DNA of 64,000 bases, taken from Thalassomonas actiniarum (GTDB taxonomy: Bacteria > Pseudomonadota > Gammaproteobacteria > Enterobacterales > Alteromonadaceae). Shown piece after piece: positions 1 through 64,000 of this stretch (positions are counted from its first letter, which is position 1; every line of letters begins with the position of its first letter). The notes under the pieces were generated by a model. The model was not told the origin of the DNA and did no database searches. It saw only the letters and a program-made list of their open reading frames with translations. Made by a program: the position numbers and the translations under genes. The DNA is taken from positions 6,446,603 to 6,510,602 of the forward strand of contig NZ_CP059735.1 of assembly GCF_000948975.2 (NCBI RefSeq), written 5' to 3'.

Positions 1-1223
1 ATCTGCAACTTAATGAAAAAGTAGTGACCGGCCTGGAAGCCATGGGCTTTCAAAATTGCACCTCGATCCAGGCAAAATCTTTACCTATTTTACTTAAAGG
101 AAAAGATCTCGCCGGCCAGGCCCAAACAGGGGAAGGCAAGACTATCGCGTTTTTAGCCGCCACCTTTCACCACCTGTTACAAAAGCCTGCCCCGGACCAT
201 AACCAGCCAAGGGCGCTCATTATGGCGCCGACCCGGGAATTAGCCATACAGATTCACCGGGATGCTATTGAGATGGCCAAAGCCACCGGATTGCGCCTCG
301 GCATTGTATATGGGGGCGAGGGTTACGAAAGTCAACGGGAAGAATTAACCAAAGGGGTAGATATTTTAATCGGCACCTGTGGCCGCCTCATTGACTACCT
401 CAAACAAGGAATTTATAACCTCAACAATATCGAAGCCGTAGTGCTTGATGAAGCGGATCGCATGTTTGATCTCGGCTTTATTAAAGATATCCGTTATATG
501 TTCCGCAGAATGCCGGCGGCAAACGAGCGCCTGAGCATGTTATTTTCTGCCACCTTGTCTTTCAGGGTAAAAGAGCTTGCTTTTGAGCATATGAATTCTC
601 CCGAGAGCGTTGAAGTCGAACCCGAGCAAAAGACCAATGTTCGCATCACAGAAGAGCTGTTTTATCCCTCCAACGAAGATAAGATGGCGTTATTACAGAC
701 CCTGATCGAAGAAGAGTGGCCGGATAAAGCCATTATTTTTGCCAATACCAAGCATAGCTGTGAAAAGATCCACGCCCATTTGGCCGCCGATAAAATCCGT
801 GTCGGCCTGTTAACCGGCGACGTGATACAGAAAAAGCGCCTGAAAATACTTGAAGGCTTTACCGCCGGGCATCTTGATGTTCTGGTGGCCACAGATGTTG
901 CCGCCCGCGGACTGCATATCCCGAATGTCACCCATGTCTTTAACTATGACTTGCCCGACGATTTCGAAGATTATGTCCACCGCATCGGCCGTACCGGTCG
1001 TGCCGGCGCCAGCGGACATGCCATCAGTTTTGCCTGTGAAGACTATGTATTTAATTTACCGGCAATCGAAGAATATATCAGCCATGCCTTACCGGTAAGC
1101 AAATATGATCACGAAGCGCTATTAACGGATTTACCTAAACCTAAACCCAGACAGCGTCGTCACAAACCTCACAGCGGCGGACAAAACCGCGGCCGCAACC
1201 CCAGGGGTAACAGGTCCAGATAA
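1..1223 (+). CDS. rhlB: ATP-dependent RNA helicase RhlB (5' end missing)
   Basis: DEAD-box RNA helicase of the RNA degradosome, unwinding structured RNA for decay. The reading frame is open to the left edge (first complete codon at 3), so the N-terminus lies outside the window; the GTG at 24 is internal. Motifs in order: Q motif GFQNCTSIQ, Walker A AQTGEGKT, Ia PTRELA, DEAD box VLDEAD, SAT, IIFANT, motif [10 protein letters not shown] and motif [12 protein letters not shown], then a basic Arg/Gly/His-rich tail. The line [18 protein letters not shown] and the following rhlB-gppA order, as in E. coli, separate it from other DEAD-box helicases. The gppA start follows 2 bp after the stop, so the two are probably cotranscribed. 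Confidence 0.95.
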
Positions 1224-1225
1224 GT

Positions 1226-2731
1226 ATGATGATCAGCAAACAGAACGCGGAAAGTCCCTTGTATGCCATTATCGATCTGGGATCGAACAGCTTTCATATG
1301 CTTATTACCCGTTTGCTTGCTGACAGCGTACAAACCGTGGATAAGGTCAAACGTAAAGTGCGTTTGGCCGGGGGCCTGGATGAGGAAAACAACCTCGATG
1401 ATGCCGCTATTTCCCGCGGACTGGAATGCCTGAGCTTTTTTGCCGAGCGCCTGCAGGATATTCCCCCGGAAAATATTCGGGTAGTGGCAACCGCCACTTT
1501 AAGAATTGCCAAAAATGCCGAGTTTTTTTTAGCCCGAGCACAAAAGATCCTCGGCACTAAAGTCAGCCTGCTGAGCGGATTGCAAGAAGCAGAAACCATC
1601 TATTTAGGGGTTGCCCATACCAGCTGTAGTGCAGATCAACGCCTGGTACTGGATATCGGCGGCGCCAGTACCGAAATCATTATCGGCGAAGCCTTTGCGG
1701 TCAAAAAAATCACCAGTTTGGATATCGGTTGCGTCACCTTTAACCGCCGCTACTTTCATGATGGCTTGTTGTCAAAGAGCAATTTTGAAGCGGCAATCAC
1801 CCAAGCGAAAAGCGAACTAAAGCCTTTAGTAAAAAGCTATACCGATATCGGCTGGCAGGACGTGCTTGGCGGTTCGGGCACAATGCAGGCTTTAGCCGAA
1901 ATCCTGATGTACCAAAAACGCCCCGCGATAATCACCCTGGATTTTCTCCATGATCTCCAGCAACAGTTACTGAGCATAAAGCGGGTGGAGAATATCGCGA
2001 TCCCCGGCCTGGCCAGCGACCGCAAGCCGGTTTTTGCCAGTGGCCTGGCAATTTTAACCGCTTTATTTGAAGCCCTAGGCATCAAGCAGTTGCAGCTTTC
2101 CAGCGGCGCCCTGCGCGAAGGTCTGCTTTATGAAATGTTGCCGGATATGCGTAAAATCAGCATCCGCCAGCGCACCATCAACTCCTTAACCCAAAAATTT
2201 CATATCGACCAGCCCCATGCCAGCCGGGTGAATGAACAGGCCTGCCGCCTGGTTCAGTTGTGGCAACTCCCGCAAGCTAAAGCGCACAGCAACCAAAGGC
2301 AGCTGCTTACCACCGCCTGTGCCTTGCATGAGGTCGGTTTGCTGATGGAATATAAACACCACCAGCAGCACGGCGCTTATATTATCCAGCATGCGGATTT
2401 ACCCGGTTTTGATCAGTCAGAGCGCCAGTTACTGGTGGCCCTGGTGCGTTTGTATAAGGCAGATATCAACCCTGAACAATTGAGGGAACAGTCGGCGCTG
2501 GATTATCAGGATGCCTGCCTGTTATTGGCAGCGTTAAGGTTGGCGGTGATCTTGTGCCGCAGGCGCAGGGATGATGTATTACCGGATTACGAATCGAGAA
2601 TTGAGGGTTACAGCATCTATTTGTGTTTGCCGCAAGACTGGCTGGCGCAGCACCCGTTAATCGTCGATGAATTGCGCCAGGAAAACCTTTACCTCAATAC
2701 CCTGGGGTTGAACTTAAAAATCCACTGTTAG
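1226..2731 (+). CDS. gppA: Exopolyphosphatase / pppGpp 5'-phosphohydrolase (Ppx/GppA family)
   Basis: 501 residues, close to E. coli GppA (494). Family role: hydrolysis of the 5' gamma phosphate of pppGpp to ppGpp and/or of polyphosphate, linking to the stringent response. Actin-like ATPase-fold motifs are visible: IDLGSNSFHMLI (phosphate 1) near residue 17, LDIGGASTEIIIG (phosphate 2) near 142, and LGGSGTMQALAE near 212. The C-terminal 200 residues match the helical HD-like region (CALHEVG, LLMEYKHHQQHG). It starts with two consecutive Met codons 2 bp after rhlB, so translation is probably coupled. Ppx and GppA are hard to tell apart by sequence; the rhlB neighbour favours GppA. Confidence 0.88.
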   Translation: MMISKQNAESPLYAIIDLGSNSFHMLITRLLADSVQTVDKVKRKVRLAGGLDEENNLDDAAISRGLECLSFFAERLQDIPPENIRVVATATLRIAKNAEFFLARAQKILGTKVSLLSGLQEAETIYLGVAHTSCSADQRLVLDIGGASTEIIIGEAFAVKKITSLDIGCVTFNRRYFHDGLLSKSNFEAAITQAKSELKPLVKSYTDIGWQDVLGGSGTMQALAEILMYQKRPAIITLDFLHDLQQQLLSIKRVENIAIPGLASDRKPVFASGLAILTALFEALGIKQLQLSSGALREGLLYEMLPDMRKISIRQRTINSLTQKFHIDQPHASRVNEQACRLVQLWQLPQAKAHSNQRQLLTTACALHEVGLLMEYKHHQQHGAYIIQHADLPGFDQSERQLLVALVRLYKADINPEQLREQSALDYQDACLLLAALRLAVILCRRRRDDVLPDYESRIEGYSIYLCLPQDWLAQHPLIVDELRQENLYLNTLGLNLKIHC

Positions 2732-2755
2732 CCAACCGTAAGTTTGTTGGCTAAC
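2727..2755. terminator. Inverted repeat between convergent gppA and hemB
   Basis: Perfect 10-bp arms (GTTAGCCAAC at 2727-2736 and GTTGGCTAAC at 2746-2755) around a 9-nt loop. The left arm overlaps the gppA stop codon. It sits between two converging genes, so a bidirectional terminator is likely, although U-tracts on either side are weak. Confidence 0.45.
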
Positions 2756-2775
2756 TTATCAAAGGCTTCAAGTCA

Positions 2776-5659
<2,884 letters not shown>

Positions 5660-5663
5660 ATAA

Positions 5664-6455
5664 TCAATCAGCTCCCTTTAAGTTAAAGACCTTAACGGTA
5701 TTCTCCCGGGTTTGGCTGATAATCTCCTGGGCGCTATAACCAGTTAATTGTGCCAGCATATCAACAATTACCGGCAAATAGGCAGGTTCATTGCGGCTGC
5801 TTTTCGGTTTTGGCCTGATATTTCTTGGCAGCAAATAGGGGGCGTCGGTTTCTATCATCAGCTGCTGCAGCGGGATCAACTCAACGATATCCCTGAGCTC
5901 CTGTCCGCGCCTTTCGTCACATAACCAGCCGGTGATGCCCACATACATGCCGGCATCGAGACAGGTTAACAATTCCTCTTTGGTGCCGGTAAAACAGTGA
6001 GCGACCATAGCGGGAACAGCGCTCAAATAAGGCGATAACAGTTGAAACCAGGTATCAAACGCATCTCTTTGGTGGAGGAATAAAGGTTTATTCAGCCGCG
6101 CCGCCAGGGCTATTTGCTCTGCAAAGACCCGTTTTTGCTGCTCGGGTGCGGAAAAATTACGATTAAAATCCAGGCCGCATTCGCCGATGGCCCGTACGTT
6201 AGGCTGCTGTGACAGTTCGGTTAAAATATCCAGATAATCCTGGCTGACACCGTCGGCATCATGGGGGTGCACGCCGGCGGTACTATAGAGAAATTCAGGT
6301 GCTTGCCGGCAAAGGGCTACCGCTTCCCGGCTTTCGGCTATATTGGTGCCGGTCACCAGCATAGCCTCAATACCGGCATCTTTTGCCCTGGTTAACACGT
6401 CGCTCCGGTCTTTATCAAACCTGCTGTTGGTAAGATTTACGCCAATATCGATCAA
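5664..6455 (-). CDS. tatD: TatD family metal-dependent DNase
   Basis: 263 residues, matching E. coli TatD (260). TIM-barrel metallohydrolase with 3'-5' DNase activity reported for the E. coli protein; not needed for Tat export despite the name. Visible motifs: MIDIGVNLTNSRF at the N-terminus, TAGVHPHDA, AIGECGLDFNRNF, HCFTGTKEE, GITGWLCDERRG and ETDAPYLLPRN. Their His/Glu/Asp residues form the metal site. The line GWLCDERRG marks true TatD rather than the YcfH or YjjV paralogues. It sits 10 bp after the unknown periplasmic protein gene and 4 bp before the diguanylate cyclase gene. Confidence 0.95.
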   Translation of the reverse strand: MIDIGVNLTNSRFDKDRSDVLTRAKDAGIEAMLVTGTNIAESREAVALCRQAPEFLYSTAGVHPHDADGVSQDYLDILTELSQQPNVRAIGECGLDFNRNFSAPEQQKRVFAEQIALAARLNKPLFLHQRDAFDTWFQLLSPYLSAVPAMVAHCFTGTKEELLTCLDAGMYVGITGWLCDERRGQELRDIVELIPLQQLMIETDAPYLLPRNIRPKPKSSRNEPAYLPVIVDMLAQLTGYSAQEIISQTRENTVKVFNLKGAD

Positions 6456-6465
6456 GGGGAAACTG

Positions 6466-6975
6466 CTATTTTATCCGTTTAACACGAATTCTCTTATTGA
6501 AGCCGTCTTTTCTCAGGTAGATGGCACTGAGCATACCTTCGATTAACTCAACCTTATCCCCGGCCTCCAGCAACAGCTTATTACTGTCGGTTTGGTGCCA
6601 CACCTGGCCATTGGTTAAGGTTAAAGCGAGTTTGCCGTAATGTAATTCCTTGACCTTATCAATCTCGGAAAACATGCTGCTATTATCTTCTTCGGCAGCG
6701 GTTGCTGCTATATGCGCTTTACCAAAGTCATCTGCTTTATTTTTACTTTGCGTTGTCGCAGCTACATCACCGGCAGCTTTTTTCCGGGGTTTAACCGCAA
6801 TATCTTCACTGCCGGTACTTAGCTTGCGCTCCTGAACCAGCTTATCATAACAGGCCAAGCGGCTCAGGCTGTCCTTGGTGGCGGCACAAACCATCAACTC
6901 ATCTTTTAAATCAAATGCCTGTATTGCCGAGGTATACCCCAGGCCTAACATTACTGCAACGATATAACGACTCAT
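6466..6975 (-). CDS. Unknown exported protein between tatC and tatD
   Basis: 169 residues. An N-terminal signal peptide (about 1-20, ending AIQA) precedes a segment CAATKDSLSRLACYD. This short Cys...RL-CYD pattern recurs in several periplasmic proteins, including T6SS-associated TagO/VasI-like ones; here it is only a local resemblance. A Lys/Ala-rich low-complexity linker (about 60-95) follows, then a C-terminal beta-rich module (ALTLTNGQVWHQTD, IRVKRIK at the end). Its ATG overlaps the tatC stop by 4 bp, so translation is coupled. No function is recognised; the position within the tat operon suggests an envelope role. Confidence 0.8.
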   Translation of the reverse strand: MSRYIVAVMLGLGYTSAIQAFDLKDELMVCAATKDSLSRLACYDKLVQERKLSTGSEDIAVKPRKKAAGDVAATTQSKNKADDFGKAHIAATAAEEDNSSMFSEIDKVKELHYGKLALTLTNGQVWHQTDSNKLLLEAGDKVELIEGMLSAIYLRKDGFNKRIRVKRIK

Positions 6976-7721
6976 CCTATGTCCTCAGGATCCGCTTCCG
7001 GATCTTTTTTATGATAGAGAGCTGCTACCATAATGCCTAATTCAAACAACAGCAGCATAGGCACCGCCAATAAGGTTTGCGAAATGACATCCGGAGGCGT
7101 CAGCAGCATACTAATAACAAAGGCACCCACGATAACATAAGGACGTTTGGCTCGTAAACTGGCAGGCTCAGTAACCCCGGTCCAGCACAATAAGACAATG
7201 GCGACAGGGATCTCAAAGGTTGCCCCGAAAGCAAAAAACAGCTTTAAGACAAAATCCAGGTAACTGCTGATATCCGTGGCTATGGTAACCCCTTCCGGCG
7301 CCACCGAAGTGAAAAACGAAAATGCCAGCGGGAAAACAACAAAGTACGCAAAAGAAATACCGGCATAAAATAAAAAGGTACTGCCGAACATCAAGGGAGC
7401 GATCAGTTTTTTCTCATTTTGATACAGGCCAGGCGCGATAAACGACCAGATCTGAAACAGGATATAGGGCATCGCCAGGAAAAAAGACAATACCATGGTC
7501 AATTTAAAGGGGGCGAAAAAAGGTGAGGCAACATCGGTTGCGATCATTTGCGCCCCTTCCGGCATAGTGGCCAACAAGGGCTGCGCCAGATATTGATAGA
7601 TATCCTGGGCAAAATATACCAGACAACAAAAAACCACTAACACCCCGAGTACTGAATGTAATAATCGGTTGCGTAATTCCAGTAGGTGGTCAAACAGGCT
7701 TGATTGGGGTTGTGAACTCAT
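6972..7721 (-). CDS. tatC: Sec-independent protein translocase TatC
   Basis: 249 residues with six hydrophobic segments, normal for TatC. Inner-membrane core of the twin-arginine translocase that recognises RR signal peptides of folded proteins. The N-terminal cytosolic signature (FDHLLELRNRLLHS) contains the conserved E and R of the signal-peptide site; further motifs are FAPFKLT, PYILFQIWSFIAPGLY and the C-terminal TPPDVISQ. It lies 2 bp after tatB and overlaps the next gene by 4 bp. A plausible substrate in this window is CopA, which carries an SRRRF signal. Confidence 0.97.
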   Translation of the reverse strand: MSSQPQSSLFDHLLELRNRLLHSVLGVLVVFCCLVYFAQDIYQYLAQPLLATMPEGAQMIATDVASPFFAPFKLTMVLSFFLAMPYILFQIWSFIAPGLYQNEKKLIAPLMFGSTFLFYAGISFAYFVVFPLAFSFFTSVAPEGVTIATDISSYLDFVLKLFFAFGATFEIPVAIVLLCWTGVTEPASLRAKRPYVIVGAFVISMLLTPPDVISQTLLAVPMLLLFELGIMVAALYHKKDPEADPEDIG

Positions 7722-7723
7722 AC

Positions 7724-8221
7724 TTATGGTTTTTGCTTCTCTTTGTCTAATGAAGAGTCTAATGACGAGCCTGATGCTGAATCTGACACTGAGTCAGGTG
7801 AAACGTCAGAAGAAGCACCAGACAGGGAAGCTGATGGCGTTTCACCTGATGCTGCAGCCAGCTTTTCCTGTGCTACCGGCGCCTTGTCCTGCGCAGAAGA
7901 GACCTGTCCGCTTTCATCGCCAGCCGATTTTTCATAGGGACGGGTCACCATTTTTGCCGCATCCTGCAATGATTTTAACGACTCGGCCACTTCGGGACTT
8001 AAATCCTTTAAATTAGACTGTTCGGCTTTTTTCAAATTTTCATGCAACTCTTGAATACGTAACTCTTCCGTTAATTCAGATTTGACGTTGTCACTGAACT
8101 TACGCACCCCGGCAATCCAGGAACGCACGGTGCGGATGGCCACAGGCAAACGCTCCGGCCCTAACACCACCAAACCGATAATCGCAATCAGTATTAATTC
8201 CCAAAAGCCAACATCAAACAT
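7724..8221 (-). CDS. tatB: Sec-independent translocase protein TatB
   Basis: 165 residues. One N-terminal membrane helix (MFDVGFWELILIAIIGLVVL) with the conserved E8, the GPERLP hinge, an amphipathic helix and a charged helix (VKSELTEELRIQELHENLKKAE). The last 60 residues are a Ser/Asp/Ala-rich low-complexity tail (GASSDVSPDSVSDSASG). The hinge GPERLP separates TatB from TatA. It receives substrates with TatC. Spacing is 3 bp after tatA and 2 bp before tatC. Confidence 0.95.
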   Translation of the reverse strand: MFDVGFWELILIAIIGLVVLGPERLPVAIRTVRSWIAGVRKFSDNVKSELTEELRIQELHENLKKAEQSNLKDLSPEVAESLKSLQDAAKMVTRPYEKSAGDESGQVSSAQDKAPVAQEKLAAASGETPSASLSGASSDVSPDSVSDSASGSSLDSSLDKEKQKP

Positions 8222-8224
8222 TGA

Positions 8225-8455
8225 TTAAGCCTGATCTTTTTCTTTTTCGGCCGTCGTTTTCACCTGATCTTCAGATGCCGCCGACTTATCTGCCAGTGCG
8301 TCTGTGGACTTTTCGCCTTCTTCCGACACCGCCTTTTTAAACCCTTTCACGGCAGAGCCCAGGTCTGTTCCCATGTTACGTAACTTTTTAGTACCAAATA
8401 ATAATATTACAATTACCGCTATGATTAATAATTGCCAAATACTGATGCCAGCCAT
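8225..8455 (-). CDS. tatA: Sec-independent translocase protein TatA
   Basis: 76 residues. Single N-terminal membrane helix ([16 protein letters not shown]), the FGTKKLR hinge typical of TatA/E, an amphipathic helix ([14 protein letters not shown]) and a charged tail. It forms the size-variable translocation assembly. First gene of the tatABC-unknown-tatD-cyclase-hemB run; a Shine-Dalgarno AGGAG lies just upstream of the ATG. Confidence 0.96.
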
Positions 8456-8483
8456 AAAAAACTCCTATAATCTATATGGGATC

Positions 8484-8489
8484 ATTATA
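8484..8489 (-). promoter_or_regulatory. Consensus -10 box upstream of tatA
   Basis: On the minus strand this reads TATAAT, about 28 bp upstream of the tatA start codon. No good -35 hexamer is present 16-18 bp further upstream (GGTGCT or GTGCTT are the best fits). It probably drives the whole tatA-to-hemB run and overlaps the 5' region of the divergent gene at 8548. Confidence 0.5.
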
Positions 8490-8547
8490 AGGTTTCAGCC
8501 GTAAAAAGCACCCTTTGAATAAGCTTATTTATGAGGTAAAACAAACT

Positions 8548-9579
8548 TTGAGTAAAAGATTATCCAAAAAGCCGTTTCCGATTTTTTATGCCGTTATTTT
8601 CATTTTTACTGTCACCTCTTTTAAGACAATAGCAAATAATAATTCATCCGAAATAAGCAAAAAGCTTCCCGGCAGGGATTACCAGGCTCCGGCAGAAGAA
8701 AGCGATCAAGGTTTGCCGCCGTCCGACGACTGGATGCACAGTTTTCACGATACTATCTCCGACTCGGTATACCAGAGTGCGGTATGGTTTGACGGCTTTT
8801 TCAGTCATGATGACAGCCAGGAGCAAACACCCCAGACAACCGCCCGGATCCGCCTGGCCTGGGAGCCGAGAAGCAGGGACCTGGCAGAATTTGATACCCG
8901 TTTCAGGGTGAAAGTGAAATTGCCCCATTTTAAAAATAAGCTCGACCTTATTCTCTCCGATGACAGTGACGATGAATTAAGCCAATTGCCGCTGGAAACC
9001 AGCATCAAGGCCAAATCTGAAATCAATGACGAACCTTTTGCCGCCGCGGTACGCTTAATACATACCAATACAACTGAAAAGTTTACCGATACCCGACTGG
9101 GTTTGTCCGGCGGCGATATTTTTTTAAAAACCCGTCACAGAACACGTTATAGCTGGCAAGATGTCCATGGTTTTAAAATAGAGCCTTCGGTATTTTATTT
9201 CCTTGATGACGGTCTCGGCGCCCGCTTATTACTGGAGTACGATTACCAGCTCAATAAAAAAGAACAATTCAGGATCAATTACAGCATCAGGGGCTCGGAA
9301 TCCTACAGCGGCATCCGCTGGAAACACGGCTTTTACCATTTACAGCAAATAGCCAATGACCGCGCCGCCGTGCTCGGCCTGTTGGTAGAAGGGGAAAGAA
9401 ACGGCGAGAACGGCTTTTTAATCGATAATTACACCCTGAGTTACCGCTATCGGTTCAACGCCCTGAGAGAGTGGCTGTTTTTCGATATCGAACCTTTTAT
9501 CGAATGGCCGGAAGAGGTAGATCATAAAACCACCCCGGGCATCGCCTTAAGGGTGGAAGGGTACTTTTCTAAAAAATAA
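8548..9579 (+). CDS. Probable outer-membrane beta-barrel protein, unknown function
   Basis: The frame is open from TTG 8515, but TTG 8548 is preferred because GAGGT lies 10 bp upstream and the product then begins with a clean signal peptide (MSKRLSKKP, hydrophobic core, cleavage near TIANN); this gives 343 residues. The mature protein has an acidic linker (SDQGLPPSDDW), then alternating hydrophobic/polar beta-strand-like segments (ARIRLAWEPR, FRVKVKLPHF, GARLLLEYDYQL, YTLSYRYRFN) and ends in GIALRVEGYFSKK. The barrel is inferred from strand pattern; I do not recognise a characterised family. It is divergent from tatA. Confidence 0.75.
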   Translation: MSKRLSKKPFPIFYAVIFIFTVTSFKTIANNNSSEISKKLPGRDYQAPAEESDQGLPPSDDWMHSFHDTISDSVYQSAVWFDGFFSHDDSQEQTPQTTARIRLAWEPRSRDLAEFDTRFRVKVKLPHFKNKLDLILSDDSDDELSQLPLETSIKAKSEINDEPFAAAVRLIHTNTTEKFTDTRLGLSGGDIFLKTRHRTRYSWQDVHGFKIEPSVFYFLDDGLGARLLLEYDYQLNKKEQFRINYSIRGSESYSGIRWKHGFYHLQQIANDRAAVLGLLVEGERNGENGFLIDNYTLSYRYRFNALREWLFFDIEPFIEWPEEVDHKTTPGIALRVEGYFSKK

Positions 9580-9608
9580 GCTCCAAAAAATAAGTTCTAA
9601 AAAATGAG
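9567..9608. repeat. Three tandem copies of a 14-nt unit at a gene end
   Basis: Units TTCTAAAAAATAAG (9567-9580), CTCCAAAAAATAAG (9581-9594) and TTCTAAAAAATGAG (9595-9608) follow one another exactly. The first spans the stop codon of the outer-membrane protein gene. It looks like slippage duplication. Confidence 0.6.
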
Positions 9609-9615
9609 CAAACAG

Positions 9616-9636
9616 GGGAGCCGCTAATAAGCTCCC
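9616..9636. terminator. Weak hairpin downstream of the outer-membrane protein gene
   Basis: Arms GGGAGC (9616-9621) and GCTCCC (9631-9636) with a 9-nt loop, between converging genes. There is no strong U-tract, so terminator function is uncertain. Confidence 0.3.
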
Positions 9637-9663
9637 GGCTAATTCATTGATTAACAATTATTT

Positions 9664-12273
9664 TCAAGCGTAATGTTTATTGTCGTCTTCGGAGGGGTCA
9701 TCCCTGATGATCTTAACCGGGCGGTTCAGATAATATCCCTGACCGAATTCACAGCCGGCGGCATGCAATTTCTGCAGGGTATCTTCATTTTCTATGCCTT
9801 CCGCCACCAGGCGGTAACCAAAGTCTTGCCCTAACTCATGCAGCGCCCGGATCACCGACAGGTTCTTTTCATTGTTTTTCAACGAACGGACAAAACTGCG
9901 ATCGAGTTTAATGATCTCAAACGGGTAGCTGTATAAAAAGTTCAGGGAAGACAAACCGGCGCCATAATCATCCAGAGCCAGCTTCACTCCCAGAGCCTTT
10001 AATTTTCTTAAGCCCTTAAGCGCCTGCTCATTATGCTGCTCAAAAGCCGATTCGTTAAACTCCAGGATCAACCGCTGCGGCAGTGCTATATTTTTTCTTA
10101 TGTTATCAATAAGTTTAGATAGTTGACTTACCTGGGTTAAGTGCCTGCCGGAAAGGTTGACGGCAATAAAGGCATTGTCGAATTCACTGCCGTATTGCCA
10201 GCTAAGCAACTGACGGGAAACTTCTTCAATCACCCAGTTTTCTATTTCCAGTATCATGCCGGTTTCTTCCGCCATAAACAGGAATTCACTCGGGGTCAAC
10301 AGGCCTTTTTTCGGGTGCTGCCAACGCAGCAGGGCTTCAAAACCTATGATCTGGCTGCATTCAAGGTTAGAAATTTTCTGATAATGCAATTCAAACTGCT
10401 GCTGATTGATTGCTACCCTCAGCTCCTGCTCCAAGGTCATACTGGCCAGTAACTGCTCACGCATACTTTCGTCAAAAAAGACATAACGGCCGCGCCCCAG
10501 ACTCTTGGCCTGATACATGGCGGCATCGGCATCGCGCAGGATTTCATTGGCATCCTGGTAGTGGTTATGGCAAAGGGAAATCCCGATACTGGCACTGGAA
10601 TGTAAAATTTGTCCGTCAAGCTCAAAGGGCTGGGCAATACGTTCAATAATACGGGTGGCGATATCTTCAACATCGTCCTGGGACTGGATTGCATCCAGCA
10701 ACACCACAAACTCATCGCCCCCCAGCCGGGCCAGGACATCATTTTCCCGGACACACTCTTTTAACCGGGCGGCAATTTCAATCAGGAATAAGTCACCGGT
10801 ATGATGACCCAAGGTATCATTAATCAGCTTAAAGCGGTCAAGATCGATAAATAATACCGAAAACTTATAGGCGGGATGGCGTTTCAAATGCCTTATGGCA
10901 TAGGTAAGCCGATCGGAAAACATTGCCCGGTTGGCCAGCTTGGTCAGGGCATCATGATGGGCATCGTAATATAACTGGCTTTCCGCTTTACGTCTTTCTT
11001 CGATTTGCATGCGCAAATTGAGGTTGCTTGCCTGCAACTCCTGCGTTCTGTCATTCACCAGGCGCTCAAGTTCGGCTTTATGTTCGAGGTTTTTAGTCAG
11101 ATCCCGTTTACGTAATATGGCCGTAGCGATATGTTGTCCGACAAAACGGATCAACTCCATATCGGATTCTTGATAGGCGTTTTCGTTATGATAATCCTGG
11201 ATCGCCAACACGCCAAAGATTTTACCCTGTTCCATCAGCGGTGCCGCCAGCCAGGCTTTGGGGATCCGCCCCTGGATCCCCAAATAAGCAAAAGGCTCTG
11301 ATTGCTGTGTATTTTGCTCCGACAAAGCATGAAGCTGCCCGGATGATATCAACACGGGACAAGCCTTGTTCAGCACCATTTCCGTTAAACCGCCGGCCAG
11401 TTTTCTTGATTTAGGCGCCGCCTTAAATTCATCGACATAATAGGGAAAATTCAACCAGACCTTATCTTCACAAAGTAAGGCGATATAAAGGTTGTCGGCA
11501 TTAATCAGCCCTTTAACCTCGCTATGGAGCAGTTGGTAAAAAGTATCTATTTCGTGGGTGCCGGCGGTAATTTCCGACATCGCCAACAAGGCCTGATGCA
11601 TTTTTACCGCTTTTTGCCGCTCGGCAATTTCCCGCTGCAGCTCTAAATTGGTCTGGATAAGCTTGCCAGTCCTGCGTTTTATGCTCAGTTCCAACAATTC
11701 CCGGCGATTAACCCGGTCAATGGCGGTCACCAGATGATCGGAAATAAACTGCAGCAGCTGATTGTCCCGCTCGGCAAAAACACTGCCCCCCTGATAACTT
11801 TGTAATGCGATCACCCCGATCACTTCCCGGCCGCGCATTAACGGCACGCCAAGCCAGTCGATACAGGCAGGGTCAATCTCCTGGATTTTTCCGGATACTT
11901 TTAGTTGCTCCATCTGCCCGGCATTAACATGCAAAGGCCCCGCCTGGTTGAACACCAGCTGACTTAAGCAGTCAGGGGAAAGATCGGCAGACTTCGCCGC
12001 AGGGGCATGGGGATTATGGGCATAAGTTAAGCTCAGGCGATTCTCGGCATCAGACAAACAGATATGGAAATGTTCGCTGGCCAGTAAAGAGCGGATAAGG
12101 GAAACCAGAGACGGGTAAAAGCTTTCCATCTCGGTGACGGTACTGGCCAGTTCAGACAGCTGCAATAGTCCGGACTGGATGTTTTTAACATGCCGGTACT
12201 TCTTTAATAATGACTTAAGTTTTGGAAGCTGACGCAGGGCGCGTAAGTCATCTTTTTCCTCGGATTCTCTCAA
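9664..12273 (-). CDS. GAF-GAF-GGDEF-EAL c-di-GMP turnover protein
   Basis: 869 residues, no signal peptide or membrane helix, so probably cytoplasmic. Two GAF-type sensor domains (about 35-195 and 225-395), each followed by a coiled coil (ELLELSIKRRTGKL; LERLVNDRTQELQA), then GGDEF (about 435-600) and EAL (about 610-865). The cyclase site RLGGDEF (near 518) is intact. The phosphodiesterase site also looks intact: FEALLRW (near 644), NLSGRHL, LDDYGAGLSSL, IKLDRSF and AEGIENE. Either activity is possible; one often dominates in dual proteins. The start is a TTG with only a weak upstream GAG; no in-frame ATG exists just upstream. Monocistronic by position. Confidence 0.92.
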   Translation of the reverse strand: MRESEEKDDLRALRQLPKLKSLLKKYRHVKNIQSGLLQLSELASTVTEMESFYPSLVSLIRSLLASEHFHICLSDAENRLSLTYAHNPHAPAAKSADLSPDCLSQLVFNQAGPLHVNAGQMEQLKVSGKIQEIDPACIDWLGVPLMRGREVIGVIALQSYQGGSVFAERDNQLLQFISDHLVTAIDRVNRRELLELSIKRRTGKLIQTNLELQREIAERQKAVKMHQALLAMSEITAGTHEIDTFYQLLHSEVKGLINADNLYIALLCEDKVWLNFPYYVDEFKAAPKSRKLAGGLTEMVLNKACPVLISSGQLHALSEQNTQQSEPFAYLGIQGRIPKAWLAAPLMEQGKIFGVLAIQDYHNENAYQESDMELIRFVGQHIATAILRKRDLTKNLEHKAELERLVNDRTQELQASNLNLRMQIEERRKAESQLYYDAHHDALTKLANRAMFSDRLTYAIRHLKRHPAYKFSVLFIDLDRFKLINDTLGHHTGDLFLIEIAARLKECVRENDVLARLGGDEFVVLLDAIQSQDDVEDIATRIIERIAQPFELDGQILHSSASIGISLCHNHYQDANEILRDADAAMYQAKSLGRGRYVFFDESMREQLLASMTLEQELRVAINQQQFELHYQKISNLECSQIIGFEALLRWQHPKKGLLTPSEFLFMAEETGMILEIENWVIEEVSRQLLSWQYGSEFDNAFIAVNLSGRHLTQVSQLSKLIDNIRKNIALPQRLILEFNESAFEQHNEQALKGLRKLKALGVKLALDDYGAGLSSLNFLYSYPFEIIKLDRSFVRSLKNNEKNLSVIRALHELGQDFGYRLVAEGIENEDTLQKLHAAGCEFGQGYYLNRPVKIIRDDPSEDDNKHYA

Positions 12274-12440
12274 GGACTGCTCATTTTTTGTTATTAGTAT
12301 TATTTTTAAGCGATTAGTCTATCAAATTATGCTGCTATTGCCAGCGTAAAGTGAAATTTATCATCTCCTTATCGCAAGAAAAATAAATACCCGGGCAATA
12401 TTGCTTTTTAAACGGTTTTAATCACTGTTCATGGCTTACA

Positions 12441-12595
12441 GGATGTAAGTACTTAGTTTATGCCGGGAGCGTGTAAGCTGAAATACTTACATGCTATCGC
12501 TCCTGTTCATCCCTGAACCCGCTTTATACAGCCTGTCCAGTGCATAAAGCCTACTCTTGCAAATCCATTTGCTCATAGGGTAAATACTTACATGT
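12441..12595. repeat. Three copies of a TACTTACAT motif in the 366-bp gap before rpoH's 3' end
   Basis: The gap 12274-12639 holds no gene. It contains the motif ATACTTACATG twice (12483-12493 and 12584-12594) and once inverted as GATGTAAGTACTT (12442-12454). The first two copies form an imperfect inverted repeat. Between them GGAGCG (12466-12471) can pair with CGCTCC (12498-12503). Function unknown; a dispersed intergenic repeat or a regulator site are the options. Confidence 0.5.
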
Positions 12596-12597
12596 AT

Positions 12598-12622
12598 AAA
12601 AAAACCGGCTACTGCCGGTTTT
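12598..12622 (-). terminator. Rho-independent terminator of rpoH
   Basis: On the minus strand: nine-base stem AAAACCGGC / GCCGGTTTT with a four-base loop, followed by a run of seven T. It begins 18 bp after the rpoH stop codon. Confidence 0.85.
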
Positions 12623-12639
12623 CTCAAACAAGATAAAGT

Positions 12640-13503
12640 TTATGCCATAGTACTTTTCAGTTTACCCAGGGCATTCTTTTCCAACTGTCTGACACGCTCT
12701 GCCGAGATCTGGTATTTATCTGCCAGCTCCTGCAAAGTAGATTTATCTTCATTTAACCAGCGGGTACGGATAATATCCTGGCTACGCTCGTCTAAAGCAA
12801 CCAAAGCCGTGGATAAACGCTGATTGGCATGATCTTCCCAGTTGGCATCTTCGACGCTGGTGGCCAGATCAGACTGCTTGTCTTCCAGGTATTGGGCCGG
12901 AGCAAAGTTACCGAGACCGGCGCTGCTGTCGTCGTCATCGGAAGATAATTCAAATGCCTGGTCCTGGTTACTCATACGAGATTCCATTTCCATAACATCT
13001 TTCTTGGTGACCCCCAGGGTATCGGCTACTGTGCTGATTTCTTCATTGCTGAACCAGCCAAGGCGCTTTTTATTTTTACGTAAGTTAAAAAATAATTTCC
13101 GCTGGGCTTTAGTCGTGGCGACTTTAACGATACGCCAGTTGCGCAGCACAAATTCATGAATTTCAGCTTTGATCCAGTGAACGGCAAAAGATACCAGGCG
13201 TACACCCACTTCCGGGTTAAAGCGCTTAACCGCCTTCATCAAACCGACGTTGCCTTCCTGAACCAGATCCGCCTGCGGCAAGCCATAACCGGCATAACCT
13301 TTGGCAATATGAATAACGAAGCGTAAATGCGACATGATCAGCTCCTGGGCTGCATGCAGGTCATTACTTTCATAAAGACGAGTTGCCAGCTCATGCTCAC
13401 GTTCAGCGCTGAGCATAGGTATGCTATACGCCGACTGCATGTATGCTTCAATGCTACCGCTTTGTGGTACGGTCAGTGCCATTGATTGCGTTATGTTACT
13501 CAT
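12640..13503 (-). CDS. rpoH: RNA polymerase heat-shock sigma factor RpoH (sigma-32)
   Basis: Directs RNA polymerase to heat-shock promoters. Region 2 shows [40 protein letters not shown] and [20 protein letters not shown]. The RpoH box [10 protein letters not shown] is present, and region 4 has the HTH with [17 protein letters not shown]. The frame extends one codon upstream (TTG), but ATG at 13503 is preferred because GGAG lies 7 bp before it, giving 287 residues (E. coli 284). It lies downstream of ftsYEX as in E. coli, but 200 bp of spacing and its own terminator suggest separate transcription. Confidence 0.97.
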
Positions 13504-13670
13504 CAAAAAACTCCATTACTATTATTCACTCGCGATTTTAACACGCTTTATATTACCTGGCGAGTATTGTAGGACAACATTACCCCAGCCAACAGGACAA
13601 AACAATGCCAAATGACATAATAATGAGAAACAGAGAGTAAAAAAATGTTTGATTTTGTAACAGGCGGGCC

Positions 13671-13700
13671 GTGAAAGGATCATTTACCGGATCCTTTCAC
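13671..13700. repeat. Perfect 10-bp inverted repeat between ftsX and rpoH
   Basis: Arms GTGAAAGGAT (13671-13680) and ATCCTTTCAC (13691-13700) around a 10-nt loop, with a further AAAAGGATCA at the ftsX stop. No U-tract follows on either strand, so it is not a standard intrinsic terminator. It may be a terminator-like hairpin after ftsX or a regulatory element in the rpoH upstream region. Confidence 0.5.
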
Positions 13701-13714
13701 TTGTCCGAAAAGGA

Positions 13715-14689
13715 TCAGTCGGCGGTAGGCTCGATCTCTTTAATATGCTGACGCACCGAGATATAACTGCCGATCAGTCCCAACAATACCGCGTAAAGGA
13801 TCAACATAGCTCCTTCACTGAAAGACAAGCCCGTTAACACAAAGCTGCTGTGGTAAAGCTGGGTAAGTTTAAAAATAGCTCCCGAGAGGTATTCCGCCAA
13901 AGCGGCCACGGCAATACAGGCAAAGAGGCCGCCGAAAATGCCATACCAGACACCGCAATATAAAAACGGCCGCTGAATAAAACTGTCGGTAGCCCCTACC
14001 AATTTCATCACCGCGATCGCCTCTTTTTGCTGCATGATTGCCAGGCGTATGGTATTGCCGATGATCAGCACCACAGACAGGCACAACAGTACAGCAACGC
14101 CGATCACTATATCTTCCACCAGCTGCGCCATGGCTTCAAGCCGTGACAGCCATTCTAAATCCAGCTTGCCCAGCTCCACTTCCCGCTCCTGCTCCAGCTT
14201 CGCCAGCAACTCTCTTGCCGCCTGGGTCTGTGCCGCCCGCTTGGTCGGCGTCACCAACACGGTTGCCGGCAGGGGGTTTTTATCCAGATAATCCAGTGCC
14301 TGGCCAAAGCCGGACAGGGATTTAAACTCGGTTAAGGCATCGGTGGCGGAAATATACTGCACCTTAGCAATCTCAGGATAGAGCTTGAGCCGTTGCACCA
14401 GGTTTTTGGCCGCCTTATCGTCTACCGAAAGCTTTAAGAACAAACTGATTTCAGAGGCCGAATCCCATTGCTCGGTAACCACTTTCGAGTTTTTAACAAA
14501 TAAATGTAAGGTCGCCGGCAAAGTCAGGCTGATCCCCAGCACCAGCACCGTCATCACAGATGACAGCGGGGTCCGCCATAAATCTCCCAAACTGCCTATG
14601 GCTTGCTGCAAATGCCGCAGCGGCAGCACATATAGCAATTGCAACAAAGGGGATTGGCGGCTATTGGCCATCTCTGTGCGCTCAGGCAT
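13715..14689 (-). CDS. ftsX: Cell-division ABC transporter permease FtsX
   Basis: 324 residues with four membrane segments (about 40-60, 190-215, 240-265, 290-312) and a large periplasmic loop between the first two. FtsEX couples ATP hydrolysis to activation of septal murein hydrolases at the divisome, in E. coli through EnvC. Recognisable segments are PLSSVMTVLVLGISLTLPA, SEISLFLKLSVDD and KEAIAVMKLVGATDSFIQRPF. It overlaps the ftsE end by 8 bp, so translation is coupled. Confidence 0.95.
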   Translation of the reverse strand: MPERTEMANSRQSPLLQLLYVLPLRHLQQAIGSLGDLWRTPLSSVMTVLVLGISLTLPATLHLFVKNSKVVTEQWDSASEISLFLKLSVDDKAAKNLVQRLKLYPEIAKVQYISATDALTEFKSLSGFGQALDYLDKNPLPATVLVTPTKRAAQTQAARELLAKLEQEREVELGKLDLEWLSRLEAMAQLVEDIVIGVAVLLCLSVVLIIGNTIRLAIMQQKEAIAVMKLVGATDSFIQRPFLYCGVWYGIFGGLFACIAVAALAEYLSGAIFKLTQLYHSSFVLTGLSFSEGAMLILYAVLLGLIGSYISVRQHIKEIEPTAD

Positions 14690-15386
14690 CGGCTGCTCCC
14701 GTCTCGGCAGCGGTTAAGCCATCGACAATTCCGTCGGTGATCATAGTGCCGCTTTTCAGGGTTAAGGTGCGATATTTCATCCGGGCGATCAAACCCAAAT
14801 CATGGGTAGCAATTAACACCGAAATACCCAAGGCATTAAACTCCTCAAATAACCTTATAATATCTAAAGATAATTTAGGATCCAGGTTGCCGGTAGGTTC
14901 ATCCGCCAGCAATATCGGCGGTTTATTGACTATGGCGCGGGCAATACCCACCCTTTGCTGCTCACCGCCGGACAACATATAAGGGAAGCAACGCAGTTTA
15001 GTGCTCAGGTGCACCTTATCCAGAGCAGCTTCCACCCTATGGCTGATTTCTTTCTGGCTGTAACCCTCGATAACCAAAGGTAAGGCAACATTATCAAAAA
15101 CGGTGCGATCCATTAGCAGGTTATGGTTCTGGAAGATCATGCCGATCCCCCGGCGCACAAACGGTATTTGCCGGTATTTGATGCTGGACAGCTCAGTACC
15201 GTTAATTTCTATACTGCCGGAGGTCGGGGTTTCCATCAGGCTGATCAGCTTCAACAAGGTGCTTTTCCCGGCGCCGGAGTGTCCGGTTAAAAACGCCATT
15301 TCACCGGCAGCAAGGGAAAAGCTCACCCTTTTCAGGGCGATATAACCCCCGGGGTAGGTTTTGTTTACATTATTAAAGCGGATCAT
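14682..15386 (-). CDS. ftsE: Cell-division ABC transporter ATP-binding protein FtsE
   Basis: 234 residues. Walker A GHSGAGKST (near 36), Q-loop region IGMIFQNHNLL, signature LSGGEQQRVGIARA, Walker B ILLADEPTGNLD and the switch His in IATHDLGLI. The N-terminus MIRFNNVNKTYPGGYIAL is typical of FtsE. Partner of FtsX at the inner membrane. It lies about 90 bp downstream of ftsY in the classical ftsYEX order. Confidence 0.97.
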   Translation of the reverse strand: MIRFNNVNKTYPGGYIALKRVSFSLAAGEMAFLTGHSGAGKSTLLKLISLMETPTSGSIEINGTELSSIKYRQIPFVRRGIGMIFQNHNLLMDRTVFDNVALPLVIEGYSQKEISHRVEAALDKVHLSTKLRCFPYMLSGGEQQRVGIARAIVNKPPILLADEPTGNLDPKLSLDIIRLFEEFNALGISVLIATHDLGLIARMKYRTLTLKSGTMITDGIVDGLTAAETGAADA

Positions 15387-15476
15387 AATGTTTAATATTT
15401 TGCTTCTTTTTGTTATTTAAAATTATGACGATTCGGCTATAAGCACACCGTTATTGTCGTGCAGCTATGCCCGGCC

Positions 15477-16976
15477 TTATTTTTCAAAAAGCGCATCGAT
15501 AAAGTCATCGCCGTTAAAAGGCCGTAAATCATCTATACCTTCCCCGACGCCAAGATAACGTATGGGCATGGCAAACTTATCGGCGATGGCGAAAACAACC
15601 CCGCCTTTGGCGGTGCCGTCAAGTTTGGTCAGGGTTAAACCGGTTAAGCCGACCGCCTGATCAAACAATGATGCCTGACTTAAGGCATTTTGACCGGTAC
15701 CGGCATCCAGGGTCAGCATCACTTCATGGGGCGCGGCAACATCTTGTTTTTTCATGACCCGCACCACTTTTTTCAATTCTTCCATCAGGTGATTTTTATT
15801 TTGTAAGCGACCTGCGGTATCGGCGATCAAGATATCCGCACCACGGGCCTTGGCAGCACTGATGGCATCAAAGATTACCGAGGCACTGTCTGCGCCTGTA
15901 TGCTGGGCAATCACAGGGATATCGTTACGCTCACCCCAAACCTGCAGCTGCTCCACCGCCGCAGCGCGGAAGGTATCACCGGCAGCCAGCATCACCGACT
16001 TACCCTGGGCCTGGAACTGTTTCGCCAGTTTACCTATGGTGGTGGTTTTACCGACACCGTTGACCCCCACCATCAGGATCACATAAGGACCTTCAGTATC
16101 TGGAATTTCCAGCGGCTGATTCACCGGCTCAATCACTTTTTTCAGCTCCTGCTTGAGCAGGTCATAAAGCGCTTCCGCATCTTTTAGCTGACTGCGGCTG
16201 GCGGACTCGGTCAGGGAATCGATAATTTTAGTGGTGGTATCAACCCCGACATCCGCCAGTAACAAATGAGTTTCCAATTCTTCAAATAATTCATCATCGA
16301 TCTTTTTGCCGCGGAATAAATCAAAGATCCCGCCACCCAGGTTTTGCCGGGTCTTGGTCAAACTTTGCTTTAATCGGGTGAAAAAACCGGCTTTTTTAGG
16401 TTTGCCCTTTTCGGTTTCCGCCTGCTCAGCGGCAAGTCGCTCTGCTTCGGCTTTTTCCGCCGCTAACCTGTCCGCTTCCGCCTGCTCTGCGGCAAGTCGC
16501 TCTGTTTCGGCTTTTTCTGCCGCTAACCTGTCCGCTTCCGCCTGCTCAGCGGCAAGGCGCTCTGCTTCGGCTTTTTCTGCCGCTAACCTGTCCGCTTCCG
16601 CCTGCTCAGCGGCAAGTCGCTCTGTTTCGGCTTTTTCTGCCGCTAACCTGTCCGCTTCCGCCTGCTCAGCGGCAAGGCGCTCTGCTTCGGCTTTTTCTGC
16701 CGTTAACCTGTCCGCTTCCGCCTGCTCAGCGGCAAGTCGCTCTGCTTCGGCTTTTTCTGCCGTTAACCTGTCCGCTTCCGCCTGCTCAGCGGCAAGGCGC
16801 TCTGCTTCGGCTTTTTCTGCCGTTAACCTGTCCGCTTCCGCCTGCTCTGCAACAAGGCGCTCTGCTTCGGCTTTTTCTGCGGCTAATTTTTCCGCTTCAA
16901 GCTCTGCTTCATTTTGCTTTTCTTTCTTCTGGCCACCTAAACCTAACCAGGAAAATAAACCTTTTTTCTTAGACAT
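15477..16976 (-). CDS. ftsY: Signal recognition particle receptor FtsY with repeat-expanded acidic N-domain
   Basis: SRP-receptor GTPase that docks ribosome-nascent chain-SRP complexes at the inner membrane. The ATG at 16976 (499 residues, [14 protein letters not shown]) matches the usual FtsY start; the frame also opens at an upstream TTG (16991). Residues about 25-190 are a low-complexity acidic A domain made of a 20-residue unit repeated about eight times ([20 protein letters not shown]). The NG GTPase core follows: [15 protein letters not shown] (near 305), [30 protein letters not shown] and the terminal [10 protein letters not shown]. First gene of ftsYEX, divergent from rsmD. Confidence 0.96.
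16441..16880. repeat. 60-bp in-frame tandem repeat within ftsY
   Basis: Seven full units of exactly 60 bp plus a partial unit, most visible as TCTGCTTCGGCTTTTTCTGC recurring every 60 bases from 16441. Variants alternate (TGCTTCGG/TGTTTCGG, AAGTCGC/AAGGCGC), so 16501-16620 and 16621-16740 differ at only one base, which points to a recent duplication of a 120-bp unit. It codes for the 20-residue unit of the FtsY A domain. Confidence 0.95.
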
Positions 16977-17094
16977 ATAGAATAAATTCAATCATGGCGT
17001 ATCAATACTATTAGTATTCACGCATCAAACAAGGATAAAATTGCCGGTATAATAGCATCATAAATCAATACGAAAAACAAAAGCTGCCATCAAG

Positions 17095-17706
17095 ATGAAT
17101 AAACGACCGCAAAAAAACAAACAAACAGCAGCCAAAGGCAATATTCGCATCATCGCCGGCAGGCACAGGGGCAGAAAATTACCCGTGATCCTGGCAGAAG
17201 GCCTGAGACCGACCACAGACAGGGTAAAAGAAACGGTATTTAACTGGCTGATGCCTTATATACAGCAAAGTGTTTGTCTCGACTGCTTTGCCGGCTCCGG
17301 CAGTTTAGGCTTTGAAGCCTTATCCCGTGGGGCCGAGCAGGTTACCCTGCTCGAACTTAATAAAGCAGCGGCAAATCAGCTAAGGCAAAATCAACAGCTG
17401 TTAAAAGCGGAAAACATGCAGATAGTGCATACCGACAGCCTGGGTTATTTACGTGAGTTAGCAGCTGCCCGCAAAAAAGGGGATGAAGCATTATTTGATT
17501 TGGTTTTTCTCGACCCGCCTTTTAATAAGCAATTCGCCGAGCAAGCGGCGGCTTTATTAAATGCAGGATGCCTGGCAGACAATGCCATTATTTATGTGGA
17601 AACCGAACAAAACAGCAGCCAACAGCTGCCGGCAAACTGGCAGCTGTTAAAAGAAAAAACCGCAGGGCAGGTAAGTTACCGGCTATACCGTTATTGTCCT
17701 GAGTAA
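17095..17706 (+). CDS. rsmD: 16S rRNA (guanine(966)-N2)-methyltransferase RsmD
   Basis: 203 residues, usual length. SAM-dependent methyltransferase modifying G966 of 16S rRNA in assembled 30S subunits. Visible: NIRIIAGRHRGRKLPV, TTDRVKETVFNWL, SAM motif I LDCFAGSGSLGFEALSRGA and the catalytic motif IV VFLDPPFNKQ. A basic N-terminus (MNKRPQKNKQ) precedes the core. Divergent from ftsY with a 118-bp gap, as in many gammaproteobacteria. Confidence 0.96.
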   Translation: MNKRPQKNKQTAAKGNIRIIAGRHRGRKLPVILAEGLRPTTDRVKETVFNWLMPYIQQSVCLDCFAGSGSLGFEALSRGAEQVTLLELNKAAANQLRQNQQLLKAENMQIVHTDSLGYLRELAAARKKGDEALFDLVFLDPPFNKQFAEQAAALLNAGCLADNAIIYVETEQNSSQQLPANWQLLKEKTAGQVSYRLYRYCPE

Positions 17707-17747
17707 ATGAAGGATGCTGCGCCAGGCTTATTGCCAGGTCTGGCAAC

Positions 17748-18362
17748 CTAAACTTCAATACCTAAATTGGACAAGCCTTCTTCCATCACCAGCTGTTTGG
17801 CTTGTTCACAGGTTTTTTTATTTTCAGGAGCATCTTTGAGGAAGTCGAACAATTCATTTTGTGTGGCCACTTCCCATTGTACCAGCGGATGTTGCTCCAA
17901 AGCCTCCGGGTCTACGGTGAGCTCCTCATCACTTTCCTCACCGCTTTCTTCAACTAGTTCCTCAACCAACAGCAATTCAACATAGCCATAAACGCTGTTG
18001 GCGGACAGGCGGCCGACACTGGCAAAGTCGGCACTGTTTTTATCCTGGATCCCCTGAAATATCGACATCAGGGCCATACAAACATCTAAGGCGGGAAATA
18101 CGCCATAGGTATCAAAATGTTCGGGATTCGGAGTGGCAGCTTCGAGTTTATTCAGCTGCGCCTCAAAATTAATCTTAGTGCGGTTACTTTTATCCAGCCA
18201 TTGCCACAACAGATCCAGCTGATTGCGCAATAACTTGGCATCGCCAAAATCAACGGCCTGAGAAAACATCTGGTAATTAGGTAACATACGCTCTAATAAG
18301 GCGGCACAAAAGGTAACTTGCTGCCACTGGCTTAAGCGGGATAAGGGTAGGTGAATGGCCAC
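17748..18362 (-). CDS. DUF416 (YjaG-like) protein
   Basis: 204 residues, GTG start, no clear Shine-Dalgarno. No signal peptide or membrane helix. Matches the E. coli YjaG/DUF416 family by features such as LPLSRLSQWQQVTFCAALLERMLPNY near the start (given here in two parts: LPLSRLSQWQQ and FCAALLERMLPNY), and FPALDVCMALMSIF. Unlike the short family members, this one has an acidic Glu-rich stretch (EELVEESGEESDEELTVD) near residues 138-155. Function is unknown. Confidence 0.8.
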   Translation of the reverse strand: MAIHLPLSRLSQWQQVTFCAALLERMLPNYQMFSQAVDFGDAKLLRNQLDLLWQWLDKSNRTKINFEAQLNKLEAATPNPEHFDTYGVFPALDVCMALMSIFQGIQDKNSADFASVGRLSANSVYGYVELLLVEELVEESGEESDEELTVDPEALEQHPLVQWEVATQNELFDFLKDAPENKKTCEQAKQLVMEEGLSNLGIEV

Positions 18363-18429
18363 AGGAATAAGACTTTTTTATTGATATTTAGGCTATTATA
18401 TCAAAAATTACAGCTAAGTGCCCACAGTG

Positions 18430-19914
18430 CTAATTTTTCTCCAGCTGCTTTTGCGCATATTCAAAACGTAAGCGATATTCCGTCAATTTACTTTCTAGTT
18501 CCCCCAGCTCAGTTTCCAGGCGGGAATTTAATTCAAAGTTTTCATCCCTCAGGTATTTAATGGTTTCCCTGGCTTTATCGCCATCAGCCTGGAATTTTTC
18601 CCGGTTTTTCTCCAGCCTTTGCTCGGCTTTTTTCAGGGTAGTGTTCAGCCCGGAAACTTTTTGTTCAAGCTCAGCACATTGCTGTTGGTATTGACTTGCC
18701 TGCTCATCCCTTTGCTTAAGTTTGGCTATCAACTCCTCTTGCTTGCTTTGCCCGTCACTTAACTGCAATGCCAATTTATCCTGTTCACTTTGCAGCTTTT
18801 TCCGCAATCCTGCTAACTCTTGCTGCTGAGATCCCAGCCGGCCATCGGCTTTATCAAGACTTTCCTGCAAAACCTGTTCGCGCTGCCCGGCGCTTTTTAG
18901 CGTCTGTTCAAACTCCCCGGCCTGTTGCAGGAGCTGTTCTTCCCGTTCGGCAATCATTTGACCTTGTTGCCTTTTTTCCGCTTGCAAGGCTTCGGCTTCA
19001 ACGGTGAACTGCTTAATCACACTATCTTTATTGGTTAAGACACTTTGCAGCTTTTTCAGCTCAGCTTCTTTTAACTGTATATCTCCGGTGATCTTGTTGT
19101 TATTTTTGCTTAACTCAAACAATTCTTGCTGCAGTGCTTGTTGCTGCTTTTCAGCCGACAACTGATCTTGCCCGGCCGTTGAAACGGCCAGATCCAGTTC
19201 ACTTTGGGTTTGTGCTAATTGCTTATTCAGCATGTGATTGATTTGGCTTAATTCGGCGACTTGTTGCTGCTGAGCCTCTTGCCGTTCACGGGCAGATTCC
19301 AACTCCTGCGTGGCACCTGACTTGGCTTGCTGCAACACTTCCTGTGCCTGTTTTAACTGTTCATTAAGCTGCTTGTTGTTTACGCTTAATTCGCTGAGTT
19401 GCTGCCGACCAGCCTCTTGCTGTGCCCTGGCAGATTCACTCTCTTGCCTGGCATCTGATTTCACCCGCTCCAGTTCACTGGCGGTTTCGTTTAATTCCTG
19501 CTGCAGGGAAGAGATTTGCTTATTCTGAATATCTAAAGTAGCCGCCTTGGCTGTATTGTCTTTACTGAGTTTACCTTCACTGACTTCAAGGTTGGCTATG
19601 GTTTGCTTTTGCTGCTCCAGCTTTTTCTCCAGCTTTTTCTCCAGTGATGCTTTCCTGTCGCTATCCGCCAAGCCATCATATTTTGCCTCTAATGATGCAA
19701 CTTGCTCCTTTAGAGATGATATTTGAGTTTCCAGCGCCTGATAGTCCGGATGCTGGAGCAACTGCTCACGGCTGATATCTTCTATTTTGATTTCGGGAGG
19801 GACTTGTCCGGCAAGCAAAGTGGTTAGCTCTTCTTCCACCTGCACATAAACACTACCGGCTATCGTTTGTATTTGTTCTGCTAATTCCTTGGGCAGCTTG
19901 CGCGAATCCGCCAT
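18430..19914 (-). CDS. Long coiled-coil protein, unknown function
   Basis: 494 residues, almost entirely predicted coiled coil and rich in Gln, Glu, Lys and Ala, after a short N-terminal region (LPKELAEQIQTIAGSVYVQV) and the phrase QLLQHPDYQALETQI. Residues about 150-290 contain three imperfect copies of a 46-residue unit with the cores QQLSELSVNNKQLNEQL, QQVAELSQINHMLNKQL and QELFELSKNNNKITGDI. No signal peptide or membrane anchor is seen. ATG 19914 is supported by GAGG 6 bp upstream. It lies 67 bp upstream of the DUF416 gene on the same strand. A filament-like or scaffolding role is only a guess. Confidence 0.75.
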   Translation of the reverse strand: MADSRKLPKELAEQIQTIAGSVYVQVEEELTTLLAGQVPPEIKIEDISREQLLQHPDYQALETQISSLKEQVASLEAKYDGLADSDRKASLEKKLEKKLEQQKQTIANLEVSEGKLSKDNTAKAATLDIQNKQISSLQQELNETASELERVKSDARQESESARAQQEAGRQQLSELSVNNKQLNEQLKQAQEVLQQAKSGATQELESARERQEAQQQQVAELSQINHMLNKQLAQTQSELDLAVSTAGQDQLSAEKQQQALQQELFELSKNNNKITGDIQLKEAELKKLQSVLTNKDSVIKQFTVEAEALQAEKRQQGQMIAEREEQLLQQAGEFEQTLKSAGQREQVLQESLDKADGRLGSQQQELAGLRKKLQSEQDKLALQLSDGQSKQEELIAKLKQRDEQASQYQQQCAELEQKVSGLNTTLKKAEQRLEKNREKFQADGDKARETIKYLRDENFELNSRLETELGELESKLTEYRLRFEYAQKQLEKN

Positions 19915-19988
19915 ACCATCCTCATTCCCGAGCTGATTTAAACAAGTAATAACTTTAAATTAGCACAGGATTGACCGACTGTTGGTTT

Positions 19989-20624
19989 TTAGCGGGCAAT
20001 ACTTGTAATCTTGTAGCTGCAGCGGCGGTCACCGTTTAGCAGGTAATCCTGGCGTTCCACCAGATAATTATCACCAAAACTGTGTTGAAAAATATCTAGC
20101 TCAGAACGGCAAAAATTTTGGCAGGATTTGGCGGCACTACAGATAGGGCAGTGGTTTTCTATCAAAAGAAATTCATGGTCACTCACTGACTCCACCGTGG
20201 CCATATAACCTTCTTCGCAGCGCTGATGGGCTAATGCCGCGACTTTGCCGGCCAAGTCTTCGCATTTATCCAGCAAGGCTTTATATAAGACAATGATTTT
20301 CTCTTCCCTGGCGCTGATCAGCTTATCCAAACCGCTTTCGCCATAGATGACTTTCACGGAATCAATCAGGTGCAGGGTTAAATCCGCATGGCGATCGGGG
20401 AATTTTGCATGGGCCTTGGCGGTGAGTTGCCATAACTTTTTTGGTCTGCCGACCACGGCTCTTTGGGAGAAGGAGGAAACCAGTTCTTGCTTTTCCAGGC
20501 GTAACAGATGCTGTCGCGCGCCCATACTGGTCATATCCAGGATGTCGGCTAAACTGCCCGAAGTCATGGGTCCCCGGTTTTTTAATTGTGCCAGAATGGC
20601 ATCAACATTTTTTATCTGTTCCAT
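19989..20624 (-). CDS. SufR-like HTH regulator with C-terminal cysteine cluster
   Basis: 211 residues. N-terminal winged HTH (about 8-75: AILAQLKNRGPMTSGSLAD, GARQHLLRLEKQEL, GRPKKLWQLT), helical middle, and a C-terminal motif CPICSAAKSCQNFC plus a late Cys (RRCSYKI). This arrangement is that of the COG2345/SufR group, in which cysteines bind an iron-sulfur cluster that controls DNA binding. No suf or isc genes are adjacent, so targets are unknown. It is monocistronic, with about 120 bp to sapC on one side and 74 bp to the coiled-coil gene on the other. Confidence 0.75.
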   Translation of the reverse strand: MEQIKNVDAILAQLKNRGPMTSGSLADILDMTSMGARQHLLRLEKQELVSSFSQRAVVGRPKKLWQLTAKAHAKFPDRHADLTLHLIDSVKVIYGESGLDKLISAREEKIIVLYKALLDKCEDLAGKVAALAHQRCEEGYMATVESVSDHEFLLIENHCPICSAAKSCQNFCRSELDIFQHSFGDNYLVERQDYLLNGDRRCSYKITSIAR

Positions 20625-20744
20625 CAGACTATTATGCCGTGAATATCTGCTTATGTATATTTTTTAGTATATATAAGATGTCAATAAGAGGCGAAATTCG
20701 CCTGAATAACGCCTCTTAACGATTACTAACGATAAAAGTCAGAT

Positions 20745-21503
20745 TTATTTTTCTTCAGCGGCAATCGGGCTGATCTGAATGCCGTTGATTTTATTGTCTG
20801 AGCTTTCGTTACGTAATTGCACCAAACGGTTAACCTGGGCAATAGAACCTAACATGGCGTGTAAAGGTACGAATAAACCACGCTTGTGGAAGTCGATAAC
20901 TTTTTCATCGCTCAGTTCTTGTAATTTCTTCTCGTGAACCGTGAAGATGCCTACCAGCTTTTTCTTCTCGCCGCTAACCAGTGACATGTTCAGTTCAAGC
21001 TCTTGTAGCAGATCATTGTCTACCAGTTCCTGGATGAATCTTTCAGAAGCCACTTCATTGTCATATAAACGACCCAGAGATTCCTGAATTTTTTTCAAGA
21101 ACTCAGTTTCTTCACCTTTGTCATCAAACAAGGCATTTTCTTTGTCTTCACCAACGAAGGCGCTGTCCATATCGATACAAGCGGTCAGGGTTTTTTCTTT
21201 TTCCGGATCAAGACCTAAGGCAAAAGGCACCATGCCGATACTTTGCGGAACAAAGATCGCATTCCATTTTTCCTGGTTGTAATACAGGTTTTCGCCTGTT
21301 TCCAAACCTAACATAGCGACAGAGCGAAAACGGTTAGAATCAGGGTCTTTTACGATAACAACAGGGAAGCTGGTCGCCGCCTGGGCAAACTCAATCGCAT
21401 TTACCGGCACGATATGCTGGTTAGCAACATGAGATAAATCACGCTTTGCCGCCACTTTTAAATTTTGATGTTGTTCTTTTCTTACTGGAACCATTTTAGC
21501 CAT
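20745..21503 (-). CDS. SapC family protein
   Basis: 252 residues, soluble, no signal peptide. Recognised as the SapC family (named after a Campylobacter S-layer-region protein) by FPVVIVKDPDSNRFRSVAMLGLETGENLYYN, seen here as FPVVIVKDPDSNRF and SVAMLGLETGENLYY, followed by WNAIFVPQSIGMVPFAL, and a C-terminal GLFVPLHAMLGSIAQVNRLV. Biochemical role is unknown. It has its own 240-bp upstream region shared with the divergent DMT transporter gene. Confidence 0.85.
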   Translation of the reverse strand: MAKMVPVRKEQHQNLKVAAKRDLSHVANQHIVPVNAIEFAQAATSFPVVIVKDPDSNRFRSVAMLGLETGENLYYNQEKWNAIFVPQSIGMVPFALGLDPEKEKTLTACIDMDSAFVGEDKENALFDDKGEETEFLKKIQESLGRLYDNEVASERFIQELVDNDLLQELELNMSLVSGEKKKLVGIFTVHEKKLQELSDEKVIDFHKRGLFVPLHAMLGSIAQVNRLVQLRNESSDNKINGIQISPIAAEEK

Positions 21504-21743
21504 GAATAAATCTCTTTCTCTGATCGCTGCAACTGCAGCATATTTTTATAATGTTGCCGATTATAATGGCGACATAGACCGACGCTTTCAATGGTCTTTT
21601 TCAAATTAACCGGAAAAAATCCGCATTTCTTTGATTAATCCCATTCGTTTTTAAAGAAATTCAGTACAATAACCGGCAAAATTAATTTATATCCCCGCGC
21701 TAAATGCTTTAGCGAACAGGGAGAGATAAAAAGGTAATATACT

Positions 21744-22604
21744 TTGCTGGCATTATTTGCAGTATCACTGCTCTGGGCATTTTCTTTCGGTTTAATCAAA
21801 GGAGAGCTCACCGGCATCCCCCCGGCACTGGTAGCGTTTATTCGCCTGGGCTTTTGTTTTATCCTGTTTATGCCGCTGGCATTAATGGCAAAAAAATATC
21901 GGCCTAACCTTCGCCTGGTGCTGCTGGGCAGCATACAGTTTGGCGTGATGTATCTCGCCTATATCGCCTCTTATCAGTATTTACCCGGCTACCTGGTGGC
22001 AGTTTTTACCATTTTCACCCCGTTATATGTAATGCTGTTCGATGCCCTGCTGACAAAACGTTTCAACGCCGTGCTGCTGTTACCGGTATTGTTATCGATT
22101 TTAGCCACCGCCATCATAGTGTTTAAAATGCCAGACTCGGGGCAGGTGCTCACCGGGTTTGCTATTTTACAGCTGGCCAATCTGGCGTTTGCCTTTGGCC
22201 AGGTGGCTTATAAACATTATTCTGTGACTTTAGACAGCCCGCATAAGGTCAATATGGCTTCCATGTACCTGGGGGCCATGCTGTTAACGGCACTGGCGGC
22301 ACTGCCCCAAACCATAGGCAGCGACATAGTGATCAGCCAGCGCCAATGGGCGGTACTGGTTTATCTCGGGCTGATTGCTTCAGGCCTGGGATTTTTCCTG
22401 TGGAACCTGGGAGCCAGACAGGTTTCCGCCCCCTTGCTGGCCATTATGAATAACGCCTATGTCCCTCTGGCAGTCTTGCTGGCCCTGACGCTTTTTAACG
22501 AAAATGCCGATATCACCCGGCTGGCGGTAGGCGGGGGCTTGATCATTATCAGCCTGTACTGGGCGCAACAAATCACCCAAAGGTTAGAAAATAAGGTAGA
22601 CTGA
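21744..22604 (+). CDS. EamA/DMT-family transporter
   Basis: 286 residues with about ten hydrophobic segments in two EamA-type halves; inner membrane. Typical features: LLWAFSFGLIKGE near the N-terminus, ALVAFIRLGFCFILF, and in the second half LGLIASGLGFFLWNLGARQVSAPL (IASGLGFFLWNLGAR). Members export amino acids, amines or metabolites; the substrate cannot be told. The start is TTG 21744 with AAGG 9 bp upstream; no better in-frame start lies upstream. The next small gene follows 28 bp later. Confidence 0.85.
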   Translation: MLALFAVSLLWAFSFGLIKGELTGIPPALVAFIRLGFCFILFMPLALMAKKYRPNLRLVLLGSIQFGVMYLAYIASYQYLPGYLVAVFTIFTPLYVMLFDALLTKRFNAVLLLPVLLSILATAIIVFKMPDSGQVLTGFAILQLANLAFAFGQVAYKHYSVTLDSPHKVNMASMYLGAMLLTALAALPQTIGSDIVISQRQWAVLVYLGLIASGLGFFLWNLGARQVSAPLLAIMNNAYVPLAVLLALTLFNENADITRLAVGGGLIIISLYWAQQITQRLENKVD

Positions 22605-22632
22605 GGACAGGGGATAACAAAGGAGGCAAGAG

Positions 22633-22962
22633 ATGTTGACAACGACTTCACGGGCACTGGCGGTAATTTGCTGGCTGTGCGTAATATGCTTGCTTTCCTT
22701 TGAGCTTAACGCCATGCCGAAGATAAAAATCGTCCATGACCGCAATACCCAGGATTATGCACGGGTACGTATCACCAATGAAACCCGGGAAGAGCTGCTG
22801 TGTTATGTCGCCATCAACGGCTATAAGATAAAATTCCGCCTGCCGCCGCTCAACAGCTCTAAGTGGTATAAGGCCACAGATACCCGCTTTAATTCCAGTC
22901 ATTTCAGTACCTGGTGCGACTATATGGAACTCTACCCCCAATATCAGAAAAAGCGCTTTTAA
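22633..22962 (+). CDS. Small exported protein, unknown
   Basis: 109 residues; ATG with GGAGG 7 bp upstream. N-terminal signal peptide (RALAVICWLCVICLLSFELN), then a small beta-rich domain with KIKIVHDRN, RVRITNETREELLCYVAINGY (RVRITNETREELLCY) and CDYMELYPQYQ. The two mature cysteines, in LLCYV and TWCDY, could form a disulfide. Possibly cotranscribed with the DMT gene. The last 19 codons and flanking bases are duplicated directly downstream. Family not recognised. Confidence 0.7.
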   Translation: MLTTTSRALAVICWLCVICLLSFELNAMPKIKIVHDRNTQDYARVRITNETREELLCYVAINGYKIKFRLPPLNSSKWYKATDTRFNSSHFSTWCDYMELYPQYQKKRF

Positions 22963-23047
22963 CCTGTTAATGCCAGGTTCGAATGTCAGTACCTGGTGCG
23001 ACTATATGGAGCTCTACCCCCAATATCAGAAAAAGCGCTTTTAACCT
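22904..23047. repeat. 62-bp direct duplication of a gene 3' end
   Basis: 22904-22965 is repeated at 22986-23047 (offset 82 bp) with one difference (GGAACTC versus GGAGCTC). The copy includes the last codons, stop and following bases of the small exported protein gene. The second copy has no start of its own and lies 21 bp from the flgT stop. Confidence 0.95.
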
Positions 23048-23067
23048 TTCACCGCCAGCCTCAGGCT

Positions 23068-24243
23068 TTATTGAGGTTTGGGGCTGACAAAGTCGAATAA
23101 ATGGCTGTTCTCAAGCAAACTGGCACTGGCGCTGGTTAACACCGCACTCTGGCTGTCCACCCGGGAAACGGTGAAGAACCTCTGCTCATTGGCCGACAAT
23201 AACGGCAGGCTTTGTCCGTTGGCGCCAACCAGCAGCCGATATTTCATCAATCTGAACTCATCCCTTGCCTTTAAACCATGCTTGTTGCCCATATTGATCA
23301 CCAGCTCATGCTCTCCCTTGCTGATCACCTGTGCCAGGCTTTGCTGACATCTTAAAACATCATCGATATCCGTCACCGCACCGTTAATGGTATTGAGCAT
23401 CATACGCCCGTAATCGCTGCGCCAGAACAAGCTGTTATAGGTATCAACGGTTTCATGGGCAGCAAATAACCAGTCGCTTTCACCGTGATATTCCCTTTGC
23501 ATCAGGATACTGCCGCGGATACCGTCAAACAGATAGATCTGCATGGTAAAATTGCGCCTGAGTTTAACGTCATCAAAGAGCAACTGATCTTTTACCTGCT
23601 CAAATAAACTGATGTCCCGGATAAAACCAAACAGGATAAACTGGCTGGCATATTCTCCCGCCAGGTAACGGGCGGTTTCCGCCGCTTCCCGAGAGTCGAT
23701 TTGCTGCATGCTGTTATGGGGCAGAAAAGCCTGATTCAGCAACTGGCCGATGGCAACATTTTCCTGCGCCAGCAGCTGCTGTTCAAACCTTTTACTGACA
23801 TGGCTGCCGATATTGAACATGCCGCCGTTAGCCCCTTGTGCGGCATTCAGCAAAGGCATCTGGGCGATCACCAGGCTTTTGCGATATTCATCGCCGTTAC
23901 AGCCCATTTGAGGTTCAAAGTCCACCCGCACTTCCACCGTTAACATATCATCACGCACCGTTTCACTGAGGATTTCCACCCGCCTGAGCCGCCCTTCGCT
24001 GCGGATCGCGGATTTACTGCTTTGCAATAAACCGTCAAGTACGATTTCCTCGGCATTGATATAACTGCTGGCCTGGAACGAGGCATTGGTGATCGCCCTT
24101 TTGATTGCCGTGGTGCGGACTTCATCAAAATCAAAGCCGGTAACGGCCACTTGCGCGCTGCCCTGGTACCACTGTCCGCTTGCCGCAAACGGGAAAATAA
24201 AGGGAATAACAAGAGATAACAATCGCATAAACACCGGCAACAT
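23068..24243 (-). CDS. flgT: Flagellar H-ring protein FlgT-like
   Basis: 391 residues, signal peptide about 1-22 (ending AASG). Recognised as FlgT, the periplasmic H-ring protein of Vibrio-type sodium-driven polar flagella, by the N-terminal WYQGSAQVAVTGFDFDEVR and AIKRAITNASFQASSYIN, a middle domain beginning CNGDEYRKSLVIAQMP, and a C-terminal beta domain (GLKARDEFRLMKYR). FlgT surrounds the L/P rings and supports MotX/MotY. It lies 12 bp downstream of flgH. flgO and flgP, which accompany flgT in Vibrio, are not seen here. Confidence 0.85.
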   Translation of the reverse strand: MLPVFMRLLSLVIPFIFPFAASGQWYQGSAQVAVTGFDFDEVRTTAIKRAITNASFQASSYINAEEIVLDGLLQSSKSAIRSEGRLRRVEILSETVRDDMLTVEVRVDFEPQMGCNGDEYRKSLVIAQMPLLNAAQGANGGMFNIGSHVSKRFEQQLLAQENVAIGQLLNQAFLPHNSMQQIDSREAAETARYLAGEYASQFILFGFIRDISLFEQVKDQLLFDDVKLRRNFTMQIYLFDGIRGSILMQREYHGESDWLFAAHETVDTYNSLFWRSDYGRMMLNTINGAVTDIDDVLRCQQSLAQVISKGEHELVINMGNKHGLKARDEFRLMKYRLLVGANGQSLPLLSANEQRFFTVSRVDSQSAVLTSASASLLENSHLFDFVSPKPQ

Positions 24244-24255
24244 AAGTCCGTTTCC

Positions 24256-25002
24256 TTATTCCAGGATGCCGAATAACTTACCCAGCAGAGATTTTTCCTG
24301 ATTAGTCTGCTGCTCTCCCTTGCCGCTGTATTCGATACGGGCATTGCCGACCTTAACCGAGCTGATGGAATTATCACTGTCGATATCGCTGGCCCGGATT
24401 TGCCCGGAAAAACGGATATATTCATCACCGGTATTTAACGTGAGCCACTTTTCCCCGCTGACAATCAGGTTACCGTTGGGTAGGAGTTCACGCACAGAAA
24501 CGGTAATATCGCCGGTCAGGGAGTTGTTTTGCTTGGTTTGCGCCGAGCTGTCAAAGGTATTTTCCTGCTCGAATTCGGCGCTTAAATCATTATCCCCCAC
24601 CTGGATATTGCCGGCATTAAAGGTCACCGGCTGCAATTCAAAATGACCGTTTTTATCGGTTCTATAATCCAGCGATTTTTTCGCCGTGGTTTTCTCCTCC
24701 AGCCGGATCAGGATCATATCTCCCACCTGGTAATGACTGCTGGGCTGGTACAGGCCTATCGCCCGGCGGGGATTAAACAAAGATCCGGTCGGCAGTTGCA
24801 CCACTTCTATCCGGCTGCCCCTTATCGGCCGGTAGGCGGGCGCATCCGGCATCACTTCATCGCTTTGCTTTTGCGCCGGGCGCTGACTGACCTTGGGATT
24901 GGTGGGGCTGTCACTGATGACCTCTTTATCCAGTTCGCCGGTAGTGCTACAGGCAAATAACAAACTGTTTAACAGGGCGAGTATAAAAATCCGGTTTTTC
25001 AT
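24256..25002 (-). CDS. flgH: Flagellar L-ring protein FlgH-like lipoprotein
   Basis: 248 residues. Lipoprotein signal with lipobox LFAC (Cys18), a Pro-rich linker, then the FlgH core: GSLFNPRRAIGLYQPSSHY, VGDMILIRLEEKTTAKKSLD, LTGDITVSVRELLPNGNL, VSGEKWLTLNTGDEYIRFSG and a late KVGNARIEYSGKG. FlgH forms the outer-membrane L-ring bushing around the rod. It is more divergent than typical FlgH: the usual extended C-terminus differs and the N-terminal linker is long. It is isolated from rod and hook genes, paired only with flgT. Confidence 0.88.
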   Translation of the reverse strand: MKNRIFILALLNSLLFACSTTGELDKEVISDSPTNPKVSQRPAQKQSDEVMPDAPAYRPIRGSRIEVVQLPTGSLFNPRRAIGLYQPSSHYQVGDMILIRLEEKTTAKKSLDYRTDKNGHFELQPVTFNAGNIQVGDNDLSAEFEQENTFDSSAQTKQNNSLTGDITVSVRELLPNGNLIVSGEKWLTLNTGDEYIRFSGQIRASDIDSDNSISSVKVGNARIEYSGKGEQQTNQEKSLLGKLFGILE

Positions 25003-25201
25003 AAGTTTCAGCTCAGGCAGAGTTTGATCTTATTATTGCAGCGGTTTGGATTAGGTTCTGTAGCCTTTTGTTATAACCGGGTAAACAAGTGTCAAAGCTG
25101 TAACTGAGTGTAATCTTCGTTGACATGCCACTGATATGATTAACAATATTGCTATACCCTTAGACAAGCAAGGCACATATTTTTAGTGCCCGGGAGGTAC
25201 A

Positions 25202-26233
25202 GTGAAAATACCCAACCAGCAAGCTTCAGCCCCCGTTAATCAATCCATGTTTGATCGCGGCTTAAACCAGTTAGAGCAAGTGGCGGATCGGGCATTGGGA
25301 GGCCTCAATGATCTGGGGCAGGGCTTTAGCAAGCTGTATTCACAGCTGACAGACCCGCAAACACCGGCTTCACCGCCAACGACCCGTTTAACACCCGCCG
25401 ACCCCAATGATCCCGCCATGGCCAATAACGACGAACATGCTGCCAAAATTGCCGCCGGCGTTGCCGCCAGAACGGCTGCGGCAGCGGCAAAGGATGAAAG
25501 CAACACAGCTCTCCCTGAAGAGGTTGAAAAACCTAAAGAGAAAGCAACATCACCGGATGCCACGACCAATATTCAGCAGCAGATATTAGCGACCCTGGGG
25601 CTGAACTTCACCGACGAGGGCCTGGACAGCAAAGATATTACTTCTGCCAGTTCGTTAGACGCCTTGCAGGGGGCTTTCTTGTCTTCATTGCAGGCCAACC
25701 TGTTCAGCGGCAAAGCCAAGCAGGCAGAAAACAGCGAAACCGATACAAACCAGGAACAAATAGCTGATAGTGAACAGACCGCACAGGTCGATGGCGAGCC
25801 CTCACTGGTAGATACTATCAGCGAGTTTTCCTTTGGCGATAACGGACTGGAGTTAACCGATGCCTTTGATTCCGTGAATATACTGCAACATATTCCTGTG
25901 GTCTCAGGCATTTACCAACAGGTAACCGAGCAGGATATGAGCGCTGTCGCCAAATTAACCGGCGGCTTTTTATATGGCGGACCTGTAGGTCTCGCCGTAT
26001 CCGCGGCGGACCTGACCCTGGAGGGCATCACAGGCAACTCCATTAACAACACCGTGATTAACTTTGATTATCGGGGGCTGCTTGATGGCATCACAGACAG
26101 TGTCTTAGGGAGCGGAGTAAACCAAATAACCGCAAGCAATAACAAAGAGGTAGCGACAACAGCCCTGTCCACTGCTGGGCTGTCGTCTTCCGTTCTGGAA
26201 CAATTACCTCAGCTTGGTACCGGCGCCGGGTAA
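25202..26233 (+). CDS. Unknown acidic protein divergent from flgH-flgT
   Basis: 343 residues; GTG start with GGGAGGT 4-5 bp upstream. No signal peptide. N-terminal helical part (FDRGLNQLEQVADRAL), a Pro/Thr/Ala-rich linker (about 55-120), an acidic middle, and a C-terminal region IPVVSGIYQQVTEQDMS followed by the Gly/Ala-rich stretch LTGGFLYGGPVGLAVSAADL (about 250-275), which looks like a glycine-zipper or membrane-inserting helix. It is divergent from flgH across a 199-bp gap. A flagellum-related role is only a positional guess. Confidence 0.7.
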   Translation: MKIPNQQASAPVNQSMFDRGLNQLEQVADRALGGLNDLGQGFSKLYSQLTDPQTPASPPTTRLTPADPNDPAMANNDEHAAKIAAGVAARTAAAAAKDESNTALPEEVEKPKEKATSPDATTNIQQQILATLGLNFTDEGLDSKDITSASSLDALQGAFLSSLQANLFSGKAKQAENSETDTNQEQIADSEQTAQVDGEPSLVDTISEFSFGDNGLELTDAFDSVNILQHIPVVSGIYQQVTEQDMSAVAKLTGGFLYGGPVGLAVSAADLTLEGITGNSINNTVINFDYRGLLDGITDSVLGSGVNQITASNNKEVATTALSTAGLSSSVLEQLPQLGTGAG

Positions 26234-26253
26234 TGCTGGCTGTTGACAGCCGG

Positions 26254-29200
26254 CTAGGCTGCGATATCCGGCGTTAACGCCACGGCTTCCACCGGAGTGT
26301 TATCACGCTTTTTCGCCAGCCATAAATAAAATGCCGGTAGCACGAATAAGGTAAATATCGTGCCTATCAACATACCCGCCACCAAAATAATGCCGATACT
26401 GTTACGGGCTTCGGCGCCTGCACCGCTCACCAATACCAGCGGGAAGTGCCCGAGGACTGTGGCCGCCGTGGTCATCAGGATAGGGCGCAAGCGGGTGGTG
26501 GCCGCTTCGGTTACCGCCGCCAGTTTATCCATGCCCTGCTCCTGCATATGGTTGGCAAATTCGACGATCAGGATACCGTTTTTCGCAATCAGGCCGATCA
26601 AAGTGATCAAACCTATCTGGGAATAGATATTGATAGTGGTCAGCTCAAGATAAGGCAATAACAAGGCGCCGGATAAGGCCAGCGGCACGCAGCCGAGCAA
26701 CACCACCAGGGGATCGCGGAAACTGTTAAACTGCACCGCCAACACCAGGTAGACAATCAGCAAAGATACCGCCAGTACCGCCAGCAAGGTATTGCCTTCT
26801 TTTCTTAGCTGACGCGATTCGCCGGCATAATCCAGGCTATAGGAAGGCGGTAAGATTTCTGCTGCCGCCGCTTCCAGGGTCGACAGCGCCTCTTCCTTGG
26901 TGGTGCCGGGCAAGACACCGCCATAAATCCGGAACGATTTTTGTTGCCCGAAAGTGCCTAATTTTCTCGGCCCGGTCAGCCATTTCAGCTCGGCAATGGC
27001 AGATACCGGGATCAGCTCACCGCCGGGTAATTTCAAGGTCAGGTTCAAGATACTCTCAGGCTTGCTGCGCACCTCATCGCCGACAATGGGGATCACCCGG
27101 TACGCCTTACCGTTGGCATCAAAGCGGTTGACATAATTACTGGAGAGCAAGATACCCAGCTGATCGCTTACGGTCGAAATATTCATGCCGAGATCGGCTA
27201 TTTTTTCCCGGTTCAGTTTTAATTCGATTTGCGGCAAATCTATTTTCAGATCGGTATCGGCAAAAAGAAATTTACCGCTCTGGAAGGCGGCGCCCACCAG
27301 CTCAATTTCAAACTGGCCGGCGGTCGGCAAAGAGCCCGGCAATATCGGCAATAAATCTAAACCGGCAATACCGGATAAGCGACCGTAAACCTCCGGCAGT
27401 TTTTGCTGCGGGCTGAAATCCCGCTCATCACTGGGCACCAGCTCCAGTCCGCCAAAACCACCGGAATTCTGTACGATTTGCCACATATGGGTACCGCCTT
27501 CCACCTCAAGCAGATCTGAGACCACCTGCTGCATTTCGCCGACATTATAGCTCAGGGAAGACTCAGGCGGCGCCTGTACCACGACATTGATACTGCTTTG
27601 ATCTTCAATCGGCGCCAGCTCTTTCGCCGAAAACAGGTAAAACGGGATCACCATCAGGGAAACCACCAGGGCCACCAGGAAAATCTGTCCCTGCCAGTGG
27701 AATGCCCGGGCCAGTATGGCGGCGTATTTCACCTGCACCCGTTCAAAAATACCGTTAACCTTGGCGGTTAACCAGCCTTCTTCCCCACCTTTGGGAGAGA
27801 CATAAGCACTCATGATCGGCGACAGCGTCACCGCTACCACCCCGGAAATGATCACCGCAATTGCCAGGGTAAAGGCAAATTCCTTAAACAAGACCCCGGT
27901 TAAACCGGATAAAAAGCCTATCGGGGCATAAACAGCGGCCAATGTCAGGGTCATGGCAATAATAGGCACCAGCAACTGGCGGGAGCTGAGCAGGGCCGCC
28001 CGGGTCCGTGACATGCCCTGGCGCATAAAGCGGGCAACATTTTCCACCACCACGATGGCATCATCCACCACTAAACCGACGGATAATACTATGGCCAGTA
28101 CGGTTAACAGGTTTAATGAAAAGCCCATCGCCGACATCGCCGCTACCGCCCCTAAAATAGAAATAGGAATAGTGACCAAAGGCACCAGGGCGCTTCTGAA
28201 CGAGCCCATCAGCATCAGTACCACCAGACCCACCAGCACCACGGTTTCGGTCAGGGTGGAAAAGATTTCTTTTAAGGCATCACGCATATACAAGGTGCCG
28301 TCATAGGCAAAGTCAATCATCATACCCGACGGCAAAGAGGCATTAACTTCATCCAGCACCTGGTACAAACGATCGCCGATAGCAATTTCATTGGCGCCGG
28401 GCAGGGGCCATACGGAAATATACACGGTATCTTCTTTATCCAGACGGGCGGTAACGCTGGCTTCTTCCGCCCCTAATTCCACTTTGGCCACGTCTTTAAG
28501 ATAAACCACCGCATTATCGATTTTTTTCACCACCAGGCGCTCAAATTCACTGACTTTCGACAGCTGACTGTTGGCGATGATATCAATGCGCTGGCGGTTG
28601 TTTTCACTGTAACCTAAGGTGGCAATGGTATTATTGGCCGCCAGGGCGTTATAGACTTCTTCGGCGCTGAGGTTAAACACCGACAGGCGCTCGGCATCGA
28701 GCCACACCCGCATCGCCGGGGTCCTGCCCCCTTCGATACCCACTCTTTGCACCCCTTCGATACCGTTGATAATAGGGTTTACCTGGCGGGTAAGATAATC
28801 CGTCAGCTCAGAGCGGCTGATATCTTTGGCATGGACATTCAGATAGAAAACCGCAAACGGCCGGTCGGTACGGCTCACCGACACCACGGGATCTTCCGCT
28901 CCCGGCGGCAACTCGAAACGTATCTGGCTTAATCTTGCATTCAGCTCAGCCAGGGCATGGGTGCTGTTTTCATTGAGTTTCAACCAGGCGGTCACGGTAC
29001 TGTGGCCTGAGTTAGTGACGGAGTCGACATATTCCACCCCGGGTACGCTGGCGGCAACCCTTTCTATCGGCTCACTGACAAAGCCCTGCACCACACTGGC
29101 AGAAGCACCGGTATAGTTAGTGCTGATCACCAGGGAAGAGCTTTCTATTTTAGGAAACTGCAATACCGGGATCTTAGTCACCGCCCACAGGCCCGCCAGA

Positions 29201-29298
29201 CAAATAATAATTGACAACACCAGAGCGACCACGGGACGGTGGACAAAAATATCCATAACCGAGGTTTTTTCCTGCCCCGGCTGATTAACTTGCAACAT
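26254..29298 (-). CDS. RND multidrug efflux permease (HAE1/AcrB type)
   Basis: 1014 residues, twelve membrane helices in two halves with large periplasmic loops after TM1 and TM7. Proton-driven inner-membrane pump for hydrophobic or amphiphilic compounds. TM4 carries the essential pair in LVVDDAIVVVENV (near 410), TM10 the Lys in GLIAKNGILIVEFAN. N-terminus MDIFVHRPVVALVLS is typical after a 14-residue extension; the ATG 29298 has GGGAG 8 bp upstream. Lies 17 bp after the adaptor gene. No outer-membrane channel gene is adjacent, so a TolC encoded elsewhere is expected. Confidence 0.95.
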   Translation of the reverse strand: MLQVNQPGQEKTSVMDIFVHRPVVALVLSIIICLAGLWAVTKIPVLQFPKIESSSLVISTNYTGASASVVQGFVSEPIERVAASVPGVEYVDSVTNSGHSTVTAWLKLNENSTHALAELNARLSQIRFELPPGAEDPVVSVSRTDRPFAVFYLNVHAKDISRSELTDYLTRQVNPIINGIEGVQRVGIEGGRTPAMRVWLDAERLSVFNLSAEEVYNALAANNTIATLGYSENNRQRIDIIANSQLSKVSEFERLVVKKIDNAVVYLKDVAKVELGAEEASVTARLDKEDTVYISVWPLPGANEIAIGDRLYQVLDEVNASLPSGMMIDFAYDGTLYMRDALKEIFSTLTETVVLVGLVVLMLMGSFRSALVPLVTIPISILGAVAAMSAMGFSLNLLTVLAIVLSVGLVVDDAIVVVENVARFMRQGMSRTRAALLSSRQLLVPIIAMTLTLAAVYAPIGFLSGLTGVLFKEFAFTLAIAVIISGVVAVTLSPIMSAYVSPKGGEEGWLTAKVNGIFERVQVKYAAILARAFHWQGQIFLVALVVSLMVIPFYLFSAKELAPIEDQSSINVVVQAPPESSLSYNVGEMQQVVSDLLEVEGGTHMWQIVQNSGGFGGLELVPSDERDFSPQQKLPEVYGRLSGIAGLDLLPILPGSLPTAGQFEIELVGAAFQSGKFLFADTDLKIDLPQIELKLNREKIADLGMNISTVSDQLGILLSSNYVNRFDANGKAYRVIPIVGDEVRSKPESILNLTLKLPGGELIPVSAIAELKWLTGPRKLGTFGQQKSFRIYGGVLPGTTKEEALSTLEAAAAEILPPSYSLDYAGESRQLRKEGNTLLAVLAVSLLIVYLVLAVQFNSFRDPLVVLLGCVPLALSGALLLPYLELTTINIYSQIGLITLIGLIAKNGILIVEFANHMQEQGMDKLAAVTEAATTRLRPILMTTAATVLGHFPLVLVSGAGAEARNSIGIILVAGMLIGTIFTLFVLPAFYLWLAKKRDNTPVEAVALTPDIAA

Positions 29299-29315
29299 AA
29301 AGTATCTCCCGGGGC

Positions 29316-30425
29316 TTATGAAGCGGTATCGGCGGCGTTGGTTTCAGCATTTTCATCTGTGATGAAAACCTTAAGGCCGGGCCTGAGTTTAAATGCTCCC
29401 TTAGTGGCGATAAGGGTATCCGGTGCCAGGCCGTCTGTTACCATGACCTGATCGCCGCGGCGATCCCCCAGCACCACTTTCTGGCGCTTGGCCCGGTAGC
29501 TGTTATTGCCTTCATCCTCTAGCACAAAAACATATTCCCCCAGGTGATCCCGGGTAATGGCAAGGTCAGAAACCGCCACCAGCTCACGGGCCTTTGCCAC
29601 CGGGGCTGCAACAGTCACTAAAGTATTAGGCTTTAAAAAACCCCTAGCTTTGGCAAATTGTGCCCGGTACTTCAGTTGCCTTGAACTGCTGGACAGTTGG
29701 GGATCGACAGCAACAATTTCCGCCTGAAAAACCTGGCTGTTATCGGCTATGGTGCTGATTTCAACTTGGGTGCCCAGGACTAATTCGCCATAAGTCTGGG
29801 GCAAGCTAAAGTCGACCCAGGTATAGTCATAAACTCCGATCAATTTAGTGATCGTGGTGTTGCTGTCAAGATATTGCCCCACTTCCAGGTTATGAATACC
29901 GACATGGGCGGTAAAAGGGGCACTAATTTGTTTCTTACGAATATTGGCCTGCAATACCGCTAATTCAGATTGCGCGATCTCAACATCAGCCCTGGCCTGA
30001 TCCACCAGTTCATCACTGATTTCATTATTTTTTTGCAGTCTCAGGTAACGTTTGTAGGTGTGGCGGTTTAATTCCAGGCGCGCTTTTACCCCGATCACCC
30101 GGGCGCTTTCTTCGCTGTGATCCAGCTCCAACAACAAATCACCGGCCTCTACCCGGCTGCCGGAGACCAGGTTAAGCTTGCTGATTTTACCCGCCAGTTC
30201 ATTATTTAGCTCCAGCTGCTTATAAGCCTGTACTTCCCCGCTGACCTTAGTGCTTGCCTGATAACTTACTGTTTGAACAAGCTCGGCAAGCACAGTTGCC
30301 GACGGTTCCGGCATGCCTTGTCCCTGTTGTGCCCGGGCCGTGTTCAGCGACTCTTTATAACCAAATATACCTGCCGCGCCGAGCAGCAAGATAACCAGGG
30401 TAATAACCCAGCGACCAATATTCAT
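29316..30425 (-). CDS. RND efflux periplasmic adaptor subunit (membrane fusion protein)
   Basis: 369 residues. N-terminal membrane anchor (WVITLVILLLGAAGIFGY), then the split lipoyl domain (KVSGEVQAYKQLELNNELAGK and FTAHVGIHNLEVGQYL, here KVSGEVQAYKQLELN, ISAPFTAHVGIHN), a helical hairpin (about 105-150, ELNRHTYKRYLRLQKNNEIS) and beta-barrel/MP domains. It links the RND pump to an outer-membrane channel. Upstream and downstream partners lie 48 bp (tetR) and 17 bp (pump) away, so the three form one operon. Confidence 0.93.
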   Translation of the reverse strand: MNIGRWVITLVILLLGAAGIFGYKESLNTARAQQGQGMPEPSATVLAELVQTVSYQASTKVSGEVQAYKQLELNNELAGKISKLNLVSGSRVEAGDLLLELDHSEESARVIGVKARLELNRHTYKRYLRLQKNNEISDELVDQARADVEIAQSELAVLQANIRKKQISAPFTAHVGIHNLEVGQYLDSNTTITKLIGVYDYTWVDFSLPQTYGELVLGTQVEISTIADNSQVFQAEIVAVDPQLSSSSRQLKYRAQFAKARGFLKPNTLVTVAAPVAKARELVAVSDLAITRDHLGEYVFVLEDEGNNSYRAKRQKVVLGDRRGDQVMVTDGLAPDTLIATKGAFKLRPGLKVFITDENAETNAADTAS

Positions 30426-30473
30426 ATTTCTTCTACCTCGGATAAAAACTTAAAATTTCTTAGCTAAAACTTG

Positions 30474-31196
30474 TTACCTGAAGCGAATGTCTTCAAGCAA
30501 ACGGCAGGCCTTTTCTATTCCCTGCTGCGTCAAGGGTTGCTGCCACTCATAGGCATTTAATATTCTTTTCAGGCCGCGAATATGGGGGGCATCCGGTGCT
30601 ATCGCCACAATCGCCCCGCCGGCAGCGGCATTATCACCCTGCAATAAACTCTGGTGCTGGCGTACCAGCTGGAAATAGCCCGCAGTTAACGACCACAGCA
30701 GCAAACCGATTTCCTCTACCGCTTCCATGCCGCTGATAAACTCACCGCTTTGGGCGGCATTCGAAAAAAGCAGATCAAACTCCTGTTCGATTTTTTTGCT
30801 GTTGTTTCTCATGCGATCAAGCCACATGGGGGAGCCCCGCTTTAATAACGCCGCACTGCTCACCAGGTTATCCAGCTGGCCTTCAAAACTGTAGGTTTGT
30901 ACCTTGCTGCGGTCGATAAGATTAGTAGCAATGATCTTTTCCGGTATTGTCAGCGGCAAGGTCAACACTGTGTGGTACATGGCCGCTTCATTGGCATACA
31001 TATTGGCTGCCAGGGCAACCAGCACATCTTCTTTACTTTGTACATGTTTATAGATCGAGCCCATGGACAGTCCGGCACCCTTGGCAATGGCAGACATAGT
31101 AAAATCAAGTAGCGAGCTGTTTTCAATGCTTTTTTCTGCTGCATCCAGGATCCTTTTTTCTTGTTCCTGCATGCTGAATTTAGGGGCGGGCGCCAT
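30474..31196 (-). CDS. TetR-family regulator of the RND efflux operon
   Basis: 240 residues. N-terminal TetR HTH (about 12-60): KRILDAAEKSIENSSLLDF, MSAIAKGAGLSMGSIYKHV, SKEDVLVALAANMY. The C-terminal ligand domain is divergent, as usual. First gene of the tetR-adaptor-pump operon, with AGGTG 6 bp before the ATG. A near-perfect palindrome lies 22 bp upstream of the start, so autorepression relieved by a pump substrate is the likely mode. Confidence 0.92.
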   Translation of the reverse strand: MAPAPKFSMQEQEKRILDAAEKSIENSSLLDFTMSAIAKGAGLSMGSIYKHVQSKEDVLVALAANMYANEAAMYHTVLTLPLTIPEKIIATNLIDRSKVQTYSFEGQLDNLVSSAALLKRGSPMWLDRMRNNSKKIEQEFDLLFSNAAQSGEFISGMEAVEEIGLLLWSLTAGYFQLVRQHQSLLQGDNAAAGGAIVAIAPDAPHIRGLKRILNAYEWQQPLTQQGIEKACRLLEDIRFR

Positions 31197-31217
31197 ATTT
31201 ACACCTATAGTGAACTA

Positions 31218-31238
31218 CATTCGAACATTATTCGAATG
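31218..31238. promoter_or_regulatory. Palindromic operator candidate upstream of tetR
   Basis: Perfect 8-bp arms CATTCGAA (31218-31225) and TTCGAATG (31231-31238) around CATTA. Size and symmetry fit a TetR-family dimer site, 22 bp upstream of the tetR start codon and in the 195-bp gap to the divergent pcm gene. Confidence 0.7.
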
Positions 31239-31391
31239 GAATTATAAATGCAGTTAGCACTTAGGGTCAAGCGCATACCGGTACAAAAAACAAACAGCAT
31301 TGAGGCAGGGCATTTTTTCACCTAAACAGCTAACAGCGGGCTTTTTAAAACCTATAATAAAGACAAAGCTTGCGTTAAAGCCGTCTTTCAT

Positions 31392-32135
31392 ATGTTTAGC
31401 TTTCCCATGAAAGTGAATATTTTACTTATCGGAGTACTGATCATCGCAACCCCGGCTGACACCAGCGATCTCTATCGAGTAGACAGGCAACAAATGGTAG
31501 ACACCATTATTTATGAAGTTGCCGAAACCGCCAGCTATACCGGCAGGGAGGTGTTAGCTGCCAAAGTGATACGGGCTTTGCTTACCGTGCCCAGACACGA
31601 ATTCGTGCCTTTTCTGATGCGCCAGCAGGCTTATATCAACAGTCCGCTGCCGATAGGTCATAACCAGACGATTTCCCAACCTTATATCGTCGCCATCATG
31701 ACAGAGCTGATCGACCCGCAGCCGGAGCACAAGGTATTGGAAATAGGCACCGGCTCGGGCTACCAGGCGGCGATATTATCCCGCCTGGTTAACCAGGTTT
31801 ATACCATAGAGATCATTGCCGAACTGGCAATAGCCGCGAAAAAGACCCTGGCACGGCTGGAATATAATAACGTTTATGTACGTGCTGGAGACGGTTATCT
31901 CGGCTGGCCGGAGCAGGCGCCGTTCGACAGCATAATCGTCACTGCCGGCGGCGAAATCCCGGAGCAGTTACTAATGCAGTTAAAACCCGGCGGCACTATG
32001 ATCATTCCCGTAGGCGGTTTCTATGAAACCCAGTATCTGACCCTGATCACCAAAGATGATGAAGGAAAAATCTTCAAACGCAAAATCCTGCCGGTACGCT
32101 TTGTGCCTTTAATCAACAGCCGGCAACAGGATTAA
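31392..32135 (+). CDS. pcm: Protein-L-isoaspartate O-methyltransferase with N-terminal signal sequence
   Basis: 247 residues, versus about 208 for cytosolic Pcm. SAM-dependent repair methyltransferase for isoaspartyl residues. Family motifs: VPRHEFVPFLMRQQAY, IGHNQTISQPYIVAIM, SAM motif I VLEIGTGSGYQAAIL, YTIEII, and LKPGGTMIIPVGG. The extra N-terminus (MKVNILLIGVLIIATPADT) looks like a signal peptide or anchor, so export is predicted. Two Met starts (31392 and 31407) are possible; neither has a clear Shine-Dalgarno. The usual surE-pcm-nlpD-rpoS context is absent, so this is probably a paralogue. Confidence 0.85.
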   Translation: MFSFPMKVNILLIGVLIIATPADTSDLYRVDRQQMVDTIIYEVAETASYTGREVLAAKVIRALLTVPRHEFVPFLMRQQAYINSPLPIGHNQTISQPYIVAIMTELIDPQPEHKVLEIGTGSGYQAAILSRLVNQVYTIEIIAELAIAAKKTLARLEYNNVYVRAGDGYLGWPEQAPFDSIIVTAGGEIPEQLLMQLKPGGTMIIPVGGFYETQYLTLITKDDEGKIFKRKILPVRFVPLINSRQQD

Positions 32136-32252
32136 TTGCCCCTTCCTACCTGGAAATATTTACTTTTTTGCTATCCGCAGCAGGTTGATCCCTGCTAATA
32201 TGCCCTCCCGCCAGGTTTCCCCGTTATCCAGATAAAGCGAGCCGTAACTAAG

Positions 32253-32942
32253 ATGAAATACCAATGGATACTCTTTGACGCCGATGAAACCCTGTTTCAT
32301 TTCGATGCCTACCAGGGCCTAAAACTGATGTTTTCCCGTTTTGATATTGATTTTTCCCGGGATGACTTTCACCATTATCAAACCGTCAATAAGCCGCTAT
32401 GGGATGATTACCAGGACGGGAAGAAAACCGCCCATCAGGTGCAAAACATCCGCTTCCAGGGCTGGGCGGAAAAACTCGATGTCAGCACGCAAACCCTCAA
32501 CAGCGAATTTCTTAATGCCATGGCGGATATCTGCTCCCTGCTGCCCGGCGCCCGGGAATTAATCCAGGCGCTGGAAGGTAGAGTCAACATGGGTATCATC
32601 ACCAATGGTTTTACCGAACTGCAAAGCATCCGTCTGGAGCGCACCGGGCTAAAAGATACTTTTTATCCGTTAATCATCTCCGAACAGGTAGGTACGGCCA
32701 AACCGGATGTCGCCATTTTTGAACATGCCTTCGAGCTGATGGATAACCCGGTAAAAGAGCAAGTACTTATGGTAGGGGATAACCCTCATTCCGATATTCT
32801 CGGCGGCCTTAATGCCGGGATCGACACCTGCTGGCTTAACCGCCATAACCAGAATAAACCCGAGGGCATAGACCCCCATTATCAGGTGGCTTCCCTGACA
32901 GAACTGCAGCAACTATTAACGCAGGATTTAACCCGGGGTTAA
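32253..32942 (+). CDS. yjjG: HAD-family pyrimidine 5'-nucleotidase YjjG
   Basis: 229 residues, close to E. coli YjjG (225). HAD phosphatase that hydrolyses dUMP, dTMP and non-canonical pyrimidine nucleotides, a house-cleaning role. Motif I FDADETLFHFDAYQGLK, motif II GIITNGFTELQSIRLERTG, motif III Lys in EQVGTAKPD, motif IV LMVGDNPHSDILGG. The phrases VNKPLWDDYQ and NAGIDTCWLNRH are YjjG-specific. Single gene, converging on the POT transporter. Confidence 0.95.
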   Translation: MKYQWILFDADETLFHFDAYQGLKLMFSRFDIDFSRDDFHHYQTVNKPLWDDYQDGKKTAHQVQNIRFQGWAEKLDVSTQTLNSEFLNAMADICSLLPGARELIQALEGRVNMGIITNGFTELQSIRLERTGLKDTFYPLIISEQVGTAKPDVAIFEHAFELMDNPVKEQVLMVGDNPHSDILGGLNAGIDTCWLNRHNQNKPEGIDPHYQVASLTELQQLLTQDLTRG

Positions 32943-32979
32943 ACTCAGGCTGCAGCTTATCCTTAACCTTGGGGCTTTA

Positions 32980-34503
32980 TTATTTTACCCCGTGCATTAA
33001 TTTGTTAATGAGCGGGGCAAGGATAAAGAGCAATAACCCGCCGCCGGTCAGCAGCCAAAAGCTGAAATCAAAGCCGCTGATGGCAGAAGCCACCGTCATA
33101 CCGGTTTCGCCGCTGATACTGCCGGCTAAAATGCCGGAGAAATTATTGCCGATGGCGGTGCTTAAAAACCAGCCGCCAAAAGCCAGGCCCGCCATGGAAG
33201 CCGGCACCAGCTTGCTGACCATAGACAAACCGATCGGCGATAAACATAATTCTCCCACCGTATGCAGCACATAACAGGCCGCCAGCGGCCATAACGGAAT
33301 AAGCCGATTAACATCCAGCAGATTTTCCAGAGCAAACACCAACACCAAGAAACCGGCTCCCGTCCCCAGCAGACCCAAAGCAAACTTCTGCGGAATATTA
33401 GGTTCCAGGTTGCGTCTGGACATTTTCAGCCAGATCAGGGAAAGCAAAGGCGCCAGCAGCAAAATAGCCACGGCATTTACCGACTGGAACCAGGCAAGCT
33501 TAAATTCAAAGCCGCCGCCCAGGCTCCTGTCCACCAGGTTTTGCGCCAAAAAAGTAAAAGAGCTGCCCGCCTGCTCAAAAAACATAAAAAAGATAACATT
33601 AAAACCGCACATGATCAGGCAGGCCAACACCCGGTCCAGGGCAACTTTTCCTTCCTTTTTCGCGCCTTTAATCAGCATGGCCGCCAGACCAACGAATAAG
33701 ATAAATAAGATCCAGGCCAGCACCTGGGCACCGGCATAAGCCATCAGCAGGTACACAGGTACTATCGAAAGGGCAGCCCCGGTGATCACATAAACTAAGT
33801 TTTTACTGCGCCGGGGGCTTTTTGCTATCGCTCCCGTGCCTTTTAGCTGACGTCGCCCCAGATAAAACCAGCAATAACTGATCACCATACCGATACCGGC
33901 GGCGGCAAACACTACTTTATAATTATCCATCATAGGGGTATCGGTTAAAGTGCTGGCCAGGTACTGGGTCACGATCGGCGAGATCATGGCTCCGGCATTG
34001 ATGCCCATATAAAAAATACTGAATCCCCGGTCACGGCGCGGATCTCCCTGTTGATAAATCTTGCCCACCAGGTTGGAGATATTCGGCTTAAACAGCCCGT
34101 TACCGATAATAACCGTAGCCAGCCCGAGCATAAAAAAGGTCTGATCCGGCAACATCAGCAGGAATAAACCGGCCGCCATAATCAAGGCCCCGGTTAAAAT
34201 AGCATGTTGCGAGCCAATTATTTTATCGGCGACATAACCGCCAAAAATAGCGCTGCCGTACACCAGGGCCAGGTAGGCGCCATAAGTATTCGAAGCAAAA
34301 GTTTGTCCGCTGGCATCGCCGTTAAAAAATTGCGCGACGATATAAAGGGTCAAAGCCCAGCGAATACCATAAAAGGCAAAACGCTCCCAAAATTCCGCCA
34401 TAAATAACATCCACAAAGGTTTGGGATGTCCCCATAAATCATCATATTGGCAGCTTTGCTTAGCAAGCTCCGCCTCTTGTCCGGTTGCATCTAGTGTTGT
34501 CAT
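32980..34503 (-). CDS. POT-family proton-dependent oligopeptide transporter
   Basis: 507 residues, about fourteen hydrophobic segments. MFS symporter for di- and tripeptides. N-terminal ExxERF motif in MAEFWERFAFYGIRWAL, the PTR2 signatures GGYVADKIIGSQHAILTGA (GGYVADKIIGSQH) and FSIFYMGINAGAMISP, and NGLFKPNISNLVGKIY. A Shine-Dalgarno AAGGA lies 7 bp upstream of the ATG. Divergent from the CadC-like regulator across 187 bp that carry phased GGTGAA repeats, so regulation by that neighbour is plausible but unproven. Confidence 0.93.
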   Translation of the reverse strand: MTTLDATGQEAELAKQSCQYDDLWGHPKPLWMLFMAEFWERFAFYGIRWALTLYIVAQFFNGDASGQTFASNTYGAYLALVYGSAIFGGYVADKIIGSQHAILTGALIMAAGLFLLMLPDQTFFMLGLATVIIGNGLFKPNISNLVGKIYQQGDPRRDRGFSIFYMGINAGAMISPIVTQYLASTLTDTPMMDNYKVVFAAAGIGMVISYCWFYLGRRQLKGTGAIAKSPRRSKNLVYVITGAALSIVPVYLLMAYAGAQVLAWILFILFVGLAAMLIKGAKKEGKVALDRVLACLIMCGFNVIFFMFFEQAGSSFTFLAQNLVDRSLGGGFEFKLAWFQSVNAVAILLLAPLLSLIWLKMSRRNLEPNIPQKFALGLLGTGAGFLVLVFALENLLDVNRLIPLWPLAACYVLHTVGELCLSPIGLSMVSKLVPASMAGLAFGGWFLSTAIGNNFSGILAGSISGETGMTVASAISGFDFSFWLLTGGGLLLFILAPLINKLMHGVK

Positions 34504-34578
34504 CGTTTTTCCTTGATACGGCTACTATTTAGCTGTTATTAAGCATAAATCTTTAGGAAACACTGACTTGAAGAGAAG

Positions 34579-34646
34579 GTGAAAGGAGATAAAAACTTGG
34601 GTGAAGCTTTGGTGAAGGCCGGATGCAAGGCTTGATGTTTGGTGAA
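34579..34646. promoter_or_regulatory. Phased GGTGAA direct repeats between POT gene and CadC-like regulator
   Basis: GGTGAA occurs at 34579, 34600, 34611 and 34641, with a weaker GATGCA at 34622. Spacings of 21, 11, 11 and 19 bp keep them roughly on one DNA face. Direct repeats with one-turn spacing are typical of OmpR/CadC-type winged-helix binding, and the block lies 45 bp upstream of just such a regulator gene. Confidence 0.55.
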
Positions 34647-34690
34647 AAAGCAGTAATTATGAGCTTTCCGAGGCTAAAGGATTAAAAAGT

Positions 34691-36394
34691 ATGGGGGAGA
34701 AAAAAACCAGGGTAACCCGCTATCTGTTCGAGGATCTGATCCTGGACATCCAGCAAGGCAGGCTATTAAGAAATGACGAAGAAATTTACCTGCCCAAACT
34801 TAGCTACGATCTATTAGTCTCCCTGGTGGAATCGTCCCCGGCTTTATTAAGCCAACAAGAGTTAATGGAAAAAGTCTGGCCCGACCGGGTCATTGGCGAT
34901 GAAACCTTAAAGCAAAGAGTAAAACTGTTACGCAAATCCCTCGGGGATGATGCCGGCAACCCCAGATATATCGAAGCCATCCGCGGACGAGGATACCGGT
35001 TGCGTCCCAAGGTAAAATGCGAATGTGTGATCAACCAGGCCCCGGCGGCCATTGTGGATTTGGCCGCCAACGATCATTTTCCCAATATCACCTACCAGCA
35101 ACTGACCGGCATCTGGCGTAGAATATCCCGGTTAGGGCTTACCCTTATAATTGGCCTGAGCCTGGTGACGGTTTTATATTCCCAGCTATATTCGAATCAG
35201 CAAGCAGATCCCGTTCAGCTTACTGCCAAGAAAACCAATCATTCCCCTCAGGTATTAACGGCAAAAGAAATAGCCAATGACTATTACCTCAAAGGAAAAG
35301 CATACTATCAGCGCTACCGTAAAATCGATAACAGCATCGCCATAGAGTTTTTCCACAAAGCCCTGGCCAAAGACCCTACGTTTTCCTTGGCTTATGCCGG
35401 CTTAAGCCAGGCACACAGCCAACAACTGTTCCAATTTAACGGCGAGGAAAGTGATAAGATAAAAGCCATAGACAATGCCTACCAGGCCATCACCTTCGAC
35501 AATAATTCAGCGGATGCCTACAAGGCGCTCGGTGTCGCTTATTATGTTTCCGGCTGGCTATCTAAAAGCATTAATGCCCATTTAAAAGCCTTGTCACTGG
35601 CCCCGGACAATTTAGAAACCCTGTCAAATTTAGGCTTTATTTATAGCGAACAGGGCAAACTGGCACAAGCCGTCAACTGGCATAAAAAAGCGCTGGCAAT
35701 CAATCCCGGCCATGTGGTCACTATGGTGCATGCGGGCCAAACCTTAGGCCAGCTAGGCCACGAACAATTGGCAAAAACCTGGTTTAACAAAGCGATAGAC
35801 CTGCAGCCAGATTACCTGCTGGCCAGCTATCACTTAGGACAGGCACAACTGAGCACTAAGCAATATCAAGAGGCAATAACAACCTACCAGGACGCACTAG
35901 AGCGTTATCAGGACCATGCATTATTATCCGAAGGCCTTGCGGACAGTTATTTTTATAACGGCCAGACAGAATTAGCCCATAAAACCTATCAGGAGATAAT
36001 AGTTAAACAGGAAAACAAAGTGTTGCCCCGGGTGCATTTGATGTTTTTACTGACAGCCGCAAAATTGCCAACAAAAGAAATCACCGCCTTAACGGCCAGC
36101 CTGAAAAACAGCCTTTATGAAGGCTCGGATAAAGCCAGTCTAAGTTATGATTTAGCCCTGATCTACGCCAGGCAAAAGCAGGAGCAACAAGCTATCCGCT
36201 ACCTGGTACAAGCACTAGAGCAAGGTTTAACCCAAGTCAGTAAAGTTGAAAATCATCCACTGTTTCAGCCGCTGAAAGTATCTGACAGCTTTAACCGTGT
36301 GCTCACCCGGATGAAGCAAAAGCAAGGCAGGGAAAACCAACTTAGTAGTGAGCTGGCATTTTTTAAAGCTGAAGAAGTGATCCCACTCGGTTAA
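34691..36394 (+). CDS. CadC-like membrane regulator: winged HTH, one TM helix, TPR repeats
   Basis: 567 residues. N-terminal Trans_reg_C winged HTH (about 10-108): EEIYLPKLSYDLLVSLVES, LMEKVWPDRVIGDETLKQRV, YIEAIRGRGYRLRPK. A single membrane helix follows (about 148-168, LGLTLIIGLSLVTVLYSQLY), then periplasmic TPR repeats from about 195 to 530 (YYLKGKAYYQRYR, ALGVAYYVSGWLSKSI, LGFIYSEQGKLAQAVNWHKK). The topology matches ToxR/CadC one-component regulators whose periplasmic part senses a signal. ATG 34691 has AAAGGA 8-9 bp upstream. Followed by an intrinsic terminator. Confidence 0.9.
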   Translation: MGEKKTRVTRYLFEDLILDIQQGRLLRNDEEIYLPKLSYDLLVSLVESSPALLSQQELMEKVWPDRVIGDETLKQRVKLLRKSLGDDAGNPRYIEAIRGRGYRLRPKVKCECVINQAPAAIVDLAANDHFPNITYQQLTGIWRRISRLGLTLIIGLSLVTVLYSQLYSNQQADPVQLTAKKTNHSPQVLTAKEIANDYYLKGKAYYQRYRKIDNSIAIEFFHKALAKDPTFSLAYAGLSQAHSQQLFQFNGEESDKIKAIDNAYQAITFDNNSADAYKALGVAYYVSGWLSKSINAHLKALSLAPDNLETLSNLGFIYSEQGKLAQAVNWHKKALAINPGHVVTMVHAGQTLGQLGHEQLAKTWFNKAIDLQPDYLLASYHLGQAQLSTKQYQEAITTYQDALERYQDHALLSEGLADSYFYNGQTELAHKTYQEIIVKQENKVLPRVHLMFLLTAAKLPTKEITALTASLKNSLYEGSDKASLSYDLALIYARQKQEQQAIRYLVQALEQGLTQVSKVENHPLFQPLKVSDSFNRVLTRMKQKQGRENQLSSELAFFKAEEVIPLG

Positions 36395-36455
36395 GCGACT
36401 TTGAAGTTCGCCCAGGAGAGCCGATATTTTTAAACAAGCTCACCGGGGCGTAAAG

Positions 36456-36480
36456 AACCTTTGATGAAAGGTTTATTTTT
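36456..36480 (+). terminator. Terminator after the CadC-like regulator gene
   Basis: Arms AACCTTT (36456-36462) and AAAGGTT (36467-36473) with loop GATG, followed by TATTTTT. It overlaps the stop codon of the converging zinc-ribbon gene. Confidence 0.65.
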
Positions 36481-37024
36481 CCGCGGAATAGGGATCTTCC
36501 GCTAACAGATATGCACGTAAATCAGCTTTATTAGGTTGTTTTTCTAACCAAGTTCTTAATTCTTTAACTTTTTCATAAGTTTCCTGGCCAAACTTATCCA
36601 GATAAATTTCATAAAAGTTATCTTTGGTACTGATAGTACGTATGTTTTTTTGCCAATGACTGGTTAACACTGCGTTTAATGAGCCCGCCAAACCTTCTTC
36701 TTTCAGCAGTTCCCATTCACCGCTGTCTAACCAAACCCCACCAACCCCGGCACTATAATCGATACGATAGGTATTACTGGCGGTAAGGCGAAATTTTCTC
36801 ATGATTGTGCCGGTTACCGGGCATAAAATAGCCTTTTTAGTATCTTCCACTTCATAATTAACATTATCATCAAAGGTAAATTCCGGATTACGCTCTTTCC
36901 AGGCGACATAATCTTCGATGAGTATCCAGTTACCCTGGCAATTAGAACAGGTGTGCGCCCTGAACAGCCCGTCAATAAAACTGGGAACTAACTCCCCCGC
37001 ATTACAACTTGTGCATTTCATCAT
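36473..37024 (-). CDS. Zinc-ribbon (zf-TFIIB-like) protein
   Basis: 183 residues, soluble. Two cysteine pairs at the N-terminus (MKCTSCNAGELVP and HTCSNCQGNWI) form a zinc ribbon; a second, partial ribbon-like unit begins ILCPVTGTIMRKFRL and contains GGVWLDSGEWELLKEE, the WLDxGE phrase typical of zf-TFIIB domains. The C-terminal part is helical (QETYEKVKELRTWLEKQP). Divergent from the yqiJ-flotillin-ATPase run across 317 bp. Function unknown; similar proteins are known only as zf-TFIIB domain proteins. Confidence 0.8.
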   Translation of the reverse strand: MMKCTSCNAGELVPSFIDGLFRAHTCSNCQGNWILIEDYVAWKERNPEFTFDDNVNYEVEDTKKAILCPVTGTIMRKFRLTASNTYRIDYSAGVGGVWLDSGEWELLKEEGLAGSLNAVLTSHWQKNIRTISTKDNFYEIYLDKFGQETYEKVKELRTWLEKQPNKADLRAYLLAEDPYSAEK

Positions 37025-37341
37025 TTGAGTATCCTTTGGGTATTTTTACGACCTGAACGCCATAATCTATTTCATACGGTTAATAGTATGTTAAAATTGC
37101 AAGCAACAGCTATAATAACATGCCTAATATCCTGTTATCTTACCCTAAACAGAGAAAGAATCGCATCTTAATTTAGCTAAGCATTCCGAAATGAAGCGCG
37201 GTAATCCGCCGTAATGTTCAAACAAGAACATGGTTGACATAATGTCGGCCGCAGTCATTGATGACGGTTCATTCGAAACCCGTATAAGCAATAAAAACAA
37301 GTATCATCAAGCAATAGCAATAACCTATTTAAGGATAAAAT
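37025..37341. other. 317-bp intergenic region before the yqiJ-like gene
   Basis: No gene is supported. It is AT-rich, holds the upstream regions of the zinc-ribbon gene (AAGGAT before its ATG) and of the yqiJ-like gene (AAGGATAAAAT just before 37342). No clear operator was recognised. Confidence 0.6.
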
Positions 37342-37980
37342 ATGCAGCAAGTCTTTACCGTTGCCAGCCAGTTTCCTACTGTTATCTACACTGTATTATT
37401 AGCCGTAGTTGTCATTTACTGGCTGGTGGGCATGCTCGGACTGATCGACTTAGATTTCTCCGGCGATGTCGATGTTGATATCGACGCAGATGTCGATGCT
37501 GATGCCAGCGTTGGCGGCTTAACCGGTTTACTGCTGACCTTTGGCTTAACCGGGGTGCCTTTTACCCTGGTGATCAGCATTATTATCCTGGTGTGCTGGC
37601 TGATCAGTTTTTACCTGCAATTTTATCTGCTGACCTGGCTGCCAGACGGCTGGCTTTATTACCTGGCGGCGACAGCGGCAAGTTTTGTGGTATTTTTAGT
37701 GTCATTACCCGTGACCGCGATTTTGATCCGCCCGTTAAAAGGCATGTTCAACAGCGTGGAAACCGCCAGCAGCAACAACCTGGTGGGTAAAGACGCCACT
37801 ATCGCCACAGGCTCGGTCACTGAAACCTTCGGCCAGGCAAAAGTTTTTAACGACGGCGCAGAAATTTTACTTGATGTCCGTTGTGATCCCCAGCACCGGC
37901 TAAGCATGGGGGATAAGGTCCTGCTGATCGAATATCAGCAGGACAGCCATACCTATATAGTCGCACCGTTTTCAGGCTAA
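37342..37980 (+). CDS. yqiJ: YqiJ-like inner-membrane protein with OB/NfeD-like C-terminus
   Basis: 212 residues. N-terminal helix (VIYTVLLAVVVIYWLVGMLG), then an Asp-rich segment with repeated DVD/DAD (about 36-54), two or three further membrane helices (about 58-130) and a C-terminal beta domain (about 142-212: LVGKDATIATGSVTETFGQAK, here LVGKDATIATGS; LDVRCDPQHRLSMGDKVLLI) like the soluble OB fold of NfeD/YqiJ partners of flotillins. It lies 101 bp upstream of the flotillin gene, as in the E. coli yqiJ-yqiK pair. Expected to assist flotillin assembly in the inner membrane. Confidence 0.82.
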   Translation: MQQVFTVASQFPTVIYTVLLAVVVIYWLVGMLGLIDLDFSGDVDVDIDADVDADASVGGLTGLLLTFGLTGVPFTLVISIIILVCWLISFYLQFYLLTWLPDGWLYYLAATAASFVVFLVSLPVTAILIRPLKGMFNSVETASSNNLVGKDATIATGSVTETFGQAKVFNDGAEILLDVRCDPQHRLSMGDKVLLIEYQQDSHTYIVAPFSG

Positions 37981-38081
37981 CTTGCGATAGTTAACACTTT
38001 TATACCCGTTTAAACACAAGATTAAAAACTTACGCTGCCGTTCTACGCACCGGCAGCCAATATTAATAAGAGGAAAAACCT

Positions 38082-40088
38082 ATGGTTTTGGAACCACTTT
38101 TTTTAGCAATTGGTATAGGCGTATTATTCGTCTTTTCACTCCTGATCATGGTCGCCAAGTTTTATAACAAGGTTGAACAGGGTCAGGCGCTGATCATCAA
38201 TAAATTACGCGCCGAGCCGGAAGTCAGCACCACCGGCGGCATGGTGATCCCGGTGATCCATAAAAAAGAAGTCATGGACATTTCCACCAAACGTATGGTG
38301 CTTGAGCGCAAAGGCCGCTCCGGTTTGATCTGCCAGGATAATATCCGCGCCGATATCATCATCACCTTTTATATCCGGGTCAATGAAACCAAGGAAGACA
38401 TACTGCGGGTGGCGAAACAAGTGGGTTGCGACCGCTCTTCCTACCCGGAAACCTTGCAGGAGTTGTTCGAAGCCAAGTTCTCTGAAGCCCTGAAAACCGT
38501 AGGTAAACAATTAAACTTTACCGAGCTTTTTACCCAGCGCAACAGCTTCCGCGATAAAATCAAGGAAGTGATCGGCCAGGACTTATCCGGTTATGTGTTG
38601 GAAGATGTTGCCATCGACTTTCTTGAGCAAACTTCTATCCGGGATCTTGATCCCAACAACATCATGGACGCCGAAGGTATTCGCCGCATCACCGAACTTA
38701 CCGCCCAGCAAAGTGTAGAAACCAACGACCTTAAGCGTCAGGAAGAAATCCGCATCAAACGCCAGGATATCGACGCCAAAGAAAAAGCGCTGGAACTGGA
38801 ACGCCAGCTGGCAGACGCCGAAGCCAAACAGCAAAGAGAAGTAGCAACGGTCAAAGCCCGCGAAGAAGCAGAAACCGCGAAAATCATGGAAGAAGAGCGC
38901 AGCAAGGCCGAACAGGCGAGAATCGACACCGAGCAGGTAATTGCCGTAGCCGAAGAGAACAAGTTGCGTGAAGCAGAAATCGCCGAGCAGAACAAGCTCA
39001 GGGCGGTTGCCATCGAAGAAGAAAAAGTCAAACGCGCCCGTCAGATCGAAGCCATCGACCGGGAAAAAGAGGTAGAAACGCTGCGCATAGACAAAGAAAA
39101 AGCCCTGGAAATCGAACGTAAAAATATCGCCGAAGTACAAAAAGAACGTATTGCGGTTGAGAAAAGTGTGGCGGAAGAAGAAGAGAACATCAAAGATCTG
39201 CGCGTGGTTTCTGAAGCCAACCGTTTAAAAGAAGAGCAGGTTATCAAGGCCAAGGCGGAAGCCGAAGAAGCCCTGGTGAAAGATATCGAAGCCGCCAAGG
39301 CAGAAGAGCAGGCAGCAGAGCACCAGGCGCGTAAGCTGCAAACCATAGCCGAAGCAGAATTAAAAGCCGCCAGCAAGCAGGCGGAAGCGAAGAAAATTCT
39401 CGCCGAAGGTGAGCAGGCGGAAGCGGCATCGTTAGGTCTGGCAGAAGCCCAGGTGACTCTGGCTCAGGCGGATGCCCAGGAAAGACACGGTGAAGCAGAA
39501 GCGAAAACGCTGGAGCTGAGATTAACCGCCGAAGCCAAAGGCATTGAAGAAAAAGGCCTGGCGGAAGCCACAGGCCTGCGCGAGAAGCAGGATGTACTCA
39601 ACTCGATGTCGGAATCGGCGCGTGATTTTGAGACCTTCGGTCTGCGTTTGAACCAGGAAAGAGAGCTGACCCTGGCGAAACTGGGCAACAGTGTCGATTT
39701 GGCCGAGAAACAGGCGGAAGTATTAGCCACCGCCCTGGGCGAAGCCAACATCAATATTATGGGCGGCGACGGCGAGTTCTTACGTCAGTTTATGAAGTCT
39801 ATCACTGTGGGTAAATCTCTCGACGGTCTGGTCAGTGAAAGTGAAACCATGCAAACCCTGTTTAAAGATCAATTAAACGGCGAGCGCAACATCATGGACG
39901 ACTTAAAAGGCGTATTGGCGGGGGCTTCCGATTCCAGCGAAACCCTGAAAAACATCAATATGGCCAAGTTATTGTCCAGCCTGAATAATGCCGATGAAAG
40001 CCAGAAAGGAGCATTAGCCAGCCTGCTTGGTTTAGGCGGTTCTTTAGGTGATGTATTAGGCGGTAAAAACACCACTGACGTGAAATAA
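38082..40088 (+). CDS. yqiK: Flotillin-like SPFH-domain protein (YqiK-like)
   Basis: 668 residues. N-terminal membrane helix (LAIGIGVLFVFSLLIMVAKF), SPFH/band-7 domain (about 30-210: NKVEQGQALIINK, TTGGMVIPVIHKKEVMDIS, LEDVAIDFLEQTSIRDLDP), a very long Glu/Ala/Lys-rich coiled coil (about 215-520, repeating AE and EEE blocks such as QADAQERHGEAEAKTLELR) and a C-terminal flotillin region (GLRLNQERELTLAKLGNSV; INIMGGDGEFLRQFM). Flotillins form membrane microdomain scaffolds. AGAGGA precedes the ATG. Flanked by the YqiJ-like gene and the giant ATPase gene on the same strand. Confidence 0.92.
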   Translation: MVLEPLFLAIGIGVLFVFSLLIMVAKFYNKVEQGQALIINKLRAEPEVSTTGGMVIPVIHKKEVMDISTKRMVLERKGRSGLICQDNIRADIIITFYIRVNETKEDILRVAKQVGCDRSSYPETLQELFEAKFSEALKTVGKQLNFTELFTQRNSFRDKIKEVIGQDLSGYVLEDVAIDFLEQTSIRDLDPNNIMDAEGIRRITELTAQQSVETNDLKRQEEIRIKRQDIDAKEKALELERQLADAEAKQQREVATVKAREEAETAKIMEEERSKAEQARIDTEQVIAVAEENKLREAEIAEQNKLRAVAIEEEKVKRARQIEAIDREKEVETLRIDKEKALEIERKNIAEVQKERIAVEKSVAEEEENIKDLRVVSEANRLKEEQVIKAKAEAEEALVKDIEAAKAEEQAAEHQARKLQTIAEAELKAASKQAEAKKILAEGEQAEAASLGLAEAQVTLAQADAQERHGEAEAKTLELRLTAEAKGIEEKGLAEATGLREKQDVLNSMSESARDFETFGLRLNQERELTLAKLGNSVDLAEKQAEVLATALGEANINIMGGDGEFLRQFMKSITVGKSLDGLVSESETMQTLFKDQLNGERNIMDDLKGVLAGASDSSETLKNINMAKLLSSLNNADESQKGALASLLGLGGSLGDVLGGKNTTDVK

Positions 40089-40204
40089 AGTCACCCGCCA
40101 AAGTGAAAAACGCCTGCTCTGCTGATGTAAAAGGGCAGGCGAGTACAGATTTATGCCTTTGCCTGTCCGGGCAAGGGCTGAAAAGTTATCCCGTGGAGAG
40201 TTAA

Positions 40205-43200
40205 ATGTCCGAGATGGAAAATGTCGATAATGAAGCCGTAGCCCAGGGCGGCTCCTATGAATTGATCCAGCGCCGGTTACAGGGCTTAGGTGAAGACCTC
40301 ACCGGCCAGCTTAAACAGCTTAATGATGATCGTATATCCCTGTTCGGCTCGACCGATATGAAGGTTGAAGCCAGGGTCAGGGTACGCACCGAGCATAACT
40401 GTGTCGCCCGGGATATCGCCGCCATCGGCGAATTATTGCTGTTTGGTTATAACGTTTTCCTCGGCCTGAAACGCAATATCACGGTAGCGGATGTTTTCAG
40501 CCTGCATAAGCTGGTGGACAATAACGGCGAGCTGGAAATGGTGGACGTGCCCTTTGCCGGCAGCTTTTTAGACGACGCCGACTTTATCCGCGATTTCGAC
40601 GAACTCTACACTTATTATAAAAAAACCTTTCTTGCCCATGTTTACCGCCAGGGCAGCAAGGTTTTTGCCGTGTTCCAGATCGGCGAACGCCTCGACGATA
40701 TCCGGGTATTCCAGTGGGGTATATCTGCCGACGGCGAAGTTCGCTATATCGACAACCGCGGCGAGCGCAATATCAAGCAGCCGGAAAATTTCGACTTTGA
40801 ATGGCAAAAAGTCAGCCGCGAGCAGCAGGAAACCGGCAAACATCCCCATTACAATTTATTCGATACCTTGTTTGTCGAAGCCATCAACGGCAGCCTAACC
40901 CTCAAGGTTGAAAACAATACCGAAGACGGCCAGGGCATCTATAGCGAAGAAGTCGACGACGCCCATCAGTCGCTGGACGACGCCGAAATCCATTATGCCA
41001 AGGTTGGCGAGTTGATCCTGTTAAAAATCAAACCCTACCGGGAGCAGCAAACCCGCCACCTGATTTTTAACTGCAAAACCCAGGAAGTATTACGCCAGGA
41101 TGCGATAGAACACGCCTGTGTCCAGCTGCCGGAAGATCACGGTATTATTTTCCCCGGCGGTTATTACCTGCAAAGCGGTGAAAACAAAAGCTTTGACGAC
41201 AGCGCCGAAGACCTGCAATTGCACCGGGTGGTAAAATCTCCCAACGGCGAAGACTTCCTTTATATCTTTTACGAACCCAACGAAGGTCAGTATGCGCTGT
41301 TCGGTTACAACCTGATCACCCGTACCCTGCAAAACCCCATTTACGGCCACGGCCAGAGTCTCGCCAATAACGGCCGCGCCGTGGTATTTAACGCCGAGTC
41401 GGAGCCGTCACGCATCCACGCCATGCAAATCTGGCAAACGCCGTTTTGCAGCGAAGAATATGCCAGCGAACAACCAACGGAAAGCGGCCTGTTCGGTAAA
41501 ATCGGCAACCCGGAACTGGTACGGGGCATCTCCGATTTATACGGCGTGGTTAAGCTGATCAATGTAAAAACACCGAGCGTGCACCACTTCAACGACCTGG
41601 TGAAAGAGTCGGCGCAGCTGCTGGATAAATACCACTGGTTGACCGACCCCCAGTTATCTGCCCTGAGCGAGCTGATCAAACAAGTGATCAACACCTCAGA
41701 GCTGGTGCTGGATGAATTTGAAAAAGTCGCCAGTATCAAAGCCGCTTCCGATCAGGTCATGCTTGAGGCCAGCCAAAAACAAGAAGAAATAATCAAGCGC
41801 TGCGAAAAGGCCAGTTTCGACAGCGCCGAAGGCTATGTCCAGGGACTGACGGATCTTGCCGCCTTCAAAGGCGAGCTAATCTCCCATAAAGATCTGAAAT
41901 ATATAGATCTGACACAAATCGAGACCATGGAGGCCGAGTTAGAAGCATTAACGCTCACCTTGAGCCAGGCCACGGCCGACTTTCTCCAAAAAGATCAGGC
42001 ACTGAAACCTTATCAGGATAAAATTGAGCAGCTGGAAAAAGACATAGCATCCAGCGAGTCGATCACCGCATTAAAACCCATTCGCGCCGCCATCGACGAA
42101 CAGGTACAGGGGCTGGAGCTACTCAACCACACCATGTTGTCCCTCAATATCGAGGACAGCAGGCAACGTACCCGGATACTGGAAGATATCTCCACCGTCT
42201 TCAGCCAAATTAACCGGGTTAAGGCAAGCGCCGATCTGGCAGCGAAAAATGTCGGCTCAGAAGAAGCACGGGCAGAATTTGGCGCCCGCTTTAAACTGCT
42301 GGGACAAAGCGTTACCAGCGCCTTAAATGCCAGCGATACCCCGCAGGCCTGTGATCAGCAATTGTCGACCTTGCTAATTCAGCTGGAAGAGCTGGAAAGC
42401 CAGTTCAGCGACTATGATGAGTTCTATCAGGAAATTCTCGCCAAGCGGGATGAAATCTACGACAACTTCGAGCAGCATAAACAGCAGTTGATGGATGCCC
42501 AACAAAGGCGTTGTTTAAACCTGAAAACCGCCGCCGACCGTATCCTCGAAGGCATCAACCGCCGCAGCCAGGACTTTAACGACGTTAACAAGCTCAACAG
42601 CTATTTTGCCGCCGATCCTATGATGGCAAAATTAAGGCAGTTGACGGAGCAGTTGCGGGATCTGGATGATAACGTGCGTGCCGATGATATCGACGCCCAG
42701 CTGAAAAACGCCAAAGAGCAGGGCATACGCGCCTTGCGCGATAAAACCGACATTTACTCCGCCGACGGCAGCCTGGTAAAAATCGGCGAACACCAGTTCT
42801 CCGTCAACCGGCAAAAACTGGAACTGACCCTGCTGCCCAGGGAGCAAGCCATGGTACTGCATATCAGCGGCACCGACTATTTTGAACCGTTAGCGCCAGA
42901 GTTTTTTGCCGGCACAGAGCATTTATGGCAGCAGGAGCTGATCTCGGAAAGCAGCGAGGTTTACCGCGGCGAATACCTGGCGGCAAGTATATTATTCGAG
43001 GCCGAAGCCAAAGGCAGCACCGGCATAGGTACTCTGCTTAACGCAGCCAAAGAAAACACCTTAACCGAGCTGGTGCGTAAAGCCGCCGAACCCAGATACC
43101 AGGAAGGTTATGACAAAGGGGTGCACGACGCCGATGCCAGCCTGATCCTGACCGAGCTACTGACCTTACGCGAATCGGTAGGTTTATTAGCCTATGCCGC

Positions 43201-45433
43201 AGCCGAGCGCCGCCTGGCATGGGTTTATATGGCAACCAAGCTAAATGATCAAGCACGCCAGCAATTAGTCAGCCGCTGCCACAACCTCTATTTGATGGAG
43301 CAAACTTTCGGTAGCAGTGAGCTGCGCGCCCAGCTGAGCAATGAACTGGCTCAAGCCTTAACCGCCCTGACAGCAGAGCAAAACTGGCTGGCCTGCGACA
43401 GCGGTTTAGCCGCAGATTATCTGATCAACGAATTTGCCGACGGTAAACAGCAATACGTGCTCCGTGAAGCCGCCCAAAGCCTGGTGAATCAGTTACAAAA
43501 CCAACTCAAACATAAGAGCCTGGAACAACAACTGCAATCGGCCCTGGCCGGATGTAGCAGCCTGGAGCAGAAAATGAAACTGCACCTGGCCTGGTTAACC
43601 TCCTTTGCCGGACATCAGGGTGTTGATGCCGACCAGGAATTAATCCTTGAAGGGGCCAGCCTGATGACGTTAACAGAGCAGCTGAAATTTTATGATTCCA
43701 GCGCCAACACCTCAGGCACGGTTAAAGGCTTATTGGGGCAACATGGCCGCATCAAAGAGCGGGTGCTGGCATTTAACTACCAGGAATTTATTGCCCGGCT
43801 GAGAAATTTTGCCAACGAACAAGTACCTGCTTTTACCCGTTTCCACCAGATGAAACAGCAGATATTAACCGAGCAACGCCAGCGCTTGCGCCTGCAGGAG
43901 TTCAAACCGGGAGCACTGTCGTCTTTTGTTCGCAACAAGCTGATCAACGACGTCTATTTCCCCATTATCGGCACTAACCTGGCCAAACAAATCGGTGCCG
44001 CCGGCAATAATAAACGCTCAGATCTGATGGGCTTGTTATTAATGATTTCACCGCCGGGATACGGTAAAACCACCTTGATCGAATATGTCGCCAGCAAGCT
44101 CGGCATGACCTTCGTCAAGGTCAACTGCCCCTCTATCGGCCATGAACAATTATCCCTGGATCCCGCCCAGGCCAACAACTCCACCGCCCGCAGCGAAGTA
44201 GAGAAAATCAACCTGGCGTTTGAAATGGGCAACAATGTCATGCTCTACCTGGATGATATCCAGCATACCAACCCGGAGTTTTTGCAGAAATTTATTTCCC
44301 TGTGTGACGGCTCAAGACGGGTAGACGGCGTCTGGAACGGCGAAAGCAAAACCTATGATATGCGTGGTAAAAAATTTGCCGTGGTCATGGCGGGTAACCC
44401 CTATACCGAATCCGGCGAAGCCTTTACCATCCCGGATATGCTCGCCAACCGCGCCGACATCTATAACCTGGGTGACACCTTAAGCGGCCGTGAACATGAG
44501 TTCTCGTTGAGCTTTATCGAAAACAGCTTAACCAGCAACAGCTATATCGCGCCGCTGGCCACCCGGGATATGGACGACCTCTACCAGCTGGTGAAAATGG
44601 CCGACGGCGAACCGCTGCCGATCACCGAACTTAAACACGGTTATTCCCAGGCGGAAGTGAACGAGATCATCGCGGTTATCCAGCGCATCCGTAAAATCCA
44701 GCAAACCGTGCTTAAGGCCAACGAACAATATATTGCCTCCGCCGCCCAGGACGATAAATACCGGGTTGAACCGCCGTTTAAATTACAGGGCAGCTACCGC
44801 AATATGAACAAGATGGCGGAAAAAGTGGTGCCGGTGATGACGGATGAAGAGCTGGAACTGCTGATTGCAGATCATTACCGCGGCGAAGCACAAACCCTGA
44901 CGGTAGGCGCGGAAGAAAACCTGTTAAAACTGGCGGAACTAAGAGAAACATTAACGGATGAACAAGAGCAGCGCTGGCAGCAAATCAAAAACGATTATGT
45001 CCGCCACCAGAACCTGGGCAGCGGCGATGATCCGCTGGCTTCGATTGCCAGCCAGATTTCGTTATTGCAGCAGGGGCTGGGCCAGATAGGCAGCGCCCTG
45101 GAGCAGCCAAAATCCGACGGTTTGGATCAGATAAGTCAGTCATTGTCGGCACTGACCAGCCAATTAAACGGCCAAAAAACAGAAGCCGGCAACAATGCCG
45201 AGCTGGAAAAAACTCTGGCGATATTCAGCGAAAAAATGGAGGCTTTCCTGACTCCCCTGGTCACGACCTTGCAAAACAACCAGGCTCTGGACAGCGCCCT
45301 GGTGGAAACCCTGAAAACACTGGAGGTTAAACCGGGACAGCCAGTGCGCAGCGCCACCAGTGAAATCCAGAAAATCAGCCGGGAACTGGTGCAGGACAGA
45401 GAAAACAGTTCGGATGAATTAATACAGGACTGA
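40205..45433 (+). CDS. Giant AAA+ ATPase (DUF3686-type 'DNA repair ATPase')
   Basis: 1742 residues, soluble. The N-terminal ~480 residues are beta-rich and match in my memory the DUF3686 'ATPase involved in DNA repair' family (SLFGSTDMKVEARVRVRTEHN, here GSTDMKVEARVRVRTEHN). Long coiled coils follow (about 500-900), then a mixed middle. The AAA+ module has Walker A SPPGYGKTTLIEYV (near 1283), Walker B VMLYLDDIQHTNPEFLQKF (near 1345), sensor-like VVMAGNPYTESGE and an Arg-containing NMLANRADIYNL region (DMLANRADIYNL). The tail (about 1590-1742) is helical. Start supported by GGAGAG. Lies 116 bp after the flotillin gene. The 'DNA repair' label is historical; no experiment known to me supports it. 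Confidence 0.85.
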   Translation: MSEMENVDNEAVAQGGSYELIQRRLQGLGEDLTGQLKQLNDDRISLFGSTDMKVEARVRVRTEHNCVARDIAAIGELLLFGYNVFLGLKRNITVADVFSLHKLVDNNGELEMVDVPFAGSFLDDADFIRDFDELYTYYKKTFLAHVYRQGSKVFAVFQIGERLDDIRVFQWGISADGEVRYIDNRGERNIKQPENFDFEWQKVSREQQETGKHPHYNLFDTLFVEAINGSLTLKVENNTEDGQGIYSEEVDDAHQSLDDAEIHYAKVGELILLKIKPYREQQTRHLIFNCKTQEVLRQDAIEHACVQLPEDHGIIFPGGYYLQSGENKSFDDSAEDLQLHRVVKSPNGEDFLYIFYEPNEGQYALFGYNLITRTLQNPIYGHGQSLANNGRAVVFNAESEPSRIHAMQIWQTPFCSEEYASEQPTESGLFGKIGNPELVRGISDLYGVVKLINVKTPSVHHFNDLVKESAQLLDKYHWLTDPQLSALSELIKQVINTSELVLDEFEKVASIKAASDQVMLEASQKQEEIIKRCEKASFDSAEGYVQGLTDLAAFKGELISHKDLKYIDLTQIETMEAELEALTLTLSQATADFLQKDQALKPYQDKIEQLEKDIASSESITALKPIRAAIDEQVQGLELLNHTMLSLNIEDSRQRTRILEDISTVFSQINRVKASADLAAKNVGSEEARAEFGARFKLLGQSVTSALNASDTPQACDQQLSTLLIQLEELESQFSDYDEFYQEILAKRDEIYDNFEQHKQQLMDAQQRRCLNLKTAADRILEGINRRSQDFNDVNKLNSYFAADPMMAKLRQLTEQLRDLDDNVRADDIDAQLKNAKEQGIRALRDKTDIYSADGSLVKIGEHQFSVNRQKLELTLLPREQAMVLHISGTDYFEPLAPEFFAGTEHLWQQELISESSEVYRGEYLAASILFEAEAKGSTGIGTLLNAAKENTLTELVRKAAEPRYQEGYDKGVHDADASLILTELLTLRESVGLLAYAAAERRLAWVYMATKLNDQARQQLVSRCHNLYLMEQTFGSSELRAQLSNELAQALTALTAEQNWLACDSGLAADYLINEFADGKQQYVLREAAQSLVNQLQNQLKHKSLEQQLQSALAGCSSLEQKMKLHLAWLTSFAGHQGVDADQELILEGASLMTLTEQLKFYDSSANTSGTVKGLLGQHGRIKERVLAFNYQEFIARLRNFANEQVPAFTRFHQMKQQILTEQRQRLRLQEFKPGALSSFVRNKLINDVYFPIIGTNLAKQIGAAGNNKRSDLMGLLLMISPPGYGKTTLIEYVASKLGMTFVKVNCPSIGHEQLSLDPAQANNSTARSEVEKINLAFEMGNNVMLYLDDIQHTNPEFLQKFISLCDGSRRVDGVWNGESKTYDMRGKKFAVVMAGNPYTESGEAFTIPDMLANRADIYNLGDTLSGREHEFSLSFIENSLTSNSYIAPLATRDMDDLYQLVKMADGEPLPITELKHGYSQAEVNEIIAVIQRIRKIQQTVLKANEQYIASAAQDDKYRVEPPFKLQGSYRNMNKMAEKVVPVMTDEELELLIADHYRGEAQTLTVGAEENLLKLAELRETLTDEQEQRWQQIKNDYVRHQNLGSGDDPLASIASQISLLQQGLGQIGSALEQPKSDGLDQISQSLSALTSQLNGQKTEAGNNAELEKTLAIFSEKMEAFLTPLVTTLQNNQALDSALVETLKTLEVKPGQPVRSATSEIQKISRELVQDRENSSDELIQD

Positions 45434-45605
45434 TAGTTAAAGGAAAAGCACTCCTCCTCCCCGCCGGGTCTAAACGTCTGGCGGGAACCTGCCTGCCAAG
45501 CTTTCCTCCACAAGCGGATATAAACTCACACTTTTATCAGCAAGAGCTACACTAATACACATTCAATATTTCGCTGAAAGAAGGTCTTCTTTACCATGCG
45601 CTTGG

Positions 45606-46826
45606 ATGGAAGATATGACAGCTATTGAAATCATAGGTGTTGTGCTGATTTTCGCCGTGACCGGCATAACCGGTCTGATGGTGATACGTGTAATAAAAAT
45701 CCCTTATTCCCTGGCCCTGGTGCTGCTGGGGTTTATCCTGTCTTTCTCCATAGGAATCTTTGACTGGGACAGCGGCATCCGGGCCAGCAACTTCCAGGCT
45801 CTGATGCTGTTTGTACTGCTGCCGGTATTGATTTTTGAAGCAGCCTTTGTGCTGGACAGCAAGCTATTATTTAAATTCCTGCCGAACGTACTGACCCTGG
45901 CCACTATAGGTTTGCTGTTATCAACTGTGCTGACTGCCATATTACTTTTTTACGGCATAGGACACCCGGGATTTCCCTTTATCGCCGCCCTGATTACCGG
46001 TGCCGTGGTTTCCGCCACAGATCCCGTGGCAGTGGTGGCGCAATTAAAAGCCCTGAAAGCGCCGGCTGAGCTGAATGTGCTAATTGAAGGGGAAAGCTTA
46101 TTTAACGATGCCACGGCCATCGCCCTGTTTACTATCCTGGTCAGTATCGGCATAGGCGCCGCTGAGCCGGACGTGATCTCGGGTTTAGTCCAGTTCTTAA
46201 AAATATTCTTCGGCGGCATTTTAGTCGGCATGCTGATGGGCTGCATGTTTGCTTTTTCCCTCAGGTTATTGGCGGTTAACGTGCCGGCCCTGGTGCTGGT
46301 TTCCCTGGTATTGGCCTACGGCAGTTTTTATATCGGCGAGCACTTTTTCCATGTTTCCGGCATAGTCGCGGTATTATTTGCCGCCATCGCCTTTAAAAGG
46401 TTCGGCCAACAAGCCCTCACCCCGGTGGAACATGAACTTCACAGTATCTGGGAGTCTATCGGTTTTATCGCCAACGTCTTCGTCTTTGTCTTATTGGGAC
46501 TGGTGGTTTCTGTCGACATGTTCACCGAGCGCTGGCTGGCGATAGGGCTTGCGGTGATCGCCGCCACAGTAGCGCGCTTTATCGCCGTTTATAGCTCCAC
46601 CAGCTTGAACAGATTTACCCTGGGGCAAACCATAGATCCCAGGTACCCGCCGATCATGATCTGGGGTGGCCTGCGCGGTGCCGTCACCATAGCCCTGGTG
46701 CTGTCGCTGCCTACCGAACTGCCCTACTGGTGGACCATTCAATCCATAGGTTTTGGCGTAGTCTTATTTACCCTTATCGTGCAAGCCACCACCACCCCTT
46801 TATTAGTGAAAAGATTGAAAATATAG
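45606..46826 (+). CDS. CPA1-family Na+/H+ antiporter
   Basis: 406 residues, about twelve hydrophobic segments, no large cytosolic tail. Monovalent cation/proton antiporter of the NhaP/NHE type. Signature motifs: LLPVLIFEAAFVLDSKLL, SATDPVAVVAQLKAL (the Asp of the ion site), IEGESLFNDATAIALF (ND motif) and WGGLRGAVTIALVLSLP. Two possible starts: 45606 and the Met three codons later; neither has a clear ribosome site. It follows the giant ATPase gene by 172 bp with a small palindrome (AAAGAAG-GT-CTTCTTT, 45577-45592) between, so it may have its own promoter. Confidence 0.92.
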   Translation: MEDMTAIEIIGVVLIFAVTGITGLMVIRVIKIPYSLALVLLGFILSFSIGIFDWDSGIRASNFQALMLFVLLPVLIFEAAFVLDSKLLFKFLPNVLTLATIGLLLSTVLTAILLFYGIGHPGFPFIAALITGAVVSATDPVAVVAQLKALKAPAELNVLIEGESLFNDATAIALFTILVSIGIGAAEPDVISGLVQFLKIFFGGILVGMLMGCMFAFSLRLLAVNVPALVLVSLVLAYGSFYIGEHFFHVSGIVAVLFAAIAFKRFGQQALTPVEHELHSIWESIGFIANVFVFVLLGLVVSVDMFTERWLAIGLAVIAATVARFIAVYSSTSLNRFTLGQTIDPRYPPIMIWGGLRGAVTIALVLSLPTELPYWWTIQSIGFGVVLFTLIVQATTTPLLVKRLKI

Positions 46827-46932
46827 CTTAGATCGCTTCATCGGAAGAGCATTAAGGCATATCCGCGGTGAGTTCGCAGCAGGTACAAGCGGCTATTTTG
46901 ATTGTCTTATGATCACCTTTTCTGCTCAGGCT

Positions 46933-47466
46933 TCAAACGGTGGCGATTTTAAGAGGACCAATTTTTTTATCAAATTTTTTCTTTTTCGCACTCACCTGAC
47001 CGGTTTCCACATAAACTTTCAGATCATTTAATATGCCGTCAAAACCTTTGTTTAAACCGAGTTTTAACAACGGATATAGGATTTTACCCAGTAACTTAAG
47101 CTCGACATTACAATCCCAATATACCCGGGTGCCGCCATCCTGGGTCGACTTAAACTGCATCACCACATGGTTTTTTATAATCGGAATATCGCCGCCGGAC
47201 GTTTTCACCGGAAAAATTTCAAATTCGAGCCTGTGGTTATCAGCATCAAAGCTAAGGATATTTTCTACCGCATGAAACGGGTTCTCTTTATTTTCCAGGT
47301 AACAGATGCGGCCCGGCAAAGCATCTCCAGCTTGCTTAGCAGCCGGAGTCTCGTATGAATGCACCACGCCGGTCATCCATTTATAAGCATTGGCAAAATC
47401 TTCTGCCGCCACCTGCCAGACCTTGTTAACCGGTTTGTTGATAATTACTGTTCTGTTTAATTTCAT
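46933..47466 (-). CDS. SRPBCC (polyketide cyclase/START-like) protein
   Basis: 177 residues from ATG 47466, chosen over an upstream in-frame ATG (47508) because GAGGAG lies 6 bp before it. Helix-grip fold pattern: an N-terminal strand TVIINKPVNKVWQVAAEDF, central strands (NHRLEFEIFPVKTSG, RVYWDCNVELKLLG) and a long C-terminal helix (NKGFDGILNDLKVYVETG). Such proteins bind hydrophobic ligands; the ligand is unknown. The C-terminus is Lys-rich (KKKKFDKK). Monocistronic. Confidence 0.82.
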   Translation of the reverse strand: MKLNRTVIINKPVNKVWQVAAEDFANAYKWMTGVVHSYETPAAKQAGDALPGRICYLENKENPFHAVENILSFDADNHRLEFEIFPVKTSGGDIPIIKNHVVMQFKSTQDGGTRVYWDCNVELKLLGKILYPLLKLGLNKGFDGILNDLKVYVETGQVSAKKKKFDKKIGPLKIATV

Positions 47467-47594
47467 AACTTGCTCCTCACGAATGTCGGTACCCGGATGG
47501 TAAAACATCGATATGGGGCCAGTATATTCGGTCTATAAATACACAGATACAGCAAAAAACAGGTCACAGTGGTGCATATATGAACCAGAAAAAT

Positions 47595-47630
47595 AAAAAG
47601 CCCCTTTAATGGCAATTAAAGGGGCTTTTT
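47595..47630. terminator. Bidirectional-looking terminator downstream of the NTF2-like gene
   Basis: Perfect 16-bp arms (47595-47610 and 47615-47630) with loop GGCA, A-rich on the left and T-rich on the right. It lies 36 bp after the stop of the NTF2-like gene, so it terminates the copper cluster, and separates it from the SRPBCC gene. Confidence 0.9.
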
Positions 47631-47666
47631 AAGTTAAAGTAGCTTCAACAATCGCAAAAGCCGATA

Positions 47667-48158
47667 TCAGCCAGACCAGTGAATTTTAGTGATCTTCCAG
47701 CTGCCGCCCTTGTGTTTCTTTAATACCAGGGTTTCCATGCTTTGCCGGTCAACCGCTTTACTGTTATAGCTACCGGTGATCTGGCCGCGGTACATGGAAA
47801 CAGCGGTATCGCCGGATATCTGCACCTGGTGTTCCAGCGGTTTTATCTGCAACGACTTCAGATACTGGATATCCGCTTTCATATGATGGCTGGCATATTG
47901 CTGCGCCGAGCGCTCTACCCGGCCTCCTTCAAAAATCAGTACATCATCTGCCAATAAATCCCGGGCCGTTTGCTCATCACCGGTTTGCAATGCCCGGTGA
48001 AAGGTTTTGACCACCTTGGCTGCTTCACTACCCAAGCCGCTGAACAATGCAGGTTTATTGTTATGATGCTCTTTGCCATGGGCAAAAACACTGGTTTGCA
48101 TCAATAAAGTGCTCACGAACAGCAGCAATAGGCTAAATTTCTTAGTTAGTTTATTCAT
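47667..48158 (-). CDS. Exported NTF2-like protein at the end of the copper cluster
   Basis: 163 residues. Signal peptide about 1-26 (SLLLLFVSTLLMQTSVFA), mature start HGKEHHNNKPA is His-rich. The body matches the SnoaL/DUF4440 NTF2-like fold: VVKTFHRALQTGDEQTARDLL, ADDVLIFEGGRVERS, WKITKIHWSG at the end. The His-rich N-terminus and position 51 bp after copD suggest a metal-related periplasmic role, which is an inference. Confidence 0.82.
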   Translation of the reverse strand: MNKLTKKFSLLLLFVSTLLMQTSVFAHGKEHHNNKPALFSGLGSEAAKVVKTFHRALQTGDEQTARDLLADDVLIFEGGRVERSAQQYASHHMKADIQYLKSLQIKPLEHQVQISGDTAVSMYRGQITGSYNSKAVDRQSMETLVLKKHKGGSWKITKIHWSG

Positions 48159-48209
48159 TATTTTTCCTGTTTATTTTCTCTGTTTTTATATAAGTAACGG
48201 TAAATGAAG

Positions 48210-49124
48210 TCAGGCCAGATTGGCCGGTCCCATTACCGTAGATAACACTGAGGTAACCGCCAAAATCACCGCCGCCACCCAGATCTCAACCGAGATCGAT
48301 TTTTGCAGATGTTGACAGTCCTGCTTTTTGCCGTGATGAACCGCAGGTACTAAATGAAATTTATGCCAGGCGGCCATCAATAAAATTGCCGAGACCAGCA
48401 AAAATTTTAACAGCATCAGCTGGCCATAAGGGGTGGTGATTAATTCCGCCGGACTGTCCATAAACATTACCAGCAAGCTAACCCCGGAAATCAATAAAAT
48501 CCCGACAATCACCATGGCAAGCCGGCCAAATAGGTGCATCAGGGCGTACAGGGCTTTTTGCTCTAATATCCGACAGCTGAGCCACAAGGGATATAAAGCC
48601 CCTATCCACCAGGCAAGGGCCAGGACATGAAAGGCTATCAACCACTTGGCAATCCCGCCGATATCGGCATTATGACCGATAAAGGTAAAGGAATAAGCCA
48701 GGACCGGCAGGGCGAAAATATAACAGGCCGCCATAAGCTGGCCCTTCATTTTCTGCAATCCGGCCCGGGACTTATCCGTAAACCTGCCTGTTATCCATAA
48801 ACCAAGCATTAACAGCGTGAAGCCGCTCAGGCGCCAGAACACCGAATCTCCCACCGGGCTTTGCCACAACAAGTCAATCAATTCACCATCAAACATGCCG
48901 CCAAATCCGGCTTCGGCAAATGCACCTACCTGGATAAAGAAATTGGCGATCACCGCGACAATACCGAGCATAATACCCAACACCACATACTCGATCACCG
49001 CCTTGATCTGGCTGGCAGGCTTAATTAAAGCCGCAATAAAGGGGCCGCCGACCGCTGCGGCCACCCCGATATAAATCAGCCATTTGGAAACCAGGTTGCT
49101 ATAGTCCCAAACAGTGAGTTCCAT
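48210..49124 (-). CDS. copD: Copper resistance protein CopD family
   Basis: 304 residues, eight hydrophobic segments. Inner-membrane protein linked to copper transfer with CopC. N-terminal helix (LVSKWLIYIGVAAAVGGPF), a conserved WRLSGFTLLMLGLW region, FIGHNADIGGIAKWLIAFHVLALAWWIGALYPL (parts: FIGHNADIGG, HVLALAWWIGALYPL) with conserved His, and a C-terminal LLKFLLVSAILLMAAWHKF. GAGGAAG lies before the ATG, 25 bp after copC. Member of the run copL-like, copA, copB, copC, copD, NTF2-like. Confidence 0.9.
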   Translation of the reverse strand: MELTVWDYSNLVSKWLIYIGVAAAVGGPFIAALIKPASQIKAVIEYVVLGIMLGIVAVIANFFIQVGAFAEAGFGGMFDGELIDLLWQSPVGDSVFWRLSGFTLLMLGLWITGRFTDKSRAGLQKMKGQLMAACYIFALPVLAYSFTFIGHNADIGGIAKWLIAFHVLALAWWIGALYPLWLSCRILEQKALYALMHLFGRLAMVIVGILLISGVSLLVMFMDSPAELITTPYGQLMLLKFLLVSAILLMAAWHKFHLVPAVHHGKKQDCQHLQKSISVEIWVAAVILAVTSVLSTVMGPANLA

Positions 49125-49149
49125 AATACTTCCTCACATCAAACTGCCA

Positions 49150-49551
49150 TTACTCGTGATTGTGGTTGCTGTGACCGTCGTCTGTGGCAGGTTTTTTCGA
49201 GCTGCTATGCACCATAAAGCTGAATTCACCGGTCATTTTATGGGCATCTTTACCCATGGCCAGCCAATTCACCTGGTAACTGCCCACGGCTAAATCGGGC
49301 ACAGGTAATTGAAACTTACTGCTAAAAGCCTTATCCGGTTTGCTGCCAAGCTTAATGGTTTTACCGGCTTCATCCGTCAGCTTTAATTTCACCAGGCGGA
49401 CATCGGAGACAAATTCCAGCGATAATACTTGCGGCGGGTGATTCAGCATGGCGCCGTTGGCGGGCATAGACGCCTTCAGTCCTGAGTGGGCCGCAGCAAG
49501 AGTGCTTACGGTGACTAAAATCATTGCGGTTAATACTTTGAATACTTTCAT
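49150..49551 (-). CDS. copC: Copper resistance protein CopC
   Basis: 133 residues. Signal peptide about 1-21 ends ...LAAA so the mature protein starts HSGLKASMP; the N-terminal His is a known Cu(II) ligand in this family. Further features: NGAMLNHPPQVLSLEFVSDV, LKLTDEAGKTIKLG, and the conserved GKDAHKMTGEFSFMV near the C-terminus. The tail DDGHSNHNHE is His-rich. Periplasmic copper carrier of about 100 residues, beta-sandwich. Lies 25 bp upstream of copD. Confidence 0.93.
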   Translation of the reverse strand: MKVFKVLTAMILVTVSTLAAAHSGLKASMPANGAMLNHPPQVLSLEFVSDVRLVKLKLTDEAGKTIKLGSKPDKAFSSKFQLPVPDLAVGSYQVNWLAMGKDAHKMTGEFSFMVHSSSKKPATDDGHSNHNHE

Positions 49552-49606
49552 AAAATTCTTCTCTAATTTAATTTTTAAATTGTTGTGTTGTTAACTATAC
49601 CTGTTG

Positions 49607-50314
49607 CTAAAACCAGGCCCTGAACCCCAGTACCAGCTGGGTTTCACTGGTGCTTTCCCCTTCGGCGCGGGCAAAGTCTGCGGTATTGCCGAAACTTTTC
49701 GACCAGTTCACCCCGATATAGGGAGCAAATTCCCGCACCACTTCATACCTTAGGCGCAGACCCGCTTCGATGTCGGATAAGCCTGAGCCTATGCTGGTTT
49801 CCCGGTCGTTTTTACCGTAGAAGTTCACTTCAATTTCCGGGCTTAATACCCATTGTTGGGTCAGCATGATTTCGTATTCCGCCTCTACCCTGAGTGCGGT
49901 TTTCCCCTCTTTGCCGATAAAGAGCGCGCTATCCATTTCAAAAAAGTACGGCGCCAGTCCCTGGAAACCAATCACCGCCCACTCAGCAGAAGGGGAAGGT
50001 TTAAAATCTTGCCGGAAACCAAACTGCAGATCCCAGTAAGGGGCAACCGCCTTGCTGTATAAGGCCTGTAGCTCTGCCGACTCTGTGCTACCGTTTGCCC
50101 GCTCGCCGTCGGTTTTGATCCAGAGCTTTTCCAGATCGTAACCGGCCCAGGCCTGCGCCGCCCAGCTGGTGGCGTTGTCGTTATTCACATCGCCTTCAAA
50201 CTGATCCAGCATCACCTTAGTCAGTAAGGGATCATCCGAGCCTGCCGCATAAACCGGGCTGTTGGCCAGCACAGCGGCTAAAGCCAAAGACACTAGTGTT
50301 AATTGCTTTTTCAT
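49607..50314 (-). CDS. copB: Copper resistance protein CopB (outer membrane)
   Basis: The frame is open to 50410, but ATG 50314 (235 residues) is preferred: GGAG lies 6 bp upstream and the product then begins with a signal peptide (MKKQLTLVSLALAAVLA). The body matches CopB/PcoB: LDQFEGDVNNDNATSWAAQAW, GYDLEKLWIKTDGERANG, WDLQFGFRQDF, LRLRYEVVREFAPYIGVNW, ending in VLGFRAWF with an aromatic C-terminus typical of outer-membrane beta-barrels. The N-terminal Met/His-rich region of classical CopB is absent. Begins 10 bp after the copA stop. Confidence 0.92.
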   Translation of the reverse strand: MKKQLTLVSLALAAVLANSPVYAAGSDDPLLTKVMLDQFEGDVNNDNATSWAAQAWAGYDLEKLWIKTDGERANGSTESAELQALYSKAVAPYWDLQFGFRQDFKPSPSAEWAVIGFQGLAPYFFEMDSALFIGKEGKTALRVEAEYEIMLTQQWVLSPEIEVNFYGKNDRETSIGSGLSDIEAGLRLRYEVVREFAPYIGVNWSKSFGNTADFARAEGESTSETQLVLGFRAWF

Positions 50315-50324
50315 CACAAACTCC

Positions 50325-52157
50325 TTAACTAACCACGACTTTTCTGAACATACCCAACATGTGATAGAGCAGGTGACAGTGATAAGCCCAACCGCCCATG
50401 GCATCTGCACTCACCAGGTAACTGATTTTCGATCCCGGCTGTACCAATACCGTATGCTTTTTCGGGATATAGCCGGGTTCGCCGGTTTCCAGTTCACTCC
50501 ACATGCCGTGTAAGTGCATGGGGTGGGCCATCATGGTATCGTTGACCAGGGTGATACGCAGCCGTTCGCCGTATTTAAGCTGCAGCGGCTCGGCATCGGC
50601 GAATTTTATGCCGTTCATCGACCACATATAACGGCTCATATTGCCGGTCAGGTGCAGCTGAATTTCACGGCCTGGCTCACGCGGATCCGATGTCGGCTGC
50701 AGACCGACGATATCGCCATAATTAAGTACCTTGCGGCCAAGTTGTTTCTGGTGTTGCCTCAAACCGATACCTGGATCATAAAGACCGCTTTTCGGGGTCG
50801 GGGCGCGCATATCCACATGGGGGCCAAACTCACTTTTAACGTGCTTGATTTCACTGTTGCTGCCAAACCCCGCCAGACCTAAAGCACCGGCTGCCATGCC
50901 CTTCATCTGATGTCCGCTGTGGTCCATACTCGGTTGTTTCATGCCGGACATAGCCGGCTTTTCCATATCAGGCATGGCCGAATGATCCATGCCCGACATA
51001 CCCGCCATCGCCGACATATCCATGCCCATATCCGCATGACCAAGCACGGCGGCGGTATCCATTGTCGGCACTTGCGCCACCAGATTGGCATCCGGGCTCA
51101 GATTGCCCACGGCATAACCGGTTCTGTCTATGCTCTGGGCAAAGATACAGTAGGCCTGCTCGCTATCCGGTTCGACGATGACATCATAGGTTTCCGCCAC
51201 TCCCATGCGGAACTCATCCACGGTAACCGGCTGGATATTTTGTCCGTCGCTGGTCACGACCGTCATTTTCAGCCCCGGGATCCGGACATCAAAAATGGTC
51301 ATGGCGGCGCCGTTAATAAAACGCAGCCGTATCTTTTCGCCTTTATTAAACAGGGCCTGCCAGCCTTGCTCCGGGGTATTACCGTTCATGAGATAGGTAT
51401 AGGTATGGCCGGTCACATCCGACAGATCCCGATCGCTCATGCGCGCTTTATTCCACATGGCCCTGGCGTTGAAAGTATTGACCACGCCGTTTTTCTTGAT
51501 TTCATCCACCAGATCGCCTGCGGTGCGTTCGCTGAAGTTATAATAACCGGACATTTTTTTCAGCTTGGCGTAAACATCCGTGGGATCTTCATCAGTCCAG
51601 TCGGTGAGCATCACCACATATTCATTGTCATAGGCGACCGGATCCGGCTCCTGGGGGTCGATGACGATAGCGCCATACATGCCGGTTTGCTCCTGGAAGC
51701 CTGAGTGGCTGTGATACCAGTAAGTACCGCTTTGCTGTACCTTGAACTTATATTCAAAAGTTTCCCCCGGCTTGATGCCGTCAAAACTGATGCCGGGCAC
51801 ACCGTCCATGGCACTCTCCAGGATCAAGCCGTGCCAGTGCAGTGAGCTGGTTTCCGCCAGGTTGTTTTTCACCCTTAAGGTGACGGTTTCCCCTTCTTTC
51901 CAGCGCAGCACAGGGCCGGGCAAGGTCTGGTTGATCACCGTGGCCAGGCGTTCGCTGCCGGTAAAGTTGACGGTTTTATAATCCAGGCTTAAGTCAAATA
52001 CTTTGCCCGATAAGGTGGTGAGCCCGCGGCTGATGGCCCCGGCTAAGGCTTTTTTTGAAAAGGGGATTGCGGTTAGCAGCAGGGCGCTGCCGGCCCCGAG
52101 CACAAACCTTCTGCGCGACAACCCCAAAGGGCTGATCGCTTTATTTTTGGCAAACAT
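50325..52157 (-). CDS. copA: Multicopper oxidase CopA (copper resistance)
   Basis: The start is ATG 52157 (610 residues), with GGAGG 4 bp upstream; the in-frame TTG 52199 is unlikely. Tat signal LSRRRFVLGAG at the N-terminus, fitting the tat operon nearby. Three cupredoxin domains with copper sites: SLHWHGLI, YWYHSHSGFQEQ, and the C-terminal HPMHLHGMWSE and HCHLLYHMLGMF. A Met/His-rich insert (about 370-420: MGMDMSAMAGMSGMDHS, MSGMKQPSMDHSGHQMKG) binds Cu(I). Oxidises Cu(I) in the periplasm. PcoA/CopA subfamily. Confidence 0.96.
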   Translation of the reverse strand: MFAKNKAISPLGLSRRRFVLGAGSALLLTAIPFSKKALAGAISRGLTTLSGKVFDLSLDYKTVNFTGSERLATVINQTLPGPVLRWKEGETVTLRVKNNLAETSSLHWHGLILESAMDGVPGISFDGIKPGETFEYKFKVQQSGTYWYHSHSGFQEQTGMYGAIVIDPQEPDPVAYDNEYVVMLTDWTDEDPTDVYAKLKKMSGYYNFSERTAGDLVDEIKKNGVVNTFNARAMWNKARMSDRDLSDVTGHTYTYLMNGNTPEQGWQALFNKGEKIRLRFINGAAMTIFDVRIPGLKMTVVTSDGQNIQPVTVDEFRMGVAETYDVIVEPDSEQAYCIFAQSIDRTGYAVGNLSPDANLVAQVPTMDTAAVLGHADMGMDMSAMAGMSGMDHSAMPDMEKPAMSGMKQPSMDHSGHQMKGMAAGALGLAGFGSNSEIKHVKSEFGPHVDMRAPTPKSGLYDPGIGLRQHQKQLGRKVLNYGDIVGLQPTSDPREPGREIQLHLTGNMSRYMWSMNGIKFADAEPLQLKYGERLRITLVNDTMMAHPMHLHGMWSELETGEPGYIPKKHTVLVQPGSKISYLVSADAMGGWAYHCHLLYHMLGMFRKVVVS

Positions 52158-52307
52158 ACTGCCTCCAAAGAGCCACGGCCTGCTGAAAAATTCAAACAAG
52201 ATGCCGTGGTTGAGTTAAGACTTGAGTAAACGTTATCGCAACGATAATTACTGCTTTAATTAAAGTTCAAAATCGGGAAGCCGCCGAAATTAGGCGGATC
52301 TGTCCCG

Positions 52308-52703
52308 TTAACTCAGTATCGGAGGGCGGTAAAGGGAAGCAGGGTAACGGCTTAACAGCAAATTATTCCCCGGGCTGATTTTAGCTGAGTTGATAAACAA
52401 CTCATCAATAGTTGATGTTTCAGAGGTAAGCGCCGCACTGACGCAACTGCCCATGGGGCAACAGCAGGTATTCTGACAATTATCTGGTGCCATAGTTTCA
52501 TGGCTGTGGGACGCTAAATGCTGCTTATGCCCGCTTTGCATACTCATGGCTTGTCCATCAGGCATGCTCAGCTCGGCAGATCTTTGCGGGGCAGGGACAG
52601 ACTCATGCATAGTACAAGGCTCGGCATTATACGCCAGCGCCTGACCGGTAAAGGCCAGCAGCATAAAGAGCGTGATAATTATCTTACCTTGCTTAAAAAA
52701 CAT
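52308..52703 (-). CDS. CopL-like exported metal-binding protein
   Basis: 131 residues. Signal peptide about 1-24 (FMLLAFTGQALA). The mature part is rich in Met, His and Cys: EPCTMHES, MPDGQAMSMQSGHKQHLASH (AMSMQSGHKQHLASH), DNCQNTCCCPMGSC. This resembles the small cysteine/histidine-rich proteins encoded just upstream of copAB in some bacteria (CopL). It begins the copper cluster and lies 150 bp upstream of the copA ATG. The last 40 residues are unlike CopL I know. Confidence 0.6.
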   Translation of the reverse strand: MFFKQGKIIITLFMLLAFTGQALAYNAEPCTMHESVPAPQRSAELSMPDGQAMSMQSGHKQHLASHSHETMAPDNCQNTCCCPMGSCVSAALTSETSTIDELFINSAKISPGNNLLLSRYPASLYRPPILS

Positions 52704-53155
52704 TTAATCCCCTATAAGGTGTAAGCTTGTTACCGTACCGGTTTAAAATAAAACTTCAAGGCTCTTTTTTCACCGGCAGCAAATACAAGTAGCTAGCGAG
52801 TTTGCTGATAATACCCGACTTGCTTGTTTTCACGGAATTAGTATATCCGCCATAGTGTATTTAGCTGTTATATTATTTTCGCCATATGTTGCACAATTTA
52901 AACTTTTTGGCCCTGGCTCATCGGCCCTAATCCGGCTATTAGATATGGCAATCGACGATGGAAAAAAGAGAACCGGAGAAAAAGCTGCTGCCCATTACAT
53001 GCTGCGAGTCTCATATTGAAAAAGTAACAGCCCCACGGACTAGACGGGCGCATCTTAAGAAGATTTAAATGCACCCGATTGAACTCAGTAGCATGACAAG
53101 CGGCTTTTATTATTAAGATAAAGAGCACTAAATTGCCGGGCTCCTAAATAAAACG
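52704..53155. other. 452-bp region without a supported gene
   Basis: Upstream region of the copper cluster on one side and the 3' end of the esterase gene on the other. A single short minus-strand frame (52898-53128) has no ribosome site or recognisable family and is rejected. No palindrome like a CueR or CopR box was recognised. Confidence 0.6.
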
Positions 53156-54397
53156 CTATTTCAGCTCCCAAACTTCCCAGCTTTCCAGCTGATATTGCTG
53201 TGCCAGCTTCAGGGCTTGTTGTTGGTGCTGCCTGGCCAGTTCGGGTTTATTCATGGCCTGATAATAAACGCTCATTTGCTTATGCCAGCCGGGCAAGGTT
53301 TCGCCATCAGCTTTCACTCTTGCCAAAAGCTGTGCGACACGCTCAAAATCTTTTCTTTTATTAAAGCCATTGGCCAGCTGTATTGTTACCCCAGTGAGGG
53401 ATTCTGGAAACTGCTTGCTTATTGCCTGTAAGGCACCGTCAACCTGATCCAACTGTTTTGACCAGAACATGTATTTGGCAAATTGATAGGCATGCAGCCA
53501 TTCAAACCTGAATCCGGCCCAGTTTTTCTGCTGCTCCTTAAAATGCGCCAAGACCTGGTGGTAGTCGCCTATGGCCAGCATGTCGGTACCGTCAATAGCA
53601 TAATCAGGGGCAAGAAATTGCAGGCCGTCATAAAGGGCGGGTAAGGCGGTGGTGAAATGATTTTCTTCCGGGTAGTGCTTATATTGCCATTTCAGGGCAG
53701 CAGGGGCCGACTGTTCAAAAACCTCGACCACTTTATCAACCCCCATGCCCTCTTCCCTGGCCAGGGAAATAAACACAGGTGCAGTCAGCTTACCTTGTTT
53801 AAGCAAAGGCTCTAGCTTGCCCGGTAAACTGTTGCCGTCAAACCAGGCACTGGGGCTCATCGCCAAAAAGGCATTAAAAGGCGTATCCGGCTGCATCATG
53901 CTGTACAGGGTAAACAAGCCCCCCAGCGAATAACCCGACAAGGCTTTTTGACCCTTAGTGCGGAATTGGCTGTCGATTAACGGCACCAACTCCTGTTTAA
54001 GGTACGCATGAAACTGCCCGGCACCGCCAAATGCTTCATCTTTGGGGTCGGGCCAGGTCGTGGTTTTAAGATAATCATCGCTGCCCTGATTGGCGATACC
54101 GATCACTATCAAGGGCGGCAACTTGCCCATACGGGCCAGGTTTTTCACCACCGCGGAGACATGCTGAAACTGAAAGTCGGCGTCTATCACATATAAACTG
54201 GCGTAGTGGCGGTTACTCATATGGTAGCGTTCCGGCAGGGACACCATATAGCGCCGGTCTTGAGCAAGCAGCTTGGAAGAGTGCTGGTATTGATAGCCGC
54301 TGATTATCGGCTGTGTCTGTAAAGCTTGTTCACTTGCCGCCAGCTTTGAGAACAAGACGCTCAAAAAGGCGAATATTAAGGTTATTATTTTTATCAT
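53156..54397 (-). CDS. Exported alpha/beta-hydrolase (esterase-like) with TPR-like C-terminus
   Basis: 413 residues. Signal peptide about 1-21 (ending KLAAS). The first 270 residues match the putative-esterase fold (esterase D/enterobactin-esterase type): MVSLPERYHMSNRHYASLYVID, nucleophile elbow ALSGYSLGGLFTLY, acid-region and the catalytic His in EENHFTTALPAL. The C-terminal 140 residues are helical and repeat-like (GDYHQVLAHFKEQQ, NGFNKRKDFERVAQLLARV, MNKPELARQHQQQALKL), reading as TPR. ATG 54397 has no strong Shine-Dalgarno. Substrate unknown. Confidence 0.85.
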   Translation of the reverse strand: MIKIITLIFAFLSVLFSKLAASEQALQTQPIISGYQYQHSSKLLAQDRRYMVSLPERYHMSNRHYASLYVIDADFQFQHVSAVVKNLARMGKLPPLIVIGIANQGSDDYLKTTTWPDPKDEAFGGAGQFHAYLKQELVPLIDSQFRTKGQKALSGYSLGGLFTLYSMMQPDTPFNAFLAMSPSAWFDGNSLPGKLEPLLKQGKLTAPVFISLAREEGMGVDKVVEVFEQSAPAALKWQYKHYPEENHFTTALPALYDGLQFLAPDYAIDGTDMLAIGDYHQVLAHFKEQQKNWAGFRFEWLHAYQFAKYMFWSKQLDQVDGALQAISKQFPESLTGVTIQLANGFNKRKDFERVAQLLARVKADGETLPGWHKQMSVYYQAMNKPELARQHQQQALKLAQQYQLESWEVWELK

Positions 54398-54483
54398 AAA
54401 ATGCCTGGGTTTTAGGTGATGTTAACTTGTGGTTATACGTTATCAGAACCGATATTTAATGCAGTATCTGGCGGCTTAAACTC

Positions 54484-54521
54484 GGTGAAATCTTGATGAA
54501 TTAAAGTGAAGAAACGGTGAA
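54484..54521. promoter_or_regulatory. Four GTGAA-type direct repeats upstream of the esterase gene
   Basis: GGTGAA (54484), GATGAA (54495), AGTGAA (54505) and GGTGAA (54516), spaced 11, 10 and 11 bp, end about 87 bp upstream of the esterase start codon. They resemble the repeats at 34579-34646 and could bind the same winged-helix regulator. Confidence 0.5.
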
Positions 54522-54629
54522 GGCATATAAAATTCAGTCACTTAAACCAATTCCACCAGGGTTTTCCCTAATACCTTAAGAACAGGAGTAACTATTGCCG
54601 GAGGCAAAGACTACAGGGTAAGCCAGAAT

Positions 54630-54653
54630 AAACCCGGTTTCTCAACCGGGCTT
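54630..54653 (-). terminator. Terminator of the GHSKG hydrolase-like gene
   Basis: On the minus strand: AAGCCCGGTT, loop GAGA, AACCGGGTTT (one G-U pair), followed by a short TTTATT tail. It lies about 58 bp past the stop at 54712. Confidence 0.6.
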
Positions 54654-54711
54654 ATCGACATGAGCTTTAAAGTGATACCTTATCGCCAGATATTTCCGCC
54701 AAAACTAGTAG

Positions 54712-55611
54712 TTAGCTAAGGGCAACATTTTCTTTTAACAGCGATTCGATCGAAATGTGATAGGGGAGTTCAGTGTTTAAATGATGCCATGCACTCGGCA
54801 CTTTTGTATGCTCTAGCCCCAGGCGGGAATTTAGTCCGCCAAACCAGTCGATACCGCCGAGGAACTGGTAGACATTGGTAAATTGCGGAGGAAAATTGGT
54901 CACGGCTCCTAATGACACGATACGCAATGCGTCGTAATACCTGTGGCCAGTGTCGGCAAATTTTTTGGCTAATTTCTCTAAAGCATAATCTATCAACAGG
55001 TTGCCTTTGCTGTGCCCGACAATAAGCGATAGATCGATGGATTTGGCCGCCAATATTTCATTTAATGCCCCAATATCGGTATTTTTTCCATCATGCCCAG
55101 TAGCCTGCGGCGCAGCTTGCAGCATTGACTGGAAAAATGGATTCGCTGTAAACATTGAACCGAAATCTTCCATCGACTCTCTCATTTTAAGCCGGTGTTT
55201 ATCAGCTGCGCCATAGAAAAACCAGCCACCCAAGGCTTCTGAAATCAGATCGGCGGCGCCGTATCCGGAAACAATACCCGCCACTGCAATGTTGTAGGTA
55301 TTCGCGACATTACGTGCCAGAGATGCGGTGCCAATAACGGAGCTGCCAACACCGGCAACCACCAGGGCTTTTACGTCACGGGGAGCAGCCTTGATAAACT
55401 CAGCTGCTGTGGCAAACTCCAGTATTTCTTTGTTTGCCGCTTTAGGCGATACCACAATAATTGAGCCTTCGTGATTTTCCATCGGTGACAGGTTCTTTTT
55501 CTCTTCTGCTGAGAGTGAACCTATGTCATAAAATAAAAAATCAAAAATTTCATTCCTTTTCTTAATACCGGGTAGTGCAGGCGCGGTAAGCGTTGTGTTT
55601 ATATCATTCAT
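54712..55611 (-). CDS. Putative alpha/beta-hydrolase-like protein with GHSKG elbow
   Basis: 299 residues from ATG 55611, chosen because a strong GGAGGAG lies 6 bp upstream (the frame extends to 55638). No signal peptide. Central LSLIVGHSKGNLLIDYAL resembles a lipase nucleophile elbow (G-x-S-x-G). An Asp or His completing a triad could lie in the C-terminal part (WHHLNTELPYHISIESL). A repetitive Ala/Gly-rich middle (LVVAGVGSSVIGTASLA) precedes it. No family recognised. Has its own terminator and lies in a gene-poor accessory stretch. Confidence 0.7.
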   Translation of the reverse strand: MNDINTTLTAPALPGIKKRNEIFDFLFYDIGSLSAEEKKNLSPMENHEGSIIVVSPKAANKEILEFATAAEFIKAAPRDVKALVVAGVGSSVIGTASLARNVANTYNIAVAGIVSGYGAADLISEALGGWFFYGAADKHRLKMRESMEDFGSMFTANPFFQSMLQAAPQATGHDGKNTDIGALNEILAAKSIDLSLIVGHSKGNLLIDYALEKLAKKFADTGHRYYDALRIVSLGAVTNFPPQFTNVYQFLGGIDWFGGLNSRLGLEHTKVPSAWHHLNTELPYHISIESLLKENVALS

Positions 55612-55726
55612 TGTATTCTCCTCCATTGAGATGTTCATTTAGTGAGTAAACAAAGTATGAGCTCTTGCTTAACCGGCACTGAATGGCAGCTGCTGACATA
55701 GATACAAACAAGAGCTTCACAGGTCT

Positions 55727-55918
55727 TTAAAATAACTGTGTACTGTTATGACTGATGTTCCGGCTAACCCCGGCGCGATAACGGGCAAAGTCCGGAGTGA
55801 TATCCACGGATTTAGGGTCTTTATTGCCGTAAGAAAAAAGCCTTAAAAAAGAGTGAGCTGTGGCGTAAAGATCGGTAATAAAGCAAGCGATAAAAATAAC
55901 AAAAAGGGAATGGGCCAC
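55727..55918 (-). CDS. Small putative membrane/exported protein
   Basis: 63 residues; GTG start with AAGGA about 9 bp upstream. The N-terminus is hydrophobic (LFVIFIACFITDLYATA), like a signal peptide or anchor; the rest is polar (ITPDFARYRAGVSRNIS). No family recognised. Real expression is uncertain given its size. Confidence 0.4.
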   Translation of the reverse strand: MAHSLFVIFIACFITDLYATAHSFLRLFSYGNKDPKSVDITPDFARYRAGVSRNISHNSTQLF

Positions 55919-56074
55919 CGTAATACAGTCCTTGTATATAAAATGAGCACAAGTTTTATACTAAATTTTGCACCGCTTTTAAAGTGAAGAGTGTGAAAAT
56001 AACAATAAAGTAACAATGGCAGCTATATTTTCCATCCCGCAATAAAGTTAACGGCAAAAACATGCCAAAGAAAG

Positions 56075-56099
56075 TGCTGCACCAACTTCAGGTGCAGCA
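56075..56099 (-). terminator. Terminator of the symE-like gene
   Basis: Perfect 9-bp arms TGCTGCACC / GGTGCAGCA with a 7-nt loop, followed on the minus strand by CTTTCTTT. It begins 15 bp past the symE-like stop. Confidence 0.7.
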
Positions 56100-56113
56100 G
56101 CCTGGTTGATGCC

Positions 56114-56398
56114 TTATGGCTTATCTGCCGAGTCAGGTAAAACCTGGGTGGGTTGGATCACTAATTGCCTCCCAAGAGCAGTTACCGTGATCTTTTCACC
56201 GATAGTAAAACCGGCCTGCTTCAACCATTTCCCCCTCAGGACAATACAAGGCTCCAGCTTGACCGGCACATAATTAACACCTATGCCCCGGGGCTTAAGA
56301 CTTGTTTGACAAGCGGTTTCCAGCACCGTGAGCTGGCGGCTGGTGGGATATTTTGCTTTTGCCGGACGTGGCTCTGACGTATGATGATATTCAGCCAT
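56114..56398 (-). CDS. symE: SymE family type I toxin
   Basis: 94 residues. The core LEPCIVLRGKWLKQAGFTIG followed by EKITVTALGRQLVIQP matches the SymE_toxin domain (AbrB-like fold); E. coli SymE has the equivalent ITLKGQWLEAAGF. An N-terminal Arg/Lys-rich stretch precedes RQLTVLETACQ. In E. coli, SymE is SOS-induced, condenses the nucleoid and is repressed by the antisense RNA SymR. AGGAG lies 6 bp before the ATG. No LexA box was recognised upstream. See the hairpin on the plus strand for a possible antisense RNA. Confidence 0.82.
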   Translation of the reverse strand: MAEYHHTSEPRPAKAKYPTSRQLTVLETACQTSLKPRGIGVNYVPVKLEPCIVLRGKWLKQAGFTIGEKITVTALGRQLVIQPTQVLPDSADKP

Positions 56399-56460
56399 GA
56401 CGGACTCCTGTTAGTTCGTTTTGGTTAGCGCCTCCTGAGTGGTTGATGCACTCAGGGGGT
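56380..56460 (+). ncRNA. Possible antisense RNA to symE (SymR-like), speculative
   Basis: A plus-strand TATGAT (56380-56385, weak -35 TTGCCG 15 bp before) could start an RNA near 56392, running across the symE start to a hairpin at 56431-56459 (arms CCTCCTGAGTG / CACTCAGGGGG). The arms pair through a U-G wobble only in plus-strand RNA. Length about 70 nt, like E. coli SymR (77 nt). A proper U-tract is missing. Confidence 0.3.
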
Positions 56461-56971
56461 GCGGTTTGTGTTACAGGGTTGCTGTAAGCACTCATAAGCA
56501 AAGACTAGAAAGATGGATAAATCAACAGTGGCCTGGTGTTTTATTTTGTTGGTAATTTGGAAAGTGGCCCTTAAGGTTTACAACTAGCGAACTCCACCTA
56601 ACAGGTTGAAAAGTAAAGCTTTATAACAAGTCGCTTAATTGGTGCAAGGCTCAATAAAAAACCTGATTGCTAATTAAAGGAGATTAGATTGCTCTGGCCT
56701 TAATTCTTGCCAAGAGCGGCAGTTACCATCAATATTTTTACACGAAATATAAGGCATATCTTGAGGCATATTGTGTTCGGGGTATGTGGCTTTATTTATG
56801 GAAAGAGCCGGGTGCTTTCGATAGTTGTTTCTTGAACAGAGGGGGGATTATTTTAACTCCTTTTAAATAACTCACTAACCTTAAGCAATTGACTTTAGGC
56901 TACGGGCCAGTAATAAAGTTTCATACTGGAAATCATTTTTCATCACTGTAAGTTTAGAAAAAGCGCCTAAA
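56461..56971. other. About 510 bp without a supported gene
   Basis: AT-rich; I see no ORF with a ribosome site, no RNA gene and no clear repeats. It is part of the gene-poor accessory stretch between the copper cluster and glmS. Confidence 0.6.
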
Positions 56972-57322
56972 TTAAGGCACATATAAAAAATACACCAGCC
57001 CGCCGATAATCATTAAAACAGTTGATGATATTACCAAAAACAGTGCTAGATACCTGTCTTTCTTGCGTGCATGGCGTAATACAGCTTCATCATCAACAAA
57101 TGACATAGGCGCAACGGAGTTACGCACAATAGTTATGGCATAAAAACCATATCTTAATCCCATGGTAGAATCCCATCCAGGAGGCAGCTTCCCCTCTTTT
57201 TTCATTTCCCGTTCAATATGTTTTCCTGAGATTCTGATAAAACAAAAAGTAGCGATAGCCATCACAAAAAATACAATAGTGAGAGCAATGACAAACAATA
57301 GCTCAGTAGTAACTTCAATCAT
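56972..57322 (-). CDS. Small membrane protein, two TM helices, unknown
   Basis: 116 residues. TM1 about 8-30 (LLFVIALTIVFFVMAIATFC), a charged segment (RISGKHIEREMKKEGKLPPG), a middle with MGLRYGFYAITIVRNS, and TM2 about 90-114 (YLALFLVISSTVLMIIGGLV). A G-rich run (GGGGGGGTGA) lies just before the ATG. No family recognised. Follows a tiny ORF on the same strand by 17 bp. Confidence 0.65.
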   Translation of the reverse strand: MIEVTTELLFVIALTIVFFVMAIATFCFIRISGKHIEREMKKEGKLPPGWDSTMGLRYGFYAITIVRNSVAPMSFVDDEAVLRHARKKDRYLALFLVISSTVLMIIGGLVYFLYVP

Positions 57323-57338
57323 TCACCCCCCCAAAAAA

Positions 57339-57437
57339 TTAAAATAGCCGATTCCAGTTAATACTTGCACTGGCATCATAAAAAAAATCCGGAAAGCAGA
57401 TTTCTATCGCTTTTTTTTGAGCGGAGGAGCTGGTCAT
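57339..57437 (-). CDS. Possible 32-residue small protein
   Basis: ATG 57437 with AAGGA 6 bp upstream; product begins MTSSSAQKKAIEICFPDFF. A longer frame from 57539 lacks support. Very short, ends 17 bp before the next gene's start. It may be a leader peptide or remnant. Confidence 0.3.
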   Translation of the reverse strand: MTSSSAQKKAIEICFPDFFYDASASINWNRLF

Positions 57438-57541
57438 TTTAAATCCTTTTAAAATTAACGTTGCGCGCTTAACTATAGCAAATACAGGCAGAGAAGCACC
57501 TATAATCACACCATGGTGAACTGACTTTATTGATATCATAA

Positions 57542-57586
57542 AAAACGCCCTGTTTTACTCAGTTTTTGAGTAAAACAGGGCGTTTT
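57542..57586 (-). terminator. Strong terminator downstream of glmS
   Basis: Perfect 20-bp arms (57542-57561 and 57567-57586) with a 5-nt loop; minus-strand U-rich tail TTTTTTAT. It lies 53 bp after the glmS stop and would end the DeoR-glmS transcript. Confidence 0.9.
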
Positions 57587-57609
57587 CAGTATGAAGTCTT
57601 ATAGAACAC

Positions 57610-57700
57610 CAACAATAAAAACTTGTTATAAAAGGACTTTATTCGACCGTGACTGATTTGGCCAAGTTACGAGGCTGGTCAACATCCGTACCTTTAATTA
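57610..57700. other. Candidate attTn7 (glmS 3' end)
   Basis: The glmS C-terminus reads [12 protein letters not shown], identical to E. coli in the region read by TnsD. The standard Tn7 insertion point, 25 bp past the stop, falls near 57614. No Tn7-like end or transposase is present, so the site appears unoccupied. Confidence 0.5.
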
Positions 57701-59471
57701 TTGCCACATAATAAGACAATAACTGCAGTGGTAAGGTATAAACGATAGGTGCTATCAGGTCATCACAGTGAGGTACATTAATCACCTTCATAGTGTCGTC
57801 GCTGGCAAAGTTGGCATCAACATCGGCAAAGACATACATCAAACCGCCACGAGCGCGAACTTCTTCAACGTTAGATTTTAGTTTTTCAATCAGGTCGTTT
57901 TGCGGTGCCACTACGATTACCGGCATTTCCGCATCGATTAAGGCTAACGGGCCGTGTTTTAATTCACCGGCGGCATAGGCTTCGGCGTGAATATAAGAAA
58001 TTTCTTTTAATTTCAACGCACCTTCCATCGCGATAGGATACTGGTCGCCGCGACCTAAGAACAAGGCGTGATGTTTATCGGCAAAGTCTTCCGCCAAACC
58101 TTCAATAGAGCCCGCCAGTGCCAGTACTTCTTCCAGTTTATTCGGCAAGGTCATTAACGACTGGCTGATTTGCGTTTGGGTTTGCTCGTCCATACCGTGA
58201 TGCTGGCCGATGGCCAGGGTCATCATCAATAAACCGACCAGCTGGGTGGTAAACGCCTTGGTGGAAGCAACACCTATTTCGGCACCGGCTTTGGTCATAA
58301 AGGCTAAATCAGATTCACGTACCAGAGAAGAACCGGGTACGTTACAGATGGTTAAACTGGCGCGGTAGCCTAATTCTTTCGCTAAACGTAACGCCGCTAA
58401 GGTATCGGCGGTTTCACCGGATTGAGAGATAGTCACCAACAGGGCGTTGTCCGGCACATGGCTGCGACGGTATCTGAATTCACTGGCGATTTCGATATTA
58501 CAGGAAACCCCGGCCAGGGCTTCTAACCAGTAACGGGCCACCATACCTGAGTGGTAGCTGGTACCACAGGCGATGATTTGTACGTGTTTGATATCTTTGA
58601 AGATGTCATCGGCGCCATTACCAAAGGTATTGATATCAAGTTTGCCGCCGACAATGCGGTGCTCCAGGGTATTGCGGATTGCAGTTGGCTGCTCGTAGGT
58701 TTCTTTTAACATGTAGTGACGGTATTCGCCTTTGTCACCGGCGTCATGGCTGACTTCGGACTCCTGCGCTGCACGTTCTACCGGCTCGCCGTTTTTATCG
58801 AAAATATTCACTTCAAAACGGGTGACTTCGGCAACATCGCCTTCTTCCAGGTAGCTGAACTGACGGGTGACCGGCAATAAAGCCATGATATCCGAGGCAA
58901 TAAAGTTTTCACCTAAACCATAACCGATAACCAGCGGGCTGCCGGAGCGGGCAACTACTACGCGCTCGGGATCACGTTTGTCCATGATCACAGTGCCGTA
59001 GGCGCCTTCGAGCTGCTTGGCAGTTTTTTGTACTGCTTCGAGCAGGCTGCTGCTGGTTTTTAATTCATGGTGTACCAGATGGGTCATCACTTCGGTATCG
59101 GTTTCCGAAACAAACACATAACCTAAATCCTGCAACTTAGTGCGTAATTCGTCATGGTTTTCGATAATCCCGTTATGTACCAAAGCGATGGTGTTGTCTG
59201 ATACATGGGGGTGGGCATTGGTTTCACTGGGAATACCATGGGTGGCCCAGCGGGTATGGGCGATGCCGGTACCGCCGCTTAACGGCGTCGCACTCAGGGC
59301 ATCCGCCAGTTCCTGTACTTTGCCTAAGCGGCGTACCCGGTTTAATTGTTTGTCCTGATCGACGATGGCGACACCGGCCGAATCATAACCCCGGTATTCC
59401 AGGCGTTTCAGCCCTTCCACCAATATATCTGCGACATCACGTTGTGCTACCGCTCCGACGATTCCACACAT
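57639..59471 (-). CDS. glmS: Glutamine-fructose-6-phosphate aminotransferase GlmS
   Basis: 610 residues (E. coli 609). Makes glucosamine-6-phosphate for peptidoglycan and lipid A. N-terminal Ntn amidotransferase with catalytic Cys2 ([10 protein letters not shown]), TRWATHG; isomerase half with two SIS domains: [44 protein letters not shown] and [21 protein letters not shown]-terminal [13 protein letters not shown]. Starts 4 bp after the DeoR-type gene, so the two are one transcript. No glmZ site was sought. Confidence 0.98.
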
Positions 59472-59475
59472 AAAG

Positions 59476-60249
59476 TTATCCTTTTGTTTGTTGGGCGCAA
59501 ATTAAGTTTACGCCTTGTTGTAAGAGTTGCTCTTTCACCGATGGTAAAATTTCATCATCGGTGATCAGCGTGTGTATTTGTTGCCAGGACAATTCCAGAT
59601 TGGGGATTTTTCGGTTAATTTTTTCCGACTCCACCATCACGATAATTTCCCGGGAAGCCTCAGCCATCACCCGGCTCAGGCCAATCAATTCATTAAAAGT
59701 TGTTGTTCCCCGCTGAATATCTATGCCGTCGGCGCCGATAAATAGCTGGTCAAAGTCATAAGAGCGTAAAACATTTTCCGCCACCTGGCCCTGAAAGGCT
59801 TCCGATTGCGGATCCCAGGTACCCCCGGTCATCAAAATTGTCGGCTCATTTTCCAGCGCGCGCAAGTCACAGGCAATATCGAGGGAGTTGGTCATCACCA
59901 CCAGGCCTTTTTTTGCTGCCAGTTCAGGCACTAACGCCGAAGTGGTGCGGCCGCTGTCGATAATGATACGGTGGTGATCTTTGATCAGTTTGGCCGCTTC
60001 TTTGGCAATGGCTAACTTTCGGTTTGAAACATTTTCGGGTTTCTGTTCGGTGATTTCGCTGGGTAAAGAAATAGCTCCACCATAACGGCGTAATAACAGG
60101 CCACTGGCTTCCAGTGCCGATAAGTCTTTGCGTATGGTGACTTCCGAAGTGGAAAATTGCCGGGCAAGGCTTTCGACACTGACCTGACCGCTGTGATTAA
60201 GCTCGGTAATAATTGTGTGGCGGCGTTGCTGGGTATTTCTTTTTGACAT
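59476..60249 (-). CDS. DeoR-family regulator upstream of glmS
   Basis: 257 residues. N-terminal Deo[50 protein letters not shown]-terminal sugar-phosphate-sensing (DeoRC) domain: [56 protein letters not shown]. Pairing with glmS, 4 bp apart, suggests sensing of an amino-sugar phosphate and control of cell-wall precursor supply, as proposed for GlmR-like proteins. Two matching repeats lie just upstream of its start, suggesting autoregulation. Confidence 0.9.
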
Positions 60250-60254
60250 TTTTA

Positions 60255-60288
60255 TTTCGTTTGAAACAACTTAACTTTCGATTTGAAA
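60255..60288. promoter_or_regulatory. Two-site DeoR operator candidate
   Basis: TTTCGTTTGAAA (60255-60266) and TTTCGATTTGAAA (60276-60288) are direct repeats 21 bp apart, two helical turns. They lie between the -10 box and the start of the DeoR-glmS operon. TTTC-rich repeats are usual for this family. Confidence 0.65.
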
Positions 60289-60291
60289 GAA

Positions 60292-60319
60292 ATTCTACCT
60301 GAGTTTTTAACAAATGCAA
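60292..60319 (-). promoter_or_regulatory. Sigma-70 promoter of the deoR-glmS operon
   Basis: Minus strand: -35 TTGCAT (60314-60319), 16-bp spacer, -10 TAGAAT (60292-60297). About 43 bp upstream of the regulator's start codon, just upstream of the operator repeats. Confidence 0.6.
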
Positions 60320-60462
60320 CCTTAGCTTAAATAAAAGTGTTGATAATAACAGCAAAGTTGACAGCACTTGCTTTGGCTGTGAAGAAATCACTGAGCTGAT
60401 CTATTATCTATAAAATCCCAGCAAACCTGCCCGAGCGGGCAAGTTCCATAAGGATAAATATC

Positions 60463-61029
60463 ATGAGCCTCAATAAGTCCTTAAACCAGTGCTTTTTTCT
60501 CTTTGCCATTTATTGCTTTAGCAGTGTTCCTGCTTATGCCGACAATCACGGCGGCACTTTTGGCCTGCACTTTTATAACGGTAAAGAAACCGGCAACTCC
60601 GACCCGATGCAGCGTTATACCTTAACCTGGAGTTTTGATAAAAAATGGCTGGAAAGCGATAACGGTTATCTTACCGGCCGCTGGGAACTTTCCCATACCC
60701 GCTGGGAACTTTATCTGCAAGAGGATAATACCGGTTGGGCGCTCAACCCGGTTTTTCGTTATGTGATCCCCGCGAACCGTTTTACTGATGTTAAAAATGT
60801 CTATTATTTTTTTGATGCCGGCATTGGTGTGATCAAATTAGACCATCGCGGCTTTGAGCAAAGGGATCTCGGCTCTAAATGGTTATTCGAAGATAAATTA
60901 GCGGCCGGTATAGGGTTCGGCAAACACTATGAACTGGCCCTGAGCTGGGTACATTACTCCAATGCCAACCTGGCAGGTGTGAATGACGGCGCCAGTATGT
61001 TTGCGGTTAACTACGCCCTGACATTTTAA
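60463..61029 (+). CDS. PagL-like lipid A 3-O-deacylase
   Basis: 188 residues. Signal peptide about 1-26 (ending VPAYA). The outer-membrane barrel shows GTFGLHFYNG, RWELSHTRWELYL, YYFFDAGIGVIKL and the PagL-family active-site region SWVHYSNANLAGVNDG, in which the His-Ser pair sits, and a C-terminal VNYALTF. PagL removes the 3-O acyl chain of lipid A. The Glu of the triad could not be placed with certainty. AAGGA is present before the ATG. Divergent from the DeoR-glmS operon. Confidence 0.85.
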   Translation: MSLNKSLNQCFFLFAIYCFSSVPAYADNHGGTFGLHFYNGKETGNSDPMQRYTLTWSFDKKWLESDNGYLTGRWELSHTRWELYLQEDNTGWALNPVFRYVIPANRFTDVKNVYYFFDAGIGVIKLDHRGFEQRDLGSKWLFEDKLAAGIGFGKHYELALSWVHYSNANLAGVNDGASMFAVNYALTF

Positions 61030-61102
61030 CCTCACAACATTCAACAGCTTGAGCGGATACCGGCCGCCATGCTTTTAGGCATAACGACCGGGTGAAAAGC
61101 AA

Positions 61103-61573
61103 TTAATTAAAATCACATTCCGCATCAAGTCCCATATAACCAATCATGTTATATGGGGTGCTGCTTCTTTCTCTTTTGGAAGTCATAGGTTCATAAGGAC
61201 GTATGGTATAAAAGGTTACCGAAATATCATTGCCCTGGGCATCCACGGTAGAGCCGGAAGCGTCATGTAAGCGACTGGTGTCCAGCACAAATTCAGGCCC
61301 GGTCAGGTAAGCGCCCGAACGGTTGCTATTATAAATGGCGAAAGTCCATTCATAATCCTGTGACTGGCCCCACTGATCATTCCAGGCATTGGCCTTGACC
61401 ACATGTTTTTCCCACATCATGTCACGGTCGACACAGCCTACCGTGGTTTCAACAACAGCGGAGTTGCCCAAAGTAGAAGCGTACCAGACACGGCTCTGTT
61501 CAAGCGCATGACTGGAGGCACTGGCTAAAACAAGTAATGAACATGCCAGGGTAGTGGATTTAAACTTCATCAT
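61103..61573 (-). CDS. Exported protein of unknown function
   Basis: 156 residues. Signal peptide about 1-23 (ending SSHA). Mature part with SRVWYASTLGNSAVVETT, the pair VGCVDRDMMW and a C-terminal DAECDFN, so one disulfide is likely. Beta-rich. Unlike the array proteins upstream in sequence. GGAAATT precedes the ATG. No family recognised. It lies 136 bp downstream of the nearest array gene, on the same strand. Confidence 0.65.
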   Translation of the reverse strand: MMKFKSTTLACSLLVLASASSHALEQSRVWYASTLGNSAVVETTVGCVDRDMMWEKHVVKANAWNDQWGQSQDYEWTFAIYNSNRSGAYLTGPEFVLDTSRLHDASGSTVDAQGNDISVTFYTIRPYEPMTSKRERSSTPYNMIGYMGLDAECDFN

Positions 61574-61709
61574 AATTTCCTTATAACTTCTTATTTTTTA
61601 TTGTTGGTATAGCCTGTCCGGCTACAAGGTGCGTCCCTGAATATGCCGGGGCGCCATGAATTTATCAGCACGCCTGCTGACAAATAAAACCTATCATCAA
61701 ATTTGGAGA

Positions 61710-62255
61710 TCAAAACTGCTCGTAAACCAGTACTTCCAAATCAACGTCTTCAATCACATCCAGGTTACCCTGAATATCGATATTTAAATTATCGCATTTG
61801 CCGCCCGTCACCAGGGTATTGTCTATGGTCAGGGTCACTTCCTTGCGAAAGTCTGAAATCGGTTGGCTGGTATAAAGATTTTCATCGTCCCGGTCGACAC
61901 CTATTGCCACTTTGCTGCCATCATCGGCAATACAGGTAGCAGTGATCCTGACGTCATAAACAAAGTCATTGATATCCGGGTCATCGCCGGTGTAGCAAAT
62001 CACCGAACCGGCAGAGTAATCACAAATAATATCCGGCTTGATCCTGCCTAAACCGGACACGATAGCGGTAATATCAAAGGTCAATTCCTGCCCGGCATCA
62101 CCGACAAGCTCAATATCGGCAGTACGCCGGGTATCCGAGCTATAGCTATAATCGGTCACAATATGCTTAACACCGCCGATATAAACCACATCGGCAAAAG
62201 ACGGGCTGGCCGTTAACAAAGCCAGCGCCGGTAACACACACTTCAAATACTTCAT
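61710..62255 (-). CDS. Secreted tandem-array protein, copy A
   Basis: 181 residues. Signal peptide about 1-21 (ALLTASPSFA), then the array signature VVYIGGVKHIVTDYS, a GDAGQELTFDITAIVSG block, Cys in IICDYSAGSVICYTG, an Asp-rich VDRDDENLY and the C-terminal block VTGGKCDNLNIDIQGNLD, ending VLVYEQF. The most divergent member. Four cysteines could form two disulfides. No known family. GGATG lies before the ATG. Confidence 0.7.
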   Translation of the reverse strand: MKYLKCVLPALALLTASPSFADVVYIGGVKHIVTDYSYSSDTRRTADIELVGDAGQELTFDITAIVSGLGRIKPDIICDYSAGSVICYTGDDPDINDFVYDVRITATCIADDGSKVAIGVDRDDENLYTSQPISDFRKEVTLTIDNTLVTGGKCDNLNIDIQGNLDVIEDVDLEVLVYEQF

Positions 62256-62310
62256 TTTTCATCCTTAAACAAACATTTAAAAGAAACAGACAAGCTGTCG
62301 GTGACGCACG

Positions 62311-62868
62311 TTAAAACTCTTCAACAATAAACATATTCAGATCGATATTATCGATAGATTTCACATCGACCCCGTTCACTTCGACCTTTAATTGCTGACA
62401 GCTGCCGCCTGTGGTGATCCTTTTATTCACCAGCAGCTTCACTTCCCGGTCTTTATTGGCGACAAAGCCGTTGACCAGCTCATTTTTATTATCCATATCT
62501 GAGCCTATGGCAATGCCGTTACAGGTGATTTTCATTTCCGCCTGGTAACGAAAGTCCTGATCGTAAGTGATCAGCCAGTCTGGCTCGGCACAGTATTCCC
62601 AAGGCTGGGCATTACGGGGCAGCAGGCAGCGCCATTCCCGGGTCACATCCTGCACGCCTTTACCGGCCACGATAGCATCGACATTAAAAATCAGCTCCTG
62701 ACCGTAATCACCGATAACATCGATATTGGCGGTATAGTTATTGCCGGACTGGCTAAAATCAGCTTTGCTCAGGGTATGCATAGTGCCGCCGACATAAACG
62801 GTATCTGCCTGGGCCGCCGTTGATAAAACCGGTAATAATAACGCCAATAAATAAAGTGCTTTTTTCAT
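62311..62868 (-). CDS. Secreted tandem-array protein, copy B
   Basis: 185 residues. Signal peptide ends STAAQA. Shares with copy C the core TVYVGGTMHTLSKADFSQSG, IDVIGDYGQELIFNVDAIV, the motif AIGSDMDNKNE, REVKLLVNKR, GGSCQQLKVEVNG and the C-terminal IVEEF. Cysteines: WRCLL, EYCAE, ITCNG, GGSCQ. Probably one domain with two disulfides; the Asp-rich loop SDMDNKNE could bind calcium, which is inference. Unknown family. Confidence 0.72.
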   Translation of the reverse strand: MKKALYLLALLLPVLSTAAQADTVYVGGTMHTLSKADFSQSGNNYTANIDVIGDYGQELIFNVDAIVAGKGVQDVTREWRCLLPRNAQPWEYCAEPDWLITYDQDFRYQAEMKITCNGIAIGSDMDNKNELVNGFVANKDREVKLLVNKRITTGGSCQQLKVEVNGVDVKSIDNIDLNMFIVEEF

Positions 62869-62930
62869 TTTTCTTCCTTGTACTCGTGCTCTTGCAAAAA
62901 ATGTCTTCTAAAAATAACGGGCTTAGCGGG

Positions 62931-63476
62931 TTAGAACGTTTCGGCAATCAGCACATCCAGCGAGATATTGCTGATGCTGTCCAGCTCCAGACCGTTAACT
63001 TCCACTTTAAGCTGCTGACAATTACCGCCGGTTACCAGGGTATTCTGGGTCAGTAATTTCACTTCCCGGTATTTATTGCTCACCCGGCCGTCAACCTGTT
63101 CGTTTTTATTGTCCATATCTGACCCTATGGCTATGCCGCTGCAGCTCACGTTCAGCTCGACAACATAGCGAAAGTCATCAGAAATAATCTCGCGAATATC
63201 CGGCTCAACGCAGCCCCAGCGCCCCATCTGCAGACATATTTTCTGGTAGGTGATTTGCTGGTAACCGTTACCGCCGACCACAGCGTCAACATCAAAAATC
63301 AGTTGCTGGCCGTTATCGCCAACCACATCAATATAAGCGCTGTAATGATTGCCGGATTGCACAAAATCGCTTTTTGTCAGGGTATGCAAAGTACCGTTTA
63401 CATAAACGGTATCCGCATGGGCTACGCCGCTTAAAGCAGACATCAGCAACAGGGATGTCAGGGCTATTTTTTTCAT
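62931..63476 (-). CDS. Secreted tandem-array protein, copy C
   Basis: 181 residues. Signal peptide ends GVAHA. Core TVYVNGTLHTLTKSDFVQSG, IDVVGDNGQQLIFDVDAVV, GRWGCVEPDI, AIGSDMDNKNEQVDG, REVKLLTQN, GGNCQQLKVEVNG, ending VLIAETF. Closest to copy B, so that pair arose by recent duplication. No known family. Confidence 0.72.
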   Translation of the reverse strand: MKKIALTSLLLMSALSGVAHADTVYVNGTLHTLTKSDFVQSGNHYSAYIDVVGDNGQQLIFDVDAVVGGNGYQQITYQKICLQMGRWGCVEPDIREIISDDFRYVVELNVSCSGIAIGSDMDNKNEQVDGRVSNKYREVKLLTQNTLVTGGNCQQLKVEVNGLELDSISNISLDVLIAETF

Positions 63477-63563
63477 TGATTATCCTTAATTTTATTTTTC
63501 TTAGTTTTATTTTGCTTAGACCGGCAGCACCGTTTGCGGCACTGCACTTGAAACCGTTTTTCC

Positions 63564-64000
63564 CTAGAAGCTCTCGGCAATAATGACATTTAATTCAATC
63601 AAAGCCGGTCCCGCGCTGTTCAGGCTAAGCTTGCTGTCCGCCAGGGCCGGTTGCGGCAAGCCACTATCGCCGTCAAAGGTAAAAGCCAGCTTCATGCTCT
63701 GACAGCTTTGGTTGGTGCTCATGGTTTTAGAGATAAAATATTTACTGCCTGAATCCGAGGCAGAAAAATCACCGCAGCTCGCCTGCAGTGCCATCTCGGT
63801 ACCGTCGCTGCGGCCGCTGATTTCAAAATGAAGTTCCTGACCGTAATCGCCGTCCACCGGGATAGTGGTTTGATAACCCGTCAGCACCCACACAGGCTCG
63901 GGAATAGAGCAGGGGTGGTAGATATAATCCACCCGGTATACCGGAGTGAAATCGGCTTTGGTTAATTTGTACATCACGCCGCCGATATAAATAGGCTCAG
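63564..64000 (-). CDS. Secreted tandem-array protein, copy D (5' end missing)
   Basis: 3' fragment; the frame runs out of the window at 64000 with EPIYIGGVMYKLTKADF at the edge, the array signature, so the signal peptide lies outside. The Met at 63977 is internal. It has VDGDYGQELHFEISG, cysteines in HPCSIP, ASCGDF and NQSCQSM, and the C-terminal LNVIIAESF. It would be the first gene of the run D-C-B-A. Confidence 0.7.
   Translation of the reverse strand, partial: EPIYIGGVMYKLTKADFTPVYRVDYIYHPCSIPEPVWVLTGYQTTIPVDGDYGQELHFEISGRSDGTEMALQASCGDFSASDSGSKYFISKTMSTNQSCQSMKLAFTFDGDSGLPQPALADSKLSLNSAGPALIELNVIIAESF

What the first reader, a model, noticed from the sequence alone, without database searches (positions are those of the whole stretch)
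36473..46826. YqiJ-flotillin-giant AAA+ ATPase module beside a zinc-ribbon protein and a CPA1 antiporter
Sequence: a YqiJ-like protein, a flotillin with a roughly 300-residue Glu/Ala coiled coil and a 1742-residue AAA+ protein with intact Walker A and B motifs lie in one direction with gaps of 101 and 116 bp. Known: yqiJ-yqiK pairs exist in E. coli; the ATPase family carries only the untested 'DNA repair' label. Inference: the ATPase may act on the flotillin scaffold or use it as a membrane anchor, giving a membrane-remodelling, stress or defence machine. A defence role is a guess: no nuclease domain was seen.
Basis: partly seen in the sequence, partly recalled or inferred. Interest (0 to 1): 0.75.

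Follow-up and report, generated by a model that had tools for sequence, protein, structure and literature searches.

The report
Flotillin-AAA+ membrane-stress module with zinc-ribbon partner
A bacterial gene set that pairs a membrane-scaffold protein (flotillin) with a giant ATP-driven motor, and here also a small zinc-binding protein, is a member of an already described kind of envelope-stress operon; scaffold and motor turn out to be near-constant partners, which makes their joint action testable.

Summary
In detail: YqiJ-like (37342-37980), flotillin (38082-40088) and a 1742-aa AAA+ protein (40205-45433) lie in tandem, gaps 101 and 116 bp. It is not new in kind: Ravi et al. 2024 (PMC11237479, passages) describe this triad with or without a CesT/Tir-PspA pair. 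Its likely Pseudomonas aeruginosa counterpart is the bac operon. Added here: in 92 of 92 loci with at least 1.5 kb upstream of the ATPase, a flotillin lies upstream on the same strand. That flotillin forms a separate clade, found in 10 of 10 ATPase-positive and 0 of 49 ATPase-negative genomes, own genome included. The zinc-ribbon gene is a real but optional partner (9 of 10 versus 5 of 49). The CPA1 antiporter is a flank: a same-genus genome keeps it but lacks the other four genes. The ATPase is modelled as beta-propeller, long helices and one MoxR/RuvB-like AAA+ domain; 'DNA repair' gains little support. Most likely: an ATP-driven remodeller on a flotillin membrane-stress scaffold. Defence is not supported.

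The parts
36473..37024 (-). Zinc-ribbon protein (183 aa). First ribbon CxxC...CxxC intact; the second ribbon, intact in the Burkholderiales and Cellvibrio relatives, is degenerate here
   Evidence: co-occurs with the ATPase
37025..37341 (.). Divergent intergenic region, presumably the module's promoter(s) (inference)
   Evidence: no sigma-54-like site with a strict pattern
37342..37980 (+). YqiJ/NfeD2-like membrane protein (212 aa)
38082..40088 (+). Flotillin (668 aa): N-terminal hydrophobic segment, SPFH/Band_7 domain, Glu/Ala-rich coiled coil; member of the ATPase-coupled flotillin clade
39594..39851 (+). Flotillin residues about 505-590: conserved C-terminal segment of ATPase-coupled flotillins, aligned to gaps or unrelated sequence in YqiK-type flotillins; candidate docking site (inference)
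40205..45433 (+). DUF3686 AAA+ ATPase (1742 aa), annotated in several relatives as 'DNA repair ATPase'
40361..41437 (+). ATPase residues 53-411: beta-propeller (model)
   Evidence: model pLDDT 87.7; Foldseek matches include many propellers
41489..42751 (+). ATPase residues 429-849: long helices / coiled coils (model)
44030..44839 (+). ATPase residues about 1276-1545: AAA+ core with Walker A at 1283-1290, Walker B LDDI at 1349-1352, modelled hairpin 1372-1385, sensor-1 Asn 1398, invariant NRAD at 1415-1418 (motif names recalled)
45606..46826 (+). CPA1 Na+/H+ antiporter: flank, NOT part of the module
34691..36394 (+). Trans_reg_C + TPR regulator: left flank, NOT part of the module

Best explanation
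The roughly 9-kb unit 36473-45433 (zinc-ribbon gene, yqiJ, flotillin, ATPase) is an abbreviated member of the PspA/flotillin/AAA+ envelope-stress operons: the form without a linked yjfI-pspA pair, like Pseudomonas bac without bacAB. Proposed mechanism: YqiJ (NfeD-like) and the flotillin build an oligomeric SPFH scaffold on the cytoplasmic face of the inner membrane. The ATPase assembles through its single AAA+ domain as a ring, is brought to the scaffold by its propeller, its helical region and/or the extra C-terminal segment of the dedicated flotillin, and uses ATP to remodel or disassemble scaffold-bound client proteins (the scaffold itself, PspA-type polymers, or damaged membrane complexes) under envelope stress. 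The zinc-ribbon protein is an optional accessory adaptor or regulator. Shown here: gene order, linkage, the separate flotillin clade, domain folds as models, zinc-ribbon co-occurrence, absence of the four genes with the antiporter kept. Inferred: ring, docking, remodelling and stress role.
For: 92 of 92 loci with at least 1.5 kb upstream have flotillin upstream on the same strand, 79 within 500 bp; yqiJ in 89 of 92; yjfI and pspA both in 40 of 92. Coupled flotillins score 408-452 bits in exactly the 10 ATPase-positive of 59 genomes (own included); the best in the 49 others is 157 bits, and a tree separates 89 coupled from 11 uncoupled with support 1.0. Distance matrices correlate: ATPase-flotillin r 0.90, ATPase-YqiJ 0.85 over 89 loci. 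AAA+ fold neighbours are NorQ, CbbQ2 (MoxR family), RuvB, MCM. The own genome has a yjfI-pspA operon elsewhere. Published: the triad with CesT/Tir-PspA (PMC11237479, passages); bacA to bacF co-transcribed, bacA mutant with biofilm, swarming and rhamnolipid defects (PMC10948618, passages); PA3731 accumulates on osmotic shock (PMC2587700, passages); PA3728-PA3732 up in phage-infected cells (PMC12041424, one passage).
Against: No physical interaction or ATPase activity was seen in the papers found. In 28 of 35 genomes whose module lacks linked pspA there is no DUF2170 hit, so a YjfI-PspA partner is not required and cannot be the only client. The bac phenotypes are from bacA and bacB mutants, not from the flotillin or ATPase genes. 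The correspondence of PA3728-PA3732 with this module rests on order, size and published labels; no P. aeruginosa sequence was aligned here. Foldseek matches of the AAA+ half are modest (E about 1e-5; TM-score by target 0.41-0.62 for the NorQ and CbbQ rows shown). The distance correlation has no species-tree control.
Confidence: 0.6

Rival explanations
1. The ATPase only uses the flotillin scaffold as a membrane anchor and does its work on a separate client, much as MoxR-type ATPases (NorQ, CbbQ) act through partner proteins on enzymes, or as FtsH works inside the HflKC cage (both analogies recalled).
For: Nearest AAA+ folds are NorQ and CbbQ2. YjfI-PspA is dispensable. Rhomboid genes (17 of 92 loci) and PLD-type genes (15 loci) hint at clients that vary by lineage.
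Against: No single client gene besides flotillin and YqiJ recurs in most loci; the commonest further family in the open search was in 15 loci.
Confidence: 0.25
2. Anti-phage defence: the module detects infection at the membrane and kills or blocks.
For: Patchy distribution (10 of 59 genomes, 8 of 398 in the phylum sample, own included), plasmid copies, empty site; the likely P. aeruginosa counterpart is up in phage-infected cells (PMC12041424, one passage); PLD-type genes beside 15 loci, the one tested matching DrmC at 1.8e-11, which may be general PLD-fold similarity.
Against: No PADLOC hit for the five window proteins; no effector domain found in the core; no homologue found in phage records or viral contigs. 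Psp operons are known to respond to many envelope insults (recalled), so induction by phage is not specific. PADLOC does not hold undiscovered systems.
Confidence: 0.07
3. DNA repair ATPase, as the database label says.
For: Annotation 'DNA repair ATPase' or 'DNA repair protein' in relatives; RuvB is among the fold neighbours and weakly among sequence matches.
Against: Strict linkage to membrane-protein genes; no DNA-binding or nuclease domain over Pfam's cut-off; NorQ, CbbQ, RuvB and MCM score alike by fold, so RuvB is not singled out.
Confidence: 0.03

Closest known systems
PspA-CesT/Tir-flotillin-AAA+-YqiJ operons and their abbreviated forms (Ravi et al. 2024, PMC11237479; passages read)
   Same: YqiJ/YuaF membrane protein, band-7 + coiled coil + flotillin protein, AAA+ ATPase with propeller and coiled coil; forms without linked PspA are mentioned
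   Different: In the main-text passages a zinc ribbon is explained only for other operons, though a figure legend lists ZnR beside flotillin and CesT_Tir among PspA neighbours; supplements were not read.
Pseudomonas aeruginosa bacABCDEF / PA3732-PA3728 (PMC2587700 passages; PMC10948618 passages, outline, part of discussion)
   Same: DUF2170, PspA, 23-kDa membrane protein, 76-kDa protein, then PA3728 'ATPase'; the same order as Pseudomonas loci fetched here (L046, L053, L115 and others)
   Different: Here yjfI-pspA lies elsewhere in the genome; no rhomboid hit in the locus; no sigma-54-like site by a strict pattern
E. coli yqiJ-yqiK (SPFH2/NfeD2; PMC2636767 passages; locus L160)
   Same: YqiJ + flotillin pair in one direction
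   Different: YqiK is 553 aa, lacks the C-terminal segment, belongs to the other flotillin group, has no ATPase gene next to it
HflKC-FtsH (recalled, with remarks in passages of PMC2636767 and PMC10936438)
   Same: SPFH scaffold working with a AAA+ protein
   Different: FtsH is a membrane-bound protease (recalled); here the ATPase shows no protease domain
NorQ/NorD and CbbQ/CbbO MoxR systems
   Same: Nearest AAA+ folds
   Different: Those use VWA partners (NorD VWA in the titles; CbbO recalled); no VWA hit here

Membership tests
Flotillin-YqiJ-AAA+ triad (Ravi et al. 2024) | YqiJ/YuaF-type membrane protein gene next to a band-7/flotillin gene | tested here: met
   YqiJ_N is weak (0.0094), homology is carried by the family profile
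Flotillin-YqiJ-AAA+ triad (Ravi et al. 2024) | AAA+ protein with propeller and coiled coil | tested here: met
   (models)
Full PspA-CesT/Tir-flotillin-AAA+ operon (bac-like) | yjfI (DUF2170) and pspA in the same operon | tested here: not met
   absent from the locus; present elsewhere in the genome
bac-like operon | sigma-54 promoter | tested here: inconclusive
   strict pattern finds none here, but also 0 of 40 loci with linked yjfI, so the test is insensitive
YqiK-type flotillin | groups with E. coli YqiK | tested here: not met
   89 coupled split from 11 uncoupled flotillins including YqiK, support 1.0
MoxR-type AAA+ | AAA+ core nearest in fold to MoxR members | tested here: inconclusive
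   hairpin modelled at 1372-1385; NorQ/CbbQ2 rank first but MCM and RuvB follow closely
MoxR-type AAA+ | VWA-domain partner | tested here: not met
   no VWA hit among the nine proteins scanned
Known anti-phage systems (PADLOC-DB 2.0.0) | match to a system protein | tested here: not met
   0 hits for five window proteins
Flotillin/AAA+ complex | physical interaction and ATP hydrolysis | not testable with these tools
   needs biochemistry

The most novel reading that the evidence does not exclude
The module is a four-part machine: a dedicated flotillin whose extra C-terminal segment docks a MoxR/RuvB-like propeller-AAA+ ring on the membrane, with a zinc-ribbon protein as a genuine extra subunit or redox/zinc-sensing adaptor in part of the Proteobacteria. 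It would be a soluble-ATPase counterpart of the HflKC-FtsH cage that works with or without PspA, and the whole unit moves between genomes.
Probability: 0.35. Interest if true: 0.65.

Novelty: new member of a known kind. Interest (0 to 1): 0.47.

Why it matters
What SPFH/flotillin scaffolds do in bacteria is an open question. A flotillin clade that, in this sample, was not seen without one particular AAA+ motor turns it into a direct test: remove or purify the two together. It also gives a family labelled 'DNA repair ATPase' a better-founded functional guess, ties it to the published bac operon, and points to a zinc-ribbon protein and a flotillin C-terminal segment as parts worth testing.

Tried and rejected
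CPA1 antiporter as part of the module: rejected. In the fetched stretches it is next to the module only in the window and in L022 and L023, all of one genus, and it stays when the module is absent. Against this: unrelated Na+/H+ transporter genes do lie near two Streptomyces plasmid copies, nhaA directly after the ATPase in L161 and an ArsB/NhaD gene about 4 kb upstream in L033. Two cases were not counted as a pattern.

Defence: searched PADLOC, phage records, viral contigs; nothing for the window's proteins. A LmuB match of the pQBR103 ATPase (5.5e-6) falls in its helical region and was set aside as a likely coiled-coil similarity; the window ATPase had none at 0.01.

PspA as the obligatory client: rejected. 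DUF2170 was found in only 7 of 35 genomes with unlinked modules (35 of the 44 such genome-contig loci were given, nine with short contigs left out; some genomes are incomplete MAGs), although it is in 10 of 10 ATPase-positive versus 29 of 49 negative genomes near the window's (Fisher p 0.012). General PspA homologues were searched only in the own genome.

Sigma-54 site: a strict pattern gave 0 of 40 and 0 of 46 upstream regions; inconclusive.

Sequence search of solved structures with the ATPase profile gave only weak P-loop and coiled-coil matches; with the flotillin nothing at 0.1; with the zinc-ribbon family one short zinc-finger chain (1e-4) and three matches at 0.4-0.57.

Limits of the counts: the 80 loci are the best-scoring of at least 584, so they lean to closer relatives; plasmid members of 38-46% identity (L032-L035, and L161 outside the count) also show a flotillin gene. 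One search dropped L052, the same place as L018 (identical ATPase), and set aside seven loci with under 1.5 kb upstream: five show no flotillin because the contig ends, two show it. Loci of one genus are not independent (L022 is 97% identical to the window). The zinc-ribbon and flotillin profiles were built from copies near ATPase genes, which may favour such copies. 'Full-length' zinc-ribbon hits were my cut: at least 160 bits (next best 42 bits; 57 of 398 genomes match at E 0.001, mostly a single short ribbon) and at least 170 bits (next best 76). Fisher values ignore phylogeny. Flotillin lengths start at the first start codon and may be inflated. The flotillin tree line printed 'False' because of arbitrary rooting; one search tested the split itself.
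Full report
OBSERVATION. The five genes are at the stated places. Gaps of 101 and 116 bp separate yqiJ, flotillin and ATPase genes. Pfam gives DUF3686 (8.2e-192), DUF7902 and AAA on the 1742-aa protein, a TFIIB-type zinc ribbon on the 183-aa protein and Na_H_Exchanger on the last gene. The flotillin's SPFH domain appears only when its first 243 residues are searched alone (Band_7 3e-10). Walker A is intact; Walker B reads LDD, with both Asp invariant in 16 members.

ALREADY IN PRINT. Ravi et al. 2024 (PMC11237479; [quoted passage not shown] So the module's kind is known. Searches for DUF3686 and for 'DNA repair ATPase' with flotillin found no paper in the held library.

A LIKELY EXPERIMENTAL COUNTERPART. 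The Pseudomonas aeruginosa bac cluster has DUF2170 (BacA), PspA (BacB), a 23-kDa membrane protein (PA3730), a 76-kDa protein (PA3729) and two further genes (PMC2587700, passages; PMC10948618, passages, outline and the first part of the discussion). RT-PCR products span each gap from bacA to bacF; in the bacA mutant BacB, BacC, BacD and the two downstream proteins rise 6.1- to 13.5-fold; bacA and PA3731 mutants have biofilm, swarming and rhamnolipid defects. [quoted passage not shown] PA3728-PA3732 are among 17 genes up in all phage-infected samples (PMC12041424, one passage). PA3731 and PA3729 are listed in a proteomics table of adhering cells (PMC5541441, one passage). Pseudomonas loci fetched here show the order yjfI-pspA-yqiJ-flotillin-ATPase, which matches, but no P. 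aeruginosa sequence was aligned, so the correspondence is an inference.

DISTRIBUTION. One DUF3686 gene in the own genome (7.49 Mb); 10 of 59 genomes, the own and 58 relatives; 8 of 398 genomes drawn from the phylum, own included; 12 records of the plasmid collection at 38-48% identity over 83-97% of the query, some of these records being of chromosome size; no phage record; no viral contig; 584 or more places in genome contigs, of which 80 were kept. The nearest named relatives are Colwellia MAGs (75-76%).

LINKAGE. Of 99 distinct loci (window included), 92 have at least 1.5 kb of DNA upstream of the ATPase. All 92 have a flotillin gene upstream on the same strand, 79 within 500 bp, the farthest 6.4 kb; in five of the 13 exceptions a zinc-ribbon gene lies in the gap. 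yqiJ is found in 89 of 92, yjfI and pspA together in 40, a rhomboid gene in 17; of these 40 pairs, 38 lie on the ATPase's strand and 2 on the other. Distances between ATPases and flotillins correlate at r 0.90, ATPase and YqiJ at 0.85 over 89 loci, above all 999 label shuffles; common descent of the hosts was not controlled for.

A DEDICATED FLOTILLIN. A profile of 13 coupled SPFH domains scores 408-452 bits in exactly the 10 ATPase-positive genomes and at most 157 bits in the 49 others; 10 of these 49 hold a YqiK-type flotillin (136-157 bits) and one a trace match. A tree of 89 coupled and 11 uncoupled flotillins has the separating branch at support 1.0. Open frames of the coupled ones are 664-749 aa against 565-606 aa for the YqiK type. 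A C-terminal segment around residues 505-590, with R, E and GG invariant in 14 coupled sequences, is gapped or unrelated in the 11 uncoupled. It is the natural candidate for docking the ATPase; this is inference.

THE ZINC-RIBBON GENE IS A PARTNER, THE ANTIPORTER IS NOT. In same-genus genome G001 the left-flank regulator gene and the CPA1 gene are neighbours 320 bp apart; the four genes between them in the window are missing, with flank homology ending at the regulator's stop codon and resuming about 100 bp into the right intergenic stretch. Whether this is loss or an original empty site cannot be said. In L020, L024 and L036 the zinc-ribbon gene stays with the module although the outer flanks show no orthologues of the window's flanking genes within the stretches held (one transporter paralogue at 25% identity aside). 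The zinc-ribbon gene is near the module in 15 of 92 loci: divergent upstream of yqiJ in six, between flotillin and ATPase in five Burkholderiales, downstream on the same strand in three, 3.8 kb away in one. By genome it occurs in 9 of 10 ATPase-positive and 5 of 49 ATPase-negative genomes (p 1.4e-6); full-length in 5 of 8 positive and 2 of 390 negative genomes of the phylum sample (p 1.4e-8); and in 21 of 79 genomes of the genome-contig loci, 12 of these unlinked. So it is a frequent but optional partner, missing from most of these 79. Unlinked copies, with or without an ATPase in the genome, have unrelated neighbours (nine stretches). Its distances correlate with those of the ATPase at 0.68 over 18 pairs (largest of 999 shuffles 0.38). 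In the main text of Ravi et al. zinc ribbons are explained only for other operons, but a figure legend lists ZnR beside flotillin and CesT_Tir among PspA neighbours; supplements were not read and no paper search was made for this protein, so it may be known. Against the exclusion of antiporters in general: nhaA follows the ATPase in L161 and an ArsB/NhaD gene lies about 4 kb upstream of flotillin in L033.

PSPA. The own genome has three PspA-family matches, one beside a yjfI gene in another operon. All 10 ATPase-positive genomes have DUF2170 versus 29 of 49 others. But of 35 genome-contig genomes without linked pspA, 28 have no DUF2170 hit. PspA of the YjfJ kind is thus a common, not a required, companion.

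STRUCTURE OF THE ATPASE. Residues 1-850: pLDDT 87.7, pTM 0.64, strands 53-411 then long helices 429-849; Foldseek matches include clathrin terminal domain, paraoxonase, Ski-complex subunits, DDB1 and prolyl oligopeptidase, which hold propellers (recalled), beside matches to large assemblies that look like chance. Residues 840-1742: pLDDT 87.0, pTM 0.76, an all-helical part, then one AAA+ domain; nearest folds are NorQ and CbbQ2 of the MoxR family, then MCM, RuvB and, lower, Lon. The set fits the AAA+ group with a hairpin before sensor 1 (classification recalled); a hairpin is modelled at 1372-1385. One AAA+ domain per chain implies a ring of several chains (inference).

MECHANISM. Best reading: a membrane-stress machine in which YqiJ and the dedicated flotillin form the scaffold and the ATPase ring remodels what is bound there. 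Anchoring without acting on the scaffold is the main rival. Defence and DNA repair are weakly supported. In the listings and passages seen I found no experiment on the flotillin or ATPase genes themselves.

NOVELTY. New member of a known kind. 

Noticed in passing
L032 (plasmid pQBR103, NC_009444.1, 84437-97641): A same-strand run yjfI-pspA-rhomboid-DUF2491-DUF350-DUF1190-glutathionylspermidine synthase-hypothetical (yqiJ by profile)-SPFH-ATPase sits on this well-studied Pseudomonas plasmid.
   Followed up: partly
L044:15467-15703, L046:9527-9802, L053, L055, L057, L076, L115: A small 76-103 aa protein lies on the ATPase's strand in 7 loci; the two tested give TerB or EF-hand scores of 0.002-0.009, below Pfam's cut-offs.
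   Followed up: partly
15 loci, e.g. L017:13753-14457: A family of PLD-type hydrolase genes lies downstream of the ATPase (one member tested, PLDc_2 2.1e-33); Ravi et al. mention such a gene.
   Followed up: partly
8 distinct loci, e.g. L018:9738-10061: A small protein, 106-176 aa, lies 3.0-3.6 kb upstream of the ATPase on the same strand (one search lists 9, two of them the same place); the one tested has no Pfam hit.
   Followed up: no
L024: The ATPase gene is interrupted (two pieces of about 90 and 1583 aa) while flotillin, yqiJ and zinc-ribbon genes stay open (one TGA reported).
   Followed up: no
L161 and L033 (Streptomyces plasmids): Na+/H+ antiporter-type genes of other families (nhaA; ArsB/NhaD) lie near the module.
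   Followed up: no
window 61103-63476: A run of similar-sized ORFs (156, 181, 185, 181 aa) on the minus strand that may be tandem paralogues.
   Followed up: no
L154 (own genome C1:1390000-1405000): yjfI-pspA operon with a 582-aa and other predicted membrane proteins, perhaps the second PspA operon group of Ravi et al..
   Followed up: partly
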